Source of the DNA: Colwellia sp. RSH04
Lineage (GTDB): Bacteria > Pseudomonadota > Gammaproteobacteria > Enterobacterales > Alteromonadaceae
DNA: 64,000 bases
NCBI RefSeq assembly: GCF_003545765.1
Contig: NZ_QXIO01000011.1
Location: forward strand, 1-64,000
Direction: 5' to 3'
Notes under the pieces: generated by a model
Seen by the model: only the letters and a program-made list of their open reading frames with translations
Database searches by the model: none
What the model was told of the DNA's origin: nothing
Translations under genes and position numbers: made by a program
Shown: piece after piece, positions 1 to 64,000 of the stretch
Position numbering within the stretch: position 1 is the stretch's first letter
Layout of the letters: every line of letters starts with the position of its first letter

Positions 1-331
1 TAGCAGAGGCCAGGTCTTAGATTAGGTTGCGGTTTCTTTCATAAAGGCATTTTGTCGATTTTAGGCTCTGCTGAACTAATTTTAGTAACTCAAGGGTTAA
101 GGTCAGCTTTTGGCTAGCTGAAGAAGTATCCTATTCTCACTAGCCTAATGTTAACAAAGATACGAAACCGGACATTTCACAAATTAGTTTTTATGACTTC
201 TCTGTGCTATAAGGCGACGTTGGGATTGAATGTTTTCAACGATCACTTTGTACGTGAAGCGGACTGTCGTCTATCAAGAATTACAATGGAAAAAATTCAC
301 TCTGCCCCAGTGGTTTTTGCGTTTCGCTACT
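1..331. other. No recognisable gene at left edge
   Basis: I see no supported coding sequence here. The one short open frame (148-366, plus strand) has no ribosome binding site or recognisable domain and is probably chance. The stretch may be decayed DNA or the 3' flank of a gene outside the window. Confidence 0.5.
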
Positions 332-1022
332 TTAGCAAGCTGATAAATCACAATTTTCGAGTTTAGTTTTTAGTGGCCTTAAAATGCATTCAGAAAGAAA
401 AACAGAATACAGCAAGCAAAGCGCATTTACTGCGTATCCAGCAGTGCTCCCCAACATGTTTTCTAGATTCATATTACTATGGATGGCTACTACCCCGACT
501 AAAAAAGCTATGACACCAGAGGCGTAGCAGAAACTTATTTGCTTGTTGTAAATCAAAGCCAAAAGTTGTGCCTGGTTGCCCCCCTACAATATCAGAAGCG
601 AAAAGGTATTTAAGGCCTTTTATCGACTTTACCAATCCTTCAACACCAAACGTCACTATAGTTATCGTCGCTACATAGGTAACCAAAAAGAAAAAAACAA
701 CCTTATTGCCGTAGTTTAATGGCGTAGCAGCCAAATTAAACAGTGTAAATATTGAACTCAATACAACAATTAGCGCTATCAACCTATGCATAATCTTTCT
801 CCTAGTCCAGTTAACTTCTATGGGATTTTCAGACGATTGCAATTGATTAGGTGACACTTCAAGTGCGGATGCGAGGGCCAACGCTGATTCAGCAGAGGTA
901 TTTCCCTCAGATTCAATTCGTTGAATTGTTCGTAGCGATAAACCTGAAGCTTTAGCTAGAACCTCTTGAGACCAACCTTTATTTCCGCGAACTTGCTTAA
1001 GTTTCTGTGTTGATAGTTGCAC
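332..1022 (-). pseudogene. XRE-family HTH regulator with C-terminal membrane domain, frameshifted
   Basis: The N-terminal part is a Cro/C1-type helix-turn-helix (QVRGNKGWSQEVLAKASGLS, then RTIQRIESEG). It is followed by a linker and hydrophobic segments (LIALIVVLSSIFTLF, VVFFFLVTYVATITIVTFG), so it is a membrane-anchored DNA-binding protein. The open frame that carries the HTH runs on to 477, but after residue motif GGQPGTT its sequence stops looking membranous. The next frame continues with LALIYNKQISFCYASGVIAF and two more hydrophobic helices down to 332. Removing one T from the TTTT run near 556-559 joins the two frames. I chose the GTG at 1022 because AAAGGA lies just before it and the HTH follows directly; an upstream ATG at 1067 lacks a good site. 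It may be a real pseudogene or a sequencing error. The regulated target is unknown. Confidence 0.6.
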
Positions 1023-1393
1023 ACTCTTTCCTTTTTCAACCTGATTTGTTGCTCTGTCAGGTTTCAATATTAAAAATGTAATCGAAATAAGCGAGAAGTT
1101 TGTCCCGACAAATACACGCCAATCTACGACATTTGCTCCAATTTCAATCTGGAATAGCTAAAAAAATGGGTTCACGTACATTTAAAATAAGTTATTTATT
1201 TTTAAGAAAATGAAGGGCAGCTTCCTTAAAGCTTTCGCCGGTCAAGCCAGTCCTTGCGCATGGCTGCCAGTCGCTTCTTATGTGATTTTCATTTACTAAG
1301 GTTTCAAGTTGCTAGACAAGATCCCCTTATCTGATACTGTTTAAACTCACCTATTATTACTAATAATGGACCCTGAAAATTTGAAGTGTCATT
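1023..1393. other. Intergenic stretch without recognisable gene
   Basis: This is AT-rich DNA between two minus-strand units. No tRNA, repeat or convincing terminator was seen. It presumably holds the promoter of the XRE-type gene near 1030-1100. Confidence 0.4.
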
Positions 1394-1657
1394 TCATGCT
1401 TTTGAAAAAGTATGAAAATAAATAGAGCAAGCGATCCCCAATTTCCAGCCGCTTATCACAATTAATATTATTGTCATACCTGTTACAGAAAGGTTAACCC
1501 ATCCGAAAAGCAAACTGGTTAATATTGATAATGCAGCCAAAAGACTGAATATGCCGAAAAGCTTAATAGCTTTGTTTTGATGAAACATGTCGAACGCCCA
1601 AAAACATATTGTTCCAGACCAACAGAACACTGCAAAGTATGCAAAAGCTTGATTCAT
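1394..1657 (-). CDS. Small hypothetical membrane protein (possibly 3' part of a frameshifted gene)
   Basis: The 87-residue product has about three hydrophobic helices (FAYFAVFCWSGTICFWAF, LFGIFSLLAALSILTSLLF, VTGMTIILIVISGWKLGIA) and no recognised domain. The ATG at 1657 has no clear ribosome site. Reading upstream in the same frame gives LFLLTIE before the methionine. This could join the preceding open frame (1666-1773) if the seven-T run at about 1671-1677 had gained or lost a base. It lies immediately downstream of the AraC-type regulator on the same strand. Function is unknown. Confidence 0.45.
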   Translation of the reverse strand: MNQAFAYFAVFCWSGTICFWAFDMFHQNKAIKLFGIFSLLAALSILTSLLFGWVNLSVTGMTIILIVISGWKLGIACSIYFHTFSKA

Positions 1658-1665
1658 TTCAATCG

Positions 1666-1773
1666 TCAGTAAAAAAAGGCCCCTAAAAACTTCTGCTGAA
1701 TATCGGTTGCCTTGGAAAAGTGCTCAGCTAATTGTGGCTCAATAACACCGCTCATAAGAGCAGATAAAATCAT
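1666..1773 (-). CDS. Short ORF, possible 5' part of the small membrane protein
   Basis: The ATG at 1773 is preceded by AGGAAAATTGTT, a good ribosome site, and opens a 35-residue frame (starting MILSALMSGVIEP) that stops at 1666 just after a T7 run. A longer version starts at 1872 with an ATGA overlap with the AraC-type gene. The short length, good start signal and homopolymer at the break suggest that this frame and 1394-1657 were once one gene of about 128 codons. No function is recognised. Confidence 0.35.
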   Translation of the reverse strand: MILSALMSGVIEPQLAEHFSKATDIQQKFLGAFFY

Positions 1774-1868
1774 AACAATTTTCCTAACCCAATAAAGAAT
1801 TAAACTATATAAAACACTACTGCGGTTAAGCCCCCTCAGTTTACCGTAATAGGTCAGGCAAATGCTTA

Positions 1869-3014
1869 TCATAATTGTGTTACTGGCGTTTTTCTGTACT
1901 GGCTGGGTGTCACGCCAGTGAACTGTTTAAACGCTTTGTAGAAAGAAGAGCGTGAATTAAACCCTGTAGTTAACGCGATATCCAGCACGGACTCGTCTGT
2001 ATCAACCAGCATTTGTTTGGCGTCATCTATTCTCGCGCCGTTAATAAAGTCAAAGAATGTTGTACCAAGCTGTTGCGACAAGGTTTGTGAAACGTATTGC
2101 GACGGTTTATGTACCATTGCAGCGAGTTTCGCCAACGTTAAGTCGGGGTCTAGGTGTGCCTTTTCGCTGGTAATTGCCTGGTTAAGTTTCTCTGCGATAG
2201 CGGCTAAGTCACTATCCGTTAAGGCAGAACGCTCATACGCCTTTTTGGGTTGTTGCTCGGTTGCCACCGTCGCGGGCGGTGGATTGTTTTCAAAGCCGGG
2301 TCGCTGCCCTAACCCATTGGCACACATTACCCAGACAATGATCACAACCAACACCAGCACGCCGTTTTCAGACACACCAATAAACTTCAGTCGGTCTTCA
2401 AGCGCTAACACAATCAGTGAATAAACCCAGGAGAACACAACAAGCAGGGTAACACCACTAAACCAGCGGAGGCTTTTTCCTTGTTCATTTGAAAATACAT
2501 TTTTTAGCTGACGTCGGTACTTGACCGTTCGCTTTAGCAACATAACGACGTAAATACAGCTTAACACACACCAAATGAGAACGGCTGCAAAGAACGCACC
2601 GGAGAGAAGATGGATATAACGCTCATCGCTACCTTGTTCTGAGAAAAATAGGGCGATGAAAGAGGGCGATGGTAAAAAGAAAATAGCACATCCCAGCATG
2701 CCCGCAAACGGCAGTGGCAGAAAATGCGCCCACAGTGCTGATGTCCACCGCCATTGATGCTCTGATATCAGTGATGCGTGATAAAACCACAAACTGGGAA
2801 GTAGCAAGAAAAACAGTAAAGGCAAAAGGCTGATATACAGCTGAATCAGCCAAGGCACAAACGCAAAAATGATTGGGCCTGTAGATAACATACCCAGACA
2901 AAACAGTACCAGCATAAATGGGCGCTTTGACGGTGAGGGCATTTGCAGCGGCATCAACAATAACGTAAATCCGGCTACCGCGAGCGCCAGTGTTGCTAAG
3001 AAAACCTCAGACAC
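1869..3014 (-). CDS. AraC-family transcriptional regulator with N-terminal membrane domain
   Basis: The last about 110 residues form an AraC-type double helix-turn-helix (DLTLAKLAAMVHKPSQYVSQ, then DIALTTGFNSRSSFYKAFKQ and GVTPSQYRK). The N-terminal two thirds contain about seven hydrophobic helices, so the sensor part is probably in the inner membrane. I prefer the GTG at 3014: AGGAATAGATTT lies in front of it and the first membrane helix follows directly; the open frame extends to 3131 without a better site. The gene is divergent from the 3182-5275 operon, which is the natural candidate target. The ligand is unknown. Confidence 0.75.
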   Translation of the reverse strand: MSEVFLATLALAVAGFTLLLMPLQMPSPSKRPFMLVLFCLGMLSTGPIIFAFVPWLIQLYISLLPLLFFLLLPSLWFYHASLISEHQWRWTSALWAHFLPLPFAGMLGCAIFFLPSPSFIALFFSEQGSDERYIHLLSGAFFAAVLIWCVLSCIYVVMLLKRTVKYRRQLKNVFSNEQGKSLRWFSGVTLLVVFSWVYSLIVLALEDRLKFIGVSENGVLVLVVIIVWVMCANGLGQRPGFENNPPPATVATEQQPKKAYERSALTDSDLAAIAEKLNQAITSEKAHLDPDLTLAKLAAMVHKPSQYVSQTLSQQLGTTFFDFINGARIDDAKQMLVDTDESVLDIALTTGFNSRSSFYKAFKQFTGVTPSQYRKTPVTQL

Positions 3015-3181
3015 AAATCTATTCCTATTTTTTTTCAGCCAGAGCCGTCGAATGAAACTAACATGGTAGCGCGTCAACAGCAAAAATACTGTCCGAGTTA
3101 TGTAGAAAAGACGAATCAGGACACCGTACACCTTATTATTAGCACATTAATCGAGCTGTTAAGTAGTAAGGAATCGTTACC

Positions 3182-3871
3182 ATGAATCACAACACCACTG
3201 ATAAGAATGTATCAAATCGCTCACTAATGGGATGGGGCGCAAGCGCATTTTTCGCGATGCCACTTTGCTATGTGGGTATGTTTTTAATCTTCGGTGTCGC
3301 TCTGTCCATTCCCCAGTCAGAGTCTGTCAACGACAAAATTGCCTACATAGCTACACAGGAATCCATGCTCAGTCTGGCCTACATTATTGGTTATCTGATA
3401 TTCGGAACGTTGCTTTTAATCGCGGTACAAGCGATGCACACACGCCTTACTACTTCTTCATCGCACCTGATGAATGCAGCAAGCGCATTCGGCTTTATTT
3501 GGGTCGTGCTTATGATGTGTTCAGGTATGATTGCATTGACCGGCATGCATACCATGCTTACTCTGTTTGCCAAAGGCAACTCACACGCGGATACCCTGTT
3601 TTACGTTTATACCACCATGGTAAAAGGCTTAGGTGGCGGCATTGAACTGATCGGCGGCATGTGGGTGTTGCTTTTAAGTATCTTCGGTCTAAAAACCGCA
3701 CAGCTTGCGAAAGGACTGCATATTTTTGGCGTCATCGTGGGTGTGCTCGGTATCCTCACTGTTATGCAGTCAGTGCCAGAAATGAAAGACGCTTTCGGCG
3801 TAAGCCAGATTGTATGGTTTATCTGGATGGGGATTGCCTTACTCAAAAGTCGCGCAGAGTTCACACAATGA
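3182..3871 (+). CDS. Membrane protein of unknown function, first gene of a three-gene operon
   Basis: The 229-residue product has about six hydrophobic segments (FFAMPLCYVGMFLIFGVAL, LAYIIGYLIFGTLLLIAV, LHIFGVIVGVLGILTVM among them) and no soluble domain. AAGGAATCGTTACC precedes the ATG. Its stop overlaps the next start (ATGA at 3868-3871), so the two are translationally coupled. It is divergent from the AraC-type regulator, which may control it. The general look resembles DUF4386-like integral membrane proteins, but I cannot assign a family with confidence. Confidence 0.65.
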   Translation: MNHNTTDKNVSNRSLMGWGASAFFAMPLCYVGMFLIFGVALSIPQSESVNDKIAYIATQESMLSLAYIIGYLIFGTLLLIAVQAMHTRLTTSSSHLMNAASAFGFIWVVLMMCSGMIALTGMHTMLTLFAKGNSHADTLFYVYTTMVKGLGGGIELIGGMWVLLLSIFGLKTAQLAKGLHIFGVIVGVLGILTVMQSVPEMKDAFGVSQIVWFIWMGIALLKSRAEFTQ

Positions 3872-4527
3872 GTGTGATTGCCTTACTGCACTTTGTTGTT
3901 GGCTGTGGCGCTGTAATAGCAGGCTTTACATCGCTGCTAGTGAAAAAAGGCAGTACAGTGCACAAACAATCAGGCAGGATGTTTATGGTAACGATGTTAC
4001 TGCTGAGCCTAAGTGGATTTTACCTCTCTTATGCTCGAGAACTGCAGTTTACGTTCTTGCTCTCTGCATTTGCACTTTATCTGGTAGTAACAGGTTGGCT
4101 AGCTGTCTGGCACTCAGCTCGGGATAGAACACACGTTGCAAAATGTGAACTAACCTTCAGTGTGCTGCTCTGTTTAACCTGCTTTGCATGGTTTTTTCTC
4201 GGTACCGCACTGAACTGGAGCCCCCCAGAAACAGAGCCGCCTTATGGGGCGTATGCGTTTATTGGCGTGTGTGTAAGTGTGTTCATGTTGGGTGACATAA
4301 AATGGCTAAAAAAAGGCCAAACGAGCGAAGACAACCACATTCATCGTCATCTGACACGGGTCGGCTCGTCAATGCTGCTCGCAACTACCGTCTTTTTTCT
4401 TGGCAATAATCACGTACTTCCTGAAAGCATGCGCACGATGATAGTTCTGCTTACACCTATCTTTAGTGTAATTGTGATCACCCTTTTTTATCGCTTTACT
4501 TATCTGCGTTTTCGCAAAGGTACATAA
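3868..4527 (+). CDS. Multipass membrane protein, DUF2306-like
   Basis: Starting at the ATG that overlaps the upstream stop, this gives a 219-residue protein with about seven hydrophobic helices. The motif VHKQSGRMFMVTMLLLSLSG resembles the H-x-x-x-GR motif of DUF2306-type membrane proteins, and a second histidine cluster (NHIHRHLTRVG) follows. A longer in-frame extension upstream lies inside the previous gene and is unlikely to be used. It is the second gene of a tight operon (1 nt before the next ATG). Role unknown. Confidence 0.6.
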   Translation: MSVIALLHFVVGCGAVIAGFTSLLVKKGSTVHKQSGRMFMVTMLLLSLSGFYLSYARELQFTFLLSAFALYLVVTGWLAVWHSARDRTHVAKCELTFSVLLCLTCFAWFFLGTALNWSPPETEPPYGAYAFIGVCVSVFMLGDIKWLKKGQTSEDNHIHRHLTRVGSSMLLATTVFFLGNNHVLPESMRTMIVLLTPIFSVIVITLFYRFTYLRFRKGT

Positions 4528-4528
4528 C

Positions 4529-5275
4529 ATGCACATTCTATCATTTCCTTTTTTTCGGTATTGGCGCGAACACGTGGCGCTTTTACTGTCTGCGTGTATC
4601 TGCTTTGCTGTATCAACTAATGTGAAAGCATCATTCGATGAAACAGCGCCCCATCATGCATTAGAAGCTTTACGTGTAGCAACGCTGGCACTCAACAACA
4701 GAGAAAATACATCATTAGCTCTGGCAGTGCCTTACGACAAAAAACTCTCTGACACAGAAGGCAATCAAACCACGTTGCGTTTTGACCCATCAAAGCCGAA
4801 CGGTATGCAGTGGGCAACTCTGTCAATCGTCGGCAAGTCGTTAGCAGAGGTGAAGTTACCTAACCCGTTTATGCTCACACCTGCCGTTGTCGATAAGCTT
4901 AACTTAACTTACTTTGAGGAGGAGCCGGACTATTGGGTGTTTAAAGGTGATATGGATATTTACTCAACCAATGAACCTGAAAAGAATACCGATAAACAGG
5001 CAGAGGTAAATTTCGATAAGTACCTGGTTGCCTTTGTCGGAATCGACAAACAAACGCGTCAATTTAAACGATTGAGTTTTACCAACCTCGACTCGTTTCG
5101 TCCGAGCACCCTAGCAATCATTGACCGCATCGTCATTGATGCGCTGTATGCACCATTGTCAGAGAACGGCCCTTTGGTCGCCGTACAATCACAACTTACC
5201 ATTTCAGGTAGTTATGGCTTTTTGTATTCGTTTGAAGAGGTGATAAAACAAGAAATTGAAAAAGTAGGCGATTAA
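4529..5275 (+). CDS. Exported hypothetical protein
   Basis: The 248-residue product has an N-terminal hydrophobic stretch (HVALLLSACICFAVSTNVKA) that looks like a signal peptide, so the mature protein is probably periplasmic. The rest is soluble with no recognised domain. It is the last gene of the 3182-5275 operon, starting 1 nt after the previous stop. The company of two multipass membrane proteins suggests an envelope complex, but no function can be named. Confidence 0.6.
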   Translation: MHILSFPFFRYWREHVALLLSACICFAVSTNVKASFDETAPHHALEALRVATLALNNRENTSLALAVPYDKKLSDTEGNQTTLRFDPSKPNGMQWATLSIVGKSLAEVKLPNPFMLTPAVVDKLNLTYFEEEPDYWVFKGDMDIYSTNEPEKNTDKQAEVNFDKYLVAFVGIDKQTRQFKRLSFTNLDSFRPSTLAIIDRIVIDALYAPLSENGPLVAVQSQLTISGSYGFLYSFEEVIKQEIEKVGD

Positions 5276-5770
5276 TAAGCTTCTTCTGTGCTTTCATGGG
5301 AAAGAAAACAAAACGATCGATTTACGCGCAGAGAGCGCCTCCAGAGAAAGGATTTCGATGATTGGGGTTATTTCTGAATCAGGTGTTCACTACAAAAGGC
5401 CTGAATGACCGTTGTTTGTCTTTGTTAGCCTAAAATGCCTTGGTTTTGAGGACTAAATTAGGTCAGCAGTGTGGCAAAGGTTAGCGTTCTGATATGGAAT
5501 ACGACTGGCGGGTATGAGCTTAAACCAGCCTCACAAATGTTCAGAAATATTTGGCTATCAATTCGCTGATTATTATCGTGGTTTCACAAAAGCTAATGTC
5601 GGCAATTGGCTAAGGAGCTGAAGTATAGATTAAGTCACGCGAAGCTTCCCTTTTGCGAACAGAGCGGTCATTTTTCTTATCTCGGTTTGTGCCCCAAACC
5701 GAGATAGAAAAAATCTATTAGTTCAGGTAACTCATTGCCCTTGTTTTTATATACTGAGCATGTTTACTTT
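5276..5770. other. Non-coding stretch with an 11-bp hairpin
   Basis: No gene is visible. An 11-bp perfect inverted repeat lies at 5678-5688 and 5696-5706 (arms TATCTCGGTTT and AAACCGAGATA, loop GTGCCCC). It has no T-run on either strand, so it is not a standard terminator. A related but more degenerate sequence occurs at 7038-7085 on the other side of the trpS-like gene. Confidence 0.5.
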
Positions 5771-6799
5771 TTACAAATGAAATAAATTAAGGCCAAATGC
5801 TCGTTTGACATTATTTAAAACTTGATTTGATTCTTCTTGAGATTTTTGGCTACCAATTCGAAGAATATCTATCAATTGAGCTTTATCTGATATAAATATT
5901 TCCCTACGCTCTCTCAATGGTTTTAATAAATCTTGTAAGCACTCCTCTAGAATTCTTTTAGTTGTTCCATCACCTAGCCCACCTTTTTGATATCTAGCTT
6001 TCAAATCATTGATATAAGTTGGATCAGAGTGAAATGCATCTAAGTAAGTAAAAACAACATTACCACTAATTTGGCCGGGGTCTTCTACGTTTAAATGTTT
6101 AGGGTCGGTATACATAGATTTTACTGCTTTCGATATGTCTTTTTCACTTGAACTTAAAAGAATACAGTTACCCATAGATTTAGACATTTTACTTTTACCA
6201 TCAGAACTCGGCAAACGAGGTACTTTACTTAATAATGGGCGACACTCCACTAGAATATCATCCTGTGCGATATGATTTAATTTTCTAACGATCTCATTTG
6301 TCTGTTCAATCATTGGTAGTTGATCATCACCAACTGGAATTAAAGTTCCTTTGAACGCAGTAATATCAGCGGCTTGGCTAATCGGGTATGTCAAAAAGCC
6401 TGTTGGGATCGAATTACCGAATGATTTGCTTGCTATTTCATTTTTTACAGTTGGATTTCTCTGTAATCTAGCGACAGAAACTAAATTTGAGTAATACATT
6501 GTTAATTCAGACAGCGCAGGAATAGTCGACTGTAAACAAATAGTTGTTTTTAGAGGATCAATACCGACAGCCAAATAATCAGCGACTACATTTAAAATAT
6601 TGGAAGATACTTTATGAGGATTGTGACCGTTATCAGTTAAGCCTTGTAAATCGGCGACCAAAATGGTTTGCTCATGCTCATGTTGCAATTTTACTCGCTG
6701 CTGAAGCGATCCAACAAAATGCCCGAGATGAAGTTGACCTGTTGCTCTATCACCAGTTAATATTTTTTCTTTTTTAGTGTTGTGTATTGTATTGCGCAT
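5771..6799 (-). CDS. trpS: Tryptophanyl-tRNA synthetase, auxiliary type
   Basis: This is a class I aminoacyl-tRNA synthetase that would attach tryptophan to tRNA-Trp. The HIGH-type motif is HLGH at residues 24-27 in the typical TrpRS context (TGDRATGQLHLGH), and KMSKSMGN sits at about 204-211. At 342 residues it has the normal TrpRS length. I chose the ATG at 6799, which has AAGAG upstream; another in-frame ATG at 6835 lacks a site. It stands alone on accessory DNA between an HU gene and an exported-protein operon, so it is likely a second copy rather than the housekeeping trpS. Extra TrpRS genes are known to give resistance to TrpRS inhibitors such as indolmycin; whether this one does is only an inference. 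Confidence 0.85.
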   Translation of the reverse strand: MRNTIHNTKKEKILTGDRATGQLHLGHFVGSLQQRVKLQHEHEQTILVADLQGLTDNGHNPHKVSSNILNVVADYLAVGIDPLKTTICLQSTIPALSELTMYYSNLVSVARLQRNPTVKNEIASKSFGNSIPTGFLTYPISQAADITAFKGTLIPVGDDQLPMIEQTNEIVRKLNHIAQDDILVECRPLLSKVPRLPSSDGKSKMSKSMGNCILLSSSEKDISKAVKSMYTDPKHLNVEDPGQISGNVVFTYLDAFHSDPTYINDLKARYQKGGLGDGTTKRILEECLQDLLKPLRERREIFISDKAQLIDILRIGSQKSQEESNQVLNNVKRAFGLNLFHL

Positions 6800-7166
6800 A
6801 ATATGACTCTTGATTAATATTGCTATCAGAGACATAAATTATGATATTCATAAACGGTCTTCCGACAGCTTTGAATAGGTATGATTCATCGCCGCTCTAT
6901 AAAATAGAACGCCACCATGAAATTGAAATGAAGTTGAATGTAGTGTTTGTTTGCATTTTTTAAGACTATCATTCAAAAAAAATAAATTCAATATAATTTA
7001 AAAGAGCAACGGTTCCACTAATTTTGAGTCAAAGAGATCATTTTCCTAAACCGCTTTGTGCCCCAGAGCGCCATAGAATCAGAATTATGCTTCAATAATT
7101 ATTGCTCTACATAGGCATATTTGCTTAGTATTAAAACAACAATAAAAACCAAATAGGAAAATAACT
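6800..7166. other. Intergenic region between trpS and HU gene
   Basis: The region holds divergent promoters. 6905-6950 resembles 12377-12420 (shared TAGAACG, AAATGAAG-TGAA and TGTAGTGTTT blocks). 7038-7085 resembles 5668-5714 (shared TTTGTGCCCCA). Both may be decayed boundary repeats. No gene was seen. Confidence 0.35.
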
Positions 7167-7442
7167 ATGAACAAAGGTCAATTAGTAGATAAAATCGCTG
7201 AAGGTGCTGATATCACTCAAGCTTCTGCAGGTCGTGCATTAGATAGCTTAATAGGTGCGGTTTCAGCTGAATTAGCTAATAGCGGCGATGTTGCACTAGT
7301 GGGTTTTGGTACATTTAAGGTTTCAGCACGTGCTGCTCGTAAAGGCCGTAATCCACAAACAGGTGAAGAAATTCAAATTGCTGCTTCCAATGTACCTAGT
7401 TTTAAAGCGGGTAAATCCTTAAAAGATGCATGTAACAGCTAA
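7167..7442 (+). CDS. HU-family DNA-binding protein
   Basis: This is a 91-residue HU/IHF-family histone-like protein that bends DNA as a dimer. The sequence is canonical: an N-terminal helical part ([16 protein letters not shown]), the [21 protein letters not shown] strand/arm region shortened here, the proline-bearing arm tip (GRNPQTGEE) and the C-terminal KAGKSLKDA helix. AGGAAAATAACT precedes the ATG. An inverted repeat follows (7451-7486). Its position next to an integrase module suggests it may act as an accessory architectural factor, but it could equally be an extra chromosomal HU gene. Confidence 0.9.
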
Positions 7443-7450
7443 TATAAAAC

Positions 7451-7486
7451 AGCTCAAATATTAGTTATAGAAAGTAAATTTGAGCT
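7451..7486 (+). terminator. Putative hairpin terminator after the HU gene
   Basis: Nine-base arms AGCTCAAAT and ATTTGAGCT lie 9 nt after the HU stop, followed by a pyrimidine-rich TCCCTCTCTT. The loop is long (18 nt) and the T-run is imperfect, so efficiency is doubtful. Confidence 0.4.
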
Positions 7487-7508
7487 TCCCTCTCTTAATT
7501 TCTCAGTG

Positions 7509-7751
7509 TTACTTTAAATCTACTTCTACATCATTTGGTACACGAAAAACTAAATCTTCAATTTTGCAGTCAAAATAATCACAAAGCTTATCAAGGTTAT
7601 CAGTTACAGTACTGTACCCTTTTTGGTTACAAATTTTTGTTAAAGTCATTCTGTTCATTCCACACGCTTCCGCAACTTCAGCGATTGTAACCTTTCTTTC
7701 TTCATTAAATTCTTTGTCTGCAATAAGCTCTTTTACTTTAAAACGTAACAC
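7509..7751 (-). CDS. Small XRE-family (Cro/C1) transcriptional regulator
   Basis: The 80-residue protein is essentially one helix-turn-helix domain (TIAEVAEACGMNRMTLTKIC, then LDKLCDYFDCKIEDLVFRVP), like the short phage and island repressors. It is divergent from the AlpA-like/integrase operon, and a 47-bp palindrome (7803-7849) lies between them. The obvious proposal is that it represses the integrase operon, and perhaps itself, through that site. GGAGAAGTAGT precedes the start. Confidence 0.8.
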   Translation of the reverse strand: MLRFKVKELIADKEFNEERKVTIAEVAEACGMNRMTLTKICNQKGYSTVTDNLDKLCDYFDCKIEDLVFRVPNDVEVDLK

Positions 7752-7802
7752 TACTTCTCCTAATAGAACAAAAATATACCTAAAGTTATTGACAAAGCCC
7801 AG

Positions 7803-7849
7803 TAAATGATCATATATTTAATCATAATGATTAAATATATGATCATTTA
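7803..7849. promoter_or_regulatory. 47-bp perfect palindrome, likely operator of the integrase module
   Basis: Two 23-base arms (7803-7825 and 7827-7849) are exact reverse complements around a single central A. The sequence is AT-rich and contains ATGATCATATAT in each arm. It lies in the 129-bp gap between the divergent XRE-type gene and the AlpA-like gene. Such a position and perfect symmetry suggest an operator. A role as a recombination or replication site cannot be excluded. Confidence 0.7.
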
Positions 7850-7880
7850 TATTGATAAACTTAACTTAGAGGTAGTTTAT

Positions 7881-8132
7881 ATGAGCAGTAAAAAGTATAG
7901 CACTTATATTACAACAGATCAGCTATCCGAGCGGATTCATTACACAGCGAGGACAATACGTAATGAATTACTCGATGCATGTTTAATTGAAGGAAAGCAT
8001 TACATCAGGCCATTTGGTCGTAGAAAGATACTTTTCATTTGGGAAGCTATTGAAAGTGACATGTTAAACATTGCTCATGACTCGTTAGCAATTGCATACG
8101 ATAAACCTATGGAGGTAGTAAATCATGGCTAA
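7881..8132 (+). CDS. AlpA/excisionase-like small DNA-binding protein
   Basis: The ATG at 7881 has GAGGTAGTTTAT upstream and gives an 83-residue basic protein. The sequence (TYITTDQLSERIHYTARTIRNE, then GRRKILFIWEAIES, shortened) matches the winged-helix pattern of excisionase/AlpA-type proteins with a tyrosine or serine recombinase downstream. Its 3' end overlaps the integrase start by 8 nt. It probably directs excision or controls the integrase. The longer upstream frame would run through the palindrome and is not favoured. Confidence 0.7.
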   Translation: MSSKKYSTYITTDQLSERIHYTARTIRNELLDACLIEGKHYIRPFGRRKILFIWEAIESDMLNIAHDSLAIAYDKPMEVVNHG

Positions 8133-9312
8133 ATTATCATCACGTAAAGATACAAAAACTCTCTATTTTGATTTTACCTTTCAAGGAAATCGTTACCGAG
8201 AGAAAACGAATCTAAATGATACAAAAGTGAATCGCCGTCGTTTACAAAAAAAATTAGATCAAATTAATGCTGAACTGCTTACAGGACAATTTGATTATTT
8301 AGCTCACTTTCCTGCAAGCAAAGTTGCTCAAAAGCTCTTTCTCGATGAACAAAAGATTTCAGGGGGAGCTAAGAATAACGTGCCACTTTTTGAAAACTTC
8401 CTTGCTGAATGGTTTGAAGAAAGCATTTTAAAATGGCGACCTTCACATCTTAAGAACATGGAAAGCATGAAGAAAAAGTATTATTTGCGTGCCTTTTCAG
8501 GGAAAAAGATCGACAGCATCACTCGCGCTGATTTACTTAAATTTCGTACCTCTCTCGCCAAAGAACCGGGACGAAATGGACGCTCAACCCTGAGTAATAA
8601 TCGCATTAATAAAATAATGGATCCATTGCGTAGAGTATTTGAGGAAGCCGCCGATCGTCATGATTTTAACACGCCCTTTATCCGAATCAAGCCATTGAAG
8701 ATTGAAAAAACGGATGTAAACCCTTTTTCATTTGAAGAAGTAAACCAAATAGTCTCTACCGTCAGGTGTGACTATAGACGTTACTATCTAGTTCGATTTT
8801 TAACGGGTATGCGTACAAGTGAAGTTGACGGTTTAAAATGGAAGTATGTCGACTTTTCCAACCGCATAATCAAAATCCGTGAAACGATTGTTGCTGGCGA
8901 GTGTGACTATACCAAGAATGACTTTTCACAACGTGAAATCTCAATGAGCCAACCTGTTTATGATGCGCTAAAAACACAAAAACAAGTAAGCGAAACGCTT
9001 TCTGAATATGTGTTTTGTACAACATCAGGTCAGCCCATTGACCATAACAACGTAACTAAACGTATTTGGTATCCACTGCTCAAAAGACTTGGGTTAGAAA
9101 AACGTAGACCCTACCAAACAAGGCATACAGCAGCAACCTTATGGCTTGCAAGTGGTGAGTCACCCGAATGGATTGCAAAACAAATGGGGCACTCGAATAC
9201 GCAAATGCTCTTTCAGGTCTACTCACGTTTTGTACCCAATCTAACACGCAATGACGGCAGTGCATTTGAAAACCTTCTTAAAAATAACCTTCCAGGAGTA
9301 AATCATGACTAA
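8125..9312 (+). CDS. Phage-type tyrosine integrase
   Basis: This is a 395-residue site-specific recombinase. The N-terminal about 60 residues resemble the DUF3596 arm-binding domain (KTLYFDFTFQGNRYREKTNL), a SAM-like core-binding domain follows (about 85-180), then the catalytic domain. Catalytic residues visible are R230 in LTGMRTSEVDGL, Y330-x-x-R333-H334 (Y replaces the usual first H), H356 in MGHSN and the nucleophile Y366 in FQVYSRF. It overlaps the AlpA-like gene upstream and the HD gene downstream, so all are one operon. Its attachment site is not certain; see the findings on flanking repeats. Confidence 0.92.
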   Translation: MAKLSSRKDTKTLYFDFTFQGNRYREKTNLNDTKVNRRRLQKKLDQINAELLTGQFDYLAHFPASKVAQKLFLDEQKISGGAKNNVPLFENFLAEWFEESILKWRPSHLKNMESMKKKYYLRAFSGKKIDSITRADLLKFRTSLAKEPGRNGRSTLSNNRINKIMDPLRRVFEEAADRHDFNTPFIRIKPLKIEKTDVNPFSFEEVNQIVSTVRCDYRRYYLVRFLTGMRTSEVDGLKWKYVDFSNRIIKIRETIVAGECDYTKNDFSQREISMSQPVYDALKTQKQVSETLSEYVFCTTSGQPIDHNNVTKRIWYPLLKRLGLEKRRPYQTRHTAATLWLASGESPEWIAKQMGHSNTQMLFQVYSRFVPNLTRNDGSAFENLLKNNLPGVNHD

Positions 9313-10228
9313 TTCACCTTATACCCAATTAATGCCAGCAACTGTAGAACAATCTATTCAACCTTTATTGACTGAGGTAAGTTCTTTTAAACGCTTTAAA
9401 GGTGCATACAAACTTGTTGGAAGTACTGAGCGTATTGATAAATCAGGTAAAGCTTATTGGATAATCAAGCTTTCAGACATCAGTACCAGTATTAATGTCT
9501 ACTGCTTTAATATGAATGAGTTCGTTGAGCAGTTAACAATTAACTCAATTGTTCATATTGAAGCGACCTTAAAGTATGTAGATGGCCATCAGTATGTTCG
9601 CTGCGCTTTTTTGCAATCACTACTAGGTAGTGTGAGCAATCAGTTGCTAAGCATAAACTTACTGCCAAGTTGTTATTGCCCAGCACCTGAAACGCTATTA
9701 GCGCTTAAAACCTTGGTTGATAGTCTCTCCTCACGTCATTTAAGTCGATTTATATCGGATGTTTTAGTCAGTAGCGATGTTGGTATTAATTACCTTCAGT
9801 GTCCTGCAAGTCTGCGTCACCATCACAACTTTACGGGTGGCTTACTCGCCCACAGCGTTGATGTAGCCAAAACACTGTTAAGGGAGAATCAATTTAAAGG
9901 AATTGAGCGCGATATTGCCATTATCGCCGCACTAATTCATGACATAGGTAAAACAAAAACCTTGTCCGCAGATGGTCAAAGAACACATTTAGGGAGCTTA
10001 GTCGACCATGATGAATTAACGTTGGAAATATGTGCTAAAGCTTTTGCAAGGCTTGATAAATTTGAGCCTCAAAGTGCTTTACTACTTCGCCATATTCTTA
10101 CCTGTGCAAGCCCTGGAAGTCGCTATGGCTATGAAGCAATAACAACTATTGCATCAAAGCTTCAGATAGCAGATAAAGCAAGTGCTGCAGCGCACTATAC
10201 ACCTACTTCACTTGCACAAATAGCTTAA
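9305..10228 (+). CDS. OB-fold/HD-domain protein, YhaM-like 3'-5' exoribonuclease
   Basis: The 307-residue protein has an N-terminal OB-fold-like domain (about 30-110; KAYWIIKLSDISTSINVYCF) and a C-terminal HD phosphohydrolase domain with the conserved sets HHH at 172-174, H183 in LLAHSVDVAK and HD at 212-213 in ALIHDIGKTK. This order is that of the YhaM-type exonuclease family and of HD proteins carried on integrative elements. It overlaps the integrase by 8 nt. In this context it may process nucleic acid of the element, or be a defence or maintenance function; that is inference. Confidence 0.75.
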   Translation: MTNSPYTQLMPATVEQSIQPLLTEVSSFKRFKGAYKLVGSTERIDKSGKAYWIIKLSDISTSINVYCFNMNEFVEQLTINSIVHIEATLKYVDGHQYVRCAFLQSLLGSVSNQLLSINLLPSCYCPAPETLLALKTLVDSLSSRHLSRFISDVLVSSDVGINYLQCPASLRHHHNFTGGLLAHSVDVAKTLLRENQFKGIERDIAIIAALIHDIGKTKTLSADGQRTHLGSLVDHDELTLEICAKAFARLDKFEPQSALLLRHILTCASPGSRYGYEAITTIASKLQIADKASAAAHYTPTSLAQIA

Positions 10229-10245
10229 TCATAGGAGAAAAACTC

Positions 10246-10803
10246 ATGACAAATACCAACTCACCTTTATCAAATCAAAAGAATACCGCCTTTTTGAGCA
10301 GTGTAATCAAAGTAAACAGTGAGAGTAACCCTGATGCACTGAGCAAGAAGCAATGGGCTATGAAGTTTGAGGATACCCTACCTGGATGTTGGACACTGCA
10401 ATACCAAACTGAGCTAAACAAACGCTACTCACACTATCTTGATGAGATAGAGGCTAGTGTGCAAGCAAGCCAACATGATATTGAACTCACTGATATCAAG
10501 TGCGAACGTAATGCAACGTTTTCTCAAATTCTACTTACGGTACAAATAACCCCATTTATCAGTAACATTCAGCTTGTACTTAAAACAAGTGATAAGGATG
10601 AAGTGTCGCTTTGCTCGCTAAAAGAGATAGCACAGGAGTTTGATGATGAGTTAAATTTTGAGAATCAAAAGATTAATCTTGCGCAAGCATTGAACCAAAG
10701 AATTCCTGACTTTTGTTTACCTGCGGGTCAGCAACTGCTATTGAGAATATCTGGTGGTATTTTGCTCACTGACAACATTTTACTTGTAGCCAGCTACACA
10801 TAG
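10246..10803 (+). CDS. Hypothetical protein of the integrase module
   Basis: The 185-residue soluble acidic protein has no recognisable domain and no signal peptide. It begins 17 nt after the HD gene with AGGAGAAAAACTC before the ATG, so it is cotranscribed. A hairpin follows at 10819-10846. Function is unknown; it is a candidate partner of the downstream ATPase or the HD protein. Confidence 0.6.
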   Translation: MTNTNSPLSNQKNTAFLSSVIKVNSESNPDALSKKQWAMKFEDTLPGCWTLQYQTELNKRYSHYLDEIEASVQASQHDIELTDIKCERNATFSQILLTVQITPFISNIQLVLKTSDKDEVSLCSLKEIAQEFDDELNFENQKINLAQALNQRIPDFCLPAGQQLLLRISGGILLTDNILLVASYT

Positions 10804-10818
10804 ACTTACTCCCACATA

Positions 10819-10846
10819 GACATAGTGATAGAGATGTCACTGTGTC
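10819..10846 (+). other. Intercistronic hairpin
   Basis: Ten-base arms GACATAGTGA and TCACTGTGTC (one G-U pair) surround an 8-nt loop in the 84-bp gap before the ATPase gene. It is followed by CCCTTTCTC, not a T-run. It may be a weak terminator or an RNA processing/stability element. Confidence 0.4.
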
Positions 10847-10887
10847 TCCCTTTCTCTATTTTCTTATTTCACCTATAGGTATTTCTC

Positions 10888-12261
10888 ATGAGCCATTTAA
10901 CTAAAAATCAATATGATTACTGTCACTTCAAACTATACGCGCAACTAGATAATTTAAAGCGCTTTGACATGATGACCTCAATCACTTCATTCTCATTGGC
11001 AACAGCTTGTTGTTATATCGATGATGAAAATCACTTACAAGATATCATTAGCTTTATGTCCTTTGAGCAGCAAAAAGGGTTCAAGTCACTTATTAGTACA
11101 ATACAAGAGATGCCACCTACTCCCGAGTTTGTGGTAGAAGTACAACAGATGATAATGAGCGTTTTCAAAAATTTCGAAGTAACCATATCAGTATTAGCAA
11201 CCGTCTCAGATATTTTGGGTGTTATCTTTAGTGATAGCTTAACTGGACAGAAAAAGAGTAAAAATAAGTTTGAAGAGAATGGTGGTAAACAACCTGAGTT
11301 AACTTCTATTTTTTCCAAAGAAAGGCTAGCGATTGAAATGAAACACAGAAAACCGAAGGACATGCCAAAACTTAAGGAGCTTAAAGCATTAGGGCCAAAC
11401 AAAACACTGTATTATGCAAAGCATAATACAGTTAACTCGTTATCATCGCTAGCGACATCATTCCCTAACTTTCAGTCTGTGATTGCCCAAGTAAATGCTG
11501 CCTGCCAAGTAAGTTTATTAACAAAAACACCATTATCATTACCCGTCATTAATTTGCAAGGTCATCCCGGTATTGGTAAAACGCAATTTGTTAATGCCCT
11601 TGCAAGAACACTAGCGTTAGAGTTTTTTACCATTAATGCTGCCGCCATGACTGGTCGATTTGAGCTCTGTGGTGGTAACCCTCAATATGGCGATGCTGAT
11701 TTGGGGGCGATAGGCAGAATTATGTGCTTTGAGGCAAAGTCAGCATCGCCCATTATACTCATTGATGAGCTATGTATGGCTAAAGATAATCATCAAGAAA
11801 GTATCATTCAGCCACTGTATTCCTTTTTTGAACGAGAGCAGCGTAAGTGCTTTAAAGAAAACTTCTTGAACATTGAGTTAGATTTATCTGGCGCTATTAT
11901 TTTTACCACCACCAATGATTTTGAATCACTAAAGCCGGCACTAAAGTCTCGTGTAGTGAATATAGAAATTGAAGCACCTACGCCAAACCAAATGCAAGCA
12001 ATAGTCCAGAGCATATATGAACAGTGTTTAGCTGACATGAAGCTTGAAAGTTATTTCTCTAGTAAGTTATCAACTAAATTACTTTCAGCCCTTTGCCACC
12101 TACCACCCAGAAATGTTTCTGAGCAATTAAGGCTAGCCATCGGCAAAGCATGTGTTCGAGCAGAAGGTGCTCAAAATGTTGTGTTAGTTTTTGATGATTT
12201 TGATCATTTTGATGATACAGATATTCAGCATAGTGTTAAAAGTACTTCAATAATCCACTAG
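10888..12261 (+). CDS. AAA+ ATPase (MoxR/McrB-like)
   Basis: The 457-residue protein has an uncharacterised N-terminal half (1-210) and a C-terminal AAA+ module. Walker A is GHPGIGKT at 225-232, Walker B is ILIDEL at about 290-295, the sensor motif FTTTND at 339-344 and a likely arginine finger in LKSRV at about 355. The layout resembles MoxR/McrB-type remodelling ATPases. It is the last gene of the integrase module. MoxR-like ATPases usually work with a partner protein; the preceding 185-residue protein is a candidate. A role in defence or in element maintenance is possible but unproven. Confidence 0.75.
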   Translation: MSHLTKNQYDYCHFKLYAQLDNLKRFDMMTSITSFSLATACCYIDDENHLQDIISFMSFEQQKGFKSLISTIQEMPPTPEFVVEVQQMIMSVFKNFEVTISVLATVSDILGVIFSDSLTGQKKSKNKFEENGGKQPELTSIFSKERLAIEMKHRKPKDMPKLKELKALGPNKTLYYAKHNTVNSLSSLATSFPNFQSVIAQVNAACQVSLLTKTPLSLPVINLQGHPGIGKTQFVNALARTLALEFFTINAAAMTGRFELCGGNPQYGDADLGAIGRIMCFEAKSASPIILIDELCMAKDNHQESIIQPLYSFFEREQRKCFKENFLNIELDLSGAIIFTTTNDFESLKPALKSRVVNIEIEAPTPNQMQAIVQSIYEQCLADMKLESYFSSKLSTKLLSALCHLPPRNVSEQLRLAIGKACVRAEGAQNVVLVFDDFDHFDDTDIQHSVKSTSIIH

Positions 12262-12629
12262 CTTTATAAGCTCAATTGTTAGACTACTTTATGACTAAAT
12301 AACAGACCAGGTAGTATGCTGTAAAGTTGTTACTTGGCCTTTGCCGACAGATTGTGTGATCATTCCAATATCGAACTAGAACGTTTCAAATGAAGCTGAA
12401 TCGGATTTTGTAGTGTTTATTTAGCTGAAATCCTTGTTTGGTAAAGGATACAAAGAACTTCGTAATATAAGTGTTGAGAATGAGAGCTGTATTAATTGAA
12501 GAGATACACTCTTTTGAGTCGTTCAACTAAGTAAAATGCATACTCTGAAATCGAGTTTTTAACCCACCGTCTTTAGACGGTGGTTGTTTAGTTTAATTAA
12601 CTATTTAATACATTCCTTACTCAGGAAAA
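12262..12629. other. Intergenic region between convergent modules
   Basis: No gene was seen. 12377-12420 resembles 6905-6950 upstream of the HU gene, which could mark the two edges of the integrase module. The hairpin at 12564-12583 is listed separately. Confidence 0.4.
12564..12583. terminator. Hairpin between convergent genes, probable terminator
   Basis: Eight-base GC-rich arms CCACCGTC and GACGGTGG enclose a TTTA loop, followed on the plus strand by TTGTTTAGTTT. It lies between the convergent ATPase gene and the 250-residue gene. A subterminal hairpin of an IS200/IS605-type element was considered, but no transposase is nearby. Confidence 0.5.
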
Positions 12630-13382
12630 TTAAAAAAGATCTTGTTCTATAAATTTAGACTCTTCAATTGAAATTAATTCTCCTATTATGCTTTTGGCGT
12701 TAGGTCTTGGTGTTTTATAGCGCAATGTTATATCAACTAATCTCCTGTTTTTTCCAAGTTCAATGACATCATCCCAGAGTTCGGGCTTATGAACAGCTAG
12801 CTCTGCTACGACATTTTTATGATCATTCGTCGTTTTAAAAGTAGCACTACGAGATTTGAGGAATTCAGGGGTGTTAATTGTGCAAAACAACAATTTATCT
12901 TCAATAATTTTTCCTTCGTTACTTTCCAGTTTAGGGCTTGGTAAAATCTCAACTTTCTTACCACTTTCATGGGTTAATTCCAGTGATTCACTCTTTAATT
13001 TTGAACGAAGGCTCTGTAGTTTTGAAATACGTCCTTTATTTTCTCGATCAAGCTCAGAAGCTTCTGTCTCTTCCCCTTTCTTAACATGTTCCACATACTG
13101 ATCAACAATAGCCATATCGTTAGCAATATAGTCAAAAATCTCTTTTGATAGATCAGGGGGTGGGATTAACTGAGAGGCATAATCAGTTTCTTCAAATTGT
13201 AGTGAGATACTTTCATTTGAAACACACAAGCTATACTTTTCGTGCCCAACAAATCGTTTTTTTTCTATTTCAAAAATGCTCTCAATATACTTAGCATCTT
13301 TATGAAACTTTTTAGGTTGAGTGATTTTTAAATGTCCAGCATCATTCTTTTCAATATAGTTTACTTTAACTTCAATACTCAT
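12630..13382 (-). CDS. Hypothetical protein coupled to the giant recombinase
   Basis: The 250-residue soluble protein contains a charged, probably coiled-coil stretch at about 95-145 (VEHVKKGEETEASELDREN and the following lysine/glutamate-rich part). No known domain is recognised. Its ATG overlaps the recombinase stop in an ATGA arrangement (13379-13382), so it is translated with it. The constant pairing suggests a protein working with or regulating the recombinase, or an immunity/accessory factor of the element. That is inference. Confidence 0.65.
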   Translation of the reverse strand: MSIEVKVNYIEKNDAGHLKITQPKKFHKDAKYIESIFEIEKKRFVGHEKYSLCVSNESISLQFEETDYASQLIPPPDLSKEIFDYIANDMAIVDQYVEHVKKGEETEASELDRENKGRISKLQSLRSKLKSESLELTHESGKKVEILPSPKLESNEGKIIEDKLLFCTINTPEFLKSRSATFKTTNDHKNVVAELAVHKPELWDDVIELGKNRRLVDITLRYKTPRPNAKSIIGELISIEESKFIEQDLF

Positions 13383-16300
13383 GCTGCCTCCTTACGGCTA
13401 GAGTTATTAACATCTATCCAAAGCGTTAATAAAAATAGGAGATGTTGAATTCTGTTATCAGTTTTTGTTCTGTTTGGTGAGTTAGCTGGAAAATACTTGG
13501 CTAATACACCTTTTCGCTTTCCAAAAGCTGTTTTCACCCAATATTCATGGATCAGATTTGTTTTGTAGTCAAGTTTTTCGATAAACTGGAGAAAGTCATC
13601 AGATCTAGTTTTATCTATTAGTAAACCTTCTTTAGTGTAGTTTTTAAGCCAGAACTGACTAATTTCTTCAAGCTGTACTATATTTTCTGTTTGTTTAGCC
13701 AGTTTTGAAATAAGCGCTTGAAATACATCTTGACGTATGAATTTGCAATATGTTTGATGGTTTTTACTGTTAATTTCAAACAGCAAACATTCATTGTTAT
13801 GCTCTAGTTTTACGCCGCGATAGCCATTTTTCAGCATAATGTTAAGAGCTGAATCAACAACACCCTGTGCAAAGGCAAAATCTACATGTAACTTTTTGGC
13901 AATATCTAATGTAGTGAGAGAGTTTTCCTTGAGCCTGATAACTCTTTCGATATCATTAAACTCTCGAATGACTTGGTTAGGTAATTTGACTTTTAACGAC
14001 CTCAACCCAACAACATTAGCAACAGTTTTTACTTCAATACCTTGTACTTCTGTAAAGTTTCTGATTATACGGTCTTTAATTGCTTGATAGCCTCTTAACT
14101 TGTCCTTGGTGTACATACGATCAACAATTTTATATGCGTTTGTTCTTGATATGTCAGTGAGGTTAGCTAGTTCACTGATAGATACAGATCTGTCAATGCA
14201 CTTCTCGTTTTCAGCAGCAGAAAAAATATCTAATGTATGAATATAGTTTCTCAAGGTTGTCTCAGGACTAACATGACCCATGATTAGCGCGATAGCATGC
14301 ATTACTTTTTCTTTTTCAAAAGAGTTGCCAATAAGCATATTTTTTAACTTATTTGAAAATATGTCTAAATCAGTAGTACGAGCCCATGCTTTAATCTCTT
14401 GATTAATGCTGGATGAGTAAAAGCTATTATTCATAACTAACATCAGATAATTTGCAAAGCTGTGTCTGGCATGCTTTAGTTTTAACGTGTTATCACCAGT
14501 AACTAGTCTCAGTGCTTCTCTAATACGATCTAAATTTACTTGCAGTGATTTGGCACTATGCATGTTCGTTTTATCGCTAAATAACCAAGCAGATTCATTA
14601 TCAGGGTAATATTGTTTGACAGTTTCTAGGTGCGCTTTAATTAATGTTTTTTCACTATCAGACAAAAGTAATGATACTGCAACACGGCGATTGGACGTTC
14701 TGGTTTTTAACCGGTGTAAATAACAACTTTTGACATGAATTACCCAGTCATAGATATCAATATCATCTATGTGTAAAAAGCAAGCTTCTCCAGTACGTAA
14801 CCCTCCTCGATAACAGAGCATTAAGATAATTTGATTTATGTTTCTGTTGTATTCGTCTAACTCTTTGTCATTAGCAAGTAATGTTAATGCTGCTTGGTAT
14901 TCTCTGAATGAGATAATATTTGCGTCACTTGGCAAGTTTTTGTTGTTGATGTTAGGCTCTATTTCAAACCAATCGACAGTATTGACATCAAATCGTTGTT
15001 GAAGAAAATTGTGAAAGTTTCTGAATATACCTGAACGATGAATCCGACTTTTTTTACTACGAGAATCTAGTGTTTGAATATAAAGCTCTTCATATTCATG
15101 AGCATCAAGGGAAAAGAATGACGTGCTGTGTGCATGCTCTAACAGTGGTTTGGCTACAACAGACAAATAACTTTGTACTGTACTTAAAGCTGTTGATTTT
15201 CGTTTCTGTCTCCCTGGCCTAATAGATACTTCTATTAACCAAATGATAGTGGCTATCACGACATCTTCGATATCAGTTGATTGCTGAACTAGTGCATTTA
15301 CATTATTTTCTTCTTGATTTCCTATGTAGTTTGCCCAAGTAGAGATTATACGCCTTTTGATTTTAGCTCTAGGATCATGACTTATACCTTGAGCAGTTAA
15401 ATCGGCACTAATTTCCTTGATCAAGCCTAATGATTTTTTATAATTAGCTTTTTTATTATATTCGGCTTCATAACAACCAATAAGTCCATCATTATCGGTA
15501 AATTCAGTGCTTGAGCTAATGTGTAGTGGTATATCAGACAGCCACCTTGCTAGCTTTTGAGGTGGAAGGTTAGTCGTTTGAATTTTGTTATTTTGATACG
15601 CATGACTAAGCGAGCAATTAACATCATTTCTTGAGAGGCAGATAAACTTTGCTACATCATCAATAGCCTTTAATTTAACAAAGTTAGCTTCCTTTCTTGT
15701 GCTTAAAGTTGATAATATTTGTCCTATACAGGATTTAAATAGGTGCTTCAAGGTAGGGATACTTTGAGATGCGTTTCTATAGTCGCTATGTTTTTTTATT
15801 AACAACAGTGTGCTGGTATCAACGATAACTCGAGTGTTTCTGTCATTGAAGTCTTTTAGTTCAAAGAAACAAATACTTTTTTCCAAAAAAGGTTTTTGGA
15901 TGATTTTTAGCAAATTTTCTTTGGTAAATGGTACGTTCAATTTACTGTAGATAATGAGGCTGAGCCATATTTTTACTAAATGAGTGTTAGCTGTTTCTTC
16001 ATTAACAGCCTGTTTTCTTATCCAATCGCGGATAGATTTATGAAGGCTATTACTTTGACGCATGATATGAATAACATCGTTGCTCATATGTAAATCGTTA
16101 AAAGTGTTTTGTAGACCAACCCATGTCTTGTTTTTATGTATTTTATCCAAATAACGGTTTAGTAAGTAAATGCGCTCATGTTTTTTTATTTTTGTATTAC
16201 ATGCCGATAAAGCTTGAGTTATTAATTTGTCTCTAGCTGCTTCAAAGGTATCATCACTCTTTAAGTTTTTAAGCTCAGCATTGATAAGAGCTCTTACCCA

Positions 16301-18691
16301 TAGCAACTTTTCTCTTACCGATATTTCCGGTGTTTTTTGTAAATGATTAGGAATGTAAGATTTGACTTCTTGATTTATTGGCACTTGAACACAAGGACCT
16401 TTAATTGGTTTGATATTAATAGGCTGCAAGTCTATTTCTGTTAATAAAGCTTCTATTGGTGCTGCCATTGAAGTGATGTCTGATATTGAAGCACAAGAAT
16501 AATTGGAGAGCACATGCTCTTTACTACCGATATGTCCCATCAATGATTTTAAATGTTCATACTGTCCATTTTCTCGAATTTTAAAAGACCAAAGGTGTCT
16601 AAAAAAATTAAGTGGCAAATTGAGTTCAGGTGCTAAATAGACTTCGACATCGCTTTTGCCAATGGTCTTAATGTGTTTGTTATTATCAATAAGACATAAA
16701 AAAGGTTGGTTGTAATCATAGTCGTCATAAATACGAGCAATATTCTTAGCTAAATCGGGTTCTTTTTGCTTTAGTAATTTTGCTGTTACTTTTGCAAAGT
16801 TTCTATATGCTTGCCATTGTATTTTCATTGACTCACAAAGCGGAATTATTCGACATGAATTTTCATGATGATAGGCTTTATCAGAGAGTAAAATATAGCC
16901 TGCCTTTTCATCAATAGTGTATTTTGTAAAACCAAACTCTATTCGGGGGCGATGAGCTGTTGCTGCCAGAAACAGCAGCGTTGTGTAACAAGAAAAGGCA
17001 TTGAATCGTGAGATAATATCTTCGATGCTAAGGTTTTCTGTATCAATCAAGGTGAGTAATTCTTGTCGACGTTTTTTTAAAAGAAACGCTAATTTTTCAA
17101 TATTTAATGGCATTTGACTGCCTGAAAAGTTTATATCTTGAGGGACTATTGCCGATGCATTTATGAACTCAAACCCCAGTTCTTCTACTACTTCAACATA
17201 ATCATTTGCTATTTTATCGACTGAGGCAGAGATATAGTACAGTGACGTTGTTGTGTCGTATTCGGTATTTGCCAGAATCAGAGATGCGTATGCTCCATCA
17301 AATTTATGATTGAATTTATCAAACAAAAGTACTCTACATGCGGCGGCAGTTATTTTTCGATAGATGTACTGATTACTAGCAAACTTGTTTAATATATTCG
17401 AAACATCCTCATTGGCTGAGCCGTTAAGTTTGAGGATATTCTTTAATGGCGAGCCATTATATTTTCTATCTCCACACAAATTAATTAATGCGTTATTAAT
17501 TACCGTAGGCAAGGGGAGATTAACGTGTGATTGATAACTTTTTAAGAAACCCTTATCTTCGGCACTTGGCGAATAACACATCGGCATTTGAATGCTTTTA
17601 CGTACCCATACGCCTTGAGTTAAATCAATAAAGTCTTCATCAGGTTTTGTGGTATCAACGCTCGTATAAATTTTCAGATCTTGACAATAGTCTATGTTCC
17701 TTGATGTCAACACAACGAGTGAAACTAGAATAGATACAGATATTTGCTCTCCGCTAGTTAATTGGTTATTTAGAAATTCGACTAATAACTTTGCTTCTTT
17801 ATTAGAGAGTGAGTTAGTCCTAAAAGGTAGATGCATTTTTTCAGGCGTTGATAATTGACAGCCATATAAGTAAGACGCTTTTTTAGTTTGAAAACTGACC
17901 TCTTTATTTACTGATGTGACTTCAACCATTTCGTTAAACGCATCTTCTGCATCAATATCGTCATCATTTGTGAAGACAATGTACTGTCTTATTTTTGTTT
18001 TATTGAGTAACACAAAAGGTGTTTTATCATCTTCGTTAGCATACTTTTGTTCGTTTAGTAACTCATATACCTTTGACCAGGTGTTGGCAAATTGTCGTTC
18101 AAAAGGAATCCAAGATTTTTCCCTAATTCTCTCGATCAATATTCCAATTTGAGTAAAACTTAGTGAGCCCTCTTTAACACCACCTTTTAGGAAAGTACCG
18201 CCTTCAGCATATTTACGTAAAAGTGTTGCAGCATTTTCAATAATTTTATTATCGTTGCTAGGCAGTTTTCTTTTTACCTCAATGAGTATGAAAGTTAATA
18301 AGTCGAGTAGATACTTTTTACTCGTTTGATTTTTATTGGTTTGTGATATTGGTGCTGCGAGCAGTGCAGATAGTGGATAGTCCCCTATCCGAAGAAGAAT
18401 TTCATTTTTATGCGTATTAATTGAAGGAGTGCTATTTTGAAAACAATCGGTATCAATCGCTCGTTTTAGCTGAATACAAATGTTTCCATATTCTTTTTTT
18501 AACCCATAGGGCAAGTCATTTATGTTGGAGGCAACGTTATAAACTTGAAACACTCGTTCAATGATCTTTGTAGCACTAGTAAAGTCTGCGGTTAAATCAA
18601 CCGTATTAAACACTTCACCCAATACTGAGCGTTGAATACGCTCGTCCTCATTGAGGATTTCATGAAATAGTTTGTGCTTTATTTCTCCCAT
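13379..18691 (-). CDS. Giant (about 1770-residue) tyrosine-recombinase-like protein
   Basis: Numbering is from the GTG at 18694; I prefer the ATG at 18691, with GGTGA just upstream. The C-terminal catalytic domain (about 1260-1490) shows R1300 in YRGGLRTGEA, K1407-x-x-R1410-H in KHARHSFANY, H1474 in IMGHVSPE and Y1484 in LRNYIHT, which is a complete tyrosine-recombinase set apart from K for the first H. A second, degenerate copy lies at about 560-740 (TAHRPRIEFGF, FFRHLWSFKI, LMGHIGSKE, LSNYSC). A still weaker third may lie at about 310-490. After the catalytic domain comes an HTH-like stretch (SISELANLTDISRTNAYKIV). Normal integrases are 300-450 residues, so the size is exceptional. It is close to the tRNA-fMet remnant at 19225. 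It could belong with recombinases of large mobile islands such as the gamma-mobile-trio type; I cannot confirm this. Confidence 0.8.
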   Translation of the reverse strand: MGEIKHKLFHEILNEDERIQRSVLGEVFNTVDLTADFTSATKIIERVFQVYNVASNINDLPYGLKKEYGNICIQLKRAIDTDCFQNSTPSINTHKNEILLRIGDYPLSALLAAPISQTNKNQTSKKYLLDLLTFILIEVKRKLPSNDNKIIENAATLLRKYAEGGTFLKGGVKEGSLSFTQIGILIERIREKSWIPFERQFANTWSKVYELLNEQKYANEDDKTPFVLLNKTKIRQYIVFTNDDDIDAEDAFNEMVEVTSVNKEVSFQTKKASYLYGCQLSTPEKMHLPFRTNSLSNKEAKLLVEFLNNQLTSGEQISVSILVSLVVLTSRNIDYCQDLKIYTSVDTTKPDEDFIDLTQGVWVRKSIQMPMCYSPSAEDKGFLKSYQSHVNLPLPTVINNALINLCGDRKYNGSPLKNILKLNGSANEDVSNILNKFASNQYIYRKITAAACRVLLFDKFNHKFDGAYASLILANTEYDTTTSLYYISASVDKIANDYVEVVEELGFEFINASAIVPQDINFSGSQMPLNIEKLAFLLKKRRQELLTLIDTENLSIEDIISRFNAFSCYTTLLFLAATAHRPRIEFGFTKYTIDEKAGYILLSDKAYHHENSCRIIPLCESMKIQWQAYRNFAKVTAKLLKQKEPDLAKNIARIYDDYDYNQPFLCLIDNNKHIKTIGKSDVEVYLAPELNLPLNFFRHLWSFKIRENGQYEHLKSLMGHIGSKEHVLSNYSCASISDITSMAAPIEALLTEIDLQPINIKPIKGPCVQVPINQEVKSYIPNHLQKTPEISVREKLLWVRALINAELKNLKSDDTFEAARDKLITQALSACNTKIKKHERIYLLNRYLDKIHKNKTWVGLQNTFNDLHMSNDVIHIMRQSNSLHKSIRDWIRKQAVNEETANTHLVKIWLSLIIYSKLNVPFTKENLLKIIQKPFLEKSICFFELKDFNDRNTRVIVDTSTLLLIKKHSDYRNASQSIPTLKHLFKSCIGQILSTLSTRKEANFVKLKAIDDVAKFICLSRNDVNCSLSHAYQNNKIQTTNLPPQKLARWLSDIPLHISSSTEFTDNDGLIGCYEAEYNKKANYKKSLGLIKEISADLTAQGISHDPRAKIKRRIISTWANYIGNQEENNVNALVQQSTDIEDVVIATIIWLIEVSIRPGRQKRKSTALSTVQSYLSVVAKPLLEHAHSTSFFSLDAHEYEELYIQTLDSRSKKSRIHRSGIFRNFHNFLQQRFDVNTVDWFEIEPNINNKNLPSDANIISFREYQAALTLLANDKELDEYNRNINQIILMLCYRGGLRTGEACFLHIDDIDIYDWVIHVKSCYLHRLKTRTSNRRVAVSLLLSDSEKTLIKAHLETVKQYYPDNESAWLFSDKTNMHSAKSLQVNLDRIREALRLVTGDNTLKLKHARHSFANYLMLVMNNSFYSSSINQEIKAWARTTDLDIFSNKLKNMLIGNSFEKEKVMHAIALIMGHVSPETTLRNYIHTLDIFSAAENEKCIDRSVSISELANLTDISRTNAYKIVDRMYTKDKLRGYQAIKDRIIRNFTEVQGIEVKTVANVVGLRSLKVKLPNQVIREFNDIERVIRLKENSLTTLDIAKKLHVDFAFAQGVVDSALNIMLKNGYRGVKLEHNNECLLFEINSKNHQTYCKFIRQDVFQALISKLAKQTENIVQLEEISQFWLKNYTKEGLLIDKTRSDDFLQFIEKLDYKTNLIHEYWVKTAFGKRKGVLAKYFPANSPNRTKTDNRIQHLLFLLTLWIDVNNSSRKEAA

Positions 18692-18732
18692 CACTTCACC
18701 AATAACTTAATTATTTGTGAAGTGATGGGAGA
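18684..18732. promoter_or_regulatory. 16-bp inverted repeat over the start of the giant recombinase gene
   Basis: Perfect 16-base arms at 18684-18699 and 18717-18732 (CCCATCACTTCAC in the left arm) flank a 17-nt AT-rich centre. The left arm contains the start codon and ribosome site of the recombinase gene. It could be an autoregulatory operator, an mRNA hairpin masking translation, or a recombinase binding/core site. Confidence 0.6.
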
Positions 18733-19224
18733 GAAGGACTTTGCCTTATTTGTTAAAACATTTGTTTCCATATTAGTTTCCTTACTTTTTATTATCGATT
18801 GATAATTAATCATTCCATGATCGGGTAGATACTATCACATCAAAAGGCAAGAGAATTTTTCTAAACAGTGATTAGTTAAATATTTGTTTAGGTTTTTTCT
18901 TAATTATTTGTTTATTAAGATTTTTTTTAAGGTTGTTAAATCAGAATAAATTTTTTAATGGTTTATCGTTAAAAAATGAAGGAAATTAAGAATGGTGACA
19001 TTCAAAGTAAGTCATTTGGTATAATATTGTGTTAATGTCGCTTACTGCATAGTATATGAATAGTTAAGTAGTTTGATTTTGTGCCATACAAAGGTTACTT
19101 TTAAAAATGACATACTGTAAATGTGTCACACATTCATTTATTAAAACACTGAAAAATAAAGTATAAATTTAACAAGTTGATTTTAAGTGCATAAAGGTAA
19201 GTCTAGGTAAGTCAAAAAAAAAAG
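18733..19224. other. AT-rich non-coding stretch beside the element edge
   Basis: About 490 bp upstream of the giant recombinase gene contain no gene. It is very AT-rich, with a short direct repeat GGTAAGTC at about 19196-19212 just before the tRNA remnant. It probably holds the recombinase promoter and the end of the integrated element. Confidence 0.45.
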
Positions 19225-19262
19225 CCTCATAACCCGAAGTTCAAATCCAGCTCCCGCAACCA
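19225..19262 (+). repeat. Decayed 3' half of tRNA-fMet (putative attachment-site copy)
   Basis: The 38 bp match the anticodon-loop-to-CCA half of the intact tRNA 102 bp downstream, except for loss of 8 bases (GTCGTTGG) from the variable/T-arm junction. The last part, TTCAAATCCAGCTCCCGCAA plus CCAATT, is identical in both. No 5' half precedes it. This is the structure expected for an att copy left by integration into the 3' end of a tRNA-fMet gene, or for the remnant of a deleted tandem copy. Confidence 0.7.
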
Positions 19263-19326
19263 ATTCTTAAGTACAGAATTAAAATAGACTTAGCTTTCTT
19301 GATAAAATCTTATCAAGTAATTCGGA

Positions 19327-19403
<77 letters not shown>

Positions 19404-19560
19404 ATTTCAATCATAGATATAAAGAAGTTGGATCACTCTTTATAATACAAGTGCTCCTATAGCCAATTTATACATCCCTTTAGACATTCTTTCTATTACG
19501 AAAATTAACCTTATCCATTTCAATACTATTAATTTTCTCGCTTGGACAATATAAGTATGC

Positions 19561-21072
19561 TTATTTAAATGCGTCTAATTGTAATGAATCAATAAAATAT
19601 TGTGCACTATTCTTATCCATTTGATTAAGCACTTGTTCGTAAAGTTTACTTTGATGTTCTTTGTCACTTAATAACTCATTAACGTGCGCAATAACTTCTT
19701 TACCTTTACTATCATTATGGCAAGCGACATATGTCATCAATTCATTACCAATAGCTTTATCTAGTGTGAAACTGACTAAAGAGTCTTTTTTGGCAGTTGG
19801 TTGTAACTTGCTAATAATACTAGGGTAAATAATTAAGCCATCTACCCTACTATGATTAAGCATTGCTAATAATTTGCTATAGCTCGCATCATCAATTGAA
19901 ATAATACGGCGAATATTTTTTTCTGAAAGCTGCTTTTTCAGCTTATCGCGAATATTATAGTTATCTTTAATTAAGATCCTTATTTTTCGGTCAGAATTCA
20001 ATAACGTTTCTATGCTGATTGTCTGTTTCTGAATATAATTCTGAACATGTTTTTCCATTTGGCTATTTCTAACAACATAAAGCCTAGGCACAATATAACT
20101 ATTAACTGCGCGTGAATAAATAACTTGGCTATTCACTTCTCTCGATTTTCTAACGTTAATAGAACAAGAACCTTGTGCTTCAGCAATCTTTTTTTTAACT
20201 GCACTCGCGCTATTCATTTTTATATCAAAATCAAGTCTTTCTAAAGAGCTGGCAAAATAATTTGACATAGCTAACTCCCATTTAGGGACTTGTAATTTTT
20301 GAGTATCTTGATCAAAGATTTTAGGCACTAAATACCAATTTATTGAAGGTTTATTGTGTTTATTTAAGTTGGCATGCTGGTATGCAACTTTAGATTTATA
20401 AAAAGATGATAATTGATTAGCCTTTAATAATAAGGTCATCTTCTCATCATATTTGTTTTTTAACATTCGACCTTTGCTGTCATTAGCGAATGCCACTTGA
20501 ATGAGCGTTTCAGGGAGCCACTCTTGGCTAATTAAAGAACTATGAGAATCAGCTAACCTTAAGTTGTATGAATAGACTAAGGCGGCATCAATTCGTTCAT
20601 TTAAAATAAGCTTATCAATGCCTTTTATACTTTCAACTTCATAGTAGTTACTCTGCAAGGGTAAAGCTGACTCAAGACCTCTTTTTGATTTACCTGCAAT
20701 AATTTTATCTGCAAAGCCTGAAGGGTTTTGTGTATCAAGCTGCCCTTCTTTGTAAAGAATATGAATGGGATATTCGACATCAATATGTTGTTTAGCCAGC
20801 AACCAAGATTCATCAATAGCTCTTTTACTTGCAATATAAATATCTGAATTATCAATTTGATTTTTTCTTTCCTTGGAATGACGAGATAACACTTGAAGTG
20901 TTAACTGAAAATTGTCGCCATAGATAGCCTTCATCAATTGCCAATAAGTTCCAGTGCCATCAATATTGGCTTTTTCTGATTTTTCTTCAGTAACAACAAC
21001 AAGTTCTACCTGCTCTTGAGCAGCCAAATTTGCACTATAAAACAATAAAAACGCAACCAGTAATACATTCAA
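19561..21072 (-). CDS. Periplasmic protein with two solute-binding-like lobes
   Basis: The 503-residue product begins with a signal peptide (VLLVAFLLFYSANLAAQ). Two segments each resemble the SBP_bac_3-type periplasmic binding fold: about 20-230 (VELVVVTEEKSEKANIDGTG, then YWQLMKAIYG) and about 245-500 (INWYLVPKIFD, then WELAMSNYFASSLERLDFD). No transporter genes are nearby, so it may be a sensor or an orphan binding protein. The only in-frame start is a TTG at 21072, with no ATG available before the upstream stop, so the true start is uncertain. Single gene, downstream of galM on the same strand but separated by about 190 bp. Confidence 0.6.
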   Translation of the reverse strand: MNVLLVAFLLFYSANLAAQEQVELVVVTEEKSEKANIDGTGTYWQLMKAIYGDNFQLTLQVLSRHSKERKNQIDNSDIYIASKRAIDESWLLAKQHIDVEYPIHILYKEGQLDTQNPSGFADKIIAGKSKRGLESALPLQSNYYEVESIKGIDKLILNERIDAALVYSYNLRLADSHSSLISQEWLPETLIQVAFANDSKGRMLKNKYDEKMTLLLKANQLSSFYKSKVAYQHANLNKHNKPSINWYLVPKIFDQDTQKLQVPKWELAMSNYFASSLERLDFDIKMNSASAVKKKIAEAQGSCSINVRKSREVNSQVIYSRAVNSYIVPRLYVVRNSQMEKHVQNYIQKQTISIETLLNSDRKIRILIKDNYNIRDKLKKQLSEKNIRRIISIDDASYSKLLAMLNHSRVDGLIIYPSIISKLQPTAKKDSLVSFTLDKAIGNELMTYVACHNDSKGKEVIAHVNELLSDKEHQSKLYEQVLNQMDKNSAQYFIDSLQLDAFK

Positions 21073-21264
21073 AATGCAATAACTCTTAAGATTAAGAAAG
21101 GCTTAATAATTAACTAACTACCAATGACGCATGAAGCATCACTTCAATAAATTTAGTTTAAAAATGCCAATATTAGAACTTATTTAATGTTAATTCGATG
21201 ACTTATTAACTTTTTTTTATACTTGCCAATATGGACTATCGACCTACCAGTATGGCTACATGTG

Positions 21265-22224
21265 TTAAAAAGCACTAAATTGATAAACTATTTCATGAAT
21301 ATATTCTTCACCTGCTTTTAATTCTGACGAAGGAAAGTCTTTTCTGTTTGGCGCATCTGGCCAATATTGCGCTTCTAAACAAACACCTTGGCGAGGGCTA
21401 AATGGTGTAGATAAAAAGTTACCTGTATACACCTGCACACCAGGAAGCGTTGTATATAGAGAAAGTTTTAATCTAGTTTCCGGTGATAGTAACTGAGCAG
21501 CTAAAACCAATGCCTTTTCAGCTTGGTTAGCTAAAACAAAGCAATGATCTAAACCATTAGCTTGCTGAATTTGTTCATGCTCACTTAACAAGGCATGATG
21601 AATAGGTTTAGTGTCGTTAAAGTTAAAAGCGTTATGATTACTTACTTGCTGTTTTGTTAATGGTATTCCTTGTTTATCTATCGACAAAAAGGAGTCAGAT
21701 ACTATTTCTAGCAGGTGATTGTCTATGCTAGCTTGTGGAGATTCTAAATTAAAATAACAATGGTTCGTCAAATTGACAACTGTATTACGGTCTGTACTTG
21801 CTCGATAGTTTAGGCGAACTTGATTATCTTCAACCTGTATTTTCAACCATACTTCTAAATTACCGGGAAAGCCCTGATCGCCATTTTTTGAAAATAAATA
21901 TAACTCAATTGCGTTGGGCTTCACCTCTATTACTTCCCATATTCGTTTACTGAAGTTATCTTTGCCACCATGCAAGCAATGAGCACCTTGATTTGCATTT
22001 AACGTACTCTCTTTACCTGATAACTTAAATTTACTTTCTTTGATTCGATTAGCAAAACGGCCTACTGTCGAGCCTAAATAAAAGTTATCATTAAAATAAT
22101 CATCTGGCTTTGTATAGTTAAGTGTGAGTTCTTGCTCATTAAAACAAATACTTGTAATCGTTGCCCCATACGGAATAACGGATACAACTAAGCCTTTATT
22201 GTCTGATATTTGATACTGTTTCAA
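21265..22224 (-). CDS. galM: Aldose 1-epimerase (mutarotase)
   Basis: This 319-residue enzyme interconverts alpha- and beta-galactose, the first step of the Leloir pathway. Family motifs are present: GRFANRIKESKF, the catalytic histidines in HCLHGGKDNF and NLTNHCYFNL, and the catalytic glutamate in CLEAQYWPDAPNR. It has no signal peptide, so it acts in the cytoplasm. It lies downstream of the symporter-galK-galT block, with DUF2750 in between, and completes the galactose set. Confidence 0.93.
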   Translation of the reverse strand: MKQYQISDNKGLVVSVIPYGATITSICFNEQELTLNYTKPDDYFNDNFYLGSTVGRFANRIKESKFKLSGKESTLNANQGAHCLHGGKDNFSKRIWEVIEVKPNAIELYLFSKNGDQGFPGNLEVWLKIQVEDNQVRLNYRASTDRNTVVNLTNHCYFNLESPQASIDNHLLEIVSDSFLSIDKQGIPLTKQQVSNHNAFNFNDTKPIHHALLSEHEQIQQANGLDHCFVLANQAEKALVLAAQLLSPETRLKLSLYTTLPGVQVYTGNFLSTPFSPRQGVCLEAQYWPDAPNRKDFPSSELKAGEEYIHEIVYQFSAF

Positions 22225-22515
22225 GATTATCTACCTGTATTAAAACATCTACTAAAAACATGTATTATGTAACTTATAAATATTGAGAGTGTTTAATTTA
22301 AACGGCTCCGTACTTCTGTTGAGGTGCTTTGTTGGTAGAGTAAATCGCTTATTTATATAGTGTATTTACTTGTTTGCCATTTAATGGCGATATAGATTAG
22401 CGAAAACGAAAAGTCATTAATACATATAAAATAAATTGAAAGTCGGTACAGCCTTTAATAGCTGTACCTGAGAATGGGGAAAGATGTGTTTTATTAAAAA
22501 GCACACCTACACGTT

Positions 22516-22887
22516 CTAAAGTGCTTCGATTTCAGCAACTGCTTGAGAAAAATCACCTAGTTCCATTTCTAAACACTCTTTTTCATCTTGCCAGTTAATA
22601 CCAATAATAACGTCATCTTCATGTAAATCAGCAATCCAAAACTCTAGCCAATCAGCTAAAGTGATTTTAGCCGGTTGATAATCTTTCCATTCATCAAAGC
22701 AATGCTCTTGAGCAAGCGCACTGTTTGACCAAAGAGGCATAACTTCTGACTCTTCATAATTAATAGAATCAAGAACAACCCAGTCACCGCTAGACTTATC
22801 TTGTAATGCCCAAACAGCTTGATTAGGTTTAACATCGGCTAAAAATTCAGCTAATATTTGCGTATGATCAGTCATAATAAAACTCAT
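22516..22887 (-). CDS. DUF2750 family protein
   Basis: The 123-residue acidic cytoplasmic protein has the DUF2750 pattern: VWALQDKSSGDWVVLDS near residue 25, SEVMPLWSNSALAQ, then a tryptophan-rich WLEFWIADLHEDDVIIGINW. The function of the family is unknown. It sits inside the galactose gene group but is separated by 122 bp from the symporter and 291 bp from galM, so it may be a separate unit. An ATG at 22875 is an alternative start. Confidence 0.8.
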   Translation of the reverse strand: MSFIMTDHTQILAEFLADVKPNQAVWALQDKSSGDWVVLDSINYEESEVMPLWSNSALAQEHCFDEWKDYQPAKITLADWLEFWIADLHEDDVIIGINWQDEKECLEMELGDFSQAVAEIEAL

Positions 22888-22970
22888 AAAAAGAAGTTAC
22901 GTCATTATAGTCAATTTTTTAACTTCCTACACAGCTAAATAAAGGATATTGACACTAAAAAATATAAAAA

Positions 22971-23000
22971 GTGCTAACTACTAATCAATGGAGTTAGCAC
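22971..23000 (-). terminator. Intrinsic terminator after the symporter gene
   Basis: Nine-base arms GTGCTAACT and AGTTAGCAC lie 9 nt after the symporter stop. On the minus strand the hairpin is followed by TTTTTATATTTTTT. It would end the galTK-symporter transcript. Confidence 0.75.
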
Positions 23001-23009
23001 AACTAAATA

Positions 23010-24569
23010 TTACCACCACGTAGCGTATAAAATACAAAGAATAACGGTTACACCCAATGCTGCTAAATTGAATGAGCTCGTGGTAGCAAAGCTTACACTT
23101 TCAACATCAACACTGTTATCAGTGCAGGTTGCTTTACTAAATTTAGAAACAACAATGGCAAGCACTAAACAAAGCAAGAAGACTAAACCTATTCTGTCCA
23201 TAAATGGCAATTCAGGCCATAAAGCTCTTAATGCAAATGAAAAGACTGCTGAGCCAATCGCTGCAGCTAATGCTCCTTTTGATGTTGTTTTCTTCCAGAA
23301 CATGCCTGTTAAGAAAATCACCACAATACCCGGTGTAAATACGCCCGTGAATTCTTGTATATATTGAAAGGCTTGATCGAACTTTCCTAGTAAAGGCTCT
23401 GCCATAAATAGTGCAATAACCAAGCTAACTAACGTTGCAACACGACCGATGTAAACATAGTGCGTCTGTGACTTATTAGGCTTTATCTGCTTGTAAATAT
23501 CCATGGTAAATATGGTTGAAATACTATTAGTCATCGAAGCAAGTGAAGAAACAATCGCGGCAACTAGTGCCGCAAACACTAAGCCTTTAATACCAACGGG
23601 CATTAACGACATCATTGAAGGATATGCTTGATCTGGCGTGGTTAACTCTGGGTATAACACTACTGCGGCAATACCGGGTAAAACGACAATGAGTGGCATT
23701 AAAAGTTTTAAGTAGGCAGCAAAAGCGATACCTTTCTGAGCTTCTTGAATATTTTTCGCTGCGAGTGCACGTTGAATAATGTACTGATTAAAACCCCAAT
23801 AACTAACATTCATCACCCACATACCACCAATTAACACTGATATGCCAGGTAAACTCATATAGTTGCTATTATCACTAGATAAAATCATATCAAAGTGACC
23901 GGGTAGTTTATCAGTTAAAATGCCAAAACCAGCAAATACGCCTGCCCCATCAGCCACTTTATCTAGCGCCAAGTAGCTTAATAGTAAACCACCAAACACT
24001 AATAAAACCACTTGCAAAATATCGGTATAAGCAACCGCTTTCAAGCCACCATAAAGCGAATAAGCAATAGAGAAAACAGCTAGGAAGATCATACCATACA
24101 TCCAATCAACGCCCGCAACGGTTTCAATAGCTAAGCCACCTAGCCATAAAACTGCAGTAAGGTTAACAAAGATATATACCGCCAACCAAAACAACGCTAA
24201 CGTCGTTTTCACTTTATTATCAAAGCGTTGTTCTAAATATTGCGGCATAGTGAAAATTTCATTTTTCAAAAATATAGGCAACAAATATTTACCAACTAAA
24301 ATTAAGGTAATCGCCGCCATCCACTCATACGAGGCAATGGCTAAACCAATGGCATAGCCTGAGCCAGACATACCAATGATTTGCTCAGCTGATATATTTG
24401 ATGCAATAAGTGACGCGCCAATAGCCCACCAAGGCAAAGATTTACTTGCTAAAAAATAATCCTCTGTATTTCGTTCATGATTTTTTTCATTACGCGAAAT
24501 GTATAAGGCTAGCAAAAGCAAACCACTGACATAGGCAATAAAAATAGAAATGTCTACTGTGTGTAACAT
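23010..24569 (-). CDS. Sodium/sugar symporter (SSS family, SglT-like)
   Basis: The 519-residue inner-membrane protein has about 14 hydrophobic helices and SSS-family motifs, including the N-terminal ASLIASNISAEQIIGMSGSG that forms part of the sugar and sodium sites, and the glycine-rich WMYGMIFLAVFSIAYSLYGG. It matches the sodium/galactose transporters such as vSGLT in length and order. Its place behind galT and galK implies galactose uptake. It starts 86 bp after the galK stop and ends in a clear terminator. Confidence 0.92.
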   Translation of the reverse strand: MLHTVDISIFIAYVSGLLLLALYISRNEKNHERNTEDYFLASKSLPWWAIGASLIASNISAEQIIGMSGSGYAIGLAIASYEWMAAITLILVGKYLLPIFLKNEIFTMPQYLEQRFDNKVKTTLALFWLAVYIFVNLTAVLWLGGLAIETVAGVDWMYGMIFLAVFSIAYSLYGGLKAVAYTDILQVVLLVFGGLLLSYLALDKVADGAGVFAGFGILTDKLPGHFDMILSSDNSNYMSLPGISVLIGGMWVMNVSYWGFNQYIIQRALAAKNIQEAQKGIAFAAYLKLLMPLIVVLPGIAAVVLYPELTTPDQAYPSMMSLMPVGIKGLVFAALVAAIVSSLASMTNSISTIFTMDIYKQIKPNKSQTHYVYIGRVATLVSLVIALFMAEPLLGKFDQAFQYIQEFTGVFTPGIVVIFLTGMFWKKTTSKGALAAAIGSAVFSFALRALWPELPFMDRIGLVFLLCLVLAIVVSKFSKATCTDNSVDVESVSFATTSSFNLAALGVTVILCILYATWW

Positions 24570-24655
24570 AGTTATTGTTCTCTTATTGTTATAATTATTT
24601 TGCTGTTAATTTTCAGATCTTAAATGCGTAATAGCTCTGCATATTATTAGGTTTA

Positions 24656-25819
24656 CTATAAACTAAACGCACCTTGTTCTGCTGTACATATATAAATACT
24701 GGGCTTAATACCTGTTTTTTGAAAGTAGTTATCTTCAATAACTTGTTTAGCCTTTATTTGTAAATCTTGGGGTAATATCGCGACAACACAGCCACCAAAA
24801 CCGCCACCAGTCATCCGCACACCACCTTTGTCTTTCACGACGTTACTTAATAACTCCACTAAATAATCTAACTCTGGTGTTGTTACTTCAAAGTCATCTT
24901 TTAGAGATTGATGTGAATCTGCCATTAAACGACTCAATAACTTCATATCATGAGTATTTAAAGCCGTTAATGCTTCAAGAGTTCTTAAGTTCTCAGATAT
25001 AACGTGACGGGCTCTTTTGTAAAGTACACTCTCTAGCGACTGTTTATTCTCATTTAATTCATTTAACGTAATATCTCTTAACGCTGAACGCTTAAAATAT
25101 TGAGCTACAGCTTCACACTGTTGTCTACGAGTATTATATTCACTAGAAACCAGCTCTCTTTTTACGTTAGAGTTCACAATCATTAATGTAATGTTTTCAG
25201 GAATTTTTGCAAACTGGTAACTTAATGCACGACAGTCAAGCAACATCGCATGAGATTTTTGACCTAATGCTGATATTAACTGGTCCATAATGCCGCACTG
25301 ACAACCAACAAAGTTATTCTCCGCTTTTTGACCTAATTTGGCCGCATCAATACCAGATAAAGATAAGTTAAATAAATCTGAAAATGCTTTTAAAAGAGCT
25401 ATTTCAAAAGCTGCTGAAGAGCTAAGACCTGCGCCTTGAGGGACATTACCACTAATAAAAAGGTCTACCCCTGAGACACTATTCTTTCTTGGTGATGACT
25501 TAATAAATTTAAGGAGCTCTATCACCGTTCCGCGAACATAATTGCTCCACGTATCTTGCTCATCAAAAACTATTTGAGATAAGTTAAAACTTACTGGCTG
25601 ATTATCAATATCAATGGCAATGACATTGATAACAGAATCTTGTCTTTTTGATGCAAGCACATGCGTACCAAAATTAACGGCTGCTGGCAGCACAAAGCCA
25701 TCATTATAGTCGGTATGATCGCCGATTAAATTAACACGGCCTGGCGCATACGCAACAACCTCTGCTTCTTTGTTATATGCTTGAAAAAATTGCTGTAAAA
25801 GCGATTTTTGTAACGTCAT
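24656..25819 (-). CDS. galK: Galactokinase
   Basis: This GHMP-family kinase phosphorylates galactose at C1 with ATP. The galactokinase signature APGRVNLIGDHTDYNDGFVL is near the N-terminus, the ATP-binding GAGLSSSAA is at about 130-140, and GGFGGCVVAI near the C-terminus. I chose the ATG at 25819 (GTGAG upstream); a GTG at 25831 overlapping galT by 11 nt is an alternative. Length of 387 is normal. It is cotranscribed with galT. Confidence 0.95.
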   Translation of the reverse strand: MTLQKSLLQQFFQAYNKEAEVVAYAPGRVNLIGDHTDYNDGFVLPAAVNFGTHVLASKRQDSVINVIAIDIDNQPVSFNLSQIVFDEQDTWSNYVRGTVIELLKFIKSSPRKNSVSGVDLFISGNVPQGAGLSSSAAFEIALLKAFSDLFNLSLSGIDAAKLGQKAENNFVGCQCGIMDQLISALGQKSHAMLLDCRALSYQFAKIPENITLMIVNSNVKRELVSSEYNTRRQQCEAVAQYFKRSALRDITLNELNENKQSLESVLYKRARHVISENLRTLEALTALNTHDMKLLSRLMADSHQSLKDDFEVTTPELDYLVELLSNVVKDKGGVRMTGGGFGGCVVAILPQDLQIKAKQVIEDNYFQKTGIKPSIYICTAEQGAFSL

Positions 25820-25820
25820 T

Positions 25821-26906
25821 TTATAACTCACTTTTATAATGAATAGCAGACTGTGCTTTTAATTGTTGCGCTGCTTGTTCTGGGGTTATATCTCGTTGAG
25901 CTTCTGCCATCATCTCATAGCCCACCATAAACTTTTTAATCGTTGCATTTCTTAACAATGGAGGGTAGAAATGTGCATGTAGAGACCATTCATTATGTGC
26001 TTTACCATCGTGTGGTGCGCCATGCCAGCCCATGGAGTAAGGGAAAGAACATTGAAAAAGATTATCGTACCGAATAGTGATCGCTTGAATAATATCAGCT
26101 AACGACTGCTTTTGTTCACTAGTTAGCTCAATCATCGAGGTAACATTAAAACGCGGTAGCAATAGTGTTTCAAAAGGCCAAGCAGCCCAATAAGGTACAA
26201 CAACAAGCCAGTCCTCATTTTTTACTACGACTCTTTCATCTTCAGCTAATTCACGCTTTGCATAATCACTTAGTAAACTTCGCTGGTATTTATTAAAATA
26301 CTGCTCAAGATTATTGTGCTTTGTCGCCACTAAGCTTGGTAATTGATTTTGAGCCCATACTTGACCGTGAGGGTGAGGATTAGAGCAGCCCATAATGGCC
26401 CCTTTATTCTCAAATAATTGCACCCAAAGGTATTTTTCAGAAAGCTCTCGAACTTGTTGTTGCCAAGTATCAACGACCTTAACTAGGGCTGAAATCGAAA
26501 GCTCAGGTAAGCTTTTACTATGATCTGGAGAAAAACAAATAACACGGCTTTCACCTTGTACTGCTTGCATAGTAAATAATGGATCGTCAAGATGAGCATC
26601 TGGGGTGGTAGGCTTTAATGCAGCAAAATCATTCTGAAAAACAAATGTTGATTGGTAATTCGGGTTTAGCTCTCCATTAACTCTGGTGTTTCCTGCACAT
26701 AAATAACAATTTTGATCATATGCCTCATTACGTTCAGCTTGCGCTGACTCTAATTGTCCTTGCCAAGGGCGTAACGCTCGATGAGGAGATAGTAATACCC
26801 AATCACCTGTTAATGGGTTTAACCTACGATGGGGGTGCTCTGCAGGGTTAAAACCTTCATCTTTTGTAACGCTTTCCTGACTACGTTTATTTTGTACTTT
26901 TGACAA
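25821..26906 (-). CDS. galT: Galactose-1-phosphate uridylyltransferase
   Basis: This HIT-superfamily enzyme exchanges galactose 1-phosphate with UDP-glucose. It has the N-terminal [20 protein letters not shown], a zinc-site CYLCAG, the active-site [10 protein letters not shown] with the HPH triad, and the C-terminal [15 protein letters not shown]. Length of 361 is normal. The start is a TTG at 26906 with AAGG upstream, since no ATG fits. galE is not in this cluster and must lie elsewhere. First gene of the galTK-symporter unit, preceded by the AraC-type gene. Confidence 0.95.
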
Positions 26907-27024
26907 TTTACTGACCTTTTCTCATAAGAGTTGGCAATACCAATTCTTAGCTTACGATATTTTGTCAGTATTTGAACATGAACCTCTTAGCAAAACTTAC
27001 GAATATCTATGTAATTATTCCTAT

Positions 27025-27903
27025 TTAATAACCTAGACTTCTTCTAAACTCCAATGGAGACATTGAAAAATTACGCTGAAAAATATCATAAAATCGACTA
27101 ATAGAACCAAACCCTGCTTCTAAAGCAATATTAAGTACAGCCTTATCTGTATCAATTAATAGTGCTTGGGCATGTTGTAACCTTAACTGATTAATATATT
27201 GTTTTATTGAAATATGCATTACACGATTAAATAACTTCATCGCATAGTTCTGGTGGAGACCTGTTGAATCAGCAACATGTGCAATGGTTATTTTCTCATC
27301 ATAGTGTTCTGCGATATAGCGAAGCATTGTCTGTATATGTGATAAACCACTGACTAAACTACGATTAGTCTTATAGTAATCACCCTCTATTGAATTAAAA
27401 GTACTGTAATCTTCTATGGCTAAGCGTTTAACTCTAGCCTGTATTTCGCTGATCACTTGATACAATATTGCAGACGTTTCCTTTTCAATATCCTTTTGCC
27501 AAGTTTTGGTAATTTGCGTATCACTATCATGTAAATTATCTGAAACAATCACACCACCATGAAGCAAGTTACTGACAAATTCGTTTGGCAACTTCCAAGT
27601 TAAAAATGTTTGCAGAGGAATATAAATATTAACTAACTCCCCTTCTCCTTGTGTAGAAACCATTTGATGTGGAAATGAAGCCCAAAATATAAGCATTCGA
27701 CCTTGAGGGACATTAATATTCTGACCATTGATTAGATATTTCGCCGAACAATTGAATAAGTAGTTTATTTCAATGTGTCCGTGCCAATGACTATGCTCCA
27801 TAACTTTAGGCGCCATTCGACGAAAGCCAAATTTATGATCTTGCCCCTGAGCAGCCAATGGCCCATGCCCTTTTGAAAAAGAGATTTTATCAATCCAGTC
27901 CAC
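27025..27903 (-). CDS. AraC-family regulator with cupin sensor, probable galactose regulator
   Basis: The 292-residue protein has an N-terminal cupin-like sensing domain (about 30-110; MEHSHWHGHIEINYLF, LINGQNINVPQGRMLIFW) and a C-terminal AraC double HTH (ITIAHVADSTGLHQNYAMKL, LNIALEAGFGSISRFYDIFQ, MSPLEFRRSL). It lies 118 bp upstream of galT on the same strand, so control of the galactose genes is likely, replacing the GalR/GalS repressors of enterics. The inducer is presumably a sugar; this is inferred from context. Confidence 0.85.
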   Translation of the reverse strand: MDWIDKISFSKGHGPLAAQGQDHKFGFRRMAPKVMEHSHWHGHIEINYLFNCSAKYLINGQNINVPQGRMLIFWASFPHQMVSTQGEGELVNIYIPLQTFLTWKLPNEFVSNLLHGGVIVSDNLHDSDTQITKTWQKDIEKETSAILYQVISEIQARVKRLAIEDYSTFNSIEGDYYKTNRSLVSGLSHIQTMLRYIAEHYDEKITIAHVADSTGLHQNYAMKLFNRVMHISIKQYINQLRLQHAQALLIDTDKAVLNIALEAGFGSISRFYDIFQRNFSMSPLEFRRSLGY

Positions 27904-28394
27904 TTTAACACTCCGACAATAAAAACAAATTATATTGTATACAAAGCATTATGAAAGGCAATATTCTAATTAAAATTTGATGTTTTTATATTAAGGCAGA
28001 TTTACTTTTCTAGTTTAACCCCACCTCAAAATACTTATCTGAAATAAATAATGTGCAGTCAGCAGATTTGTGACAAAAATACTTCCCCCCTTTACCGTAG
28101 GCACTATTAGCGTTATTTAAGCTGGTCGCCCGTAGACGTAAAGATCTAATCTAGCTAAAACAAAACATATTCGGATTAATTTTTCTAATGCGAACATTTA
28201 TTTTTTTTAGTTTGTAAACTATTTGATGAGGAACTAAACTACACATGTTTTCTGAGTTAGCGCAATGCGGCGTCTCTTTCTCCCATCGAGAGCCCATTAA
28301 CTAGAAAACATAGAATAGATAGCAGCTATTTATTCTCTCTGACATGTTTCTTGGAAATTTTTAACTTCCTTCTATCAACTTGATATTTAAGTTG

Positions 28395-28425
28395 GCCCGC
28401 ACGAGATTGATGCGGGCTTTTTTTT
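28395..28425 (+). terminator. Strong intrinsic terminator without a recognised gene
   Basis: Seven-base GC-rich arms GCCCGCA and TGCGGGC with a 9-nt loop are followed by eight Ts on the plus strand. No plus-strand gene lies upstream within the region, so it may end a small RNA. Confidence 0.8.
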
Positions 28426-28637
28426 GCCTGAAATTTAAGATAACTTAAGATAACTAATAGCAATAAAAAACCTGCAAGAAAGTGATCTCTTAGCGAGAAT
28501 TTAAAGGCTTAGATATAGGTTATATGGTCACTTCTTTATACAACATGGTATTAGCAAAGTAATTCAACAAAACATATTGATAAGCACATTTAAGCAATGT
28601 TACTTAACCCTCGTTAGAAACTGCCCTACTCTCGCTA

Positions 28638-28676
28638 GATACTATCATTAGGTACTATCGATAGGTACTATCACTA
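28638..28676. repeat. Three 13-bp tandem near-repeats
   Basis: The units are GATACTATCATTA, GGTACTATCGATA and GGTACTATCACTA, each with the core TACTATC (ATACTATC in the first). They lie just downstream of lolE. Function unknown; could be slippage products or protein-binding iterons. Confidence 0.6.
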
Positions 28677-28697
28677 CATATGTATTATAAAAGCTTT

Positions 28698-29957
28698 TTA
28701 AATTTGACCTAACACTCTTGCAGGCTCTATTTTAGTGGCTTTCCATGCAGGGTAGATGGTTGCAATTAAACTTAAGATTAGCGCAACAACTATAGTGATA
28801 TACACATCATTCCAGTGTAATAAGCTCGGTAAATAATTGATAAAGTAAACATCGCTTGAAAGCAATTCAACCTTAAAAAACTGCTCTAGTTGAAACATTA
28901 TATTAGAAATATTTTCAGCCATTAAAATGCCTAAGGTTGCACCAACAAGGCAACCGAGTATGCCATTTACTGCTCCCTGAATGACAAAGGTCATCATAAT
29001 TGTACTTGATTTTGCGCCCATGGTTTTAAGTATGGCTATATCGCCTTTCTTTTCATTAACCGCCATAATTAATGTTGAAACAATATTAAAACTAGCAACA
29101 CCAATAACTAAAATCAGCACAATAAACATCACCATCTTAACTAGCTGAATATCATTAAATATATGCCCTTGTGTTCTAGTCCAGTCTGAAATATAAACGT
29201 AATGCTCAAAATTATGAGCAATTTTTCTCGCTAGAGAGCGAGCATTAAATACATCAGATGTTTTAATGCGGATAGCTTGTGTTTCATGCTCTTGGTAATT
29301 CATAGCCGCTCGACCTTGAGCAATTGATATATAAGCTAACGTATCGTCAATTGTACCACCAAATGTAAACACGCCAACTACTTCAACATGATGTGTAACC
29401 GGTGCAGTAAAAGTGTTCTTAAAATCCCCATTATCAGACGGCGACGGCAACAACAGTTGTAATTTATCGCCTAATTTTACACTTAGTTTTTTAGCTACTC
29501 CACTACCTAACACTATGCCAGACTTCAATCTTGACAGGCCTTCCCATTCACCAGCAGAAATATATTGATGAATACTGGATACTTGTTGCTCTAATAACGG
29601 ATTCACCGCTCTTACTTCAACCGCTTTTAAAGCTTTTCGATGTTGCAACATGCCAGTCATTTTTATAACAGGTGCAACGGCTAACACTTCTTTTTGTTCC
29701 GCTATACGTTTTACACTTTTAGGCCAATGTTTTATTGGCTCATTCACGCTGGTTAGTTCTATATGCGGCACAATCGATAGAAGCTTATTAGTCAACTCCC
29801 TTTCAAAGCCATTCATCACACTTAAAACCACGATCAAAACCATAACACCAAGTGCTATTCCAATCGTTGATGAGGCAGAAATAAAGGCAGAAAAGCCACT
29901 ACCATGACGGCTTCGCACATACCGTAAACCTAGATAAAAGCTTAACGGTTTAGCCAT
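28698..29957 (-). CDS. lolE: Lipoprotein-releasing ABC transporter permease LolE
   Basis: This is one of the two membrane subunits of LolCDE, which extracts outer-membrane lipoproteins from the inner membrane and passes them to LolA. It has one N-terminal transmembrane helix, a large periplasmic MacB-like domain (about 50-260) and three C-terminal helices ending in ATIYPAWKATKIEPARVL. I chose the ATG at 29957 (AAGGT upstream); it overlaps the lolD stop. The start MAKPLSFYLGLRYVRSRH is typical of LolE. Confidence 0.92.
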   Translation of the reverse strand: MAKPLSFYLGLRYVRSRHGSGFSAFISASSTIGIALGVMVLIVVLSVMNGFERELTNKLLSIVPHIELTSVNEPIKHWPKSVKRIAEQKEVLAVAPVIKMTGMLQHRKALKAVEVRAVNPLLEQQVSSIHQYISAGEWEGLSRLKSGIVLGSGVAKKLSVKLGDKLQLLLPSPSDNGDFKNTFTAPVTHHVEVVGVFTFGGTIDDTLAYISIAQGRAAMNYQEHETQAIRIKTSDVFNARSLARKIAHNFEHYVYISDWTRTQGHIFNDIQLVKMVMFIVLILVIGVASFNIVSTLIMAVNEKKGDIAILKTMGAKSSTIMMTFVIQGAVNGILGCLVGATLGILMAENISNIMFQLEQFFKVELLSSDVYFINYLPSLLHWNDVYITIVVALILSLIATIYPAWKATKIEPARVLGQI

Positions 29958-30714
29958 GGTTAGCATTACCTTCTTCTGAGTTATTTAACCCCTCTTGATT
30001 CGCCTTTTCTACCGCGAAAACCTCTTCCTCAGCCATATTAATATTAACCAGTTTGCCTTTCTCAAGCTTTACTTGCCTATCCATTCGACGAGCTAATGCT
30101 AAGTCATGAGTCACCACAACAAAACTTGTATTCACATCATTATTTAGATGGCGCAACAATTGGTATATTTGCTCTGCCGTTTCACTATCTAAATTACCGG
30201 TAGGTTCATCAGCTAACACTAAAGCAGGTTGTGTTACTAAGGCTCTTGCAATAGCAACACGCTGGCGTTCACCACCCGACAATTGCGACGGGCGATATTG
30301 TTTTCTATGGCTAAGACCAACTTTATCAAGCATTTCTTCAGCAAGCTTGATTGATTTTTTAGCGCTATCCCCCCTAATCATCAGCGGCATCGCAACGTTT
30401 TCCACCGCACTAAACTCCATCATTAAATGATGAAATTGATAAATAAAACCAATATGTTTATTTCTAAATTCAGCTCTTTGCTTATCAGTTAACTGGTGTA
30501 TATCAATATCATTAATATACACATGACCAGCACTAGGTTTATCTAACGCACCAGCTAAATGAAGAAAAGTGCTTTTACCACAACCTGAACTGCCGACAAG
30601 GGCAAGGAGCTCCCCCTGCTCTACTGATAAATCGAGCTGATTTAGCACTGGTGTTTCTATATCACCTTGCTTATATGATTTGGACAATTGACTGCAATGC
30701 AAAACCTTAGTCAT
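29950..30714 (-). CDS. lolD: Lipoprotein-releasing ABC transporter ATPase LolD
   Basis: The ATPase of the LolCDE complex. Walker A GSSGCGKST (about 41-49), the signature LSGGERQRVAIARAL, Walker B ALVLADEPTGNLD and a switch histidine (VVVTHDLALA) are all present. At 254 residues it is slightly longer than usual, with an acidic C-terminal tail after the conserved domain. It lies between the two permease genes, 38 bp after lolC. Confidence 0.95.
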   Translation of the reverse strand: MTKVLHCSQLSKSYKQGDIETPVLNQLDLSVEQGELLALVGSSGCGKSTFLHLAGALDKPSAGHVYINDIDIHQLTDKQRAEFRNKHIGFIYQFHHLMMEFSAVENVAMPLMIRGDSAKKSIKLAEEMLDKVGLSHRKQYRPSQLSGGERQRVAIARALVTQPALVLADEPTGNLDSETAEQIYQLLRHLNNDVNTSFVVVTHDLALARRMDRQVKLEKGKLVNINMAEEEVFAVEKANQEGLNNSEEGNANHG

Positions 30715-30752
30715 TGACGATTCCTTCTTTTTGATTACACATCATCATTAAC

Positions 30753-31994
30753 TTATTCATTTCTTAATACCTCTACAGGTGAAGTATTTGCCGCTTTATA
30801 TGCAGGATATAAGGTTGCGACAAAACTCATTATTAACGCTGAAACCACGATAATAATGACATCTGAAAAAATCAGGTTTACTGGCAGTGTTTGAACACCT
30901 ACCCCTAATAAACTAACACCAAGAAAAGCTAATATACTATTAAGGTTTAACGTGAGTAAAACTCCTAATGCGCTGCCAATAATTACTCCCCATAAGCCAT
31001 TTACCATACCTTGAGTAATAAAAATCTTAACGACATCTATTCTTTGTAACCCAAGCGTCCTTAGTATTCCTATCTCTCCCTGCTTATCGATAACCACCAT
31101 AACCAAAGCAGAAACGATATTAAATGCAGCAACGGCAACAATAAGGCTTAACATTAGCCACATCATGTTTTTTTCCATTTTTACCGCAGAAAATAAAACA
31201 CCTTGGCTTTGATCCCAAGTCGTAACGGTTAAGTGATTAAACAAGGTATTATTAACCAATGCTTGAGCAACCAACTTTTCATTAAATGCGTCGTCTAAAT
31301 ACAACCGCAAACTATCGATACCATCTCCATGGCGACGTAAAAGCTTAGCGCCATAGCGACTGTGAACATAGATCATCGCATCATCTACTTGCGAACCAAC
31401 ATTGAAAATACCACTGACGGTAAAAACTCGCTGAACAGGGATACGCCCCATTGGCGTAAAAACAGTTTGGTTTGGCAATATAATCCTGACCTCCTCACCA
31501 ATACTTACGCGCAGTTTATTGGCGAGACTTTCACCTAGCACTACCGCATAAGCCTGCTCAGACAAACTGGTTAATTCTCCAGCAACCATATGGGTGTTAA
31601 TAATATTATTTTTTTCATATTCAGGTAAGACTCCCTGCAACATAACCCCTTGCAACCCAGTGACGGATTGAACTAAGGCTTCGCTTTCTAAGAAAGGTGT
31701 TACATGATTAACATGAGGTTGTTTTAATAAACTTTCTCGTTGCTCATGCCATAAAAACTTTGTAGGTGTCTTCAATGACTTATCGGTCGAAACAACAACG
31801 TGAGGAATAATACCTAAAATACGTTTTTTTAATTCACCTTCAAAACCATTCATTACTGAAGAAACGGTAATTAATGACGCCACACCAAGTAATATGCCTG
31901 CAATTGAAAAGAAGGTTATAAAAGAAACAAAGCCGGTATGACTTCTACTTCGGCTATATCGAAAGCCAATGAAGATGCTTAGAGGTTGAAACAT
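30753..31994 (-). CDS. lolC: Lipoprotein-releasing ABC transporter permease LolC
   Basis: This is the second membrane subunit of LolCDE (413 residues). It starts MFQPLSIFIGFRYSRSRS, followed by a transmembrane helix (FITFFSIAGILLGVASLITV) and the conserved SSVMNGFEGELKKRILG. A periplasmic domain and three C-terminal helices follow, ending VATLYPAYKAANTSPVEVLR. First gene of the lolCDE operon, divergent from the PilZ gene. Essential in most gammaproteobacteria. Confidence 0.93.
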   Translation of the reverse strand: MFQPLSIFIGFRYSRSRSHTGFVSFITFFSIAGILLGVASLITVSSVMNGFEGELKKRILGIIPHVVVSTDKSLKTPTKFLWHEQRESLLKQPHVNHVTPFLESEALVQSVTGLQGVMLQGVLPEYEKNNIINTHMVAGELTSLSEQAYAVVLGESLANKLRVSIGEEVRIILPNQTVFTPMGRIPVQRVFTVSGIFNVGSQVDDAMIYVHSRYGAKLLRRHGDGIDSLRLYLDDAFNEKLVAQALVNNTLFNHLTVTTWDQSQGVLFSAVKMEKNMMWLMLSLIVAVAAFNIVSALVMVVIDKQGEIGILRTLGLQRIDVVKIFITQGMVNGLWGVIIGSALGVLLTLNLNSILAFLGVSLLGVGVQTLPVNLIFSDVIIIVVSALIMSFVATLYPAYKAANTSPVEVLRNE

Positions 31995-32173
31995 TGAGGT
32001 GAAGTGCTTAATAATTTTGGTAATAAAAATTAGACGCTAGCATAACACAATCAACATCATTATCTGAGTAAATTAGCGTTAAGGCTTCTTTAACACGCAT
32101 TATAGTGCTATAAATTTGTTAATATTTATGTAACTTTATCATATTAACGTTCACAGGGAACATTTCACTCAAT

Positions 32174-32779
32174 ATGGCTACCAAAACAAGAGAAGATAAA
32201 CTGGCTCAGTATCAAGAATTTTTCGCTATTGAACATGACTTTACCATCAATGTTACTCCTATCACCGATGAAATGAATAGTTATGAGCAATTTGTCGCTA
32301 AAATGCCTATGCCCTTCAAGCTTGCCAGTGAAGTCACCGTTATCGATCAAGCTGCATTAAGGCCATTACAAGGGTTATCTTCATCTGCAGGACAGTTAGC
32401 TGATTTTCTAAATCATCAATCACGAAAAATAGACTTACTCATTGGTTATATATTAAGTCAACAAGACGAAGAAGAATCTAGATTTAAAGGCATCGAATTT
32501 GGTGGTGGTGGTATTAAGTTTATTGCTGATACAGCGTTTAACGTTGAACAACTACTTGAATTAAAGGTTTTTCTTCTTGAAGAAAATTGCGCTATTTTTT
32601 GTTTTGGTGAAGTCATTGAATGCCAAAAAATTGAACAAGAATACTATCATAAAGTAACCTTTTATTATATTCGCGAAGAAGACAGAGAAGCGCTTGTTAG
32701 AACCAGTTTACATTTACAATCAAAACAACTGCACAAACTCGCTCAAAAACGAAACAATGAACATGATAAACACGAGTAA
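32174..32779 (+). CDS. PilZ domain-containing protein
   Basis: The 201-residue cytoplasmic protein matches the atypical PilZ-type proteins of marine gammaproteobacteria. It has an N-terminal helical part with DRPLQ-like RPLQGLSSSAGQLADFLNHQ, and a C-terminal beta domain (FKGIEFGGGGIKFIADTAF, KVFLLEENCAIFCFGEVIE). The canonical RxxxR c-di-GMP motif is not obvious, so binding is uncertain. Single gene divergent from lolC. Confidence 0.65.
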   Translation: MATKTREDKLAQYQEFFAIEHDFTINVTPITDEMNSYEQFVAKMPMPFKLASEVTVIDQAALRPLQGLSSSAGQLADFLNHQSRKIDLLIGYILSQQDEEESRFKGIEFGGGGIKFIADTAFNVEQLLELKVFLLEENCAIFCFGEVIECQKIEQEYYHKVTFYYIREEDREALVRTSLHLQSKQLHKLAQKRNNEHDKHE

Positions 32780-32858
32780 ATTAACCCTTACTTTTTCTTT
32801 TCAAAGTTATCTGCCATAGCAGTTAATTTGCCGATTCTGTATTAAGTTTTCTAAAACT

Positions 32859-32885
32859 AAAAAAGCCAGCGCATATAGCACTGGC
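32859..32885 (-). terminator. Terminator of the chemotaxis receptor gene
   Basis: On the minus strand the hairpin GCCAGTGC-TATAT-GCGCTGGC is followed by six Ts, 26 nt after the receptor stop. Confidence 0.8.
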
Positions 32886-32911
32886 TTGTTAACTTTCTCA
32901 CTTTTTTAACG

Positions 32912-34078
32912 TTAAACACAAATTCGGTCTAATGTTTGATCAACGTCAGCAGCTGTTTTTTGCTGCTGTTGCGCATCTGCCGATACAGATGCTAAACCAT
33001 CGTTTATTTCTCGACTTAACGACACTACAGCCATCATATTATCATTAATTGACGCAGTCGAAACTTGCTGCTCTTGCGTGGTATGTGCAATTTGCGATGT
33101 TAAATTATCTAAGTCTTGAAATGCTTCACCTATTTGTTCTAAAGCACCCACGACTTCAGCAGAGTGTGATAAACATTCTTGTGTTAGTGATTGTCCTCTT
33201 CCAATTGAGGCAACTGCATTGGTCGATTTCTCTTGTAACCCTTCTACCATAGATTGAATTTCAACCGTTGACTCTTGAGTTCTATGTGCAAGCGCTCGAA
33301 CTTCATCAGCTACCACAGCAAAGCCTCTACCTTGCTCCCCCGCACGAGCCGCTTCTATTGCAGCATTAAGCGCTAAAAGATTGGTTTGCTCAGCGATGCC
33401 TCTTATGACATCAAGTACAGAACCAATACGGGCACTTTCTTCTTGCAATAAAGAAAGATCGGTTGCCATCGAGTCAACCTCACTTGCCACCGACTCAATC
33501 GTTTGCTGACTTGTATTCGAAGAGTTAACCCCCTGCCCTAAAGTAGACATGACTGAACTACTTGTTTCACTCACCTGACCTGCGTTTGTAGTCAACGTCG
33601 CAGAAGTACTGGCAATTTCTTCTATCGAGCTAGCCATTTGCTCTACTTGACGTACAGATTCATCAACAACCTTCACTGAATCAGACATCTGTGTGCTTAA
33701 TTGGTTAGCCCCTAAACTTAAATCATTAGACTCTTTTCTAATCGCACTTACCACTTCAGAGAGATCTTCAATAAATGCGCTGAACTCATTTATGACCTGC
33801 CCTAATTCATCTTTATTACTATCTGTTAAAGGCTCAGATGGTGCCTGTTCTGTACTAACAACGATATCTAAGTAGTCTTTAAATTTAGTTAACCGTTGTG
33901 TGATTTGCTGAGAGAAAAATAAATAACTGGCTAAAGATTGCAAAAAAAATAAAGCAAGAATAATAGTGAATACTGCTCCCTTACTCATTTCACTTGGTAA
34001 AAAAAACAACACTAGAATAAACAAAAAGCCGATAATGAAGGTAGGAAGTAACAGTTTTATTGATAACTTATTAAACAT
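32912..34078 (-). CDS. Methyl-accepting chemotaxis protein with minimal sensor region
   Basis: The 388-residue protein has two adjacent N-terminal transmembrane helices ([40 protein letters not shown]) with almost no periplasmic domain. A HAMP-like segment follows (about 65-120), then the cytoplasmic signalling domain with the conserved hairpin tip [20 protein letters not shown] and [18 protein letters not shown]. It would signal to CheA/CheW, perhaps sensing membrane or cytoplasmic state. I chose the ATG at 34078 over a TTG at 34090. Confidence 0.92.
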
Positions 34079-34186
34079 AATAGAGTCCAATTGTTTATTA
34101 GTATGTATTTTTTGATAAGATAACTTACCTATACCAACTTAATTTTTCTAGTGTTTTTTTACAAGCACAAAATATAAGAGAAATAT

Positions 34187-34357
34187 ATGTCAATCTCAAC
34201 CATCTTGATAATCATTATAGCAGTAGGAATAATAGTGGGCGGTGTCCTTGTGCTAAAACAGTCAGCCAAAAAGTTTAATTTAACCGATGAACAACTGAAA
34301 AACACTAAAGCTCGCAACAAGGAGATTGAAGAGGAAGAAGCGAAACATCAAGATTAA
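34187..34357 (+). CDS. DUF2897 family small membrane protein
   Basis: The 56-residue protein has one N-terminal transmembrane helix (TILIIIIAVGIIVGGVLVLK) and a charged cytoplasmic tail ending EEEEAKHQD. This matches the DUF2897 family of small gammaproteobacterial membrane proteins of unknown function. AAGAGAAATAT precedes the ATG. Monocistronic, between the chemotaxis gene and ppiC. Confidence 0.8.
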   Translation: MSISTILIIIIAVGIIVGGVLVLKQSAKKFNLTDEQLKNTKARNKEIEEEEAKHQD

Positions 34358-34451
34358 ACGATAATTTATATTACACTTTTTATATACTCAACTCGCTACA
34401 CAATCAGTTGCAATAACGTCAGTTGCAATAAGGTTAGTTGCTTTAGAGTTA

Positions 34452-34730
34452 CTAGCTTCGATAAATAGTTTTAATTAAATGAAAGCCAAATTTTGTTTTA
34501 ACAGGCCCATGAAGTGTTAATATCGGTTTTTTAAACACTACGTCATCAAACGCCTTAACCATTTGTCCACGCTTGAATTCCCCTAGGTCGCCACCTTTTT
34601 TCTTTGATGGGCAAATAGAGTGCTTTTTAGCTAACATTGCAAAATCAGCCCCTTTGTCTAATTGCTTTTTTAATTCCAACGCCTGTTTTTCTGTTTTAAC
34701 TAAAATATGTACTGCATTCGCAATGGCCAT
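34452..34730 (-). CDS. ppiC: Peptidyl-prolyl cis-trans isomerase, PpiC-type parvulin
   Basis: The 92-residue single-domain parvulin matches cytoplasmic PpiC in length. Motifs are [12 protein letters not shown] at the start, [21 protein letters not shown] and [10 protein letters not shown] at the end. I chose the ATG at 34730, with AGAGGA just upstream; the open frame extends to 34871 without a start signal. Monocistronic, divergent from carbonic anhydrase. Confidence 0.93.
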
Positions 34731-34903
34731 AAAATCCTCTTTACTATCCATAATTAACTCTATAGATATTATTATAACTAATCTAATTGTTATATCATGC
34801 ACATGAAGAAAAATGTTGTTTGCATAATCGCTTGTTATTTTACTCTGTAGATAAAAAATATCACGGTACAAACAAACCCAACAGTTTCACTTAAAGGTAA
34901 ACC

Positions 34904-35503
34904 ATGACAATCGAGCATTTATTTAAAAATAATAAAGAATGGGCTGAGAAAATAAATAAAGAAGACCCTGATTTTTTTAAAGTTTTATCGCATCAACAAG
35001 CCCCTGAGTATCTTTGGATTGGTTGTTCAGATTCAAGAGTACCAGCAAATGAACTATTAGGAATGCAGCCAGGTGAAATTTTTGTTCATCGTAATATAGC
35101 AAATCAGGTGGTTCACACCGATTTAAACTGCTTATCGGTAATTCAATACGCGGTAGAAGTTCTTAAAGTAAAGCATATTATTGTATGTGGGCATTATGGC
35201 TGTGGCGGTGTACTTGCCGCTTATCATGATGAAAGTTACGGGTTGATTGATAATTGGTTACGCCATATTCAAGATGTTTATCGCTTTCATCAAGACAAAA
35301 TGGACAATGTCGCTGATGAACAAGAACGTATTAGTTTATTGTGTGAATTAAATGTCATCGAGCAAGTTGCCAACGTATGCAATACTACTATTTTAAGCAA
35401 TGCATGGAAAAATAACCAAGATGTTACGGTTCATGGTTTTGTCTATAATTTACATGATGGGATTCTTAAAAATTTAGACGTGTCCTCGTGTAAAGTATCA
35501 TAG
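34904..35503 (+). CDS. can: Beta-class carbonic anhydrase
   Basis: The 199-residue zinc enzyme interconverts carbon dioxide and bicarbonate. Zinc ligands and the Asp/Arg pair are visible in CSDSRVPANE (C-x-D-x-R) and in HYGCGGV (H-x-x-C). The FVHRNIANQV motif is also present. AAAGGTAAACC precedes the ATG. It ends in a terminator shared with the convergent HPPD gene. Confidence 0.95.
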   Translation: MTIEHLFKNNKEWAEKINKEDPDFFKVLSHQQAPEYLWIGCSDSRVPANELLGMQPGEIFVHRNIANQVVHTDLNCLSVIQYAVEVLKVKHIIVCGHYGCGGVLAAYHDESYGLIDNWLRHIQDVYRFHQDKMDNVADEQERISLLCELNVIEQVANVCNTTILSNAWKNNQDVTVHGFVYNLHDGILKNLDVSSCKVS

Positions 35504-35516
35504 TTTTATCCGAACA

Positions 35517-35548
35517 AAAAAAACCAGCATTACTTAATGCTGGTTTTA
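35517..35548. terminator. Bidirectional terminator between can and hppD
   Basis: Arms AAACCAGCAT and ATGCTGGTTT enclose TACTTA, with an A-run before and a T-run after, so it works on both strands for the two convergent genes. Confidence 0.85.
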
Positions 35549-35570
35549 TATTTAACAGAATTCATCAACG

Positions 35571-36626
35571 TTAGAGAACACCGCGTTCCATTTGGTTAAG
35601 TTCAATTGATTTAAACAATGTTGAGAAGTTACCTTCTCCAAATCCTTTGTCATCAACTCGTTGTATCATTTCGATAAAAATAGGACCAAATAAGTTCTTA
35701 GTAAATATCTGCAGCAAATACGAATTCTCAGATTGACTGTCTACTAATATTTGGTGTTCTCTAATTTTATCTTGATCTTCTTTTACCCAAGGCACACGCT
35801 TAAATATTTCATCGTAATATTCAGGCACAATATGGAGTGTATCAACCACATCCCTATCCAACTTGTCTAACGAATCAACCAAATCTTCTGTTAAAAATGC
35901 TAAATGCTGAACGCCTGGACCATTATATTCATCAAGGTATTCATCAATTTGATTATTGTTAGTCCCTTTCCCTTCATTAATAGGAATACAGAATTTACCG
36001 CACGGTGATTGTAACGCATATGAAACCAATGCTGTTTTAACACCTTTAATATCAAAGTACCTTACTTCGGTGAAGCCAAAGACATCTTTATAAAAATCAG
36101 CCCATTTTTGCATCGTACCTTGATATACATTATTAGTTAAATGATCGACTGCAAGGAAGCCTTTATCTTCTTTAATTACTGGCTCAGTCAGTGGTTCAAA
36201 ATCAGTATCATAAATACGTCCTTTGTTTTTACCTTCAGTTTCAAAATCATCAATAAAATAAATTAAGCTGTCACCTATACCAAAAATAGCTGGGTAAGGT
36301 AATTTGTTTGCCTCATTTTCTGCTGATTTGGCACCACGCTTAATTGCTTCTTCATAGGCGAATGCTGCATTTTCAACGCGCCATCCCATTGAGCAAATTG
36401 CTGGGCCATGGCTTTTAGCAAATTCTTTAGAAAAACCCGACTGTTCTCTATTTAATAAAAAGTGGATATCATTTTGGTTAAAGTAATCGATATCTCTACC
36501 TTTAAACTTTTTTGTTTTTGAAAAACCAAAACCATAAAAAGCCTTTTCCATGAAATCAGAATCAGGTGTGGCATATTCTGTGAATTCAATTCCGCATAAC
36601 TTTAGTGGGTTCTTGCTATCAGTCAT
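35571..36626 (-). CDS. hppD: 4-Hydroxyphenylpyruvate dioxygenase
   Basis: This non-haem iron enzyme converts 4-hydroxyphenylpyruvate to homogentisate in tyrosine catabolism or pyomelanin formation. The C-terminal vicinal-oxygen-chelate domain carries the three iron ligands in VDHLTNNVYQG (H), QHLAFLTEDL (H) and FGPIFIEMIQR (E). At 351 residues it has the usual bacterial length. No homogentisate genes are adjacent, so it is a single-gene unit here. Confidence 0.94.
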   Translation of the reverse strand: MTDSKNPLKLCGIEFTEYATPDSDFMEKAFYGFGFSKTKKFKGRDIDYFNQNDIHFLLNREQSGFSKEFAKSHGPAICSMGWRVENAAFAYEEAIKRGAKSAENEANKLPYPAIFGIGDSLIYFIDDFETEGKNKGRIYDTDFEPLTEPVIKEDKGFLAVDHLTNNVYQGTMQKWADFYKDVFGFTEVRYFDIKGVKTALVSYALQSPCGKFCIPINEGKGTNNNQIDEYLDEYNGPGVQHLAFLTEDLVDSLDKLDRDVVDTLHIVPEYYDEIFKRVPWVKEDQDKIREHQILVDSQSENSYLLQIFTKNLFGPIFIEMIQRVDDKGFGEGNFSTLFKSIELNQMERGVL

Positions 36627-37071
36627 TTTGTCTCTCGTATTGCAATATAATTATAGTAATAGAACTATTATTAAGGTGATTATGCTCAAGGAAAAGCCTC
36701 AAGCTAACAAGGGATAAAATCGGCATGTAAAAGATAATGTACGTATAAATACAACAAAAATTATTCGACGACGATCAAGGCTATACTGTGGCTAGCAAGA
36801 TGATGTAAACATAAATGAACACCCATGATATTCCTAAAAGATAACGAACAAAAATACAGCGAGTTACACTTTATGTAACTCGCTATAAGCAAGGTGTTAT
36901 ACAAGTGAATAAGTGAGTTGATTACTTCTTTATGTTAAATAGCATTAAAGAGATGAACAAAAAAATAGCTTCAGTATCTGGGATACTGGAGCTATTTTTT
37001 ATGTTAAAGAGGGGGAAAGTTTTAGATATTAAATGTTGTCTACAAAATAACTACTTTCTTAACACTAATAA
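36627..37071. other. Intergenic region with two hairpins
   Basis: Apart from the terminator at 36961-36999, a 10-bp inverted repeat AGCGAGTTAC / GTAACTCGCT lies at about 36858-36884. On the minus strand it is followed by GTATTTTTG and may be a second terminator. No gene was found. Confidence 0.5.
36961..36999. terminator. Bidirectional terminator at the end of the sigma/chrR operon
   Basis: A long hairpin (AAAAATAGCT-T-CAGTATC, loop TGG, GATACTG-G-AGCTATTTTT) with A- and T-runs on both sides lies 72 nt after the Cfa-like stop. It would end the long minus-strand operon. Confidence 0.85.
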
Positions 37072-38301
37072 CTACTTTCTTGCCACTAAATGTACAGTGC
37101 TGGTAGAACGCTCTAAAAAGGCCCCTTCACAGTAAGCAAAATAATATAACCATAAACGTTTGAACTCTTCATCATAACCAAATTGAGTAAGCTCAGGCCA
37201 AGACTTTAAAAAATTACGTCGCCAATCAGCGAGTGTTTTCGCATAATCTAAACCAATATCATTAATTGACTCTACTACGAGAGATGAGTGTTTAGTTAAG
37301 TGTTCATTCAAGACAGTAATCGACGGTAAAAAGCCACCTGGGAAAATATAGCGCTGAATAAAATCAACATTGTTTTTATAATACTCAAAGCGTTGATCAG
37401 CAATAGTTATAGATTGAATGAGCATTTTACCTCCCTCTTTCAACCTATTGTGACAAACGTCAAAGAAGCTTGGTAAAAACTCGTACCCTACAGCTTCTAT
37501 CATCTCAATAGAAACAAGTTTATCGTATTGACCTTCTAAATCGCGATAGTCTTTCTTTAGCAGAGTAATATTATCTTCAAGCCCTAAAACTTTAATTTTC
37601 GCTTTTGCATACTCATATTGTGCATCAGAAATAGTCGTGGTGGTCACCTTACAATTATAGTGCTGAGCCGCATATATAGCTAAGCCTCCCCAACCTGTAC
37701 CAATTTCTAATAAATGATCATCGCTAGTTAATGATAAGCGCTGACAAATAGTACCAAGTTTGTGCTGCTGCGCATCTGCTAGGCTGGCATTATTTGATGG
37801 ATAAATCGCAGAGGAATACATCATACTATCGTCAAGAAAACGTGTGTACAGTTCATTCCCAAGATCATAGTGGGCTAAAATGTTTCGCTTAGACCCTGAT
37901 TGATCGTTACGGTTACGCCAATGAAAAAGTTTATTTTTAATTTTTTGCAGCCATGCACCCTTTTTTTCAAGTTTATCGGTCTGCTGCTGCGCTTTAGCAA
38001 AAATTCGGATCACCTCAGTTAAGTTTGGGCTACTCCATTTACCTGCAATAAAAGATTCTGCTGCCCCTATGCTACCACCACGAACAAAGTCTTTATAAAC
38101 ACTTATATCATGGATGATTATTTTACCTTCAATCGGAGAATTGGTCTTTTGTGTTGGGAAATAATGATGCTTATCACCTTCTACCACTTCTAACCTGCCA
38201 TAATCGATTTTAGAAAAAACAGACAATACTAAGTTTTTGCAATGTTTTTCTATCCAGCTTGGTGATTTTGTTATTGTCAGTGGTGCAATATTTTCCATCA
38301 T
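37072..38301 (-). CDS. cfa: Cfa-like S-adenosylmethionine-dependent lipid methyltransferase
   Basis: The 409-residue protein belongs to the cyclopropane-fatty-acid synthase family, which methylenates or methylates unsaturated acyl chains in membrane phospholipids. The SAM site is LEIGTGWGGLAIYAAQHY, and GSIGAAESFIAGKW in the N-terminal lipid-binding part is typical. AAGGAG precedes the start, which overlaps the DUF1365 stop by 1 nt. As last gene of the sigma/chrR operon it is probably a stress-specific paralogue. It may act like the methylase of furan fatty acid synthesis described in Rhodobacter rather than as the housekeeping Cfa. Confidence 0.9.
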   Translation of the reverse strand: MMENIAPLTITKSPSWIEKHCKNLVLSVFSKIDYGRLEVVEGDKHHYFPTQKTNSPIEGKIIIHDISVYKDFVRGGSIGAAESFIAGKWSSPNLTEVIRIFAKAQQQTDKLEKKGAWLQKIKNKLFHWRNRNDQSGSKRNILAHYDLGNELYTRFLDDSMMYSSAIYPSNNASLADAQQHKLGTICQRLSLTSDDHLLEIGTGWGGLAIYAAQHYNCKVTTTTISDAQYEYAKAKIKVLGLEDNITLLKKDYRDLEGQYDKLVSIEMIEAVGYEFLPSFFDVCHNRLKEGGKMLIQSITIADQRFEYYKNNVDFIQRYIFPGGFLPSITVLNEHLTKHSSLVVESINDIGLDYAKTLADWRRNFLKSWPELTQFGYDEEFKRLWLYYFAYCEGAFLERSTSTVHLVARK

Positions 38302-39080
38302 TAACTCCTTTTTTTATCCGCTAATGTTTGATAACCAATAAAGGGAATTCGTTTACTAAACAGCTTAAGTGCTTGCCAGTAAATACCTGCAATAATCTTA
38401 AAAGTCATGGCGGGTATTGAGCACCAAGTTCTGAAAATATTCTTTTTTGTTAGCGGTTGGGCTTTCATTGCCAAACTTGCTTGAAAAACTTTATCAGCAC
38501 TTAATGAATTTTTATGGTTCTCAATAACTATCTGTAAATTATTATCATCGCTTGGCGGCTTTACTCGCCAGTGATAACTCATATTCAAGTCCATAAAAGG
38601 AGATACTTGAAACACTTTATCGCTTATATCTCGTTTTGTAATATCAACTAAATAGTAATGCCTTTGATGCCATGGGGTATTACTCACCTCTACTAGCATT
38701 TGCTCACAAACATTGTCTTTGTTGTAGCAAAAGTAAAAGTTTGCAGGACTAAAATACAGTCCAAAACACCTAACCTGAACGAGCATGGTAATCCGGCTTA
38801 TATTGTCATTAGCACTGACATTGCCACTTAGTTGCTTAACTTTATTTTTAATACGGATAGATAAAGGTAAAGGATCACCTTTAACATAATCTTTTTGATT
38901 TAACCAAAGAGGTTTAAGCCATGAATAACCGAACACACCCATGCCGCCTTTTTTTTCATCAACTTGAGCTACATCAAGCGCCAACATAAATAATTGATAT
39001 TTAAATTGATGTATTTTTGGCGTATACCTTTTATGAAAAATGTCACCCGTGTAAATTTTATGACTTGTACACTTAGTCAC
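38301..39080 (-). CDS. DUF1365 family protein
   Basis: The 259-residue protein starts HKIYTGDIFHKRYTPKIHQF and contains NFYFCYNKD and EVSNTPWHQRHYYL, which are DUF1365 hallmarks. The family is always found beside an FAD oxidoreductase and a Cfa-like methyltransferase, as here, and is thought to act in membrane lipid modification. The biochemical role is unknown. It overlaps the upstream gene by 8 nt and the downstream gene by 1 nt. Confidence 0.9.
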   Translation of the reverse strand: MTKCTSHKIYTGDIFHKRYTPKIHQFKYQLFMLALDVAQVDEKKGGMGVFGYSWLKPLWLNQKDYVKGDPLPLSIRIKNKVKQLSGNVSANDNISRITMLVQVRCFGLYFSPANFYFCYNKDNVCEQMLVEVSNTPWHQRHYYLVDITKRDISDKVFQVSPFMDLNMSYHWRVKPPSDDNNLQIVIENHKNSLSADKVFQASLAMKAQPLTKKNIFRTWCSIPAMTFKIIAGIYWQALKLFSKRIPFIGYQTLADKKRS

Positions 39081-40356
39081 TTAAGTCACCATCAATAACA
39101 TTATTCAGCGTACAACCAAATCGCTTTGCAACTTCTACGGCACTTTTAACACCATCTTCATGGAAGCCGTTATGCCAATATGCGCCTGCGAAATGGGTAT
39201 TGTTTTTACCGCATATTACTTCACGTTGTTGCTGAGCAGACGTCGATTCAACAGAAAAAACAGGATGATGATAAGTAAATTCTCGTAAGATTTTATCAGG
39301 TGAAATAGCTTCTTTTTGATTTAGGGTCACGCAAAAAGTATGCTTAGTATTGAGTCCTTGTAAAATATTCATATTATAAGTAACGCTAGCCGCAGAATCT
39401 CTATCCGTGGCTAATTGATAGTTCCAACTAGCCCAAGCTTTCTTCCTTGTTGGTAACAGTGATTCATCTGTATGCAATACTACCGAATTCGCTTTGTATG
39501 GCATTGCCGACAATATTGAGCTTTCATCATCACTCGCATCAGCAAGTAATGCTAGAGCCTGATCAGAATGACAAGCAATAACGACTTCATCAAAAGATTG
39601 CGTTGTACCATCGTCGAATTGAATTACCACACCTTGTTCAACTCGTTTAATCGAGGTAATACTCGCATTTAAGTGAATGTTATTTTCAAAAGGTTTGCAA
39701 AGCGGTGTTAAATAACTGCGAGAGCCTTTCGGTATAACATACCATTGCGGTCTATCTTTTACATTCAATAAACCATGATTATAAAAAAACTTAACAAAGA
39801 ATTTAAACTCAAATCCTTCCATTTGAGTTAATGAACTAGACCATATTGCAGCGCCCATAGGCAGAATGTAGTGTTCTGCAAAAAAAGAACTAAATCCGTG
39901 CGCGTCTAAAAACTCACCTAGGGTTAAGTTTTCTTTAAATTTATTTAATTCATAAACTTGCTTACATAGCTTATTGAAACGCAGTATCTCTTTTATTAAA
40001 GACCAAAATTTAGGTCGAAAAAGGTTTCTTCTTTGTGCAAATAAAGTATTAAGATTATGCCCATTATATTCCAAGCCCGTTTGACAGTTTTGCACTGAGA
40101 AGCTCATTTCTGTTGGCTGCTTATCTACCCCAATTTCACTTAACAAAGCTAAAAAATTAGGATAAGTTTTATCATTAAACACAATAAAACCGGTATCTAT
40201 CGCATAGTTTTCTTGTTCTAAAGTAACATCAACAGTCGCGGTATGACCGCCAATATAAGCATTTTTCTCAAACACTGAGACATGATGTTTTTTTGATAAT
40301 AAGTAAGCAGCTGTTAAACCTGAAATACCAGAACCAATAATTGCAATTTTTTTCAT
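39073..40356 (-). CDS. FAD-dependent amine-oxidase-like oxidoreductase
   Basis: The 427-residue flavoprotein has an N-terminal Rossmann motif (IIGSGISGLTAAYLLSKKH, with the acidic VFEKN that binds the FAD ribose) and the second GG motif YIGGHTATV. It belongs to the NAD(P)/FAD-binding family found next to DUF1365 and Cfa-like genes, proposed to desaturate or oxidise acyl chains. It overlaps DUF1365 by 8 nt and follows the SDR gene by 1 nt. Confidence 0.9.
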   Translation of the reverse strand: MKKIAIIGSGISGLTAAYLLSKKHHVSVFEKNAYIGGHTATVDVTLEQENYAIDTGFIVFNDKTYPNFLALLSEIGVDKQPTEMSFSVQNCQTGLEYNGHNLNTLFAQRRNLFRPKFWSLIKEILRFNKLCKQVYELNKFKENLTLGEFLDAHGFSSFFAEHYILPMGAAIWSSSLTQMEGFEFKFFVKFFYNHGLLNVKDRPQWYVIPKGSRSYLTPLCKPFENNIHLNASITSIKRVEQGVVIQFDDGTTQSFDEVVIACHSDQALALLADASDDESSILSAMPYKANSVVLHTDESLLPTRKKAWASWNYQLATDRDSAASVTYNMNILQGLNTKHTFCVTLNQKEAISPDKILREFTYHHPVFSVESTSAQQQREVICGKNNTHFAGAYWHNGFHEDGVKSAVEVAKRFGCTLNNVIDGDLSD

Positions 40357-40357
40357 G

Positions 40358-41119
40358 TTAAACGTCCTTAGCTAACAGGGAATTAGAAAATTTTTGAGGA
40401 AAAAGTGATAAAAACTTCAACAATAACGTTAATCTTTTAGGAAAATGCACATATTGCTTATTTTGCTTTAACCCTTTATAGATTCTTACTGCTGCTTGCT
40501 CTGGAGTTATAATAAAAGGCATAGAAAATGTATTTTTATCTGTTAAAGGCGTTTTAACAAAACCTGGATGAATTAAACAAACGTTGATGCCATCCTTCTT
40601 TAAATCACTACGTAAGCTGTTAGCTAAATAATCTACGCCCGCTTTAGATGCACCGTAAGCCTCAGCCCGAGGAAAAGGTAAAATTGTTGCACTAGAGCTA
40701 ACAAAAGCGAGTTGTCCACCACGCTTTACTTTAGGTAAAAAAGACTCTAACAATACGCCCATTGAGAGTAAGTTTGTTGAAATAACATTCCTAAACGCTT
40801 GGCCGTTAAAGTTTTTTGCATCATCGATATATTCACAGGTTCCTGCATTTAGAATTAATATATCAATGGCTATAATCGTTTTTGCTGCTTCATTAACACT
40901 ATCAATGTCATTAACATCAAACGCCAGCTTAGCCTGCGCATTAGTATTGAGTTTTTCTAATTTACTAATGTCTCGACCGCAGCAAATAACGTTATAGCCT
41001 AAGCTAATATAATGATTATAGAGCGCAAGTCCTATACCTGAACTCGCGCCAGTAATTAAGACCGTTTTTGATTCAGAAATAACTGAGTCATTTGATAAGG
41101 TGTGCTTTGACTCAGCCAT
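40358..41119 (-). CDS. Short-chain dehydrogenase/reductase
   Basis: The 253-residue protein has the classical SDR TGASSGIG motif at 23-30, an NAG motif (LILNAGTCEY) and the catalytic S...YxxxK (VSSSATIL, AEAYGASKAG). The substrate is probably a lipid intermediate of the operon. It overlaps the NTF2-like gene by 8 nt and sits 1 nt before the FAD gene. Confidence 0.9.
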   Translation of the reverse strand: MAESKHTLSNDSVISESKTVLITGASSGIGLALYNHYISLGYNVICCGRDISKLEKLNTNAQAKLAFDVNDIDSVNEAAKTIIAIDILILNAGTCEYIDDAKNFNGQAFRNVISTNLLSMGVLLESFLPKVKRGGQLAFVSSSATILPFPRAEAYGASKAGVDYLANSLRSDLKKDGINVCLIHPGFVKTPLTDKNTFSMPFIITPEQAAVRIYKGLKQNKQYVHFPKRLTLLLKFLSLFPQKFSNSLLAKDV

Positions 41120-41585
41120 TTTTTGAAGCCCTTTGTTTGATCAATCGAATAACACGACCAATAAAGGGTAAATTCTCATAAAGCATTTCACCAAGATCAA
41201 CGAAATCCCTGTGATACGTTACTTTATCATTTAAGCCTTGTATTTGAGAACTACCATTCACTTCTATTGGCTTTCCTTTATTAAGGCTCTTATGGCAAAA
41301 ACGCATTTGCCAGTATATTGCCGCTTGATTACCTTCAGTGATAATTTGAACAATAGTAAACTTACAAGCAGATAAGTTCGCATATAAGTGCTCAAAATAT
41401 TGCTTTAATTCAGTAAACCCTTGTAACGAATGCATTGGATCAGTAAAAATAATGTCTTCATGATAAATTTTTTCTAATAGATGCAAATTATCAACCGATA
41501 GCTGACTGTAAATATTAACAAAATTATCTAGCCACTCTGGCTGTTCATGTTCGTTTTGCTGGATTTTAATAGATTGTGCGACCAT
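41112..41585 (-). CDS. NTF2-like (SnoaL-fold) protein
   Basis: The 157-residue protein has the alpha+beta barrel pattern of nuclear-transport-factor-2-like enzymes: IYSQLSVDNLHLLEKIYHED, IIFTDPMHSLQG and the C-terminal DKVTYHRDFVDLGEMLYENL. Homologues are constant members of the sigma/chrR lipid cluster. It may bind or isomerise a lipid intermediate. AAGAAGG precedes the ATG. Confidence 0.8.
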   Translation of the reverse strand: MVAQSIKIQQNEHEQPEWLDNFVNIYSQLSVDNLHLLEKIYHEDIIFTDPMHSLQGFTELKQYFEHLYANLSACKFTIVQIITEGNQAAIYWQMRFCHKSLNKGKPIEVNGSSQIQGLNDKVTYHRDFVDLGEMLYENLPFIGRVIRLIKQRASKNG

Positions 41586-41608
41586 TTTACCTTCTTAACA
41601 TGTACGTC

Positions 41609-43003
41609 TTAATGCTTAAAAAATGCTATTGCTCGCTGTCTTGCAAATTTATGTTCAACTATTGCTGGCCAATAGGTGCTTAAATTTTCTTTAGCGAGGT
41701 AAACGTGTGGAAAATGTATAAACTTATCCGGCACGTTAACTAGCTCTGGTAAATAAGTACGTATGAACTCCCCGTTAGGATCAAATCGCTCACTTTGTCT
41801 AATCGGGTTAAAAACTCTAAAGTAAGGCTGTGCATCACACCCGGTACTGGCAGCCCATTGCCAGCCACCATTATTTGCAGCAAGATCACCATCAATAAGT
41901 TGCTGCATAAAGTATTGTTCCCCCCAGCGCCAATCAATCAATAGGTGCTTTGTTAAAAAGCTCGCAACGACCATTCGTAACCTATTATGCATCCAGCCAG
42001 TATGCTTTAGTTGTCTCATCGCAGCATCGACTATAGGATACCCCGTTTTACCTTGCTTCCATGCTTCAAATAGCACCATATCATTATGCCAAGGCATATT
42101 ATTGTAATTACGATTGAATGCTTGATGCTTACAAAGTCTTGGCTCGTGATATAACAAGTGTCGATAAAACTCACGCCATATAAGTTCATTTAGCCAAGAA
42201 AATGACTTACTGTCAGGCGAAATTAAAACATCAGGGTGTTGGTTGATTAGCAGTCTTAAAATATACCTAGGGCTAATTGCGCCAGCCGCTAAATAAGGGG
42301 AAATACCCGAAGTGCCTTTTATCGAAGGTATATCTCTATACTCTTGATAATCTAACAATTTTTCCTGTAAAAAACGGGGTAACGCTTCTTTTTCATACTC
42401 TGTAGATAAAGGCCAAGCACTCGTTAATGAATTTTTTTCATCGTCACTTACTTTCTTAACATTGTCTGTAGAGTTATTTGTTGACACTAGAGCGGGTTTA
42501 CCTAAATATTCAAAACCAAACTGTTTAACATAAGCTAACCACGCGCGTTTAAATGGCGTGAAAACTTTATACATAGTGTCGGATTTTGTTAACACCTTAC
42601 CTTTAGGTACAATGACATCTGACTCAAATAAGGTTAAATTGATACCCGATGCTTGAATATTAATATCACGCTGACGCTCATTAAATTCAACTTCACTATT
42701 AGCAACAATCTCTTTTATATTATGTTTCTCACAATACACCTTCAGGTAATGAGCTTGCTCTTCAAAGTTATTAACCTCCACTATAGATAACTCGATATCT
42801 AATAGTGCTAATTCATCGACTAAGGCAGATGCATGCCTTTTAATAAAGTCAATTTTACGTGCTGACCAATCATGTATTAACCATTGTTGCTCACAAACAA
42901 AAAAAATGGCCTTACCAGTACCTGATAAGCGCTTGTGGCTTAAATAGTACTGTAAGGCCGGGTTGTCATGTGTTCTTAGGTCGTTTCTAAACCAAAGTAT
43001 CAT
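41609..43003 (-). CDS. phrB: Deoxyribodipyrimidine photolyase
   Basis: The 464-residue CPD photolyase repairs UV-induced pyrimidine dimers using blue light. It has an N-terminal alpha/beta antenna domain (LWFRNDLRTHDNPAL) and a C-terminal FAD domain with LNELIWREFYRHLL, HTGWMHNRLRMVVASFL and GWQWAASTGCDAQPYFRVFN. GAGAAAGGATTTAA precedes the ATG. Placement in the ECF sigma/chrR operon fits a light and singlet-oxygen response. Confidence 0.95.
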   Translation of the reverse strand: MILWFRNDLRTHDNPALQYYLSHKRLSGTGKAIFFVCEQQWLIHDWSARKIDFIKRHASALVDELALLDIELSIVEVNNFEEQAHYLKVYCEKHNIKEIVANSEVEFNERQRDINIQASGINLTLFESDVIVPKGKVLTKSDTMYKVFTPFKRAWLAYVKQFGFEYLGKPALVSTNNSTDNVKKVSDDEKNSLTSAWPLSTEYEKEALPRFLQEKLLDYQEYRDIPSIKGTSGISPYLAAGAISPRYILRLLINQHPDVLISPDSKSFSWLNELIWREFYRHLLYHEPRLCKHQAFNRNYNNMPWHNDMVLFEAWKQGKTGYPIVDAAMRQLKHTGWMHNRLRMVVASFLTKHLLIDWRWGEQYFMQQLIDGDLAANNGGWQWAASTGCDAQPYFRVFNPIRQSERFDPNGEFIRTYLPELVNVPDKFIHFPHVYLAKENLSTYWPAIVEHKFARQRAIAFFKH

Positions 43004-43085
43004 TTAAATCCTTTCTCTTTTAAACACGATAGATCGTATTAACCTTTGATAATATTTTTCAGCTACAGGCTGAGATTAACACTCC

Positions 43086-44045
43086 CTAGTACGCATATCT
43101 TAATCTTAATTGCTCAGGGTAAGGTGATAAATAAGCTTGGTTAGCTAAATATTGTTTAGGGTGTTGCAATAAATAATGGTTAATTAACGTTAACGGTGCA
43201 ATCAATGGAATAAGCCCTTCACGGTAGGCATTTATTTGTTCACTAAGCTCTTTACGTTCAATTTGATTTAAGTGTTTAGAAAAATAACCTTGGATATGAG
43301 ATAAAGTATTAGCGTGCTTTTTACGCGTCGCGATAACTTTTAAAGCAGCCATTAACCCAGAAATATACTGAGAAGCTTTATCATCAAGTGCAACGTCATT
43401 ATTTGCTAATAATTGGCCTAACTTTTTGTAAGCAATTAAATCATGACTCATCACTGTGTATTTATAATGACTATGAAATGTTGTTAATTTATGCAATGTC
43501 AGGCCTGAAGCCACTAATTTCTGCCAGTGCTTGTATGCATAAACGCGTGCAACAAAATTCTCTCTAATACGAGCATCATTTAAACGCCCGTTTTCTTCAC
43601 AAGGAAGCAATGGATTAGCAGCCATAATTTCTTGAGCAAAAGCACCAACGCCAGTAGAAGCTAATGAATTACCTTCTGGGCTGTATACTTTCACACGCTC
43701 CATGCCACAACTTGGACTTTTAGCACAAAAAATATAGCCACTTAAGTGCTTAGTTAGGCTAGCCACTTTTTTACCATAAGCTTTCAGCGCATCTGTTACA
43801 TCGCCATTACCATCGGGTTGAGACACTGTAATCATGTCGTCTTTTTTGATTAAACGAATAGTTTTACGCGGTATAGGTAAACCAATGGCAACTTCAGGGC
43901 AAAATGATTGATAAGTCACGTGTTCACTTAGCTCATTCATGCAAAAGGTAGAAGGTTTATTACTCGCATCAAAGCGAACTTTTTCACCCACTAAACAGGC
44001 ACTAATACCAATAGTTAATTCTTTTTTATCAACAACATGAATCAT
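43086..44045 (-). CDS. DUF523 and DUF1722 fusion protein (YbgA-like)
   Basis: The 319-residue protein starts with a DUF523 domain (IGISACLVGEKVRFD, CPEVAIGLPIPR, AKSPSCGMERVKVY with conserved cysteines). It continues into DUF1722 (YTVMSHDLIAYKKLG, HIQGYFSKHLNQIERKEL). It is commonly next to photolyase genes; the thiol-rich N-terminal domain may bind a metal cluster. The function is not established. AAGGAGTAGGTC precedes the ATG, 10 bp after chrR. Confidence 0.9.
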   Translation of the reverse strand: MIHVVDKKELTIGISACLVGEKVRFDASNKPSTFCMNELSEHVTYQSFCPEVAIGLPIPRKTIRLIKKDDMITVSQPDGNGDVTDALKAYGKKVASLTKHLSGYIFCAKSPSCGMERVKVYSPEGNSLASTGVGAFAQEIMAANPLLPCEENGRLNDARIRENFVARVYAYKHWQKLVASGLTLHKLTTFHSHYKYTVMSHDLIAYKKLGQLLANNDVALDDKASQYISGLMAALKVIATRKKHANTLSHIQGYFSKHLNQIERKELSEQINAYREGLIPLIAPLTLINHYLLQHPKQYLANQAYLSPYPEQLRLRYAY

Positions 44046-44055
44046 GACCTACTCC

Positions 44056-44748
44056 TTAATAAATAAAACTACCGATAGGGTTTAATAACTTATTTATTCC
44101 CTTGGTAAAATGCAAAGCATCATTTGCTACCGTGTAGCATAAACAACCATGTTCAGATACCGGGTGATGTTGATGTTCACTGTTTAGCATAATGAAATCA
44201 CCTTTAACATAGGTACCTTGCTCATCTTCAAAAGAACCATCAAGTAATAATGTTAGCTCAAAGCCCTTATGGGTATGCTCAGGCACCCCACCACCAGGCT
44301 TAATATGTAGTAAACTTGAATGAATTTCATCTTCATCAAGCTGAATACGTGAGCGAGAAAGTTTACCTATTTGTGCTGGCTTACCTAAAACCATATTATG
44401 TAGCGCATCGGGCAGTTTGTAGTTAGTGTCATTAAAGGAGATAAATTTATCTTCTTTCTCTTTAAGTACTTCTATCTCATCACTTGCCGTAATACCTGCA
44501 ATCATGTCGTCAAAATCAATAGTAGCGATTTCATCTAAATCTTTTTCTTCATCAATAATAAAGCGATCTAAAAAGTTTGCTTCAAATTCAAAATTAGCTT
44601 CAGCGATTTGGTCTGTCAATTGACTTATTTGACGTTGGCATTCTTGGCACATGTCTGCATGTATTGCGATACCTGCTGATAATGAAGCGGGTAAATCACC
44701 ATTGACAAACGATTGTAATAGCTCAAATGTAGGGTGATGTTTAATCAT
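44056..44748 (-). CDS. chrR: ChrR-type cupin anti-sigma factor
   Basis: The 230-residue protein has an N-terminal zinc anti-sigma domain with H30-x3-C34-x2-C37 (HADMCQEC), and a C-terminal cupin with metal ligands in EHTHKGFELTLLLDG and EHQHHP. In Rhodobacter the homologue holds the ECF sigma factor RpoE inactive until singlet oxygen or organic hydroperoxide frees it. It overlaps the sigma gene by 8 nt, the normal arrangement for such pairs. Confidence 0.93.
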   Translation of the reverse strand: MIKHHPTFELLQSFVNGDLPASLSAGIAIHADMCQECQRQISQLTDQIAEANFEFEANFLDRFIIDEEKDLDEIATIDFDDMIAGITASDEIEVLKEKEDKFISFNDTNYKLPDALHNMVLGKPAQIGKLSRSRIQLDEDEIHSSLLHIKPGGGVPEHTHKGFELTLLLDGSFEDEQGTYVKGDFIMLNSEHQHHPVSEHGCLCYTVANDALHFTKGINKLLNPIGSFIY

Positions 44749-45310
44749 GGTTTTCTCCTAACTTCACTTTAAGCTTGGCTAATGCTAAGCGTAATCTTGA
44801 TTTAATTGTACCTAAGGGCAAGTTTAATTTTTCGGCAAGTTGCTCTTGCGTCATCTCCATAAAGTAGAAGCCTTTTACAACTTCTCTTTGAGATTCAGGC
44901 AAATTATCAATAACGGCTTTTAAGTTCTCTGTTTCTAAATGATCTTCATAAGCATCATCATCACTTACTAAGCCTTCTGCGATCGGCCAAATATCATCAC
45001 TTAAGTTATCTTCTTTGTTTGCCTTCACTTTTCTTAACATATCAAAAGTGACATTACGCATTACCGTATATACCCATGTAGTCGCTGCACCTTTATCTTG
45101 ATTAAATAAATGTGCTTTTCGCCAAACGTTGCTCATTGTTTCTTGAACGACTTCATTTGCCTGTGCTTCATTAGGAAACTTACTACGGGCAATGCGGATA
45201 ATTTTAGGTGCAAAGAAGTTAAACAAGTGAGTAAATGCTTGTTTATTTCTGTTTTCTGAGACAGCTTTTAACCAAAGGCATAGCTGTGGGTGATCTATTT
45301 CATCTGACAT
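44741..45310 (-). CDS. ECF RNA polymerase sigma factor, RpoE/ChrR (ECF11) type
   Basis: Region 2 (FPNEAQANEVVQETMSNVWR, WVYTVMRNVTFDMLRK) and region 4 (LPESQREVVKGFYFMEMTQE, LNLPLGTIKSRLRLALAKL) are clear. I chose the ATG at 45310 because homologues begin close to it; in-frame ATG 45358 and TTG 45373 are alternatives, and none has a strong ribosome site. Pairing with ChrR makes it the regulator of the whole 37-51 kb cluster. A candidate autoregulated promoter lies at 45394-45420. Confidence 0.92.
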   Translation of the reverse strand: MSDEIDHPQLCLWLKAVSENRNKQAFTHLFNFFAPKIIRIARSKFPNEAQANEVVQETMSNVWRKAHLFNQDKGAATTWVYTVMRNVTFDMLRKVKANKEDNLSDDIWPIAEGLVSDDDAYEDHLETENLKAVIDNLPESQREVVKGFYFMEMTQEQLAEKLNLPLGTIKSRLRLALAKLKVKLGENHD

Positions 45311-45393
45311 CTTAATAGATTTAGCATTTGTCTCTTTGCATAGCAAATTTGTTTGCATCACTTTAAGTACCAATTATTGTCAACTTGAACATT

Positions 45394-45420
45394 AATACGT
45401 GCTAATTTAAAAAAAGATCA
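45394..45420 (-). promoter_or_regulatory. Candidate ECF-sigma promoter of the sigma/chrR operon
   Basis: On the minus strand TGATCT (45415-45420) and CGTATT (45394-45399) are separated by 15 nt, one less than at the four other sites in this window. It fits the autoregulation usual for ECF sigma/ChrR pairs. Confidence 0.6.
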
Positions 45421-45433
45421 CATTATTTTAAAT

Positions 45434-46027
45434 TTATTTATGAATAATTGATTCAACAAAGTTTTTGGCTTGGTTGAAATCTTGATTTCCAACAAATGAA
45501 CTTTTTATTGCTAGGCTAACTGGCAACAACTCTAACCACCTTGCAACAATCCATGCAGGGTCTTGTGTCAATTGGCGCGAGTATAAATGCTTTAACATAG
45601 TATCTTCGCTCATAATGCCTGCTAGCATATCAGCCAAGTGTTCTGCGACCTGATGTTGGCTATATTGTTGCTGTGACCAGTGAGGGAAAACCTTCGTATT
45701 ACAAAATTGTAATCCGTCTGAATTCATACTTACATCGTTTATCTTTACTAGCGATAAACATTTTACATCAACTTCTAAAATACCATCTTCTCCTTGGTTA
45801 AAGTCTTCGGTTTTAACAAGACTTCCCCAAGTAGCAGATGAGTTTTTTTGTGAGTCTTTAGGTAATTTAATGACAAATCCTTGCCCATTTGAAGCGATAC
45901 TAATCATTTTTAAATATTTAGCTTCAAAAATTCGTAACCTAACTTTGCCCTCTGGTAATAAAAAAATTGCCAGAGGAAAAATAGGTATTTTAATTGCTTT
46001 GCTTGATGATTTAATAATGTCTTTCAT
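45434..46027 (-). CDS. Lon N-terminal substrate-binding domain protein
   Basis: The 197-residue protein consists of the LON substrate-binding domain alone (IPIFPLAIFLLPEGKVRLRI, then FEAKYLKMI), without the ATPase or protease. Such stand-alone proteins are linked to stress regulons but have no firm role. A clear ECF-type promoter lies 8-35 nt upstream of the ATG. Single gene between the sigma gene and the FAS1 lipoprotein gene. Confidence 0.85.
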   Translation of the reverse strand: MKDIIKSSSKAIKIPIFPLAIFLLPEGKVRLRIFEAKYLKMISIASNGQGFVIKLPKDSQKNSSATWGSLVKTEDFNQGEDGILEVDVKCLSLVKINDVSMNSDGLQFCNTKVFPHWSQQQYSQHQVAEHLADMLAGIMSEDTMLKHLYSRQLTQDPAWIVARWLELLPVSLAIKSSFVGNQDFNQAKNFVESIIHK

Positions 46028-46034
46028 AGTTATT

Positions 46035-46062
46035 TATACGAACAAAAGCACTTTTTTGATCA
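46035..46062 (-). promoter_or_regulatory. ECF-sigma promoter of the Lon-domain gene
   Basis: TGATCA (46057-46062) and CGTATA (46035-46040) are separated by 16 nt on the minus strand, directly before the 46027 start, which would leave almost no leader. Confidence 0.7.
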
Positions 46063-46072
46063 ATGAAAAATG

Positions 46073-46094
46073 AAAAAAGCCCCTAAAAAGGGGC
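46073..46094 (-). terminator. Terminator of the FAS1 lipoprotein gene
   Basis: On the minus strand GCCCC-TTTTTA-GGGGC is followed by six Ts, 30 nt after the stop at 46124. Confidence 0.85.
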
Positions 46095-46123
46095 AATGTG
46101 CTTAGCGAGCTTGTTTTGTAAAC

Positions 46124-47956
46124 TTAGTCAAGAATCACAGTGTCAATAACGTGGATTGTACCGTTACTCGTTTGAATGTTAGTAACCGTCACATTAGCAC
46201 CACCAATCATTAACATGCCGGTAGTTTCATCAACAGTGATTTCCACTTGGTTGCCAGAAGCTGTTGTAATAGATTTACCATTTGCTGCATAAGCATCTAA
46301 TGCAGATAACGAAGCACCACTTACAACATGTGATAGTAAAACATTTGTTAACGCAGCTGAGTCAGCAAGTAATGCTGATAAAGCATCTGAATCAATTTTT
46401 TCAAAAGCAGCATTCGTTGGAGCAAATACTGTAAAGGTTGCTGTTTCATCAGCTAATGTTGAAACAAGGTCAGCTGCTGATAGAGCGGCAACTAAAGTAG
46501 AAAAGTTATCAGGGTCTGCTAAAGCAACATCGACAATTGATTGAGAAGTCATGTCAACAGAAGACGGTGGTAAAATCACGTTATCAACCACATGAATTAC
46601 ACCGTTATCGGCCATTACATCAGCAGTACTTACTTTAGCGCCATTGATGAATAATGTAGAGTCAACAAATGATAGTGATACTTTAGTACCGTTAGCTGTT
46701 TCAGCCATGTTCATATCTGACTGAGCTAATGTAATAGCACCATCTGACATGACTTTTCCAGGGATTACGTGGTACAACAATACGCTTGCAAGCTGCTCTG
46801 TGGTTAAACCTTCTACTGTGCCTTCTGGTAATTTAGCAAAGGCAGCATCAGTAGGAGCAAATACAGTATAGTCTGAATCTAAATCAGCTAGTACGGTATC
46901 CAAACCTGTCGCCTGTAATGCCGCAGCTAAGGTAGTAAAGTTACCGTTGTTTACTGCAACATCAACTAAGCTCATCGAATTTGAAGGAATTTCAACATCA
47001 CCAACAATTACCGCATCAATGACATGAATAATGCCGTTAGTTGTGTAGATATCTTTTACTTGAATATTAGCACCACCAAACATTAGCATGTCGGTCATGC
47101 TATTAATTTTTAATAACACAGACGCCATAGAAGCGGTTTCTACCATTGCACCATTTAAGCTATAAGCGGTAACTGAATCAACAGCGCTGCCCGCTACAAC
47201 ATGTTGTAAAAGGATGCTTGATAACACATCAGTATTTGCTAATAGTGTGTTAATTGTTTCTTCACCAATCATTGCAAATGCAGCATCTGTTGGTGCAAAA
47301 ACCGTGTATGTTTCGCTTTCGTCAGCTAATACAGCATCTAAGCCTGTTGCTTGCAATGCAGCAACTAACGTAGTGAAATCGCCACTTGCAACGGCAGTAT
47401 CAACAATATTGTACATTGGCTCTACCATATCTTCTGGCGGCAATAACACAGCATCAATAACATGAATAATGCCGTTATCTGTTTGAATGTCCGTTGCCGT
47501 TACGGTAGCGGTATTAACCAATAAACTATCACCATCTAATGATAGAGCAATTTCATCGCCATTTACCATAGCCGCTTTAGTACCTGCTAAACCAATAGCT
47601 GTTGCAGCGTTCACTTCACCACTAATTACATGGTAAGTAAGAATGTCTGATAAGGTATCGGTGTCAGCTAAAAGTGCATCGATAGTGTCTTGACCTAATA
47701 AAGCAAACGCTGCATCAGTAGGGGCGAAAACCGTATAAGACTGACTAGTATCTGCTAACGTCGAATCTAAACCTGTTGCTTGAAGTGCTGCAACTAGCGT
47801 TGTAAAACTACCATTACTTACAGCAGCGTCTACAATTGTTGTTACTGTAGGTGCTGCAGGCTCCTCAATGGGGGTTGTTTTATCATCGTCATCATTACAA
47901 CCTTGTAAAAAAACCATACTCAGTGTTATTACACTTAAAACTTTAAAATATCTCAC
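46124..47956 (-). CDS. Lipoprotein with four fasciclin (FAS1) domains
   Basis: The 610-residue protein has a lipoprotein signal (VITLSMVFLQGC, Cys 20). Four tandem FAS1 domains follow, each with the H1 motif (YTVFAPTDAAF, three times, and FTVFAPTNAAF) and the H2 motif ending NGxIHVIDxVIL. FAS1 domains act in adhesion and, in bacteria, in binding of polymers or small molecules. The start is a GTG with GAGGG upstream. An ECF-type promoter precedes it, making it part of the sigma/ChrR regulon. Confidence 0.92.
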   Translation of the reverse strand: MRYFKVLSVITLSMVFLQGCNDDDDKTTPIEEPAAPTVTTIVDAAVSNGSFTTLVAALQATGLDSTLADTSQSYTVFAPTDAAFALLGQDTIDALLADTDTLSDILTYHVISGEVNAATAIGLAGTKAAMVNGDEIALSLDGDSLLVNTATVTATDIQTDNGIIHVIDAVLLPPEDMVEPMYNIVDTAVASGDFTTLVAALQATGLDAVLADESETYTVFAPTDAAFAMIGEETINTLLANTDVLSSILLQHVVAGSAVDSVTAYSLNGAMVETASMASVLLKINSMTDMLMFGGANIQVKDIYTTNGIIHVIDAVIVGDVEIPSNSMSLVDVAVNNGNFTTLAAALQATGLDTVLADLDSDYTVFAPTDAAFAKLPEGTVEGLTTEQLASVLLYHVIPGKVMSDGAITLAQSDMNMAETANGTKVSLSFVDSTLFINGAKVSTADVMADNGVIHVVDNVILPPSSVDMTSQSIVDVALADPDNFSTLVAALSAADLVSTLADETATFTVFAPTNAAFEKIDSDALSALLADSAALTNVLLSHVVSGASLSALDAYAANGKSITTASGNQVEITVDETTGMLMIGGANVTVTNIQTSNGTIHVIDTVILD

Positions 47957-47988
47957 TTTGCTACCCTCTTTAATTAGTTACACCTGAA

Positions 47989-48016
47989 CTTACGTCCTCA
48001 AAAATTAAAAGGATCA
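47989..48016 (-). promoter_or_regulatory. ECF-sigma promoter of the FAS1 lipoprotein gene
   Basis: TGATCC (48011-48016) and CGTAAG (47989-47994) are 16 nt apart on the minus strand, with the expected start about 25 nt before the gene. The -35 is the exact TGATCC known for Rhodobacter RpoE. Confidence 0.68.
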
Positions 48017-48051
48017 AAAAAAATATTAAATAAAAATTATAATTTTTAGAG

Positions 48052-48079
48052 TGAACTTTTCAGAAAAAGTGAACGTATA
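48052..48079 (+). promoter_or_regulatory. ECF-sigma promoter of the TIGR01777 epimerase gene
   Basis: TGAACT (48052-48057) and CGTATA (48074-48079) are 16 nt apart on the plus strand, about 30 nt before the ATG at 48110. The -35 has A for T in the core. Confidence 0.6.
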
Positions 48080-48109
48080 TACTGAGTTATACAAAAAAAA
48101 GGAAATGTT

Positions 48110-49036
48110 ATGAATTACCTTATTACCGGCGGAACAGGCCTTATAGGACGTCAACTAATAACCAGATTAATGACAAGCCCATCTGATGAGAAAGCTAACA
48201 TTACGGTGCTTACACGAGATATTAATAAAGCTAATGCAAGTGGTAATAAAAATATTACATACATAGAAAAATTATCATTAGCGGTAATTGAATCAAGTGA
48301 TGTTGTGATTAACTTAGCTGGTGAGCCTATTGCAGACAAGCGCTGGTCTAAAAATCAAAAACAACTAGTATGCAATAGCCGATGGCATATTACTCAAACA
48401 TTAGTGTCTCTAATGCAACAAACGCAAAACCCTCCAACTATATTCATTTCAGGTAGTGCAATTGGTATATATGGCAGACAAAATAATTCCCCAATCGATG
48501 AAAGTTTCAGCCAATTTAATGAGGAATTTTCTAATACTGTTTGTGAGCAATGGGAACACATTGCTTTGAATGCACAAAGCGAAAAAACGAGAGTGTCAGT
48601 AATAAGAACGGGGATTGTTTTATCAACACAAGGAGGGGCATTAAAGAAAATGCTCACCCCATTTAAATTTGGTCTTGGCGGTAATATAGGGAAAGGGACA
48701 CAAATGATGTCTTGGATACATATTGATGACATGGTGAGTGGCATAGTTCATATCATTAATAACGACACCTTAAATGGACCTATTAATATGACGTCTCCTA
48801 ATGCGGTATCTAATGAAGAGTTTTCATCAACCTTAGCGACTACGCTAAAAAGGCCTTGTTTTATGGATATGCCATCATTTGTGGTTAAAACACTCTTTGG
48901 TGAAATGTCAGATTTGCTTCTTTTTGGACAAAATATTATCCCGAAAAAACTAATAGATAATGACTATAGCTTTGCCTTTGAAAACCTAGAAAGCGCGTTA
49001 AGTGATTTGCTAACTGAACCTAAGCCTAAAAAGTAA
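48110..49036 (+). CDS. TIGR01777 family NAD-dependent epimerase/dehydratase-like protein
   Basis: The 308-residue protein belongs to the extended SDR group near YfcH/SulA. The nucleotide-binding motif is ITGGTGLIGRQL, with VVINLAGEPIADKRW, SGSAIGIYG and the C-terminal DUF1731 (RPCFMDMPSFVVKTLFGEMS). AAAAGGAAATGTT precedes the ATG. It is divergent from the FAS1 gene and convergent with DUF3833. The substrate is unknown. Its promoter and position place it in the sigma/ChrR regulon. Confidence 0.9.
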   Translation: MNYLITGGTGLIGRQLITRLMTSPSDEKANITVLTRDINKANASGNKNITYIEKLSLAVIESSDVVINLAGEPIADKRWSKNQKQLVCNSRWHITQTLVSLMQQTQNPPTIFISGSAIGIYGRQNNSPIDESFSQFNEEFSNTVCEQWEHIALNAQSEKTRVSVIRTGIVLSTQGGALKKMLTPFKFGLGGNIGKGTQMMSWIHIDDMVSGIVHIINNDTLNGPINMTSPNAVSNEEFSSTLATTLKRPCFMDMPSFVVKTLFGEMSDLLLFGQNIIPKKLIDNDYSFAFENLESALSDLLTEPKPKK

Positions 49037-49046
49037 ATAGCATGTG

Positions 49047-49616
49047 TTAGCTAAATGTTTTAGAACACTTAGCGTCACTTTGCTCTTTATCAAAAAATAG
49101 TGTGATATCAGCTAATTTAATACCAAACTTAGACATTGAGGTTTTATTCATTACTCGATGGTCGTCTATTTGGTACATCCAATCATCCATCGAAACTTGA
49201 TAAACATCATCATCTAATGTCAGCAATAAGTCATACTGAAATTGAAAAGCAAAGCCGCTATGTTTTCCTATAGCTGTACCCTTCACATCTTCTGCTGTTC
49301 CTAAATACTCACCATTATCTTGCTTAATTAATTGCCAGTTTCTATAACTCATTTCACCATCATCAAAATAAAACGTTTCAGCAAGTTTACCTTCATTGCC
49401 TTGCCACTGACCTATTATTTCCACACAAAAACGTCTGCTCACTTTTTTGTTATAATCTTGCACCATTCCCCAAGCAATAACATTACCATTGAAATAGCTT
49501 TTTATATCAAACGCTTTACCTGAAGGTTGATACTCATTTATATCGGTAGAGCAACTAAAGATAAATGGTATAAATAATGATATGAATACTACTTTAGTTA
49601 AGTTATTCATCAGCAA
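49047..49616 (-). CDS. DUF3833 lipoprotein
   Basis: The 189-residue protein has a lipoprotein signal (VFISLFIPFIFSC) and the DUF3833 pattern (FDIKSYFNGNVIAWGMVQDY, FYFDDGEMSYRNWQL). Homologues are always encoded with DUF2878 and a chalcone-isomerase-like protein, as here. It overlaps the upstream gene by 14 nt. A role in lipid-linked envelope chemistry is inferred from the cluster. Confidence 0.88.
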   Translation of the reverse strand: MLMNNLTKVVFISLFIPFIFSCSTDINEYQPSGKAFDIKSYFNGNVIAWGMVQDYNKKVSRRFCVEIIGQWQGNEGKLAETFYFDDGEMSYRNWQLIKQDNGEYLGTAEDVKGTAIGKHSGFAFQFQYDLLLTLDDDVYQVSMDDWMYQIDDHRVMNKTSMSKFGIKLADITLFFDKEQSDAKCSKTFS

Positions 49617-50160
49617 CCCCTCCTAATAACTCATCTCTAAGAGAAGGCTGACTTGTTTTCTCCGATAACCATATATCAATAAATAATTGACCAAAATTAG
49701 GATCATCAACAAGCCCAACAAACTGATTATTAAAGTAAAATAAACTTTTATCTTTCTCCATTAGCAATGCAAGGCTGTCACCTTTCATTATGTTAGGCCA
49801 AATAGTGTTAAGTTCATTGATATAATGCTTATAATCGTTTTCATCTAAACCTATATGCTGCCATTGCTCTATGGTTTTATCGATAAGATCTTTGCTAGAA
49901 ATATCTGCTAAATATTGAATTTGAAATATCAACTTATCGCTATCTTTGCCTATAGGATAATTGCCTGATGTCGTCATTAACTTACTGGTATAAAGATCCC
50001 AAAATAACAAAGAGAAGGTAGTTTGCCCTGTTTCAATAAAACGTTCCTTTTCAATAACATTATTCAGATTAAAAACCAGTCTACTTTCTGAACTGTTAGT
50101 TTGAAACGCAGTAAAAAATGTCAAACTTAGTACAAAAATAACTGAAATTTTTTTAAGCAT
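49603..50160 (-). CDS. Chalcone-isomerase-like periplasmic protein
   Basis: The 185-residue protein has a signal peptide (ISVIFVLSLTFFTAFQ) and the chalcone-isomerase-like fold pattern of bacterial homologues (ETGQTTFSLLFWDLYTSKLM, LQFQ-like LIFQIQYLADISSKDLIDKT, NQFVGLVDDPNFGQLFIDIW). In plants related folds bind fatty acids, so lipid binding is plausible. Middle gene of the DUF2878-CHI-DUF3833 operon, overlapping both neighbours. Confidence 0.85.
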   Translation of the reverse strand: MLKKISVIFVLSLTFFTAFQTNSSESRLVFNLNNVIEKERFIETGQTTFSLLFWDLYTSKLMTTSGNYPIGKDSDKLIFQIQYLADISSKDLIDKTIEQWQHIGLDENDYKHYINELNTIWPNIMKGDSLALLMEKDKSLFYFNNQFVGLVDDPNFGQLFIDIWLSEKTSQPSLRDELLGGVADE

Positions 50161-50644
50161 TATCTCTTTCCTCTTTTATTAAATAACTCTTTAAATAAAA
50201 AATAAAAACCATTAATACACTCCAAATCAAACCAAGATAAGCGTAAGTAATCACCTTGGGCAAACCAAACTCTACCGCTTCGAGCTGATAACCTGCGACA
50301 TAACTTAACGGGGCAATCAAAGCACCCACCAAAAACTGCAGGGTTATAGAAGACTTGAGAAACTGTAAACTATGACAGATAGTTGCGGCGAAACTAATCC
50401 AAAGCACAACCAACCAAAGAGGAATGTATTCATGTTCCTTAAATATAAAGATGCTATACCACTGCAATGCAGAATCAATAATAACGCCAATCACAGTGAT
50501 AACTGCTATTAATAACAGCTCGTTTTTAACCTTAGAAAAATAAATAATATGCAGGCAAATCAATAAAGCAGCGCAGGGAATAAATGCATTCCCCCACATC
50601 ACTAAACCAAACCAATTTATATTAAAGCCAATAAGGTTATACAA
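50153..50644 (-). CDS. DUF2878 membrane protein
   Basis: The 163-residue inner-membrane protein has about five hydrophobic helices (VMWGNAFIPCAALLICLHII, LLIAVITVIGVIIDSALQWY and others) and the DUF2878 pattern. It is the first gene of the operon with the chalcone-isomerase-like and DUF3833 genes. An ECF-type promoter lies just upstream at 50675-50702, so it belongs to the sigma/ChrR regulon. Confidence 0.88.
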   Translation of the reverse strand: MYNLIGFNINWFGLVMWGNAFIPCAALLICLHIIYFSKVKNELLLIAVITVIGVIIDSALQWYSIFIFKEHEYIPLWLVVLWISFAATICHSLQFLKSSITLQFLVGALIAPLSYVAGYQLEAVEFGLPKVITYAYLGLIWSVLMVFIFYLKSYLIKEERDNA

Positions 50645-50674
50645 ACTAAATACTCTTTATACGTGTTAATAGTT

Positions 50675-50702
50675 TATACGAAGAATTTTCGCACTTAGAT
50701 CA
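50675..50702 (-). promoter_or_regulatory. ECF-sigma promoter of the DUF2878 operon
   Basis: TGATCT (50697-50702) and CGTATA (50675-50680) are 16 nt apart on the minus strand, with the start expected about 25 nt before the ATG at 50644. Confidence 0.72.
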
Positions 50703-50835
50703 TATGAGAATAACTAAAGGGGAGTAACTAAAGGGAATAACAAAGAAGGTTAACTAAAAAAACATTTTACTAACATGCCAGAAACGGTGATATCGAAAAT
50801 ACAGAAACAGATAATTGCTTAAAAAACATATAAAA

Positions 50836-50867
50836 AAGCGGAATATCAAATATAATTTATTCCGCTT
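50836..50867 (-). terminator. Terminator after the DUF3297 gene
   Basis: Ten-base arms AAGCGGAATA and TATTCCGCTT are followed on the minus strand by TTTT, about 70 nt after the DUF3297 stop. Confidence 0.7.
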
Positions 50868-50938
50868 GGGAGGTTGCTAATTCTCGACTAAAATCAAGTT
50901 AAGTTAAATTAAATTAAGTCAACTCAGATAAAGTAAAG

Positions 50939-51187
50939 TTAGCTATAAAAAGCTTCAACCTTTCCTTTTAGTTTAATTAACATTGGCTGTCCTCGACGAT
51001 CTAGAGACTTAGGTGACGGTATTTTTATCCAGCCTTCACTAATACAATATTCTTCAACATCAGTACGCTCTTTTCCGTTTAACCGAATACCAACATTGTG
51101 CTCAAAGATTTCGGCTACATAATGCGGACTACGAGGATTTCCAGAAAGTCGGTCAGGTAAATTAGGTTGAGATGTAGTGTCGTTCAT
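50939..51187 (-). CDS. DUF3297 family protein
   Basis: The 82-residue basic protein matches DUF3297 (LPDRLSGNPRSPHYVAEIFE, HNVGIRLNGKERTDVEEYC, then WIKIP and KLKGKVEAFYS). It is a widespread small cytoplasmic proteobacterial protein of unknown role. Monocistronic with its own terminator. Confidence 0.9.
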   Translation of the reverse strand: MNDTTSQPNLPDRLSGNPRSPHYVAEIFEHNVGIRLNGKERTDVEEYCISEGWIKIPSPKSLDRRGQPMLIKLKGKVEAFYS

Positions 51188-51436
51188 AATTTTGACTCAA
51201 ATTTAAATAAAAGTACGCTATTGTAAATAATAAAGATTTTTCGCTCAATAGTTTACTTCTGCTTAAGCTCATAGCAAACCATTTAGCTTTTTTTAAACAC
51301 TATATTCATACGCTTTTATAGCTATTATCTTGCCAAGATTTAAAGTTACCCCAAAATAAATAAAAGACAATCAACAAAGAGTTATTAAGCAAAATGTTTC
51401 AAGGTGGTTTAGGCAACTTACAAGTTTATCGTCACC

Positions 51437-51952
51437 TTAATGATTGATTATTACCTCACCGCTATTAGAGTCATAATCTACCGTTAAATTAACTTGCTTA
51501 TTAAAAATGTAAGTACAAGTATTCCCGCCATTATATGTTGCTTCGAAATCGCTTGAAGAATCACCTTCCACCAAAGCATCTTGTGAGTCAAGAACCGCTC
51601 GCCAAACGTCTAAACAATCATTCTCACTGTTTAACGTTAAGCTAACACCTCTGGTATCTGCTGGATAACCTGCACTATTTACGCTTAAATCGCCCCCAGC
51701 AAGAGGATCTGATATCTTTATAAAATTCTGTACGGCTTTATTTTTACCACGGATTATCCAAGCGATATGGACTTGATTTACTCCACTTTTAAAAGCAGAT
51801 GCAATACCAACAAATACAGCCTCTTCAGCCTCATCCGATAAATCAATAAATTTTGGTATTGCTGTTACGGCTAAAATCCCTAATATAACGATAACTACGA
51901 TTAACTCAATTAATGTAAAACCATTTTTGTTATACAACTTATCATTCCTCAA
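51437..51952 (-). CDS. Type IV pilin-like (MSHA-type) prepilin
   Basis: The 171-residue protein has a short basic leader (MRNDKLYNKNG) cut before F by prepilin peptidase, and the class III signal GFTLIELIVVIVILGILA with E5. Two cysteines near the C-terminus (NDCLDV, NTCTYIF) would form the D-loop. The sequence is closest in style to MSHA pilins, but no other pilus gene is adjacent, so it is an orphan minor or pseudo-pilin. Confidence 0.88.
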   Translation of the reverse strand: MRNDKLYNKNGFTLIELIVVIVILGILAVTAIPKFIDLSDEAEEAVFVGIASAFKSGVNQVHIAWIIRGKNKAVQNFIKISDPLAGGDLSVNSAGYPADTRGVSLTLNSENDCLDVWRAVLDSQDALVEGDSSSDFEATYNGGNTCTYIFNKQVNLTVDYDSNSGEVIINH

Positions 51953-51993
51953 ACTAACAAATACCTACCTTAAATATAATTATTACGCTTTGA

Positions 51994-52545
51994 TTATACT
52001 GAGTAGTCGTAAGCTTTTGACAACCAATTAATCACTTCTTCATCAACATCAGATACATTTTGCAGCTGTATTCTATGAGTACACATAGTACCAAATGGAC
52101 CAGAGTGCTCTAGGCGACCTTGCACTTCTACCCCTTTAAGCTTCAAACCTAGATCTATTCTTTTTTTAGTTGCTGGTTTTATTAAAGCAAATTGGTTTTT
52201 TCGAATTAAACTGACACTCCCCTTCTTTGGGGAAATGACAATATCTGCTCCTAAGTTTTCCACAACAGAAAGTAGCAAATCATAAATTGGTTTTAATGAT
52301 TCTTTGCCGCTGTATTGATTTAAAACTAAATCTTCAGGACTGTCACTTTTTTCTTTTGACAAGGTGACGATTGTATTTGCAAACCCATGTGTCACTCCAT
52401 ACTCGGTTTTCAAAAACTTAACTGCTAAGGAATGTTTTTCAAAACTTTTCGTTTTTAATATTTCTAGCCAATCTTCTAATTTTTTACCTGTTTTTACTGG
52501 CATATTTTCAATCATCGTTTGTAATGCTTTATCCATATACTTCAC
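51994..52545 (-). CDS. DUF4287/DUF5655 domain protein
   Basis: The 183-residue protein has an N-terminal DUF4287 segment (MIENMPVKTGKKLEDWLEIL, then EYGVTHGFANTIV) and a C-terminal DUF5655 segment (IYDLLLSVVENLGADIVISP, KRIDLGLKLKGVEVQGRLEH). DUF5655 resembles DNA-transport or restriction-linked domains, but no role is known. An ATG at 52536 is an alternative start. Lies just before the trailer end of the CRISPR array. Confidence 0.78.
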   Translation of the reverse strand: MKYMDKALQTMIENMPVKTGKKLEDWLEILKTKSFEKHSLAVKFLKTEYGVTHGFANTIVTLSKEKSDSPEDLVLNQYSGKESLKPIYDLLLSVVENLGADIVISPKKGSVSLIRKNQFALIKPATKKRIDLGLKLKGVEVQGRLEHSGPFGTMCTHRIQLQNVSDVDEEVINWLSKAYDYSV

Positions 52546-52712
52546 CTCTTGATTAAAAAAACACTGCCCTTATTAGTGGGCTAAACATGATAGTTAGCAT
52601 AAGCGACGAAAGCACAAAAGCCAATGAATATGTCTACATGAATTAACACTAACACTCTTGAATGTTGTAAAACTGCATAGGCTTGTAAAAGACACTACTG
52701 CCTTAGACATGA

Positions 52713-54420
52713 GCAATAAATAATAACTGCGGCAGTGAACATCGCATCTTGGTTTTTATTATGCTCTTTAATTTTCTAAGCTGCCTGTGCGGCAGTGAAC
52801 TTCAATCTGGTGCTGTAGCTCAACTCCTTTAATTTCTAAGCTGCCTGTGCGGCAGTGAACGCTAAAGTCGGTTTTGGTATCTTAACTATTGCTTTCTAAG
52901 CTGCCTGTGCGGCAGTGAACGAGGCATAATTAATCCTTAAGCACGAACAAGATTTCTAAGCTGCCTGTGCGGCAGTGAACTTCTACACTCCTCTATAAGC
53001 GTTGTGCGTAAATTTCTAAGCTGCCTGTGCGGCAGTGAACTTGGCTTAGTTGGAACTGCGTTAGCCGCTTTATTTCTAAGCTGCCTGTGCGGCAGTGAAC
53101 TTTAACTTCATAATCATCGAGCATTACCATAATTTCTAAGCTGCCTGTGCGGCAGTGAACACGAACTAATCGTTCAGGCTTTTGTTGATTGCTTTCTAAG
53201 CTGCCTGTGCGGCAGTGAACAACTCGCCAACAAACGCCGTCATATTTGTAGTTTTCTAAGCTGCCTGTGCGGCAGTGAACCAAATACAGTGTCACTTGTT
53301 CCTAACCTGTTATTTCTAAGCTGCCTGTGCGGCAGTGAACGTTGATATTGATGCGGGTGTTTATATCAATGCTTTCTAAGCTGCCTGTGCGGCAGTGAAC
53401 CGATTAACAATCTTTATTCTGCGCTTGTTGGCTTTCTAAGCTGCCTGTGCGGCAGTGAACCTAGACAAAGCAGAAAACCAAGAAATTCAAGATTTCTAAG
53501 CTGCCTGTGCGGCAGTGAACAGTTGATTTTTACTTTAATAATTAGCTTTGCATTTCTAAGCTGCCTGTGCGGCAGTGAACTAAAAGAGCTAGGCATAGCA
53601 CAATACGGTACATTTCTAAGCTGCCTGTGCGGCAGTGAACAGACCATCAATAGCAATGAAATTGAGCTTAGATTTCTAAGCTGCCTGTGCGGCAGTGAAC
53701 ATGGCGTTCAATTTTTAGGGGATGGAACTAGCTTTCTAAGCTGCCTGTGCGGCAGTGAACTAAGCGACTGGATTGAGAATAAAGACGTAAAATTTCTAAG
53801 CTGCCTGTGCGGCAGTGAACGGGCACGGAAAGCAAACGGCATTTAGCCACTATTTCTAAGCTGCCTGTGCGGCAGTGAACAGAAGGGCTGAGCGGGGAAG
53901 AAATAGAAGAAATTTCTAAGCTGCCTGTGCGGCAGTGAACACGATGACGATCAGTCCGTACCAGCGCATCACTTTCTAAGCTGCCTGTGCGGCAGTGAAC
54001 TGTGGAAAGTCGCAAGCGTTGTGTTGCTAGGCTTTCTAAGCTGCCTGTGCGGCAGTGAACTTGATGCACAAGAAATAGAACATCGCAAAGAATTTCTAAG
54101 CTGCCTGTGCGGCAGTGAACAATGCTAGAACGTATAGCGAGCATAAATACTATTTCTAAGCTGCCTGTGCGGCAGTGAACCTAGGGCATAAATCAGCACT
54201 TGACGCGGTAAATTTCTAAGCTGCCTGTGCGGCAGTGAACTATTAGTTATGCGACAACCAACTAAAAGATTATTTCTAAGCTGCCTGTGCGGCAGTGAAC
54301 CTAATTCTGTTAACGTGTAAGAGTCGCCAGCTTTTCTAAGCTGCCTGTGCGGCAGTGAACTTAATGGTATTAACGGTTTAAACGGTACTAATTTTCTAAG
54401 CTGCCTGTGCGGCAGTGAAC
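52713..54420 (-). CRISPR. Type I-F CRISPR array, 28 perfect repeats plus one degenerate, 28 spacers
   Basis: The unit is exactly 60 bp: a 28-bp repeat and a 32-bp spacer, as normal for type I-F. Read on the minus strand, the repeat begins GTTCACTGCCGC, has the CTGCC-GCACA-GGCAG hairpin cut by Cas6f, and ends CTTAGAAA. All 28 repeats from 52773-52800 to 54393-54420 look identical. The last copy (52713-52740) keeps only its first 13 bases on the minus strand. That degenerate end marks the trailer, so the leader is at 54421 and above, and spacers near 54361 are the newest. Transcription is on the minus strand, away from the cas genes. The spacers show no visible repeats among themselves. Confidence 0.98.
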
Positions 54421-54434
54421 AATAGCTTATCAGT

Positions 54435-54510
54435 AAAAAAATAAGTTACAACAAGTAGCTAAGAGGTTTTAGGCTTTTTTACCTAAATTTTTAGCTGCTT
54501 TGTAACTTAT
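54435..54510 (-). terminator. Leader hairpin with T7 run, possible attenuator of the array
   Basis: On the minus strand an 11-bp perfect stem (ATAAGTTACAA / TTGTAACTTAT) continues as AGCTAA/TTAGCT and TTTAGG/CCTAAA with small internal loops and a TAAAAAAG apex. Seven Ts follow at 54441-54435, 14 nt before the first repeat. It has the form of an intrinsic terminator standing in front of the array. Confidence 0.6.
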
Positions 54511-54525
54511 TAATAGTTAACTAAA

Positions 54526-54538
54526 TTTTTAAAGAGCT
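54526..54538 (-). promoter_or_regulatory. boxA-like antitermination element in the CRISPR leader
   Basis: AGCTCTTTAAAAA on the minus strand differs at two of 13 positions from the enteric rRNA boxA (TGCTCTTTAACAA). It lies upstream of the leader hairpin in the direction of array transcription. boxA elements that recruit Nus factors have been reported upstream of CRISPR arrays in proteobacteria. Confidence 0.55.
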
Positions 54539-54574
54539 ATTTTTTTAGGGTAAACATTAGTTTTCCTAAAAAAT

Positions 54575-54598
54575 AAACCCGCCGCACTCAGCGGGTTT
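54575..54598. terminator. Terminator of the cas operon
   Basis: Eight-base arms AAACCCGC and GCGGGTTT with an 8-nt loop are followed on the minus strand by ATTTTTT and on the plus strand by AAGTTTTT. It lies 36 nt after cas6f and separates the cas transcript from the CRISPR leader. Confidence 0.85.
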
Positions 54599-54634
54599 AA
54601 GTTTTTCACATTATTCAAAATCAATTAACGTAAA

Positions 54635-55243
54635 TTAAAACCAAGGTACTGTAGCTTGATTATCTTTTTCATTTTCACTTTTTTTACTTAAGCCATAACA
54701 ATTAAAGTCACCATGTTTCACTTGCTTACTTAACTCACAATCAATGAAAAACTTAAATTGTTCGTCTTTGGTTAAACTTTTGGCATTGATGTAAGGTAGT
54801 TTAGTTTGCTTATCTTCAAAACTTGCATAATGTTGTAATGCTTGTTCAAAGGTTTCCTCATGTCGTTTCGCTCTACGCCTTGCTAAACGAGCAAGATTTG
54901 TTGCAAACTGCTTTCGGCTAAAACAAGCATATTGTGTTATTGACTCTGGCACTGCCTTTATTGAGGTAATGTGTGTGTGGTCTGCAAAGCGCTTTAGCCA
55001 AGCATTAATTGATAATTTATCTAATAATGCTTGCGAAGGTGAAAATATTCGCAACTTATTACCTAACGGAAATACTTTATCCTTGTCAAAATATTGCGGA
55101 AAAGATAAAGCAATTTCAGACTGGTTATCACCCACTTTATTTTCAGCAAGCGCAATATGCACCTGTTGATAAACCTTAAACCAAATAAAACCTAAGGTGA
55201 TTTCACTGTCTGGTAATAAGGTGATATCGAGATAATACTTCAT
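54635..55243 (-). CDS. cas6f: Cas6f (Csy4) crRNA endoribonuclease
   Basis: The 202-residue protein cuts the pre-crRNA at the repeat hairpin and stays bound in the type I-F Cascade. The catalytic histidine is at position 29 (VYQQVHIALAE), the same place as in Pseudomonas Csy4. The arginine-rich helix (QFATNLARLARRRAKRHEE) that grips the RNA stem is clear. Last gene of the cas operon, 23 bp after cas7f. Confidence 0.95.
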   Translation of the reverse strand: MKYYLDITLLPDSEITLGFIWFKVYQQVHIALAENKVGDNQSEIALSFPQYFDKDKVFPLGNKLRIFSPSQALLDKLSINAWLKRFADHTHITSIKAVPESITQYACFSRKQFATNLARLARRRAKRHEETFEQALQHYASFEDKQTKLPYINAKSLTKDEQFKFFIDCELSKQVKHGDFNCYGLSKKSENEKDNQATVPWF

Positions 55244-55266
55244 GTCTCTTAACTCCTTTAAATAAG

Positions 55267-56292
55267 CTATTTATCACTTTCACCAAAGACACCACCACGT
55301 ACTAAAATAGCCATTACATAGTGTTCATCTTCAATACGCTCAAGTTCTGCCCCTCGTGCCCACTTATCAAAGAAAGTATAAAAGTCTTGTTTATCTTTAG
55401 GAGTACGGTATGCCTTACCTAAATTAGTAACTGTACCGTATGGTTCAATCGCAATTGGCCCTGCTGATTTTTCAGCATCATCAAACTCGGGGTACCAAGT
55501 ATCTATACTACGTAAAGCATTACCTAGCTTTTGCGAATGCATCGCGGCAATGTCTTTTACTGCATACAGAATTTTACTTTTTTTACCTTTACCTTTATCA
55601 AGCACTAATTCTTCACTTGGGTATACTTCTTGTGCATTGCCTACCTGAACAAAACAATTAACTTCTAGCATTAAAAAGTCATCTTCACTAGCGAGGGCAT
55701 TGGCAATGCGATCGCCTAGCTCAATTACAGCTGCATCATCACAGTTAAAGTGTTTAGTGCTAAATTGTGTCGCGTCAAATGTCCATGTTTGTTTCGCATC
55801 TTTATTCAATGCATTAACTTGTACTTCAATATTTTCAGCACCAACACGGTTTCGCCATAAAAAACGGCCATTAGCAATATTTAACGCATAACGTTTACCT
55901 AGTTCTTTAAAACCCTCTTTACCTACATAGTCTCGTACTGCACTGGCATAACTTTGTTTGAATAACGCGTTGTTACAAGCTGATGGCTGTTGCACCCCAC
56001 CCAATACTTTTAAGGTAAAGTGTAATTTTAAGGTGTCTTGCTCAGGGGCTAAGGCGCAGCTGTCTACCGTTTGTAAATTAGCTTTTTCTACTTCAGCATT
56101 TAATTTCACTGGATCATTTTTTATTGCTGCCTTTAAACGGTTTGAAATAGTACCTCGTACTGATTTTTCAATTAATGCTAGTGGCGTTACTACACTTCTA
56201 TCATCCCATTGTGTGCCATACATATAACCATCAGAAGGTACTAATTTTTTTTCAAATGCCAGTACTGATGCGGTGTCTTGATTTTTAGCCAT
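55267..56292 (-). CDS. cas7f: Cas7f (Csy3) Cascade backbone protein
   Basis: The 341-residue protein is the repeated backbone subunit that wraps the crRNA. It has the Csy3 pattern VLAFEKKLVPSDGYMYGTQW near the start, GRFLWRNRVGAENIEVQVNA in the middle and PYGTVTNLGKAYRTPKDKQD near the end. AAAGGAAATTATC precedes the ATG. 84 bp separate it from cas5f, the largest gap in the operon. Confidence 0.95.
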   Translation of the reverse strand: MAKNQDTASVLAFEKKLVPSDGYMYGTQWDDRSVVTPLALIEKSVRGTISNRLKAAIKNDPVKLNAEVEKANLQTVDSCALAPEQDTLKLHFTLKVLGGVQQPSACNNALFKQSYASAVRDYVGKEGFKELGKRYALNIANGRFLWRNRVGAENIEVQVNALNKDAKQTWTFDATQFSTKHFNCDDAAVIELGDRIANALASEDDFLMLEVNCFVQVGNAQEVYPSEELVLDKGKGKKSKILYAVKDIAAMHSQKLGNALRSIDTWYPEFDDAEKSAGPIAIEPYGTVTNLGKAYRTPKDKQDFYTFFDKWARGAELERIEDEHYVMAILVRGGVFGESDK

Positions 56293-56376
56293 GATAATTT
56301 CCTTTTAATTTTTAGTTTTGTTATATAAAGATTTTGATTTGTAAGTATATAAATTGAATACTGATAATAATTAATT

Positions 56377-57342
56377 TTACAAGTCGCTTAACAACTCGTC
56401 TTCGGTTTGCTGTTGTGTATTATTTTGCACACATAGATATAAATTGCTGCTTTCTTGCGCTTGGTAACGCCATAATATTTCATCTAGTGCTCTGATTTTA
56501 TGTGGCATTTTAAATTCACCTAAAGTAACAACACTTTCAGCAAAACGATGTGGTGTATCAGGGTCACGCTGATTTTTTGCTGCTCCCAGTTCAGTTAAAC
56601 CGTGAAACCCCGTGGCAATAGGCACTAACCAGCCTTGGGCTTTTCGCTTACTTGACCAAGTCACCTTCTTTTCATCACTAGATGCTTTATTATCTTGTTC
56701 GCTGCTACTCTCTTCATTGCTATCGCAAGAATGATGAATCGCCAAATAATCAATTAAGGCATCCATAGCATCTTGCCCTTGCTGCATAGCCTCAATCATT
56801 AAGTCTCGTCGTTCTACCAGTGCATAACCCGGCATAAGCTTACGTGTTAATTGATTAAGATCGCTGACATTACCCTGCTCTACTTTAAAAAACTCAGCTG
56901 GTTTAAAGATTAAAATATCTCCGCCCGCTATTTTCATGCAGCTATTAAGCAGGTGCGCTATTTTTTCTTGCACAAGCAATTCATCTTCTTTTTCAATACC
57001 TGAATATTCAATCACTAACGAAATATCTAAGTGACAACGTGCTTCTTCGATAAAGGCACTTCTTGCTCCCGTTTTATCTAATGGGTTACCCGTACCAACA
57101 ATTGAGTGAACAAAGTCACCAACACCTTTATGGGTTTGTAAATCACATTGGTGGCTTATTACTGCTGTACCAATAAATTTTAATGAATCAAAACCGTTAG
57201 CATTTAATTTTCGCTGTAAGGCGTGTACAGCACCTAACCACGCTGTCATGGCTGGAAAACCAATGGTAAATGGGCTAGAAAGTGCATTGGCGTTATGTAC
57301 TTTTAAGTGCGGTATTAGTAATAGCCGTTTTATATTATTCAT
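56377..57342 (-). CDS. cas5f: Cas5f (Csy2) Cascade subunit
   Basis: The 321-residue protein caps the 5' handle of the crRNA. Csy2 signatures are NALSSPFTIGFPAMTAWLGA near the start (the region that reads the CC PAM side together with Cas8f), GWLVPIATGFHGLTELGA and the terminal EILWRYQ. An internal acidic low-complexity insert (EESSSEQDNKASSDEKK) is at about 215-231. It overlaps cas8f by 4 nt. Confidence 0.94.
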   Translation of the reverse strand: MNNIKRLLLIPHLKVHNANALSSPFTIGFPAMTAWLGAVHALQRKLNANGFDSLKFIGTAVISHQCDLQTHKGVGDFVHSIVGTGNPLDKTGARSAFIEEARCHLDISLVIEYSGIEKEDELLVQEKIAHLLNSCMKIAGGDILIFKPAEFFKVEQGNVSDLNQLTRKLMPGYALVERRDLMIEAMQQGQDAMDALIDYLAIHHSCDSNEESSSEQDNKASSDEKKVTWSSKRKAQGWLVPIATGFHGLTELGAAKNQRDPDTPHRFAESVVTLGEFKMPHKIRALDEILWRYQAQESSNLYLCVQNNTQQQTEDELLSDL

Positions 57343-58622
57343 TTTAAAAACTCCCTGTTGTGCTCAACAATATTCGCAAACAATAAGCGCTCTTCTTCCC
57401 CTAGCGTTATGGCTTTTCTCGCTAATACTTTTTCATAACTACGGCTTATCCAACGAGATATTTCAATGACCAGCTTATCTAGCCATTGGTCTGAACTTTC
57501 TCGCTCCTTTTCATAATCACTGTGTAGCCAAGTCAGTTGATGACTCGCAATTTTTGATGTTTCTTGGTGGTATTGTGCTTGTGATATAGCTCGAACCGAC
57601 CACATTTTTTCAATCAGTAAGTCTATAATATCTTGCAGGTAGCGATCTCGTTTATCACGTGTCTCTATGTTATTCCTGTGATCTTCAAATACCTTATGTA
57701 ACGCTTTAAATGTATCTGCGTAATCATATTTTTTAAATGACTCTACAAAAAAATCACTGGTGGGAAAATAAACATCACGCTTTTCAATACTCGGAGGTAG
57801 TGACGATAACAAATGTGCTTTACCGCCATTTTGATTATTTAGTACGCTAATATTTTGCGGCTTAGTGCCTCCATAACCTATAGTAGTTAGGCCATAAATT
57901 TCACTAAAACCTTGCTCACTAAATTCATTTTTACGCTTTTTATCCCTCAGCTCTTTTATTTCATCTGAAAAACGTAACTTATCAAGGCGTGAGCGTAGTT
58001 GATAAACCATGCCTGAATTGGTTAACAATGATAATTGGTGATAGTTATTAGTTTCGCTATTGGCAATATCATTATCACCTACGGGAAAATATACTTGTTT
58101 TATTTTTGAGCTGGTTATATTTTCAGCAGAGCTTTCTGCCATGGCCATAAAGCCTGCCTTCAATTCTTGATAACTTACTGATTTTATCGTTAACAAGGCC
58201 GTTGCTAAGTCAGTGTCTTGTTGAATATGTTCTAATAAACTCTTGCCATCAGCCATCATTAAGGTGAGAAACTTATAAACATCTAATGCGGCTGCATTGC
58301 CTAGAGCATCAGTGGCTGCAGATACATTACCTGTTTTCAAAAAGCCATCCTCAATACGCTCAACATTAACCAATACTGACGAAACATAACCATTTTTATT
58401 TTTTCTGGCACTCGGGTGACTAAAAGTACAAGGATGGGTAGCCATTGATATTTGACCCGCCCGTTTTGCCGCGTTAGGTAACCACTCATTTAACGAAAAT
58501 TGCTGTTCACAAACTTGTGATAATTCTTTAACCTGTAACTCATCCATTGATGCTTTAACATTTTTCTTTAGCCAAGTTTCTTTACGTTCGATAAAAAAAC
58601 TATTTATTGCTGGATCTAACAT
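57339..58622 (-). CDS. cas8f: Cas8f (Csy1) large subunit
   Basis: The 427-residue protein belongs to the Csy1 family, which recognises the PAM and recruits Cas2-3. Family patterns include QFSLNEWLPNAAKRAGQISM, THPCTFSHPSARKNKNG and TIGYGGTKPQNISVLNNQNG. It starts directly after the cas2-3 stop (58623), with GGAGG of the preceding coding end as ribosome site, and overlaps cas5f by 4 nt. Confidence 0.94.
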   Translation of the reverse strand: MLDPAINSFFIERKETWLKKNVKASMDELQVKELSQVCEQQFSLNEWLPNAAKRAGQISMATHPCTFSHPSARKNKNGYVSSVLVNVERIEDGFLKTGNVSAATDALGNAAALDVYKFLTLMMADGKSLLEHIQQDTDLATALLTIKSVSYQELKAGFMAMAESSAENITSSKIKQVYFPVGDNDIANSETNNYHQLSLLTNSGMVYQLRSRLDKLRFSDEIKELRDKKRKNEFSEQGFSEIYGLTTIGYGGTKPQNISVLNNQNGGKAHLLSSLPPSIEKRDVYFPTSDFFVESFKKYDYADTFKALHKVFEDHRNNIETRDKRDRYLQDIIDLLIEKMWSVRAISQAQYHQETSKIASHQLTWLHSDYEKERESSDQWLDKLVIEISRWISRSYEKVLARKAITLGEEERLLFANIVEHNREFLK

Positions 58623-61600
58623 CTAACCTCCTTTGTTATTTACTTTAACCAAACCAAACTGGTCGTTATATTCATATTGTGCATTATCTCGTTCAACAAA
58701 ATTGATTTCACCATAACGCAGTGATACGCGTCTTTTACTGTTTAACCACTCATCATCTAGGTGATTTGATAATAAAACTTGGTAGTTGCGTTCAAACCAT
58801 AGATTATTTTTTTCTATTTCAGTTAACTGCACTTGCGTAATATTAAGTATGCCTTCGCGGTTAATCGCCTGATTATATTCATCAAGCAATGCCTTACCAG
58901 CCTCATCTTTTTGGGTGAAATAGCATTGCTCACTATCAGCGTTATAAAATAAAAACAGGTTAACGCTGACTTCGCTCTTTCTAAAAGGTGTAAGTACTTG
59001 CGGCAAAGCAGTTAAATACCATGTTTCGGTTAAATAACCTTGCAAGGCATTTGCCCCATAAGCGGTGTAGTTTGCTAATTCTGTATTTATAACTCGATGC
59101 TCTAACAACGCTAAATATTGCCCCTCGGACGATTCAGGAGTTTTTATGCGAGGGATTGCATTAAGGTTATTCGCTAACTGCCTAGTGTTAATCAACTTCA
59201 TTAAATTATGCGTTGGCAAAATGGCCTTTTTGTAATCTTCACTATCTGGCTTTTTATAAAAACCATGTTCAAAACCTGGACGAGTAAAGTATTGCTCGCC
59301 TTGTTTATCATTCGCTTTAAAGGCTTTAATGTTATATTGCATTAAACCTATATTTGCCTGCTCTACCGCATCAACTCTGTGCCGTCGAACGCGCCCTGCT
59401 AGCTGTACAATGGAGCGGTAAGACGAGGGTTCAATAATGGCCCAATCAAAATCATGATCACGACCAACTTCTTCTACTGGCGTTGCCACTAAAATGAAAA
59501 TTATATTCTGTGTTGGTTGTTGTTCTGAATTAGTTGAAACACCACTTTTTTGATGGATACTATCAAGATGGCTTCTAATTACGGGGTCACTAAAGGCTTG
59601 TTGTTCTTGCCCTGATTTTTCTTTTCGCTTTAATACCGCATCAAGATGTTTTTCTTGTTCGTGGCGCAATAAAAGTACTTGCTGGCTGTGATATGCCATC
59701 ACTCTCGCCTGAGTATTTTCTTGTTGGCTGTTATTATTAAAGTCAGCCTGTAACAAATATTTTGTTAGTTCAATACACGGTGAAATATTCGCTATACGCA
59801 CCACGCCAAAAGATACTTTTATGCCTGTTTTGTTATCAATACTATGATGTTGTTGATGCTTTGTTAAAATGGCTTGTTGCACCGTAGAAAAATACTGCTC
59901 TACTTTTGTTTGTTCAGATAATAGTTTGTCTTGCTGCGATGTCTTTTGTTTTACTTCTGCTAATAGTGGGCAGGCAATAATTTCCGCTTTGCGTTTGGCC
60001 ACTTGCTTTGTCAGTTTAGTTACTCGTTTTTCAATAAAGCTATCATGATTATTTTGATAGTTTTCAAGCGCCTTTTCAGTGTCTGTTGTTTTGATAGATT
60101 GAACCTGTGTGCTAAATTCATCTACCCAAGCACAACCTATTTCTGCTTTAGCATTGTCTCTGTTGTTACTAAAAATCTGCCAGCCTTTTTTATAGGCATT
60201 AAAATACCCTTGGGCTAAATCGGGTGGGATTGTCGCTGATGAGATCATCACTTTACGCCCCAACATACCCGCTAAATGGGTTAAACGGCCAATAGCGATT
60301 AAATCATCTCCGGTAAAATCATCTATTTCATCAATCACCAGATCAGATGACATTAAACGTAAACTTGGCAAAATATAACGACCACCGCGTTTGGTTTCTG
60401 TTGCCGCCATGATGTGATCTATTGTGCAAGCAAGTACAGGTGCATATAAAAATTGTTTGTCTTTAGTGCAAGTTAAAACAGTTGCTAAACCCTCTTCGGG
60501 AATATCGCACTCATAATCAATAAACTCGTCTAATAAAGCTTGTTTAGATTCAGATCCTAATACTTCCTCTGTTATTTCATTTTCAACAACTAGCTTTTTA
60601 GTTTGTTCACCATGGTGTAATTCTGCTACTGCTCTTGAGCCGATTAACACTGCTAATTGTGCTTTTGATAAACCAATAAGATTTCGGTATTCATCACCAG
60701 TTTGCAAAGTTAAGGTGCGTAAACCAAGGGCTAGAATATAACGTAAGCTATTACCATCGCTTGATAGCGCGCGCATTACCTTAGCATTGGCAAATGTTTT
60801 TCCGCAGCCTGTACTTGCCATATTCACCGCAAAAAAACCGACTGTTTCTTTAGCTTGTTGTGCTTTCCAATCGTTAATTTTAGTTACCGCTTTATCTTGC
60901 CAGCTAAATTGTGCAGGGCTTTTAGCTCTTAATACTTGAATGTCTGTTGCTGCAGGCGGTTCTTGTTCAAAAGCAGGTAATAAATGCGCAGTATTGAGCG
61001 CATTTCTGGCAACCCCTACTAAATGTTCATCTAATTTTTGTTTAAGTTCGCTAGTTTCTCTGTCTGTATTGGCAAATAACCCTGTGCTATTTTGCCAGTT
61101 TTTTGCTGCATCTTGTGATGAATAGAAATGATCACCTAACATTAAACATAAACGGGCATGATGTAATACTAAGCGGTAGCTACCATCTTTTATTGCTGAT
61201 TCAAGAAAGGGTAAATTACTCTTTAAACTATTTGCCCAGCGTTTTATTTGTTTTAGCCATTCATTAGATTCGCTTAATAAGCCGTTTGGAAACTCAAAAC
61301 AATTTTTGACGCGTTTTTGATATTCTTGTGGGTCTTGAGTGTTTTCATAACCCCATTCTTGGCTGATACGATTTAATAAAGTGTCTAAACTTTGAGACTC
61401 AACACCCAGCCACGCTTTTCTGGTCTCTTTTTGACTATATGAAAAATTAGGTAATCTATGATGGGATACAATTAACCAAGCAATTAACTTTGCGGCGTCA
61501 GGTAGTTGTGCCAACGGGCGTTCTTTTTTCTGTTTAACTATTTGTGATAATGCTTGCTCTGATAACTCGCCATTGCTAAGTTCATTCAACCATGTTTGAT

Positions 61601-62102
61601 CTGATTTAGTGCCTACCAAAGCATTAAGTAACAAGACAGAGATCCACTCATGCCTGATAGGATCCCCCTTGAATTTATTTTTGCTGTTTGGCGTTAGTTT
61701 TTCTTGAAATAACTTTGAAGCCTTGCCCCAATCATGCAACAGTGCTGATATTGCCGTTAAGGACTTTATCAACGGTAAGTATTTCCAATCATTTTCAATT
61801 TCACTGTTTAACAAATTTTTCCTTGTACTATTTACTGGCACCACACCTTCACCATTAAACTTCGCTTTATTACCCACTACCCATAAAAACTGGCTGCGAG
61901 AGCGTGTTCTAATCCAATGACAACTTACCGCAGTACTTTTGCTGGCAGTTTGGCGCAGCATTTTTTTAACCGTTTGTAGGCCTTCTTCCGTGATAAGTGT
62001 TTGCCAAGTATTGTCACCAATACGGTTGGCAAAGGCATCAAGCACTCTTCGGGTTTTCTTTAGGGCATTTTTTTCGCATTGCGAGACAAAAGTAACCATC
62101 AT
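58623..62102 (-). CDS. cas3: Cas2-3 fusion: nuclease-helicase of type I-F
   Basis: The 1159-residue protein fuses an N-terminal Cas2 domain (about 1-90) to an HD nuclease and an SF2 helicase, the form specific to type I-F. HD residues are H123-D124 (LLHDWGKA), H151 (RHEW) and HH 214-215 (SHHRLP). The helicase has Walker A STGCGKT ending at 436, DEID at 591-594, SSATIP at about 621 and an arginine motif VQLAGRVRRHR. With Cas1 it acquires spacers; with Cascade it degrades DNA. Its ATG overlaps the stop of the small zinc-ribbon gene by 4 nt. Confidence 0.96.
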   Translation of the reverse strand: MMVTFVSQCEKNALKKTRRVLDAFANRIGDNTWQTLITEEGLQTVKKMLRQTASKSTAVSCHWIRTRSRSQFLWVVGNKAKFNGEGVVPVNSTRKNLLNSEIENDWKYLPLIKSLTAISALLHDWGKASKLFQEKLTPNSKNKFKGDPIRHEWISVLLLNALVGTKSDQTWLNELSNGELSEQALSQIVKQKKERPLAQLPDAAKLIAWLIVSHHRLPNFSYSQKETRKAWLGVESQSLDTLLNRISQEWGYENTQDPQEYQKRVKNCFEFPNGLLSESNEWLKQIKRWANSLKSNLPFLESAIKDGSYRLVLHHARLCLMLGDHFYSSQDAAKNWQNSTGLFANTDRETSELKQKLDEHLVGVARNALNTAHLLPAFEQEPPAATDIQVLRAKSPAQFSWQDKAVTKINDWKAQQAKETVGFFAVNMASTGCGKTFANAKVMRALSSDGNSLRYILALGLRTLTLQTGDEYRNLIGLSKAQLAVLIGSRAVAELHHGEQTKKLVVENEITEEVLGSESKQALLDEFIDYECDIPEEGLATVLTCTKDKQFLYAPVLACTIDHIMAATETKRGGRYILPSLRLMSSDLVIDEIDDFTGDDLIAIGRLTHLAGMLGRKVMISSATIPPDLAQGYFNAYKKGWQIFSNNRDNAKAEIGCAWVDEFSTQVQSIKTTDTEKALENYQNNHDSFIEKRVTKLTKQVAKRKAEIIACPLLAEVKQKTSQQDKLLSEQTKVEQYFSTVQQAILTKHQQHHSIDNKTGIKVSFGVVRIANISPCIELTKYLLQADFNNNSQQENTQARVMAYHSQQVLLLRHEQEKHLDAVLKRKEKSGQEQQAFSDPVIRSHLDSIHQKSGVSTNSEQQPTQNIIFILVATPVEEVGRDHDFDWAIIEPSSYRSIVQLAGRVRRHRVDAVEQANIGLMQYNIKAFKANDKQGEQYFTRPGFEHGFYKKPDSEDYKKAILPTHNLMKLINTRQLANNLNAIPRIKTPESSEGQYLALLEHRVINTELANYTAYGANALQGYLTETWYLTALPQVLTPFRKSEVSVNLFLFYNADSEQCYFTQKDEAGKALLDEYNQAINREGILNITQVQLTEIEKNNLWFERNYQVLLSNHLDDEWLNSKRRVSLRYGEINFVERDNAQYEYNDQFGLVKVNNKGG

Positions 62103-62350
62103 AGGCCATCTGCCTTTTTGTAAAATTCAAAGCCACAATCATTACAGCACCATGCTCGTTGGTATTCATTCATTTCAAAACTGCAACCTGCGGGAGCATA
62201 TTTGCCTGTTTCAAACATTAGAACTGCCTTTTCGTTAGGTTCACCATAAAGGTAAGTTGCAATTGAATTACCATGGCATTGTCTGCAAATACGCGGTTTA
62301 CGCTGAAATACATACTTACCATTGTTCAGAGTGTTGTTGTATTTACTCAT
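62099..62350 (-). CDS. Small zinc-ribbon protein inside the cas operon
   Basis: The 83-residue protein has C22-x2-C25 (CRQCHG) and C69-x2-C72 (CCNDCGFEF) with C56 and C68 between, a likely zinc ribbon. The spacing CRQC, YLYGEPNE, AGC, W-C-x-D-C-G-x-x-F matches a widespread family of small uncharacterised bacterial zinc-ribbon proteins. I chose the ATG at 62350, with GGAAAAATTC before it. It overlaps cas1 by 8 nt and cas2-3 by 4 nt, so it is translated between the two adaptation genes. It is not a standard type I-F component. No function can be assigned; an adaptation or regulatory role is only suggested by position. Confidence 0.8.
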   Translation of the reverse strand: MSKYNNTLNNGKYVFQRKPRICRQCHGNSIATYLYGEPNEKAVLMFETGKYAPAGCSFEMNEYQRAWCCNDCGFEFYKKADGL

Positions 62351-63332
62351 GAATTTTTCCATGAGTATCCAGCGCCACAGCTTTAACTTGCTCAAACATA
62401 AAGTCGAGCGCCTTGTGGTCGGTAAACGCTTGCAGTATTTGTTGCCGAAACTCTTGCTCGGTGGCATTTTCTTTAGCGCAAATAAATGCCCACGGTAATA
62501 CAATGGCATCTTTGATTAGGTCTGCAATATCAAACACTAAAGCACCGCGTCTAGTTTTACCATGCATTACGGCAAAGCCATGAGGAATGCCTAATACCCA
62601 AAGAGTACAAGCGGCTAATCCATAGGCTAAGTAGTTGCCGTGGTTTAAAAAGTCGTTTGCTTTGTCTGTGCTATTTCTATCAAAGGCACGATGCTGACGT
62701 GTGAAGTTTTCTGTTTTGGTGGTGTTTGCGGCAAATTTGTAAAGTGCTTTGGTAAGCTGTGCTTCAGTAAGTAATAAATCAGCGGGTTTAGCTGCGGTAA
62801 GCATTCTGTCATTAAAGCGCTCTAGTGCGACTTCAATACTGCTATCCGCGGTTGTAAAACCTTCACTTTTTAACTCTCGATCACTTGTCCAAACTTTGTG
62901 TAAAAATTCAATACGTGCTTGTTGAAAGTACTTGGCGGCGGTTAAACGCTTTGCATCATCAAACCAAAATTTCATCCACCCTTGTAAATACTCGGTTGGA
63001 CGATATTCACTTTGTGGAGTAAACCATTCTATAGGTTGTTCTGTATCATTAGCCATATACAAGGGGGTACCACCACCACCTGAAAAACCAATAAGCACAC
63101 CTGCTTGGGCTAGCATTCTGACTGCTGCTTGGGTAATTGATGTGCCATTGCCTAATAACAGTATTGTGCTATTGGCAATAGGGATATTAAAGTATTGGTT
63201 TTCTTTGCTGGCCTCGGTTAGATATAAAACTCGGCCATCTTTTTGCATTACTCGACAATATTCTAAGTAATACATATTGGCGCGTTTTGAATGCAATATG
63301 CTCTTTAAATCTGAAGGTGATAAATCATTCAC
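62343..63332 (-). CDS. cas1: Cas1 integrase of type I-F
   Basis: The 329-residue integrase inserts new spacers at the leader end of the array. The metal ligands are visible as E190 (LLLTEAQL), H257 (AVMHGKTRRG) and D268 (LVFDIADL). The I-F signature GFSGGGGTPLY is near residue 85. First gene of the cas operon, followed with an 8-nt overlap by the zinc-ribbon gene. Confidence 0.97.
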   Translation of the reverse strand: MNDLSPSDLKSILHSKRANMYYLEYCRVMQKDGRVLYLTEASKENQYFNIPIANSTILLLGNGTSITQAAVRMLAQAGVLIGFSGGGGTPLYMANDTEQPIEWFTPQSEYRPTEYLQGWMKFWFDDAKRLTAAKYFQQARIEFLHKVWTSDRELKSEGFTTADSSIEVALERFNDRMLTAAKPADLLLTEAQLTKALYKFAANTTKTENFTRQHRAFDRNSTDKANDFLNHGNYLAYGLAACTLWVLGIPHGFAVMHGKTRRGALVFDIADLIKDAIVLPWAFICAKENATEQEFRQQILQAFTDHKALDFMFEQVKAVALDTHGKIHE

Positions 63333-64000
63333 TGTACTGCTACTTATTGTTTATTAATCTTGAAGCGTTAAACTTTATAGCCGATATTACCACTACCACT
63401 ATTTTTATTAGAAAGTGCCATAGAATATCAATTATGAACGCGATACTTCCTACACCAGTAAAAATAACGCTACTGACACACTTCGATAAGGTGAAATAAT
63501 TAAATTCACTATTTTGATTATAAAAAGTGTCTGTGCGCCAGCATTCGTCATCAAATTTTAAGACGTGTGGTTGTACTTTTTTGACTACATAATTGAGGCT
63601 GATAAAAGAGATGTTGCCTATATCCTTGGCTATAAAATTAAAGTATCCTAAAAGCTATTACGTGAGCTTTATTGCAAAATTTATCAGATACACAGTGAGT
63701 TGCAATAAAAATTTTATTTAATTGATTCTAAAATAGATTATTCGAATACTTTTTCATTACTTATTTAAATTAGCACTCGCTATTAACTGATAAATTCTAT
63801 AGTTTTCACTAGAACACTTGTATTTATCGATTCTTTATAACCTAATAACTTTTCGATTAGGGAAGTATAAAATTGTGTTTAAAAAGCTTACAACGTTACG
63901 GTTTTGCTATTTTAAAGCTCACTAATACTTTTAAAAATATTCTCTTCAAAAAACTCTTATCTTTCTTAGTTTCAAGGATTACAAGGGGTAGATATATACT
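63333..64000. other. Non-coding region upstream of the cas operon
   Basis: About 670 bp of AT-rich DNA contain no supported gene; short open frames on the plus strand are shadows of cas1 or chance. It should contain the cas promoter. I found no second array, tRNA or transposase. Confidence 0.5.

Follow-up and report, generated by a model that had tools for sequence, protein, structure and literature searches.

A zinc-ribbon gene between cas1 and cas2-3 of a type I-F CRISPR operon, with relatives upstream of cas3 in other type I loci

Type I-F (I-F1) CRISPR operons are composed of cas1, a cas2-3 fusion gene, csy1 to csy4 and an array with a 28-nt repeat, with cas1 typically running directly into cas2-3. 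Among small CPxCG proteins, Lar acts on type I restriction. Genes linked to CRISPR loci have reportedly been screened systematically in a study of 2018. Examination of the window (the whole stretch of 64,000 nucleotides that was analysed) reveals a complete type I-F locus with all of these I-F components, in the order cas1f, a zinc-ribbon gene (ZnR), cas2-3f, csy1, csy2, csy3, csy4 and array (Table 1). All six cas genes that flank the ZnR gene score above the NCBIfam cut-offs and are also named by PADLOC; the Cas2 domain (PF21384) is found at the N-terminus of Cas3, as a Cas2-3 fusion, and the array adjoins csy4, as in type I-F. The locus differs from the described operon in that cas1 and cas2-3 are parted by the additional ZnR gene, which occupies the 240 nt from the cas1 stop to the cas2-3 start, so that the typical direct junction is missing.

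The earlier note had described an 83-codon gene with two CxxC motifs whose overlaps with cas1 and cas2-3 measure 8 and 4 nt, respectively, and the ORF coordinates bear out each of these points (Table 1), the cysteine pairs being C22xxC25 and C69xxC72. A longer in-frame ORF of 136 aa, beginning at 62509, also covers the gene; in contrast, the homologues (P0002-P0004) are 79-80 aa long, with starts near the ATG of the shorter form. A direct search of 5.8 billion proteins recovered only three homologues, with 64-72% identity, all of which keep 4/4 of the CxxC cysteines, and this conservation rules out a chance ORF. The G+C content of the gene (0.385) does not stand apart from that of the cas genes, which runs from 0.343 to 0.41. 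We are confident that ZnR is a real, intact, cas3-adjacent accessory gene, and its product, judging from the cysteine pairs, probably binds zinc.

Table 1. Features of the type I-F locus in the window, gene orders of related CRISPR loci and cargo at other I-F cas1-cas2-3 junctions
Feature	Position or locus	Strand	Evidence or content
cas1f	62343..63332	minus	TIGR03637, E 5e-146
cas1 end / ZnR start overlap, 8 nt	62343..62350	minus	cas1 ends at 62343
ZnR gene (P0001, 83 aa)	62099..62350	minus	ORF, overlaps, homologues; ATG at 62350, stop ends at 62099, 83 codons uninterrupted
ZnR stop / cas2-3 start overlap, 4 nt, ATGA	62099..62102	minus	cas2-3 begins at 62102
cas2-3f	58623..62102	minus	TIGR02562, E 2e-280; HDWGK and GCGKT motifs present
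csy1 (cas8f)	57339..58622	minus	TIGR02564
csy2 (cas5f)	56377..57342	minus	TIGR02565
csy3 (cas7f)	55267..56292	minus	TIGR02566
csy4 (cas6f)	54635..55243	minus	TIGR02563
CRISPR array, 28-nt repeat with a period of 60 nt, at least 28 copies	52773..54420		27 overlapping 100-nt copies, two repeats each
Type I-C locus	G161		WYL regulator, RhuM/Fic gene, ZnR, cas3, cas5, cas8, cas7, cas4, cas1, cas2
Type I-E locus	G218 (Bowmanella dokdonensis, going by protein name)		WYL, ZnR, 345-aa gene, cas3, remaining genes
Type I-E locus	G138		WYL, YggL-type gene, ZnR, cas3, remaining genes
MTSW/MTSY family, 108-132 aa	5 junctions: L035, L045, L098, L099, L101 (G264, G356, G613, G631, G094)
KilA-N genes, after cas1	2 I-F junctions: L039, L068 (G122, G357)
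RHH antitoxin and ParE toxin	2 I-F junctions: G167, G194
VapB	3 I-F junctions: G130, G367, G457	opposite	PIN gene seen in 2 of 3

The earlier note had also likened the protein to a widespread family of unknown function, and it does belong to a wider, uncharacterised zinc-ribbon family. A profile of ZnR and its close homologues, extended by the two type I-E relatives, recovered 32 proteins at E <=0.01, the window protein among them; 30 of these were aligned, the short P0030 and P0032 being left out. C22, C25, G36, G55, C56, C69 and C72 are invariant in all 30, C56 being a fifth invariant cysteine that follows G55. The wider family (GGC type), mostly 71-101 aa in length, has the pattern CPxCGS..IA..LYG....GKI.LGGC....W.C..C. 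The window protein shares its cysteine pattern with two CxxC knuckles and its IA..YG and GC motifs; however, it and its close homologues have YVFQRKPR, AGC in place of GGC, WCCN, and a first knuckle that lacks the proline usual in the family (CRxC or CIxC). In the tree the window protein belongs to a branch of 8 rows (support 96/94), and a second branch, of 7 rows (94/86), contains the I-E/I-C forms; a 26-row set (95/87) holds both with no firm join between them, and the restriction-linked rows (G624, G845 and G730) lie outside it.

A match to a known family was sought and rejected, as no family member scanned reached a Pfam cut-off and the window protein has no NCBIfam match over cut-off, no PADLOC family at E 1 and nothing significant in PHROGs (best E 0.21). 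Weak matches of its relatives to HypA, GFA and an IS1595-type ribbon are all under the cut-offs. Identity with Lar (PF14354) was rejected because the window protein does not match it at E 1; only the distant relative in G070 does so, at a sub-threshold E of 0.013. The best predicted structure (pLDDT 79.6, pTM 0.66) comprises strands and one helix and resembles solved zinc ribbons only weakly, and the four remaining models score just 61-67. A PDB sequence search gave 24 matches at E <=1, which we take as generic, most of them being zinc-finger repeats, eukaryotic or designed, in which runs resembling CPxC occur. Net charge varies from -1 to +11 across the 12 relatives checked.

Searched with a profile that combines the window protein with its three close homologues, 4 of 395 same-family genomes gave a match at E 0.001, and the three matches outside the window (G161, G218 and G138) are all inside CRISPR loci (Table 1). 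Family searches confirmed Cas3 in all three loci, Cas8c and Cas7c in G161, Cse1 in G218 and G138, WYL and KilA-N in G218, RhuM in G161 and YggL in G138, while the other gene names were read from sequence and gene order. All four family-level matches, the window included, are adjacent to cas3, directly or one gene upstream, in a small set of which two come from one genus, one has an intervening gene and one, the I-C copy of G161, is broken by one internal stop. ZnR is near cas1 only in type I-F; a long distance separates it from cas1-cas2 in the I-E and I-C relatives. The 345-aa protein beside ZnR in a type I-E locus (L008:10441-11478) overlaps cas3 by 14 nt and has no Pfam or PADLOC match. Among the family genomes, 21 had only a sub-threshold Cas1f match: five of them are G138, G218, the broken fragment G141 and the weak matches G157 and G361, and ZnR was found in none of the 16 further loci examined (best E 0.22).

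The best reading of these positions is that the closest branches of the family favour a place before cas3. ZnR is an accessory gene of the I-F operon that was probably acquired recently. The zinc-ribbon family from which it comes is mobile and uncharacterised, and in two of its branches there are members directly before cas3, or one gene away, in types I-F, I-E and I-C. Because of this recurring position, we tentatively propose that ZnR modulates Cas3, outside Cas1-Cas2 integration proper. The gene would be translated by coupling with cas1 and would in turn couple cas2-3, and hence would be made together with Cas2-3; its product, a small zinc ribbon, could act as a partner of Cas3 or modulate this nuclease-helicase, for example by restraining or permitting its activity on DNA. 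Against this proposal stand the rarity of the gene, the internal stop in the I-C copy, the unconserved net charge, the low scores of the four other structure models, the presence of family members in ordinary surroundings, and a cas2-3 start that is the same in loci without ZnR. We give equal weight to the possibility that ZnR, like several other mobile genes unrelated to it, came to lie in a tolerant cas1-cas2-3 slot and plays no part in CRISPR immunity, and less to a regulatory or an adaptation role.

The junctions of other I-F operons bear directly on this second possibility. Of 395 genomes of the family, 57 have a Cas1f match above cut-off, as do 59 of the 350 searched at the order level; five belong to both sets, which gives 111 genomes with 112 loci; the junction was readable in 108, the others being G507 (contig edge) and L044, L072 and L120 (no cas2 start). 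The gap between cas1 and cas2-3 is -20 to +14 nt in 83 of the 108, which upholds the earlier view of ZnR as an added component, and exceeds 14 nt in 25, with 42-60 nt in 7 and a computed value of >100 nt in 18, two of which stem from an early stop in cas1. Recognisable protein-coding cargo is seen at 13 junctions and is of five unrelated kinds, ZnR (one junction) included (Table 1); among these are the toxin-antitoxin loci, RHH-ParE and VapB, in L032, L046, L067, L071 and L115. One representative each of KilA-N, ParE, PIN and RHH and two of VapB were checked against Pfam, and the other copies were assigned by likeness. Gaps of >100 nt in L048, L054, L063 and L110 have no clear gene, nor does the broken-cas1 locus L133. 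The MTSW/MTSY proteins show 26-86% identity in the 8 of 10 pairs matched by BLASTP; the two members checked matched nothing in Pfam or PADLOC, and in L098 and L101 their genes have 4-nt overlaps with both neighbours. Together these observations suggest that the I-F cas1-cas2-3 junction is an accessory slot, a recurrent docking site for accessory, toxin-antitoxin and KilA-N genes.

Among known systems, a parallel to ZnR at this junction is provided by the KilA-N genes, of which that in L039 is the PADLOC candidate PDC-S22: they sit at the same place with overlaps on both sides, and also before cas1 in some I-E-like loci, but their protein is unrelated to ZnR. Among 18 I-E-like loci, six have such a gene immediately before cas1 (L008, L147, L151, L154, L157 and L158). 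A review describes CrePA toxins as typically carrying a KilA-N domain (PMC12737573), and the KilA-N genes of cas junctions are possibly linked to toxins of this type. The 4-nt overlap with cas2-3 has been taken over by the KilA-N genes and three MTSW genes, just as by ZnR. As unrelated cargo also overlaps on both sides, overlap alone is no proof of functional membership, contrary to what had been concluded earlier from the two-sided overlap.

ZnR itself occurs at one of the 108 readable junctions and in one of 39 genomes of the genus; the other 38 gave no match, although eight genus members showed cas1f. These frequencies indicate that the gene is dispensable. The window cas2-3 starts with ATGATG, as in nearly all near relatives compared, and its start region is identical to that of loci without ZnR, which, with the 38 genomes that have no match, points to a recent gain or a common loss. 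The earlier note had proposed to count the gene between cas1 and cas2-3 and to read absence from all related I-F loci as a sign of chance insertion. The outcome is mixed: absence of the gene from the 107 other junctions read speaks for chance, but its intact state and conserved homologues mark it as a real gene.

More distant relatives occur in varied surroundings. At the order level (394 genomes) the four matches are the window, G624, G730 and G070: in G624 the gene directly follows hsdR (NCBIfam, over cut-off), in G730 it comes after two genes, one hsdR-type and one for a PLD nuclease, and no defence gene was recognised near that of G070. At the class level (312 genomes) the seven matches are the window, G845, G842, G1018, G1046, G925 and G1037. 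The G845 relative is inside a type I restriction operon (hsdR by PADLOC; hsdM at E 8e-56, which is below its NCBIfam cut-off), that of G1046 has ordinary surroundings and those of G842 and G1037 are broken; G842, G1037, G1018 and G070 are not counted as support. The G925 relative (L140) is surrounded by small genes next to an integron-type integrase, the latter assigned by reading the sequence; such a setting suggests that members of the wider family move as gene cassettes. Five distant plasmid relatives have mixed surroundings, one being near an Abi gene and a methyltransferase. No match was obtained for the G218 form on plasmids or for ZnR in the genus of G046 (4 genomes), and with the window protein alone as query against 99 relatives the window and G070 were the sole matches. 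Two scans of genome contigs likewise confirmed no relative. A phage origin was rejected, as phage records gave no match and a pattern-limited search confirmed none in viral contigs.

The view of ZnR as a passenger draws on the varied cargo at 13 of 108 junctions, on the highly variable C-terminal tail of cas1 beside the junction, on the likely integron and ordinary surroundings of distant family members, and on the rarity of the gene and its broken I-C copy; its start-stop overlap would be kept because lost coupling would hamper cas2-3. However, the three distant close-profile matches are all upstream of cas3, in other subtypes and with a different junction and neighbours, a preference not expected of a pure passenger, and the ZnR homologues are conserved. 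A broader form of the Cas3 proposal, which we regard as rather doubtful, holds that ZnR is an undescribed accessory of Cas3-type nuclease-helicases that is made in step with the motor and controls its DNA activity; CRISPR types I-F, I-E and I-C would have gained it, as would type I restriction operons in the case of the more distant branches.

It is less probable that ZnR is a small DNA- or RNA-binding zinc ribbon with a regulatory effect on cas operon transcription or translation. The gene lies near a WYL gene at the operon head in the I-E and I-C loci, and its predicted structure is weakly like the zinc ribbon of the NrdR repressor. A WYL gene is also present 79-487 nt upstream of cas3 in 13 of the 16 further loci and was not seen in three, one of them cut by a contig end. 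Against such a role, the window ZnR is internal to the operon, after cas1; reading of the ORFs of >=60 aa up to contig position 74000 recognised no WYL gene; no Pfam DNA-binding family reaches its cut-off, and net charge is unconserved. The earlier proposal that ZnR joins the Cas1-Cas2/3 complex and alters spacer capture appears improbable: although ZnR overlaps both genes, and a Cas3 partner would also meet Cas1 since the I-F Cas2 domain is fused to Cas3, unrelated cargo has the same overlaps and the I-E and I-C relatives adjoin cas3 far from cas1-cas2, so that the recurring neighbour is cas3 and "adaptation unit" is too narrow a description.

The literature searched included PMC10910872, PMC6967390, PMC6452270, PMC12707154, PMC4117759 and PMC12737573. 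Within it CRISPR, zinc ribbon, cas3 and accessory gene never come together in one paper, and no ZnR gene at cas3 was found named; most subscription papers and supplementary lists of CRISPR-linked genes fall outside this scope, so an earlier listing is possible. The sole mention of zinc in PMC10910872 comes from a figure legend and refers to a SWIM zinc-finger domain, and nothing comparable to the KilA-N/CrePA link was found for ZnR in these sources. What appears to be new here is a type I-F operon that carries an extra, overlapping zinc-ribbon gene. If Cas3 is indeed its target, ZnR would represent an accessory factor common to three type I subtypes; should it prove a passenger, the survey still yields candidates that ride in cas operons, the MTSW family above all.
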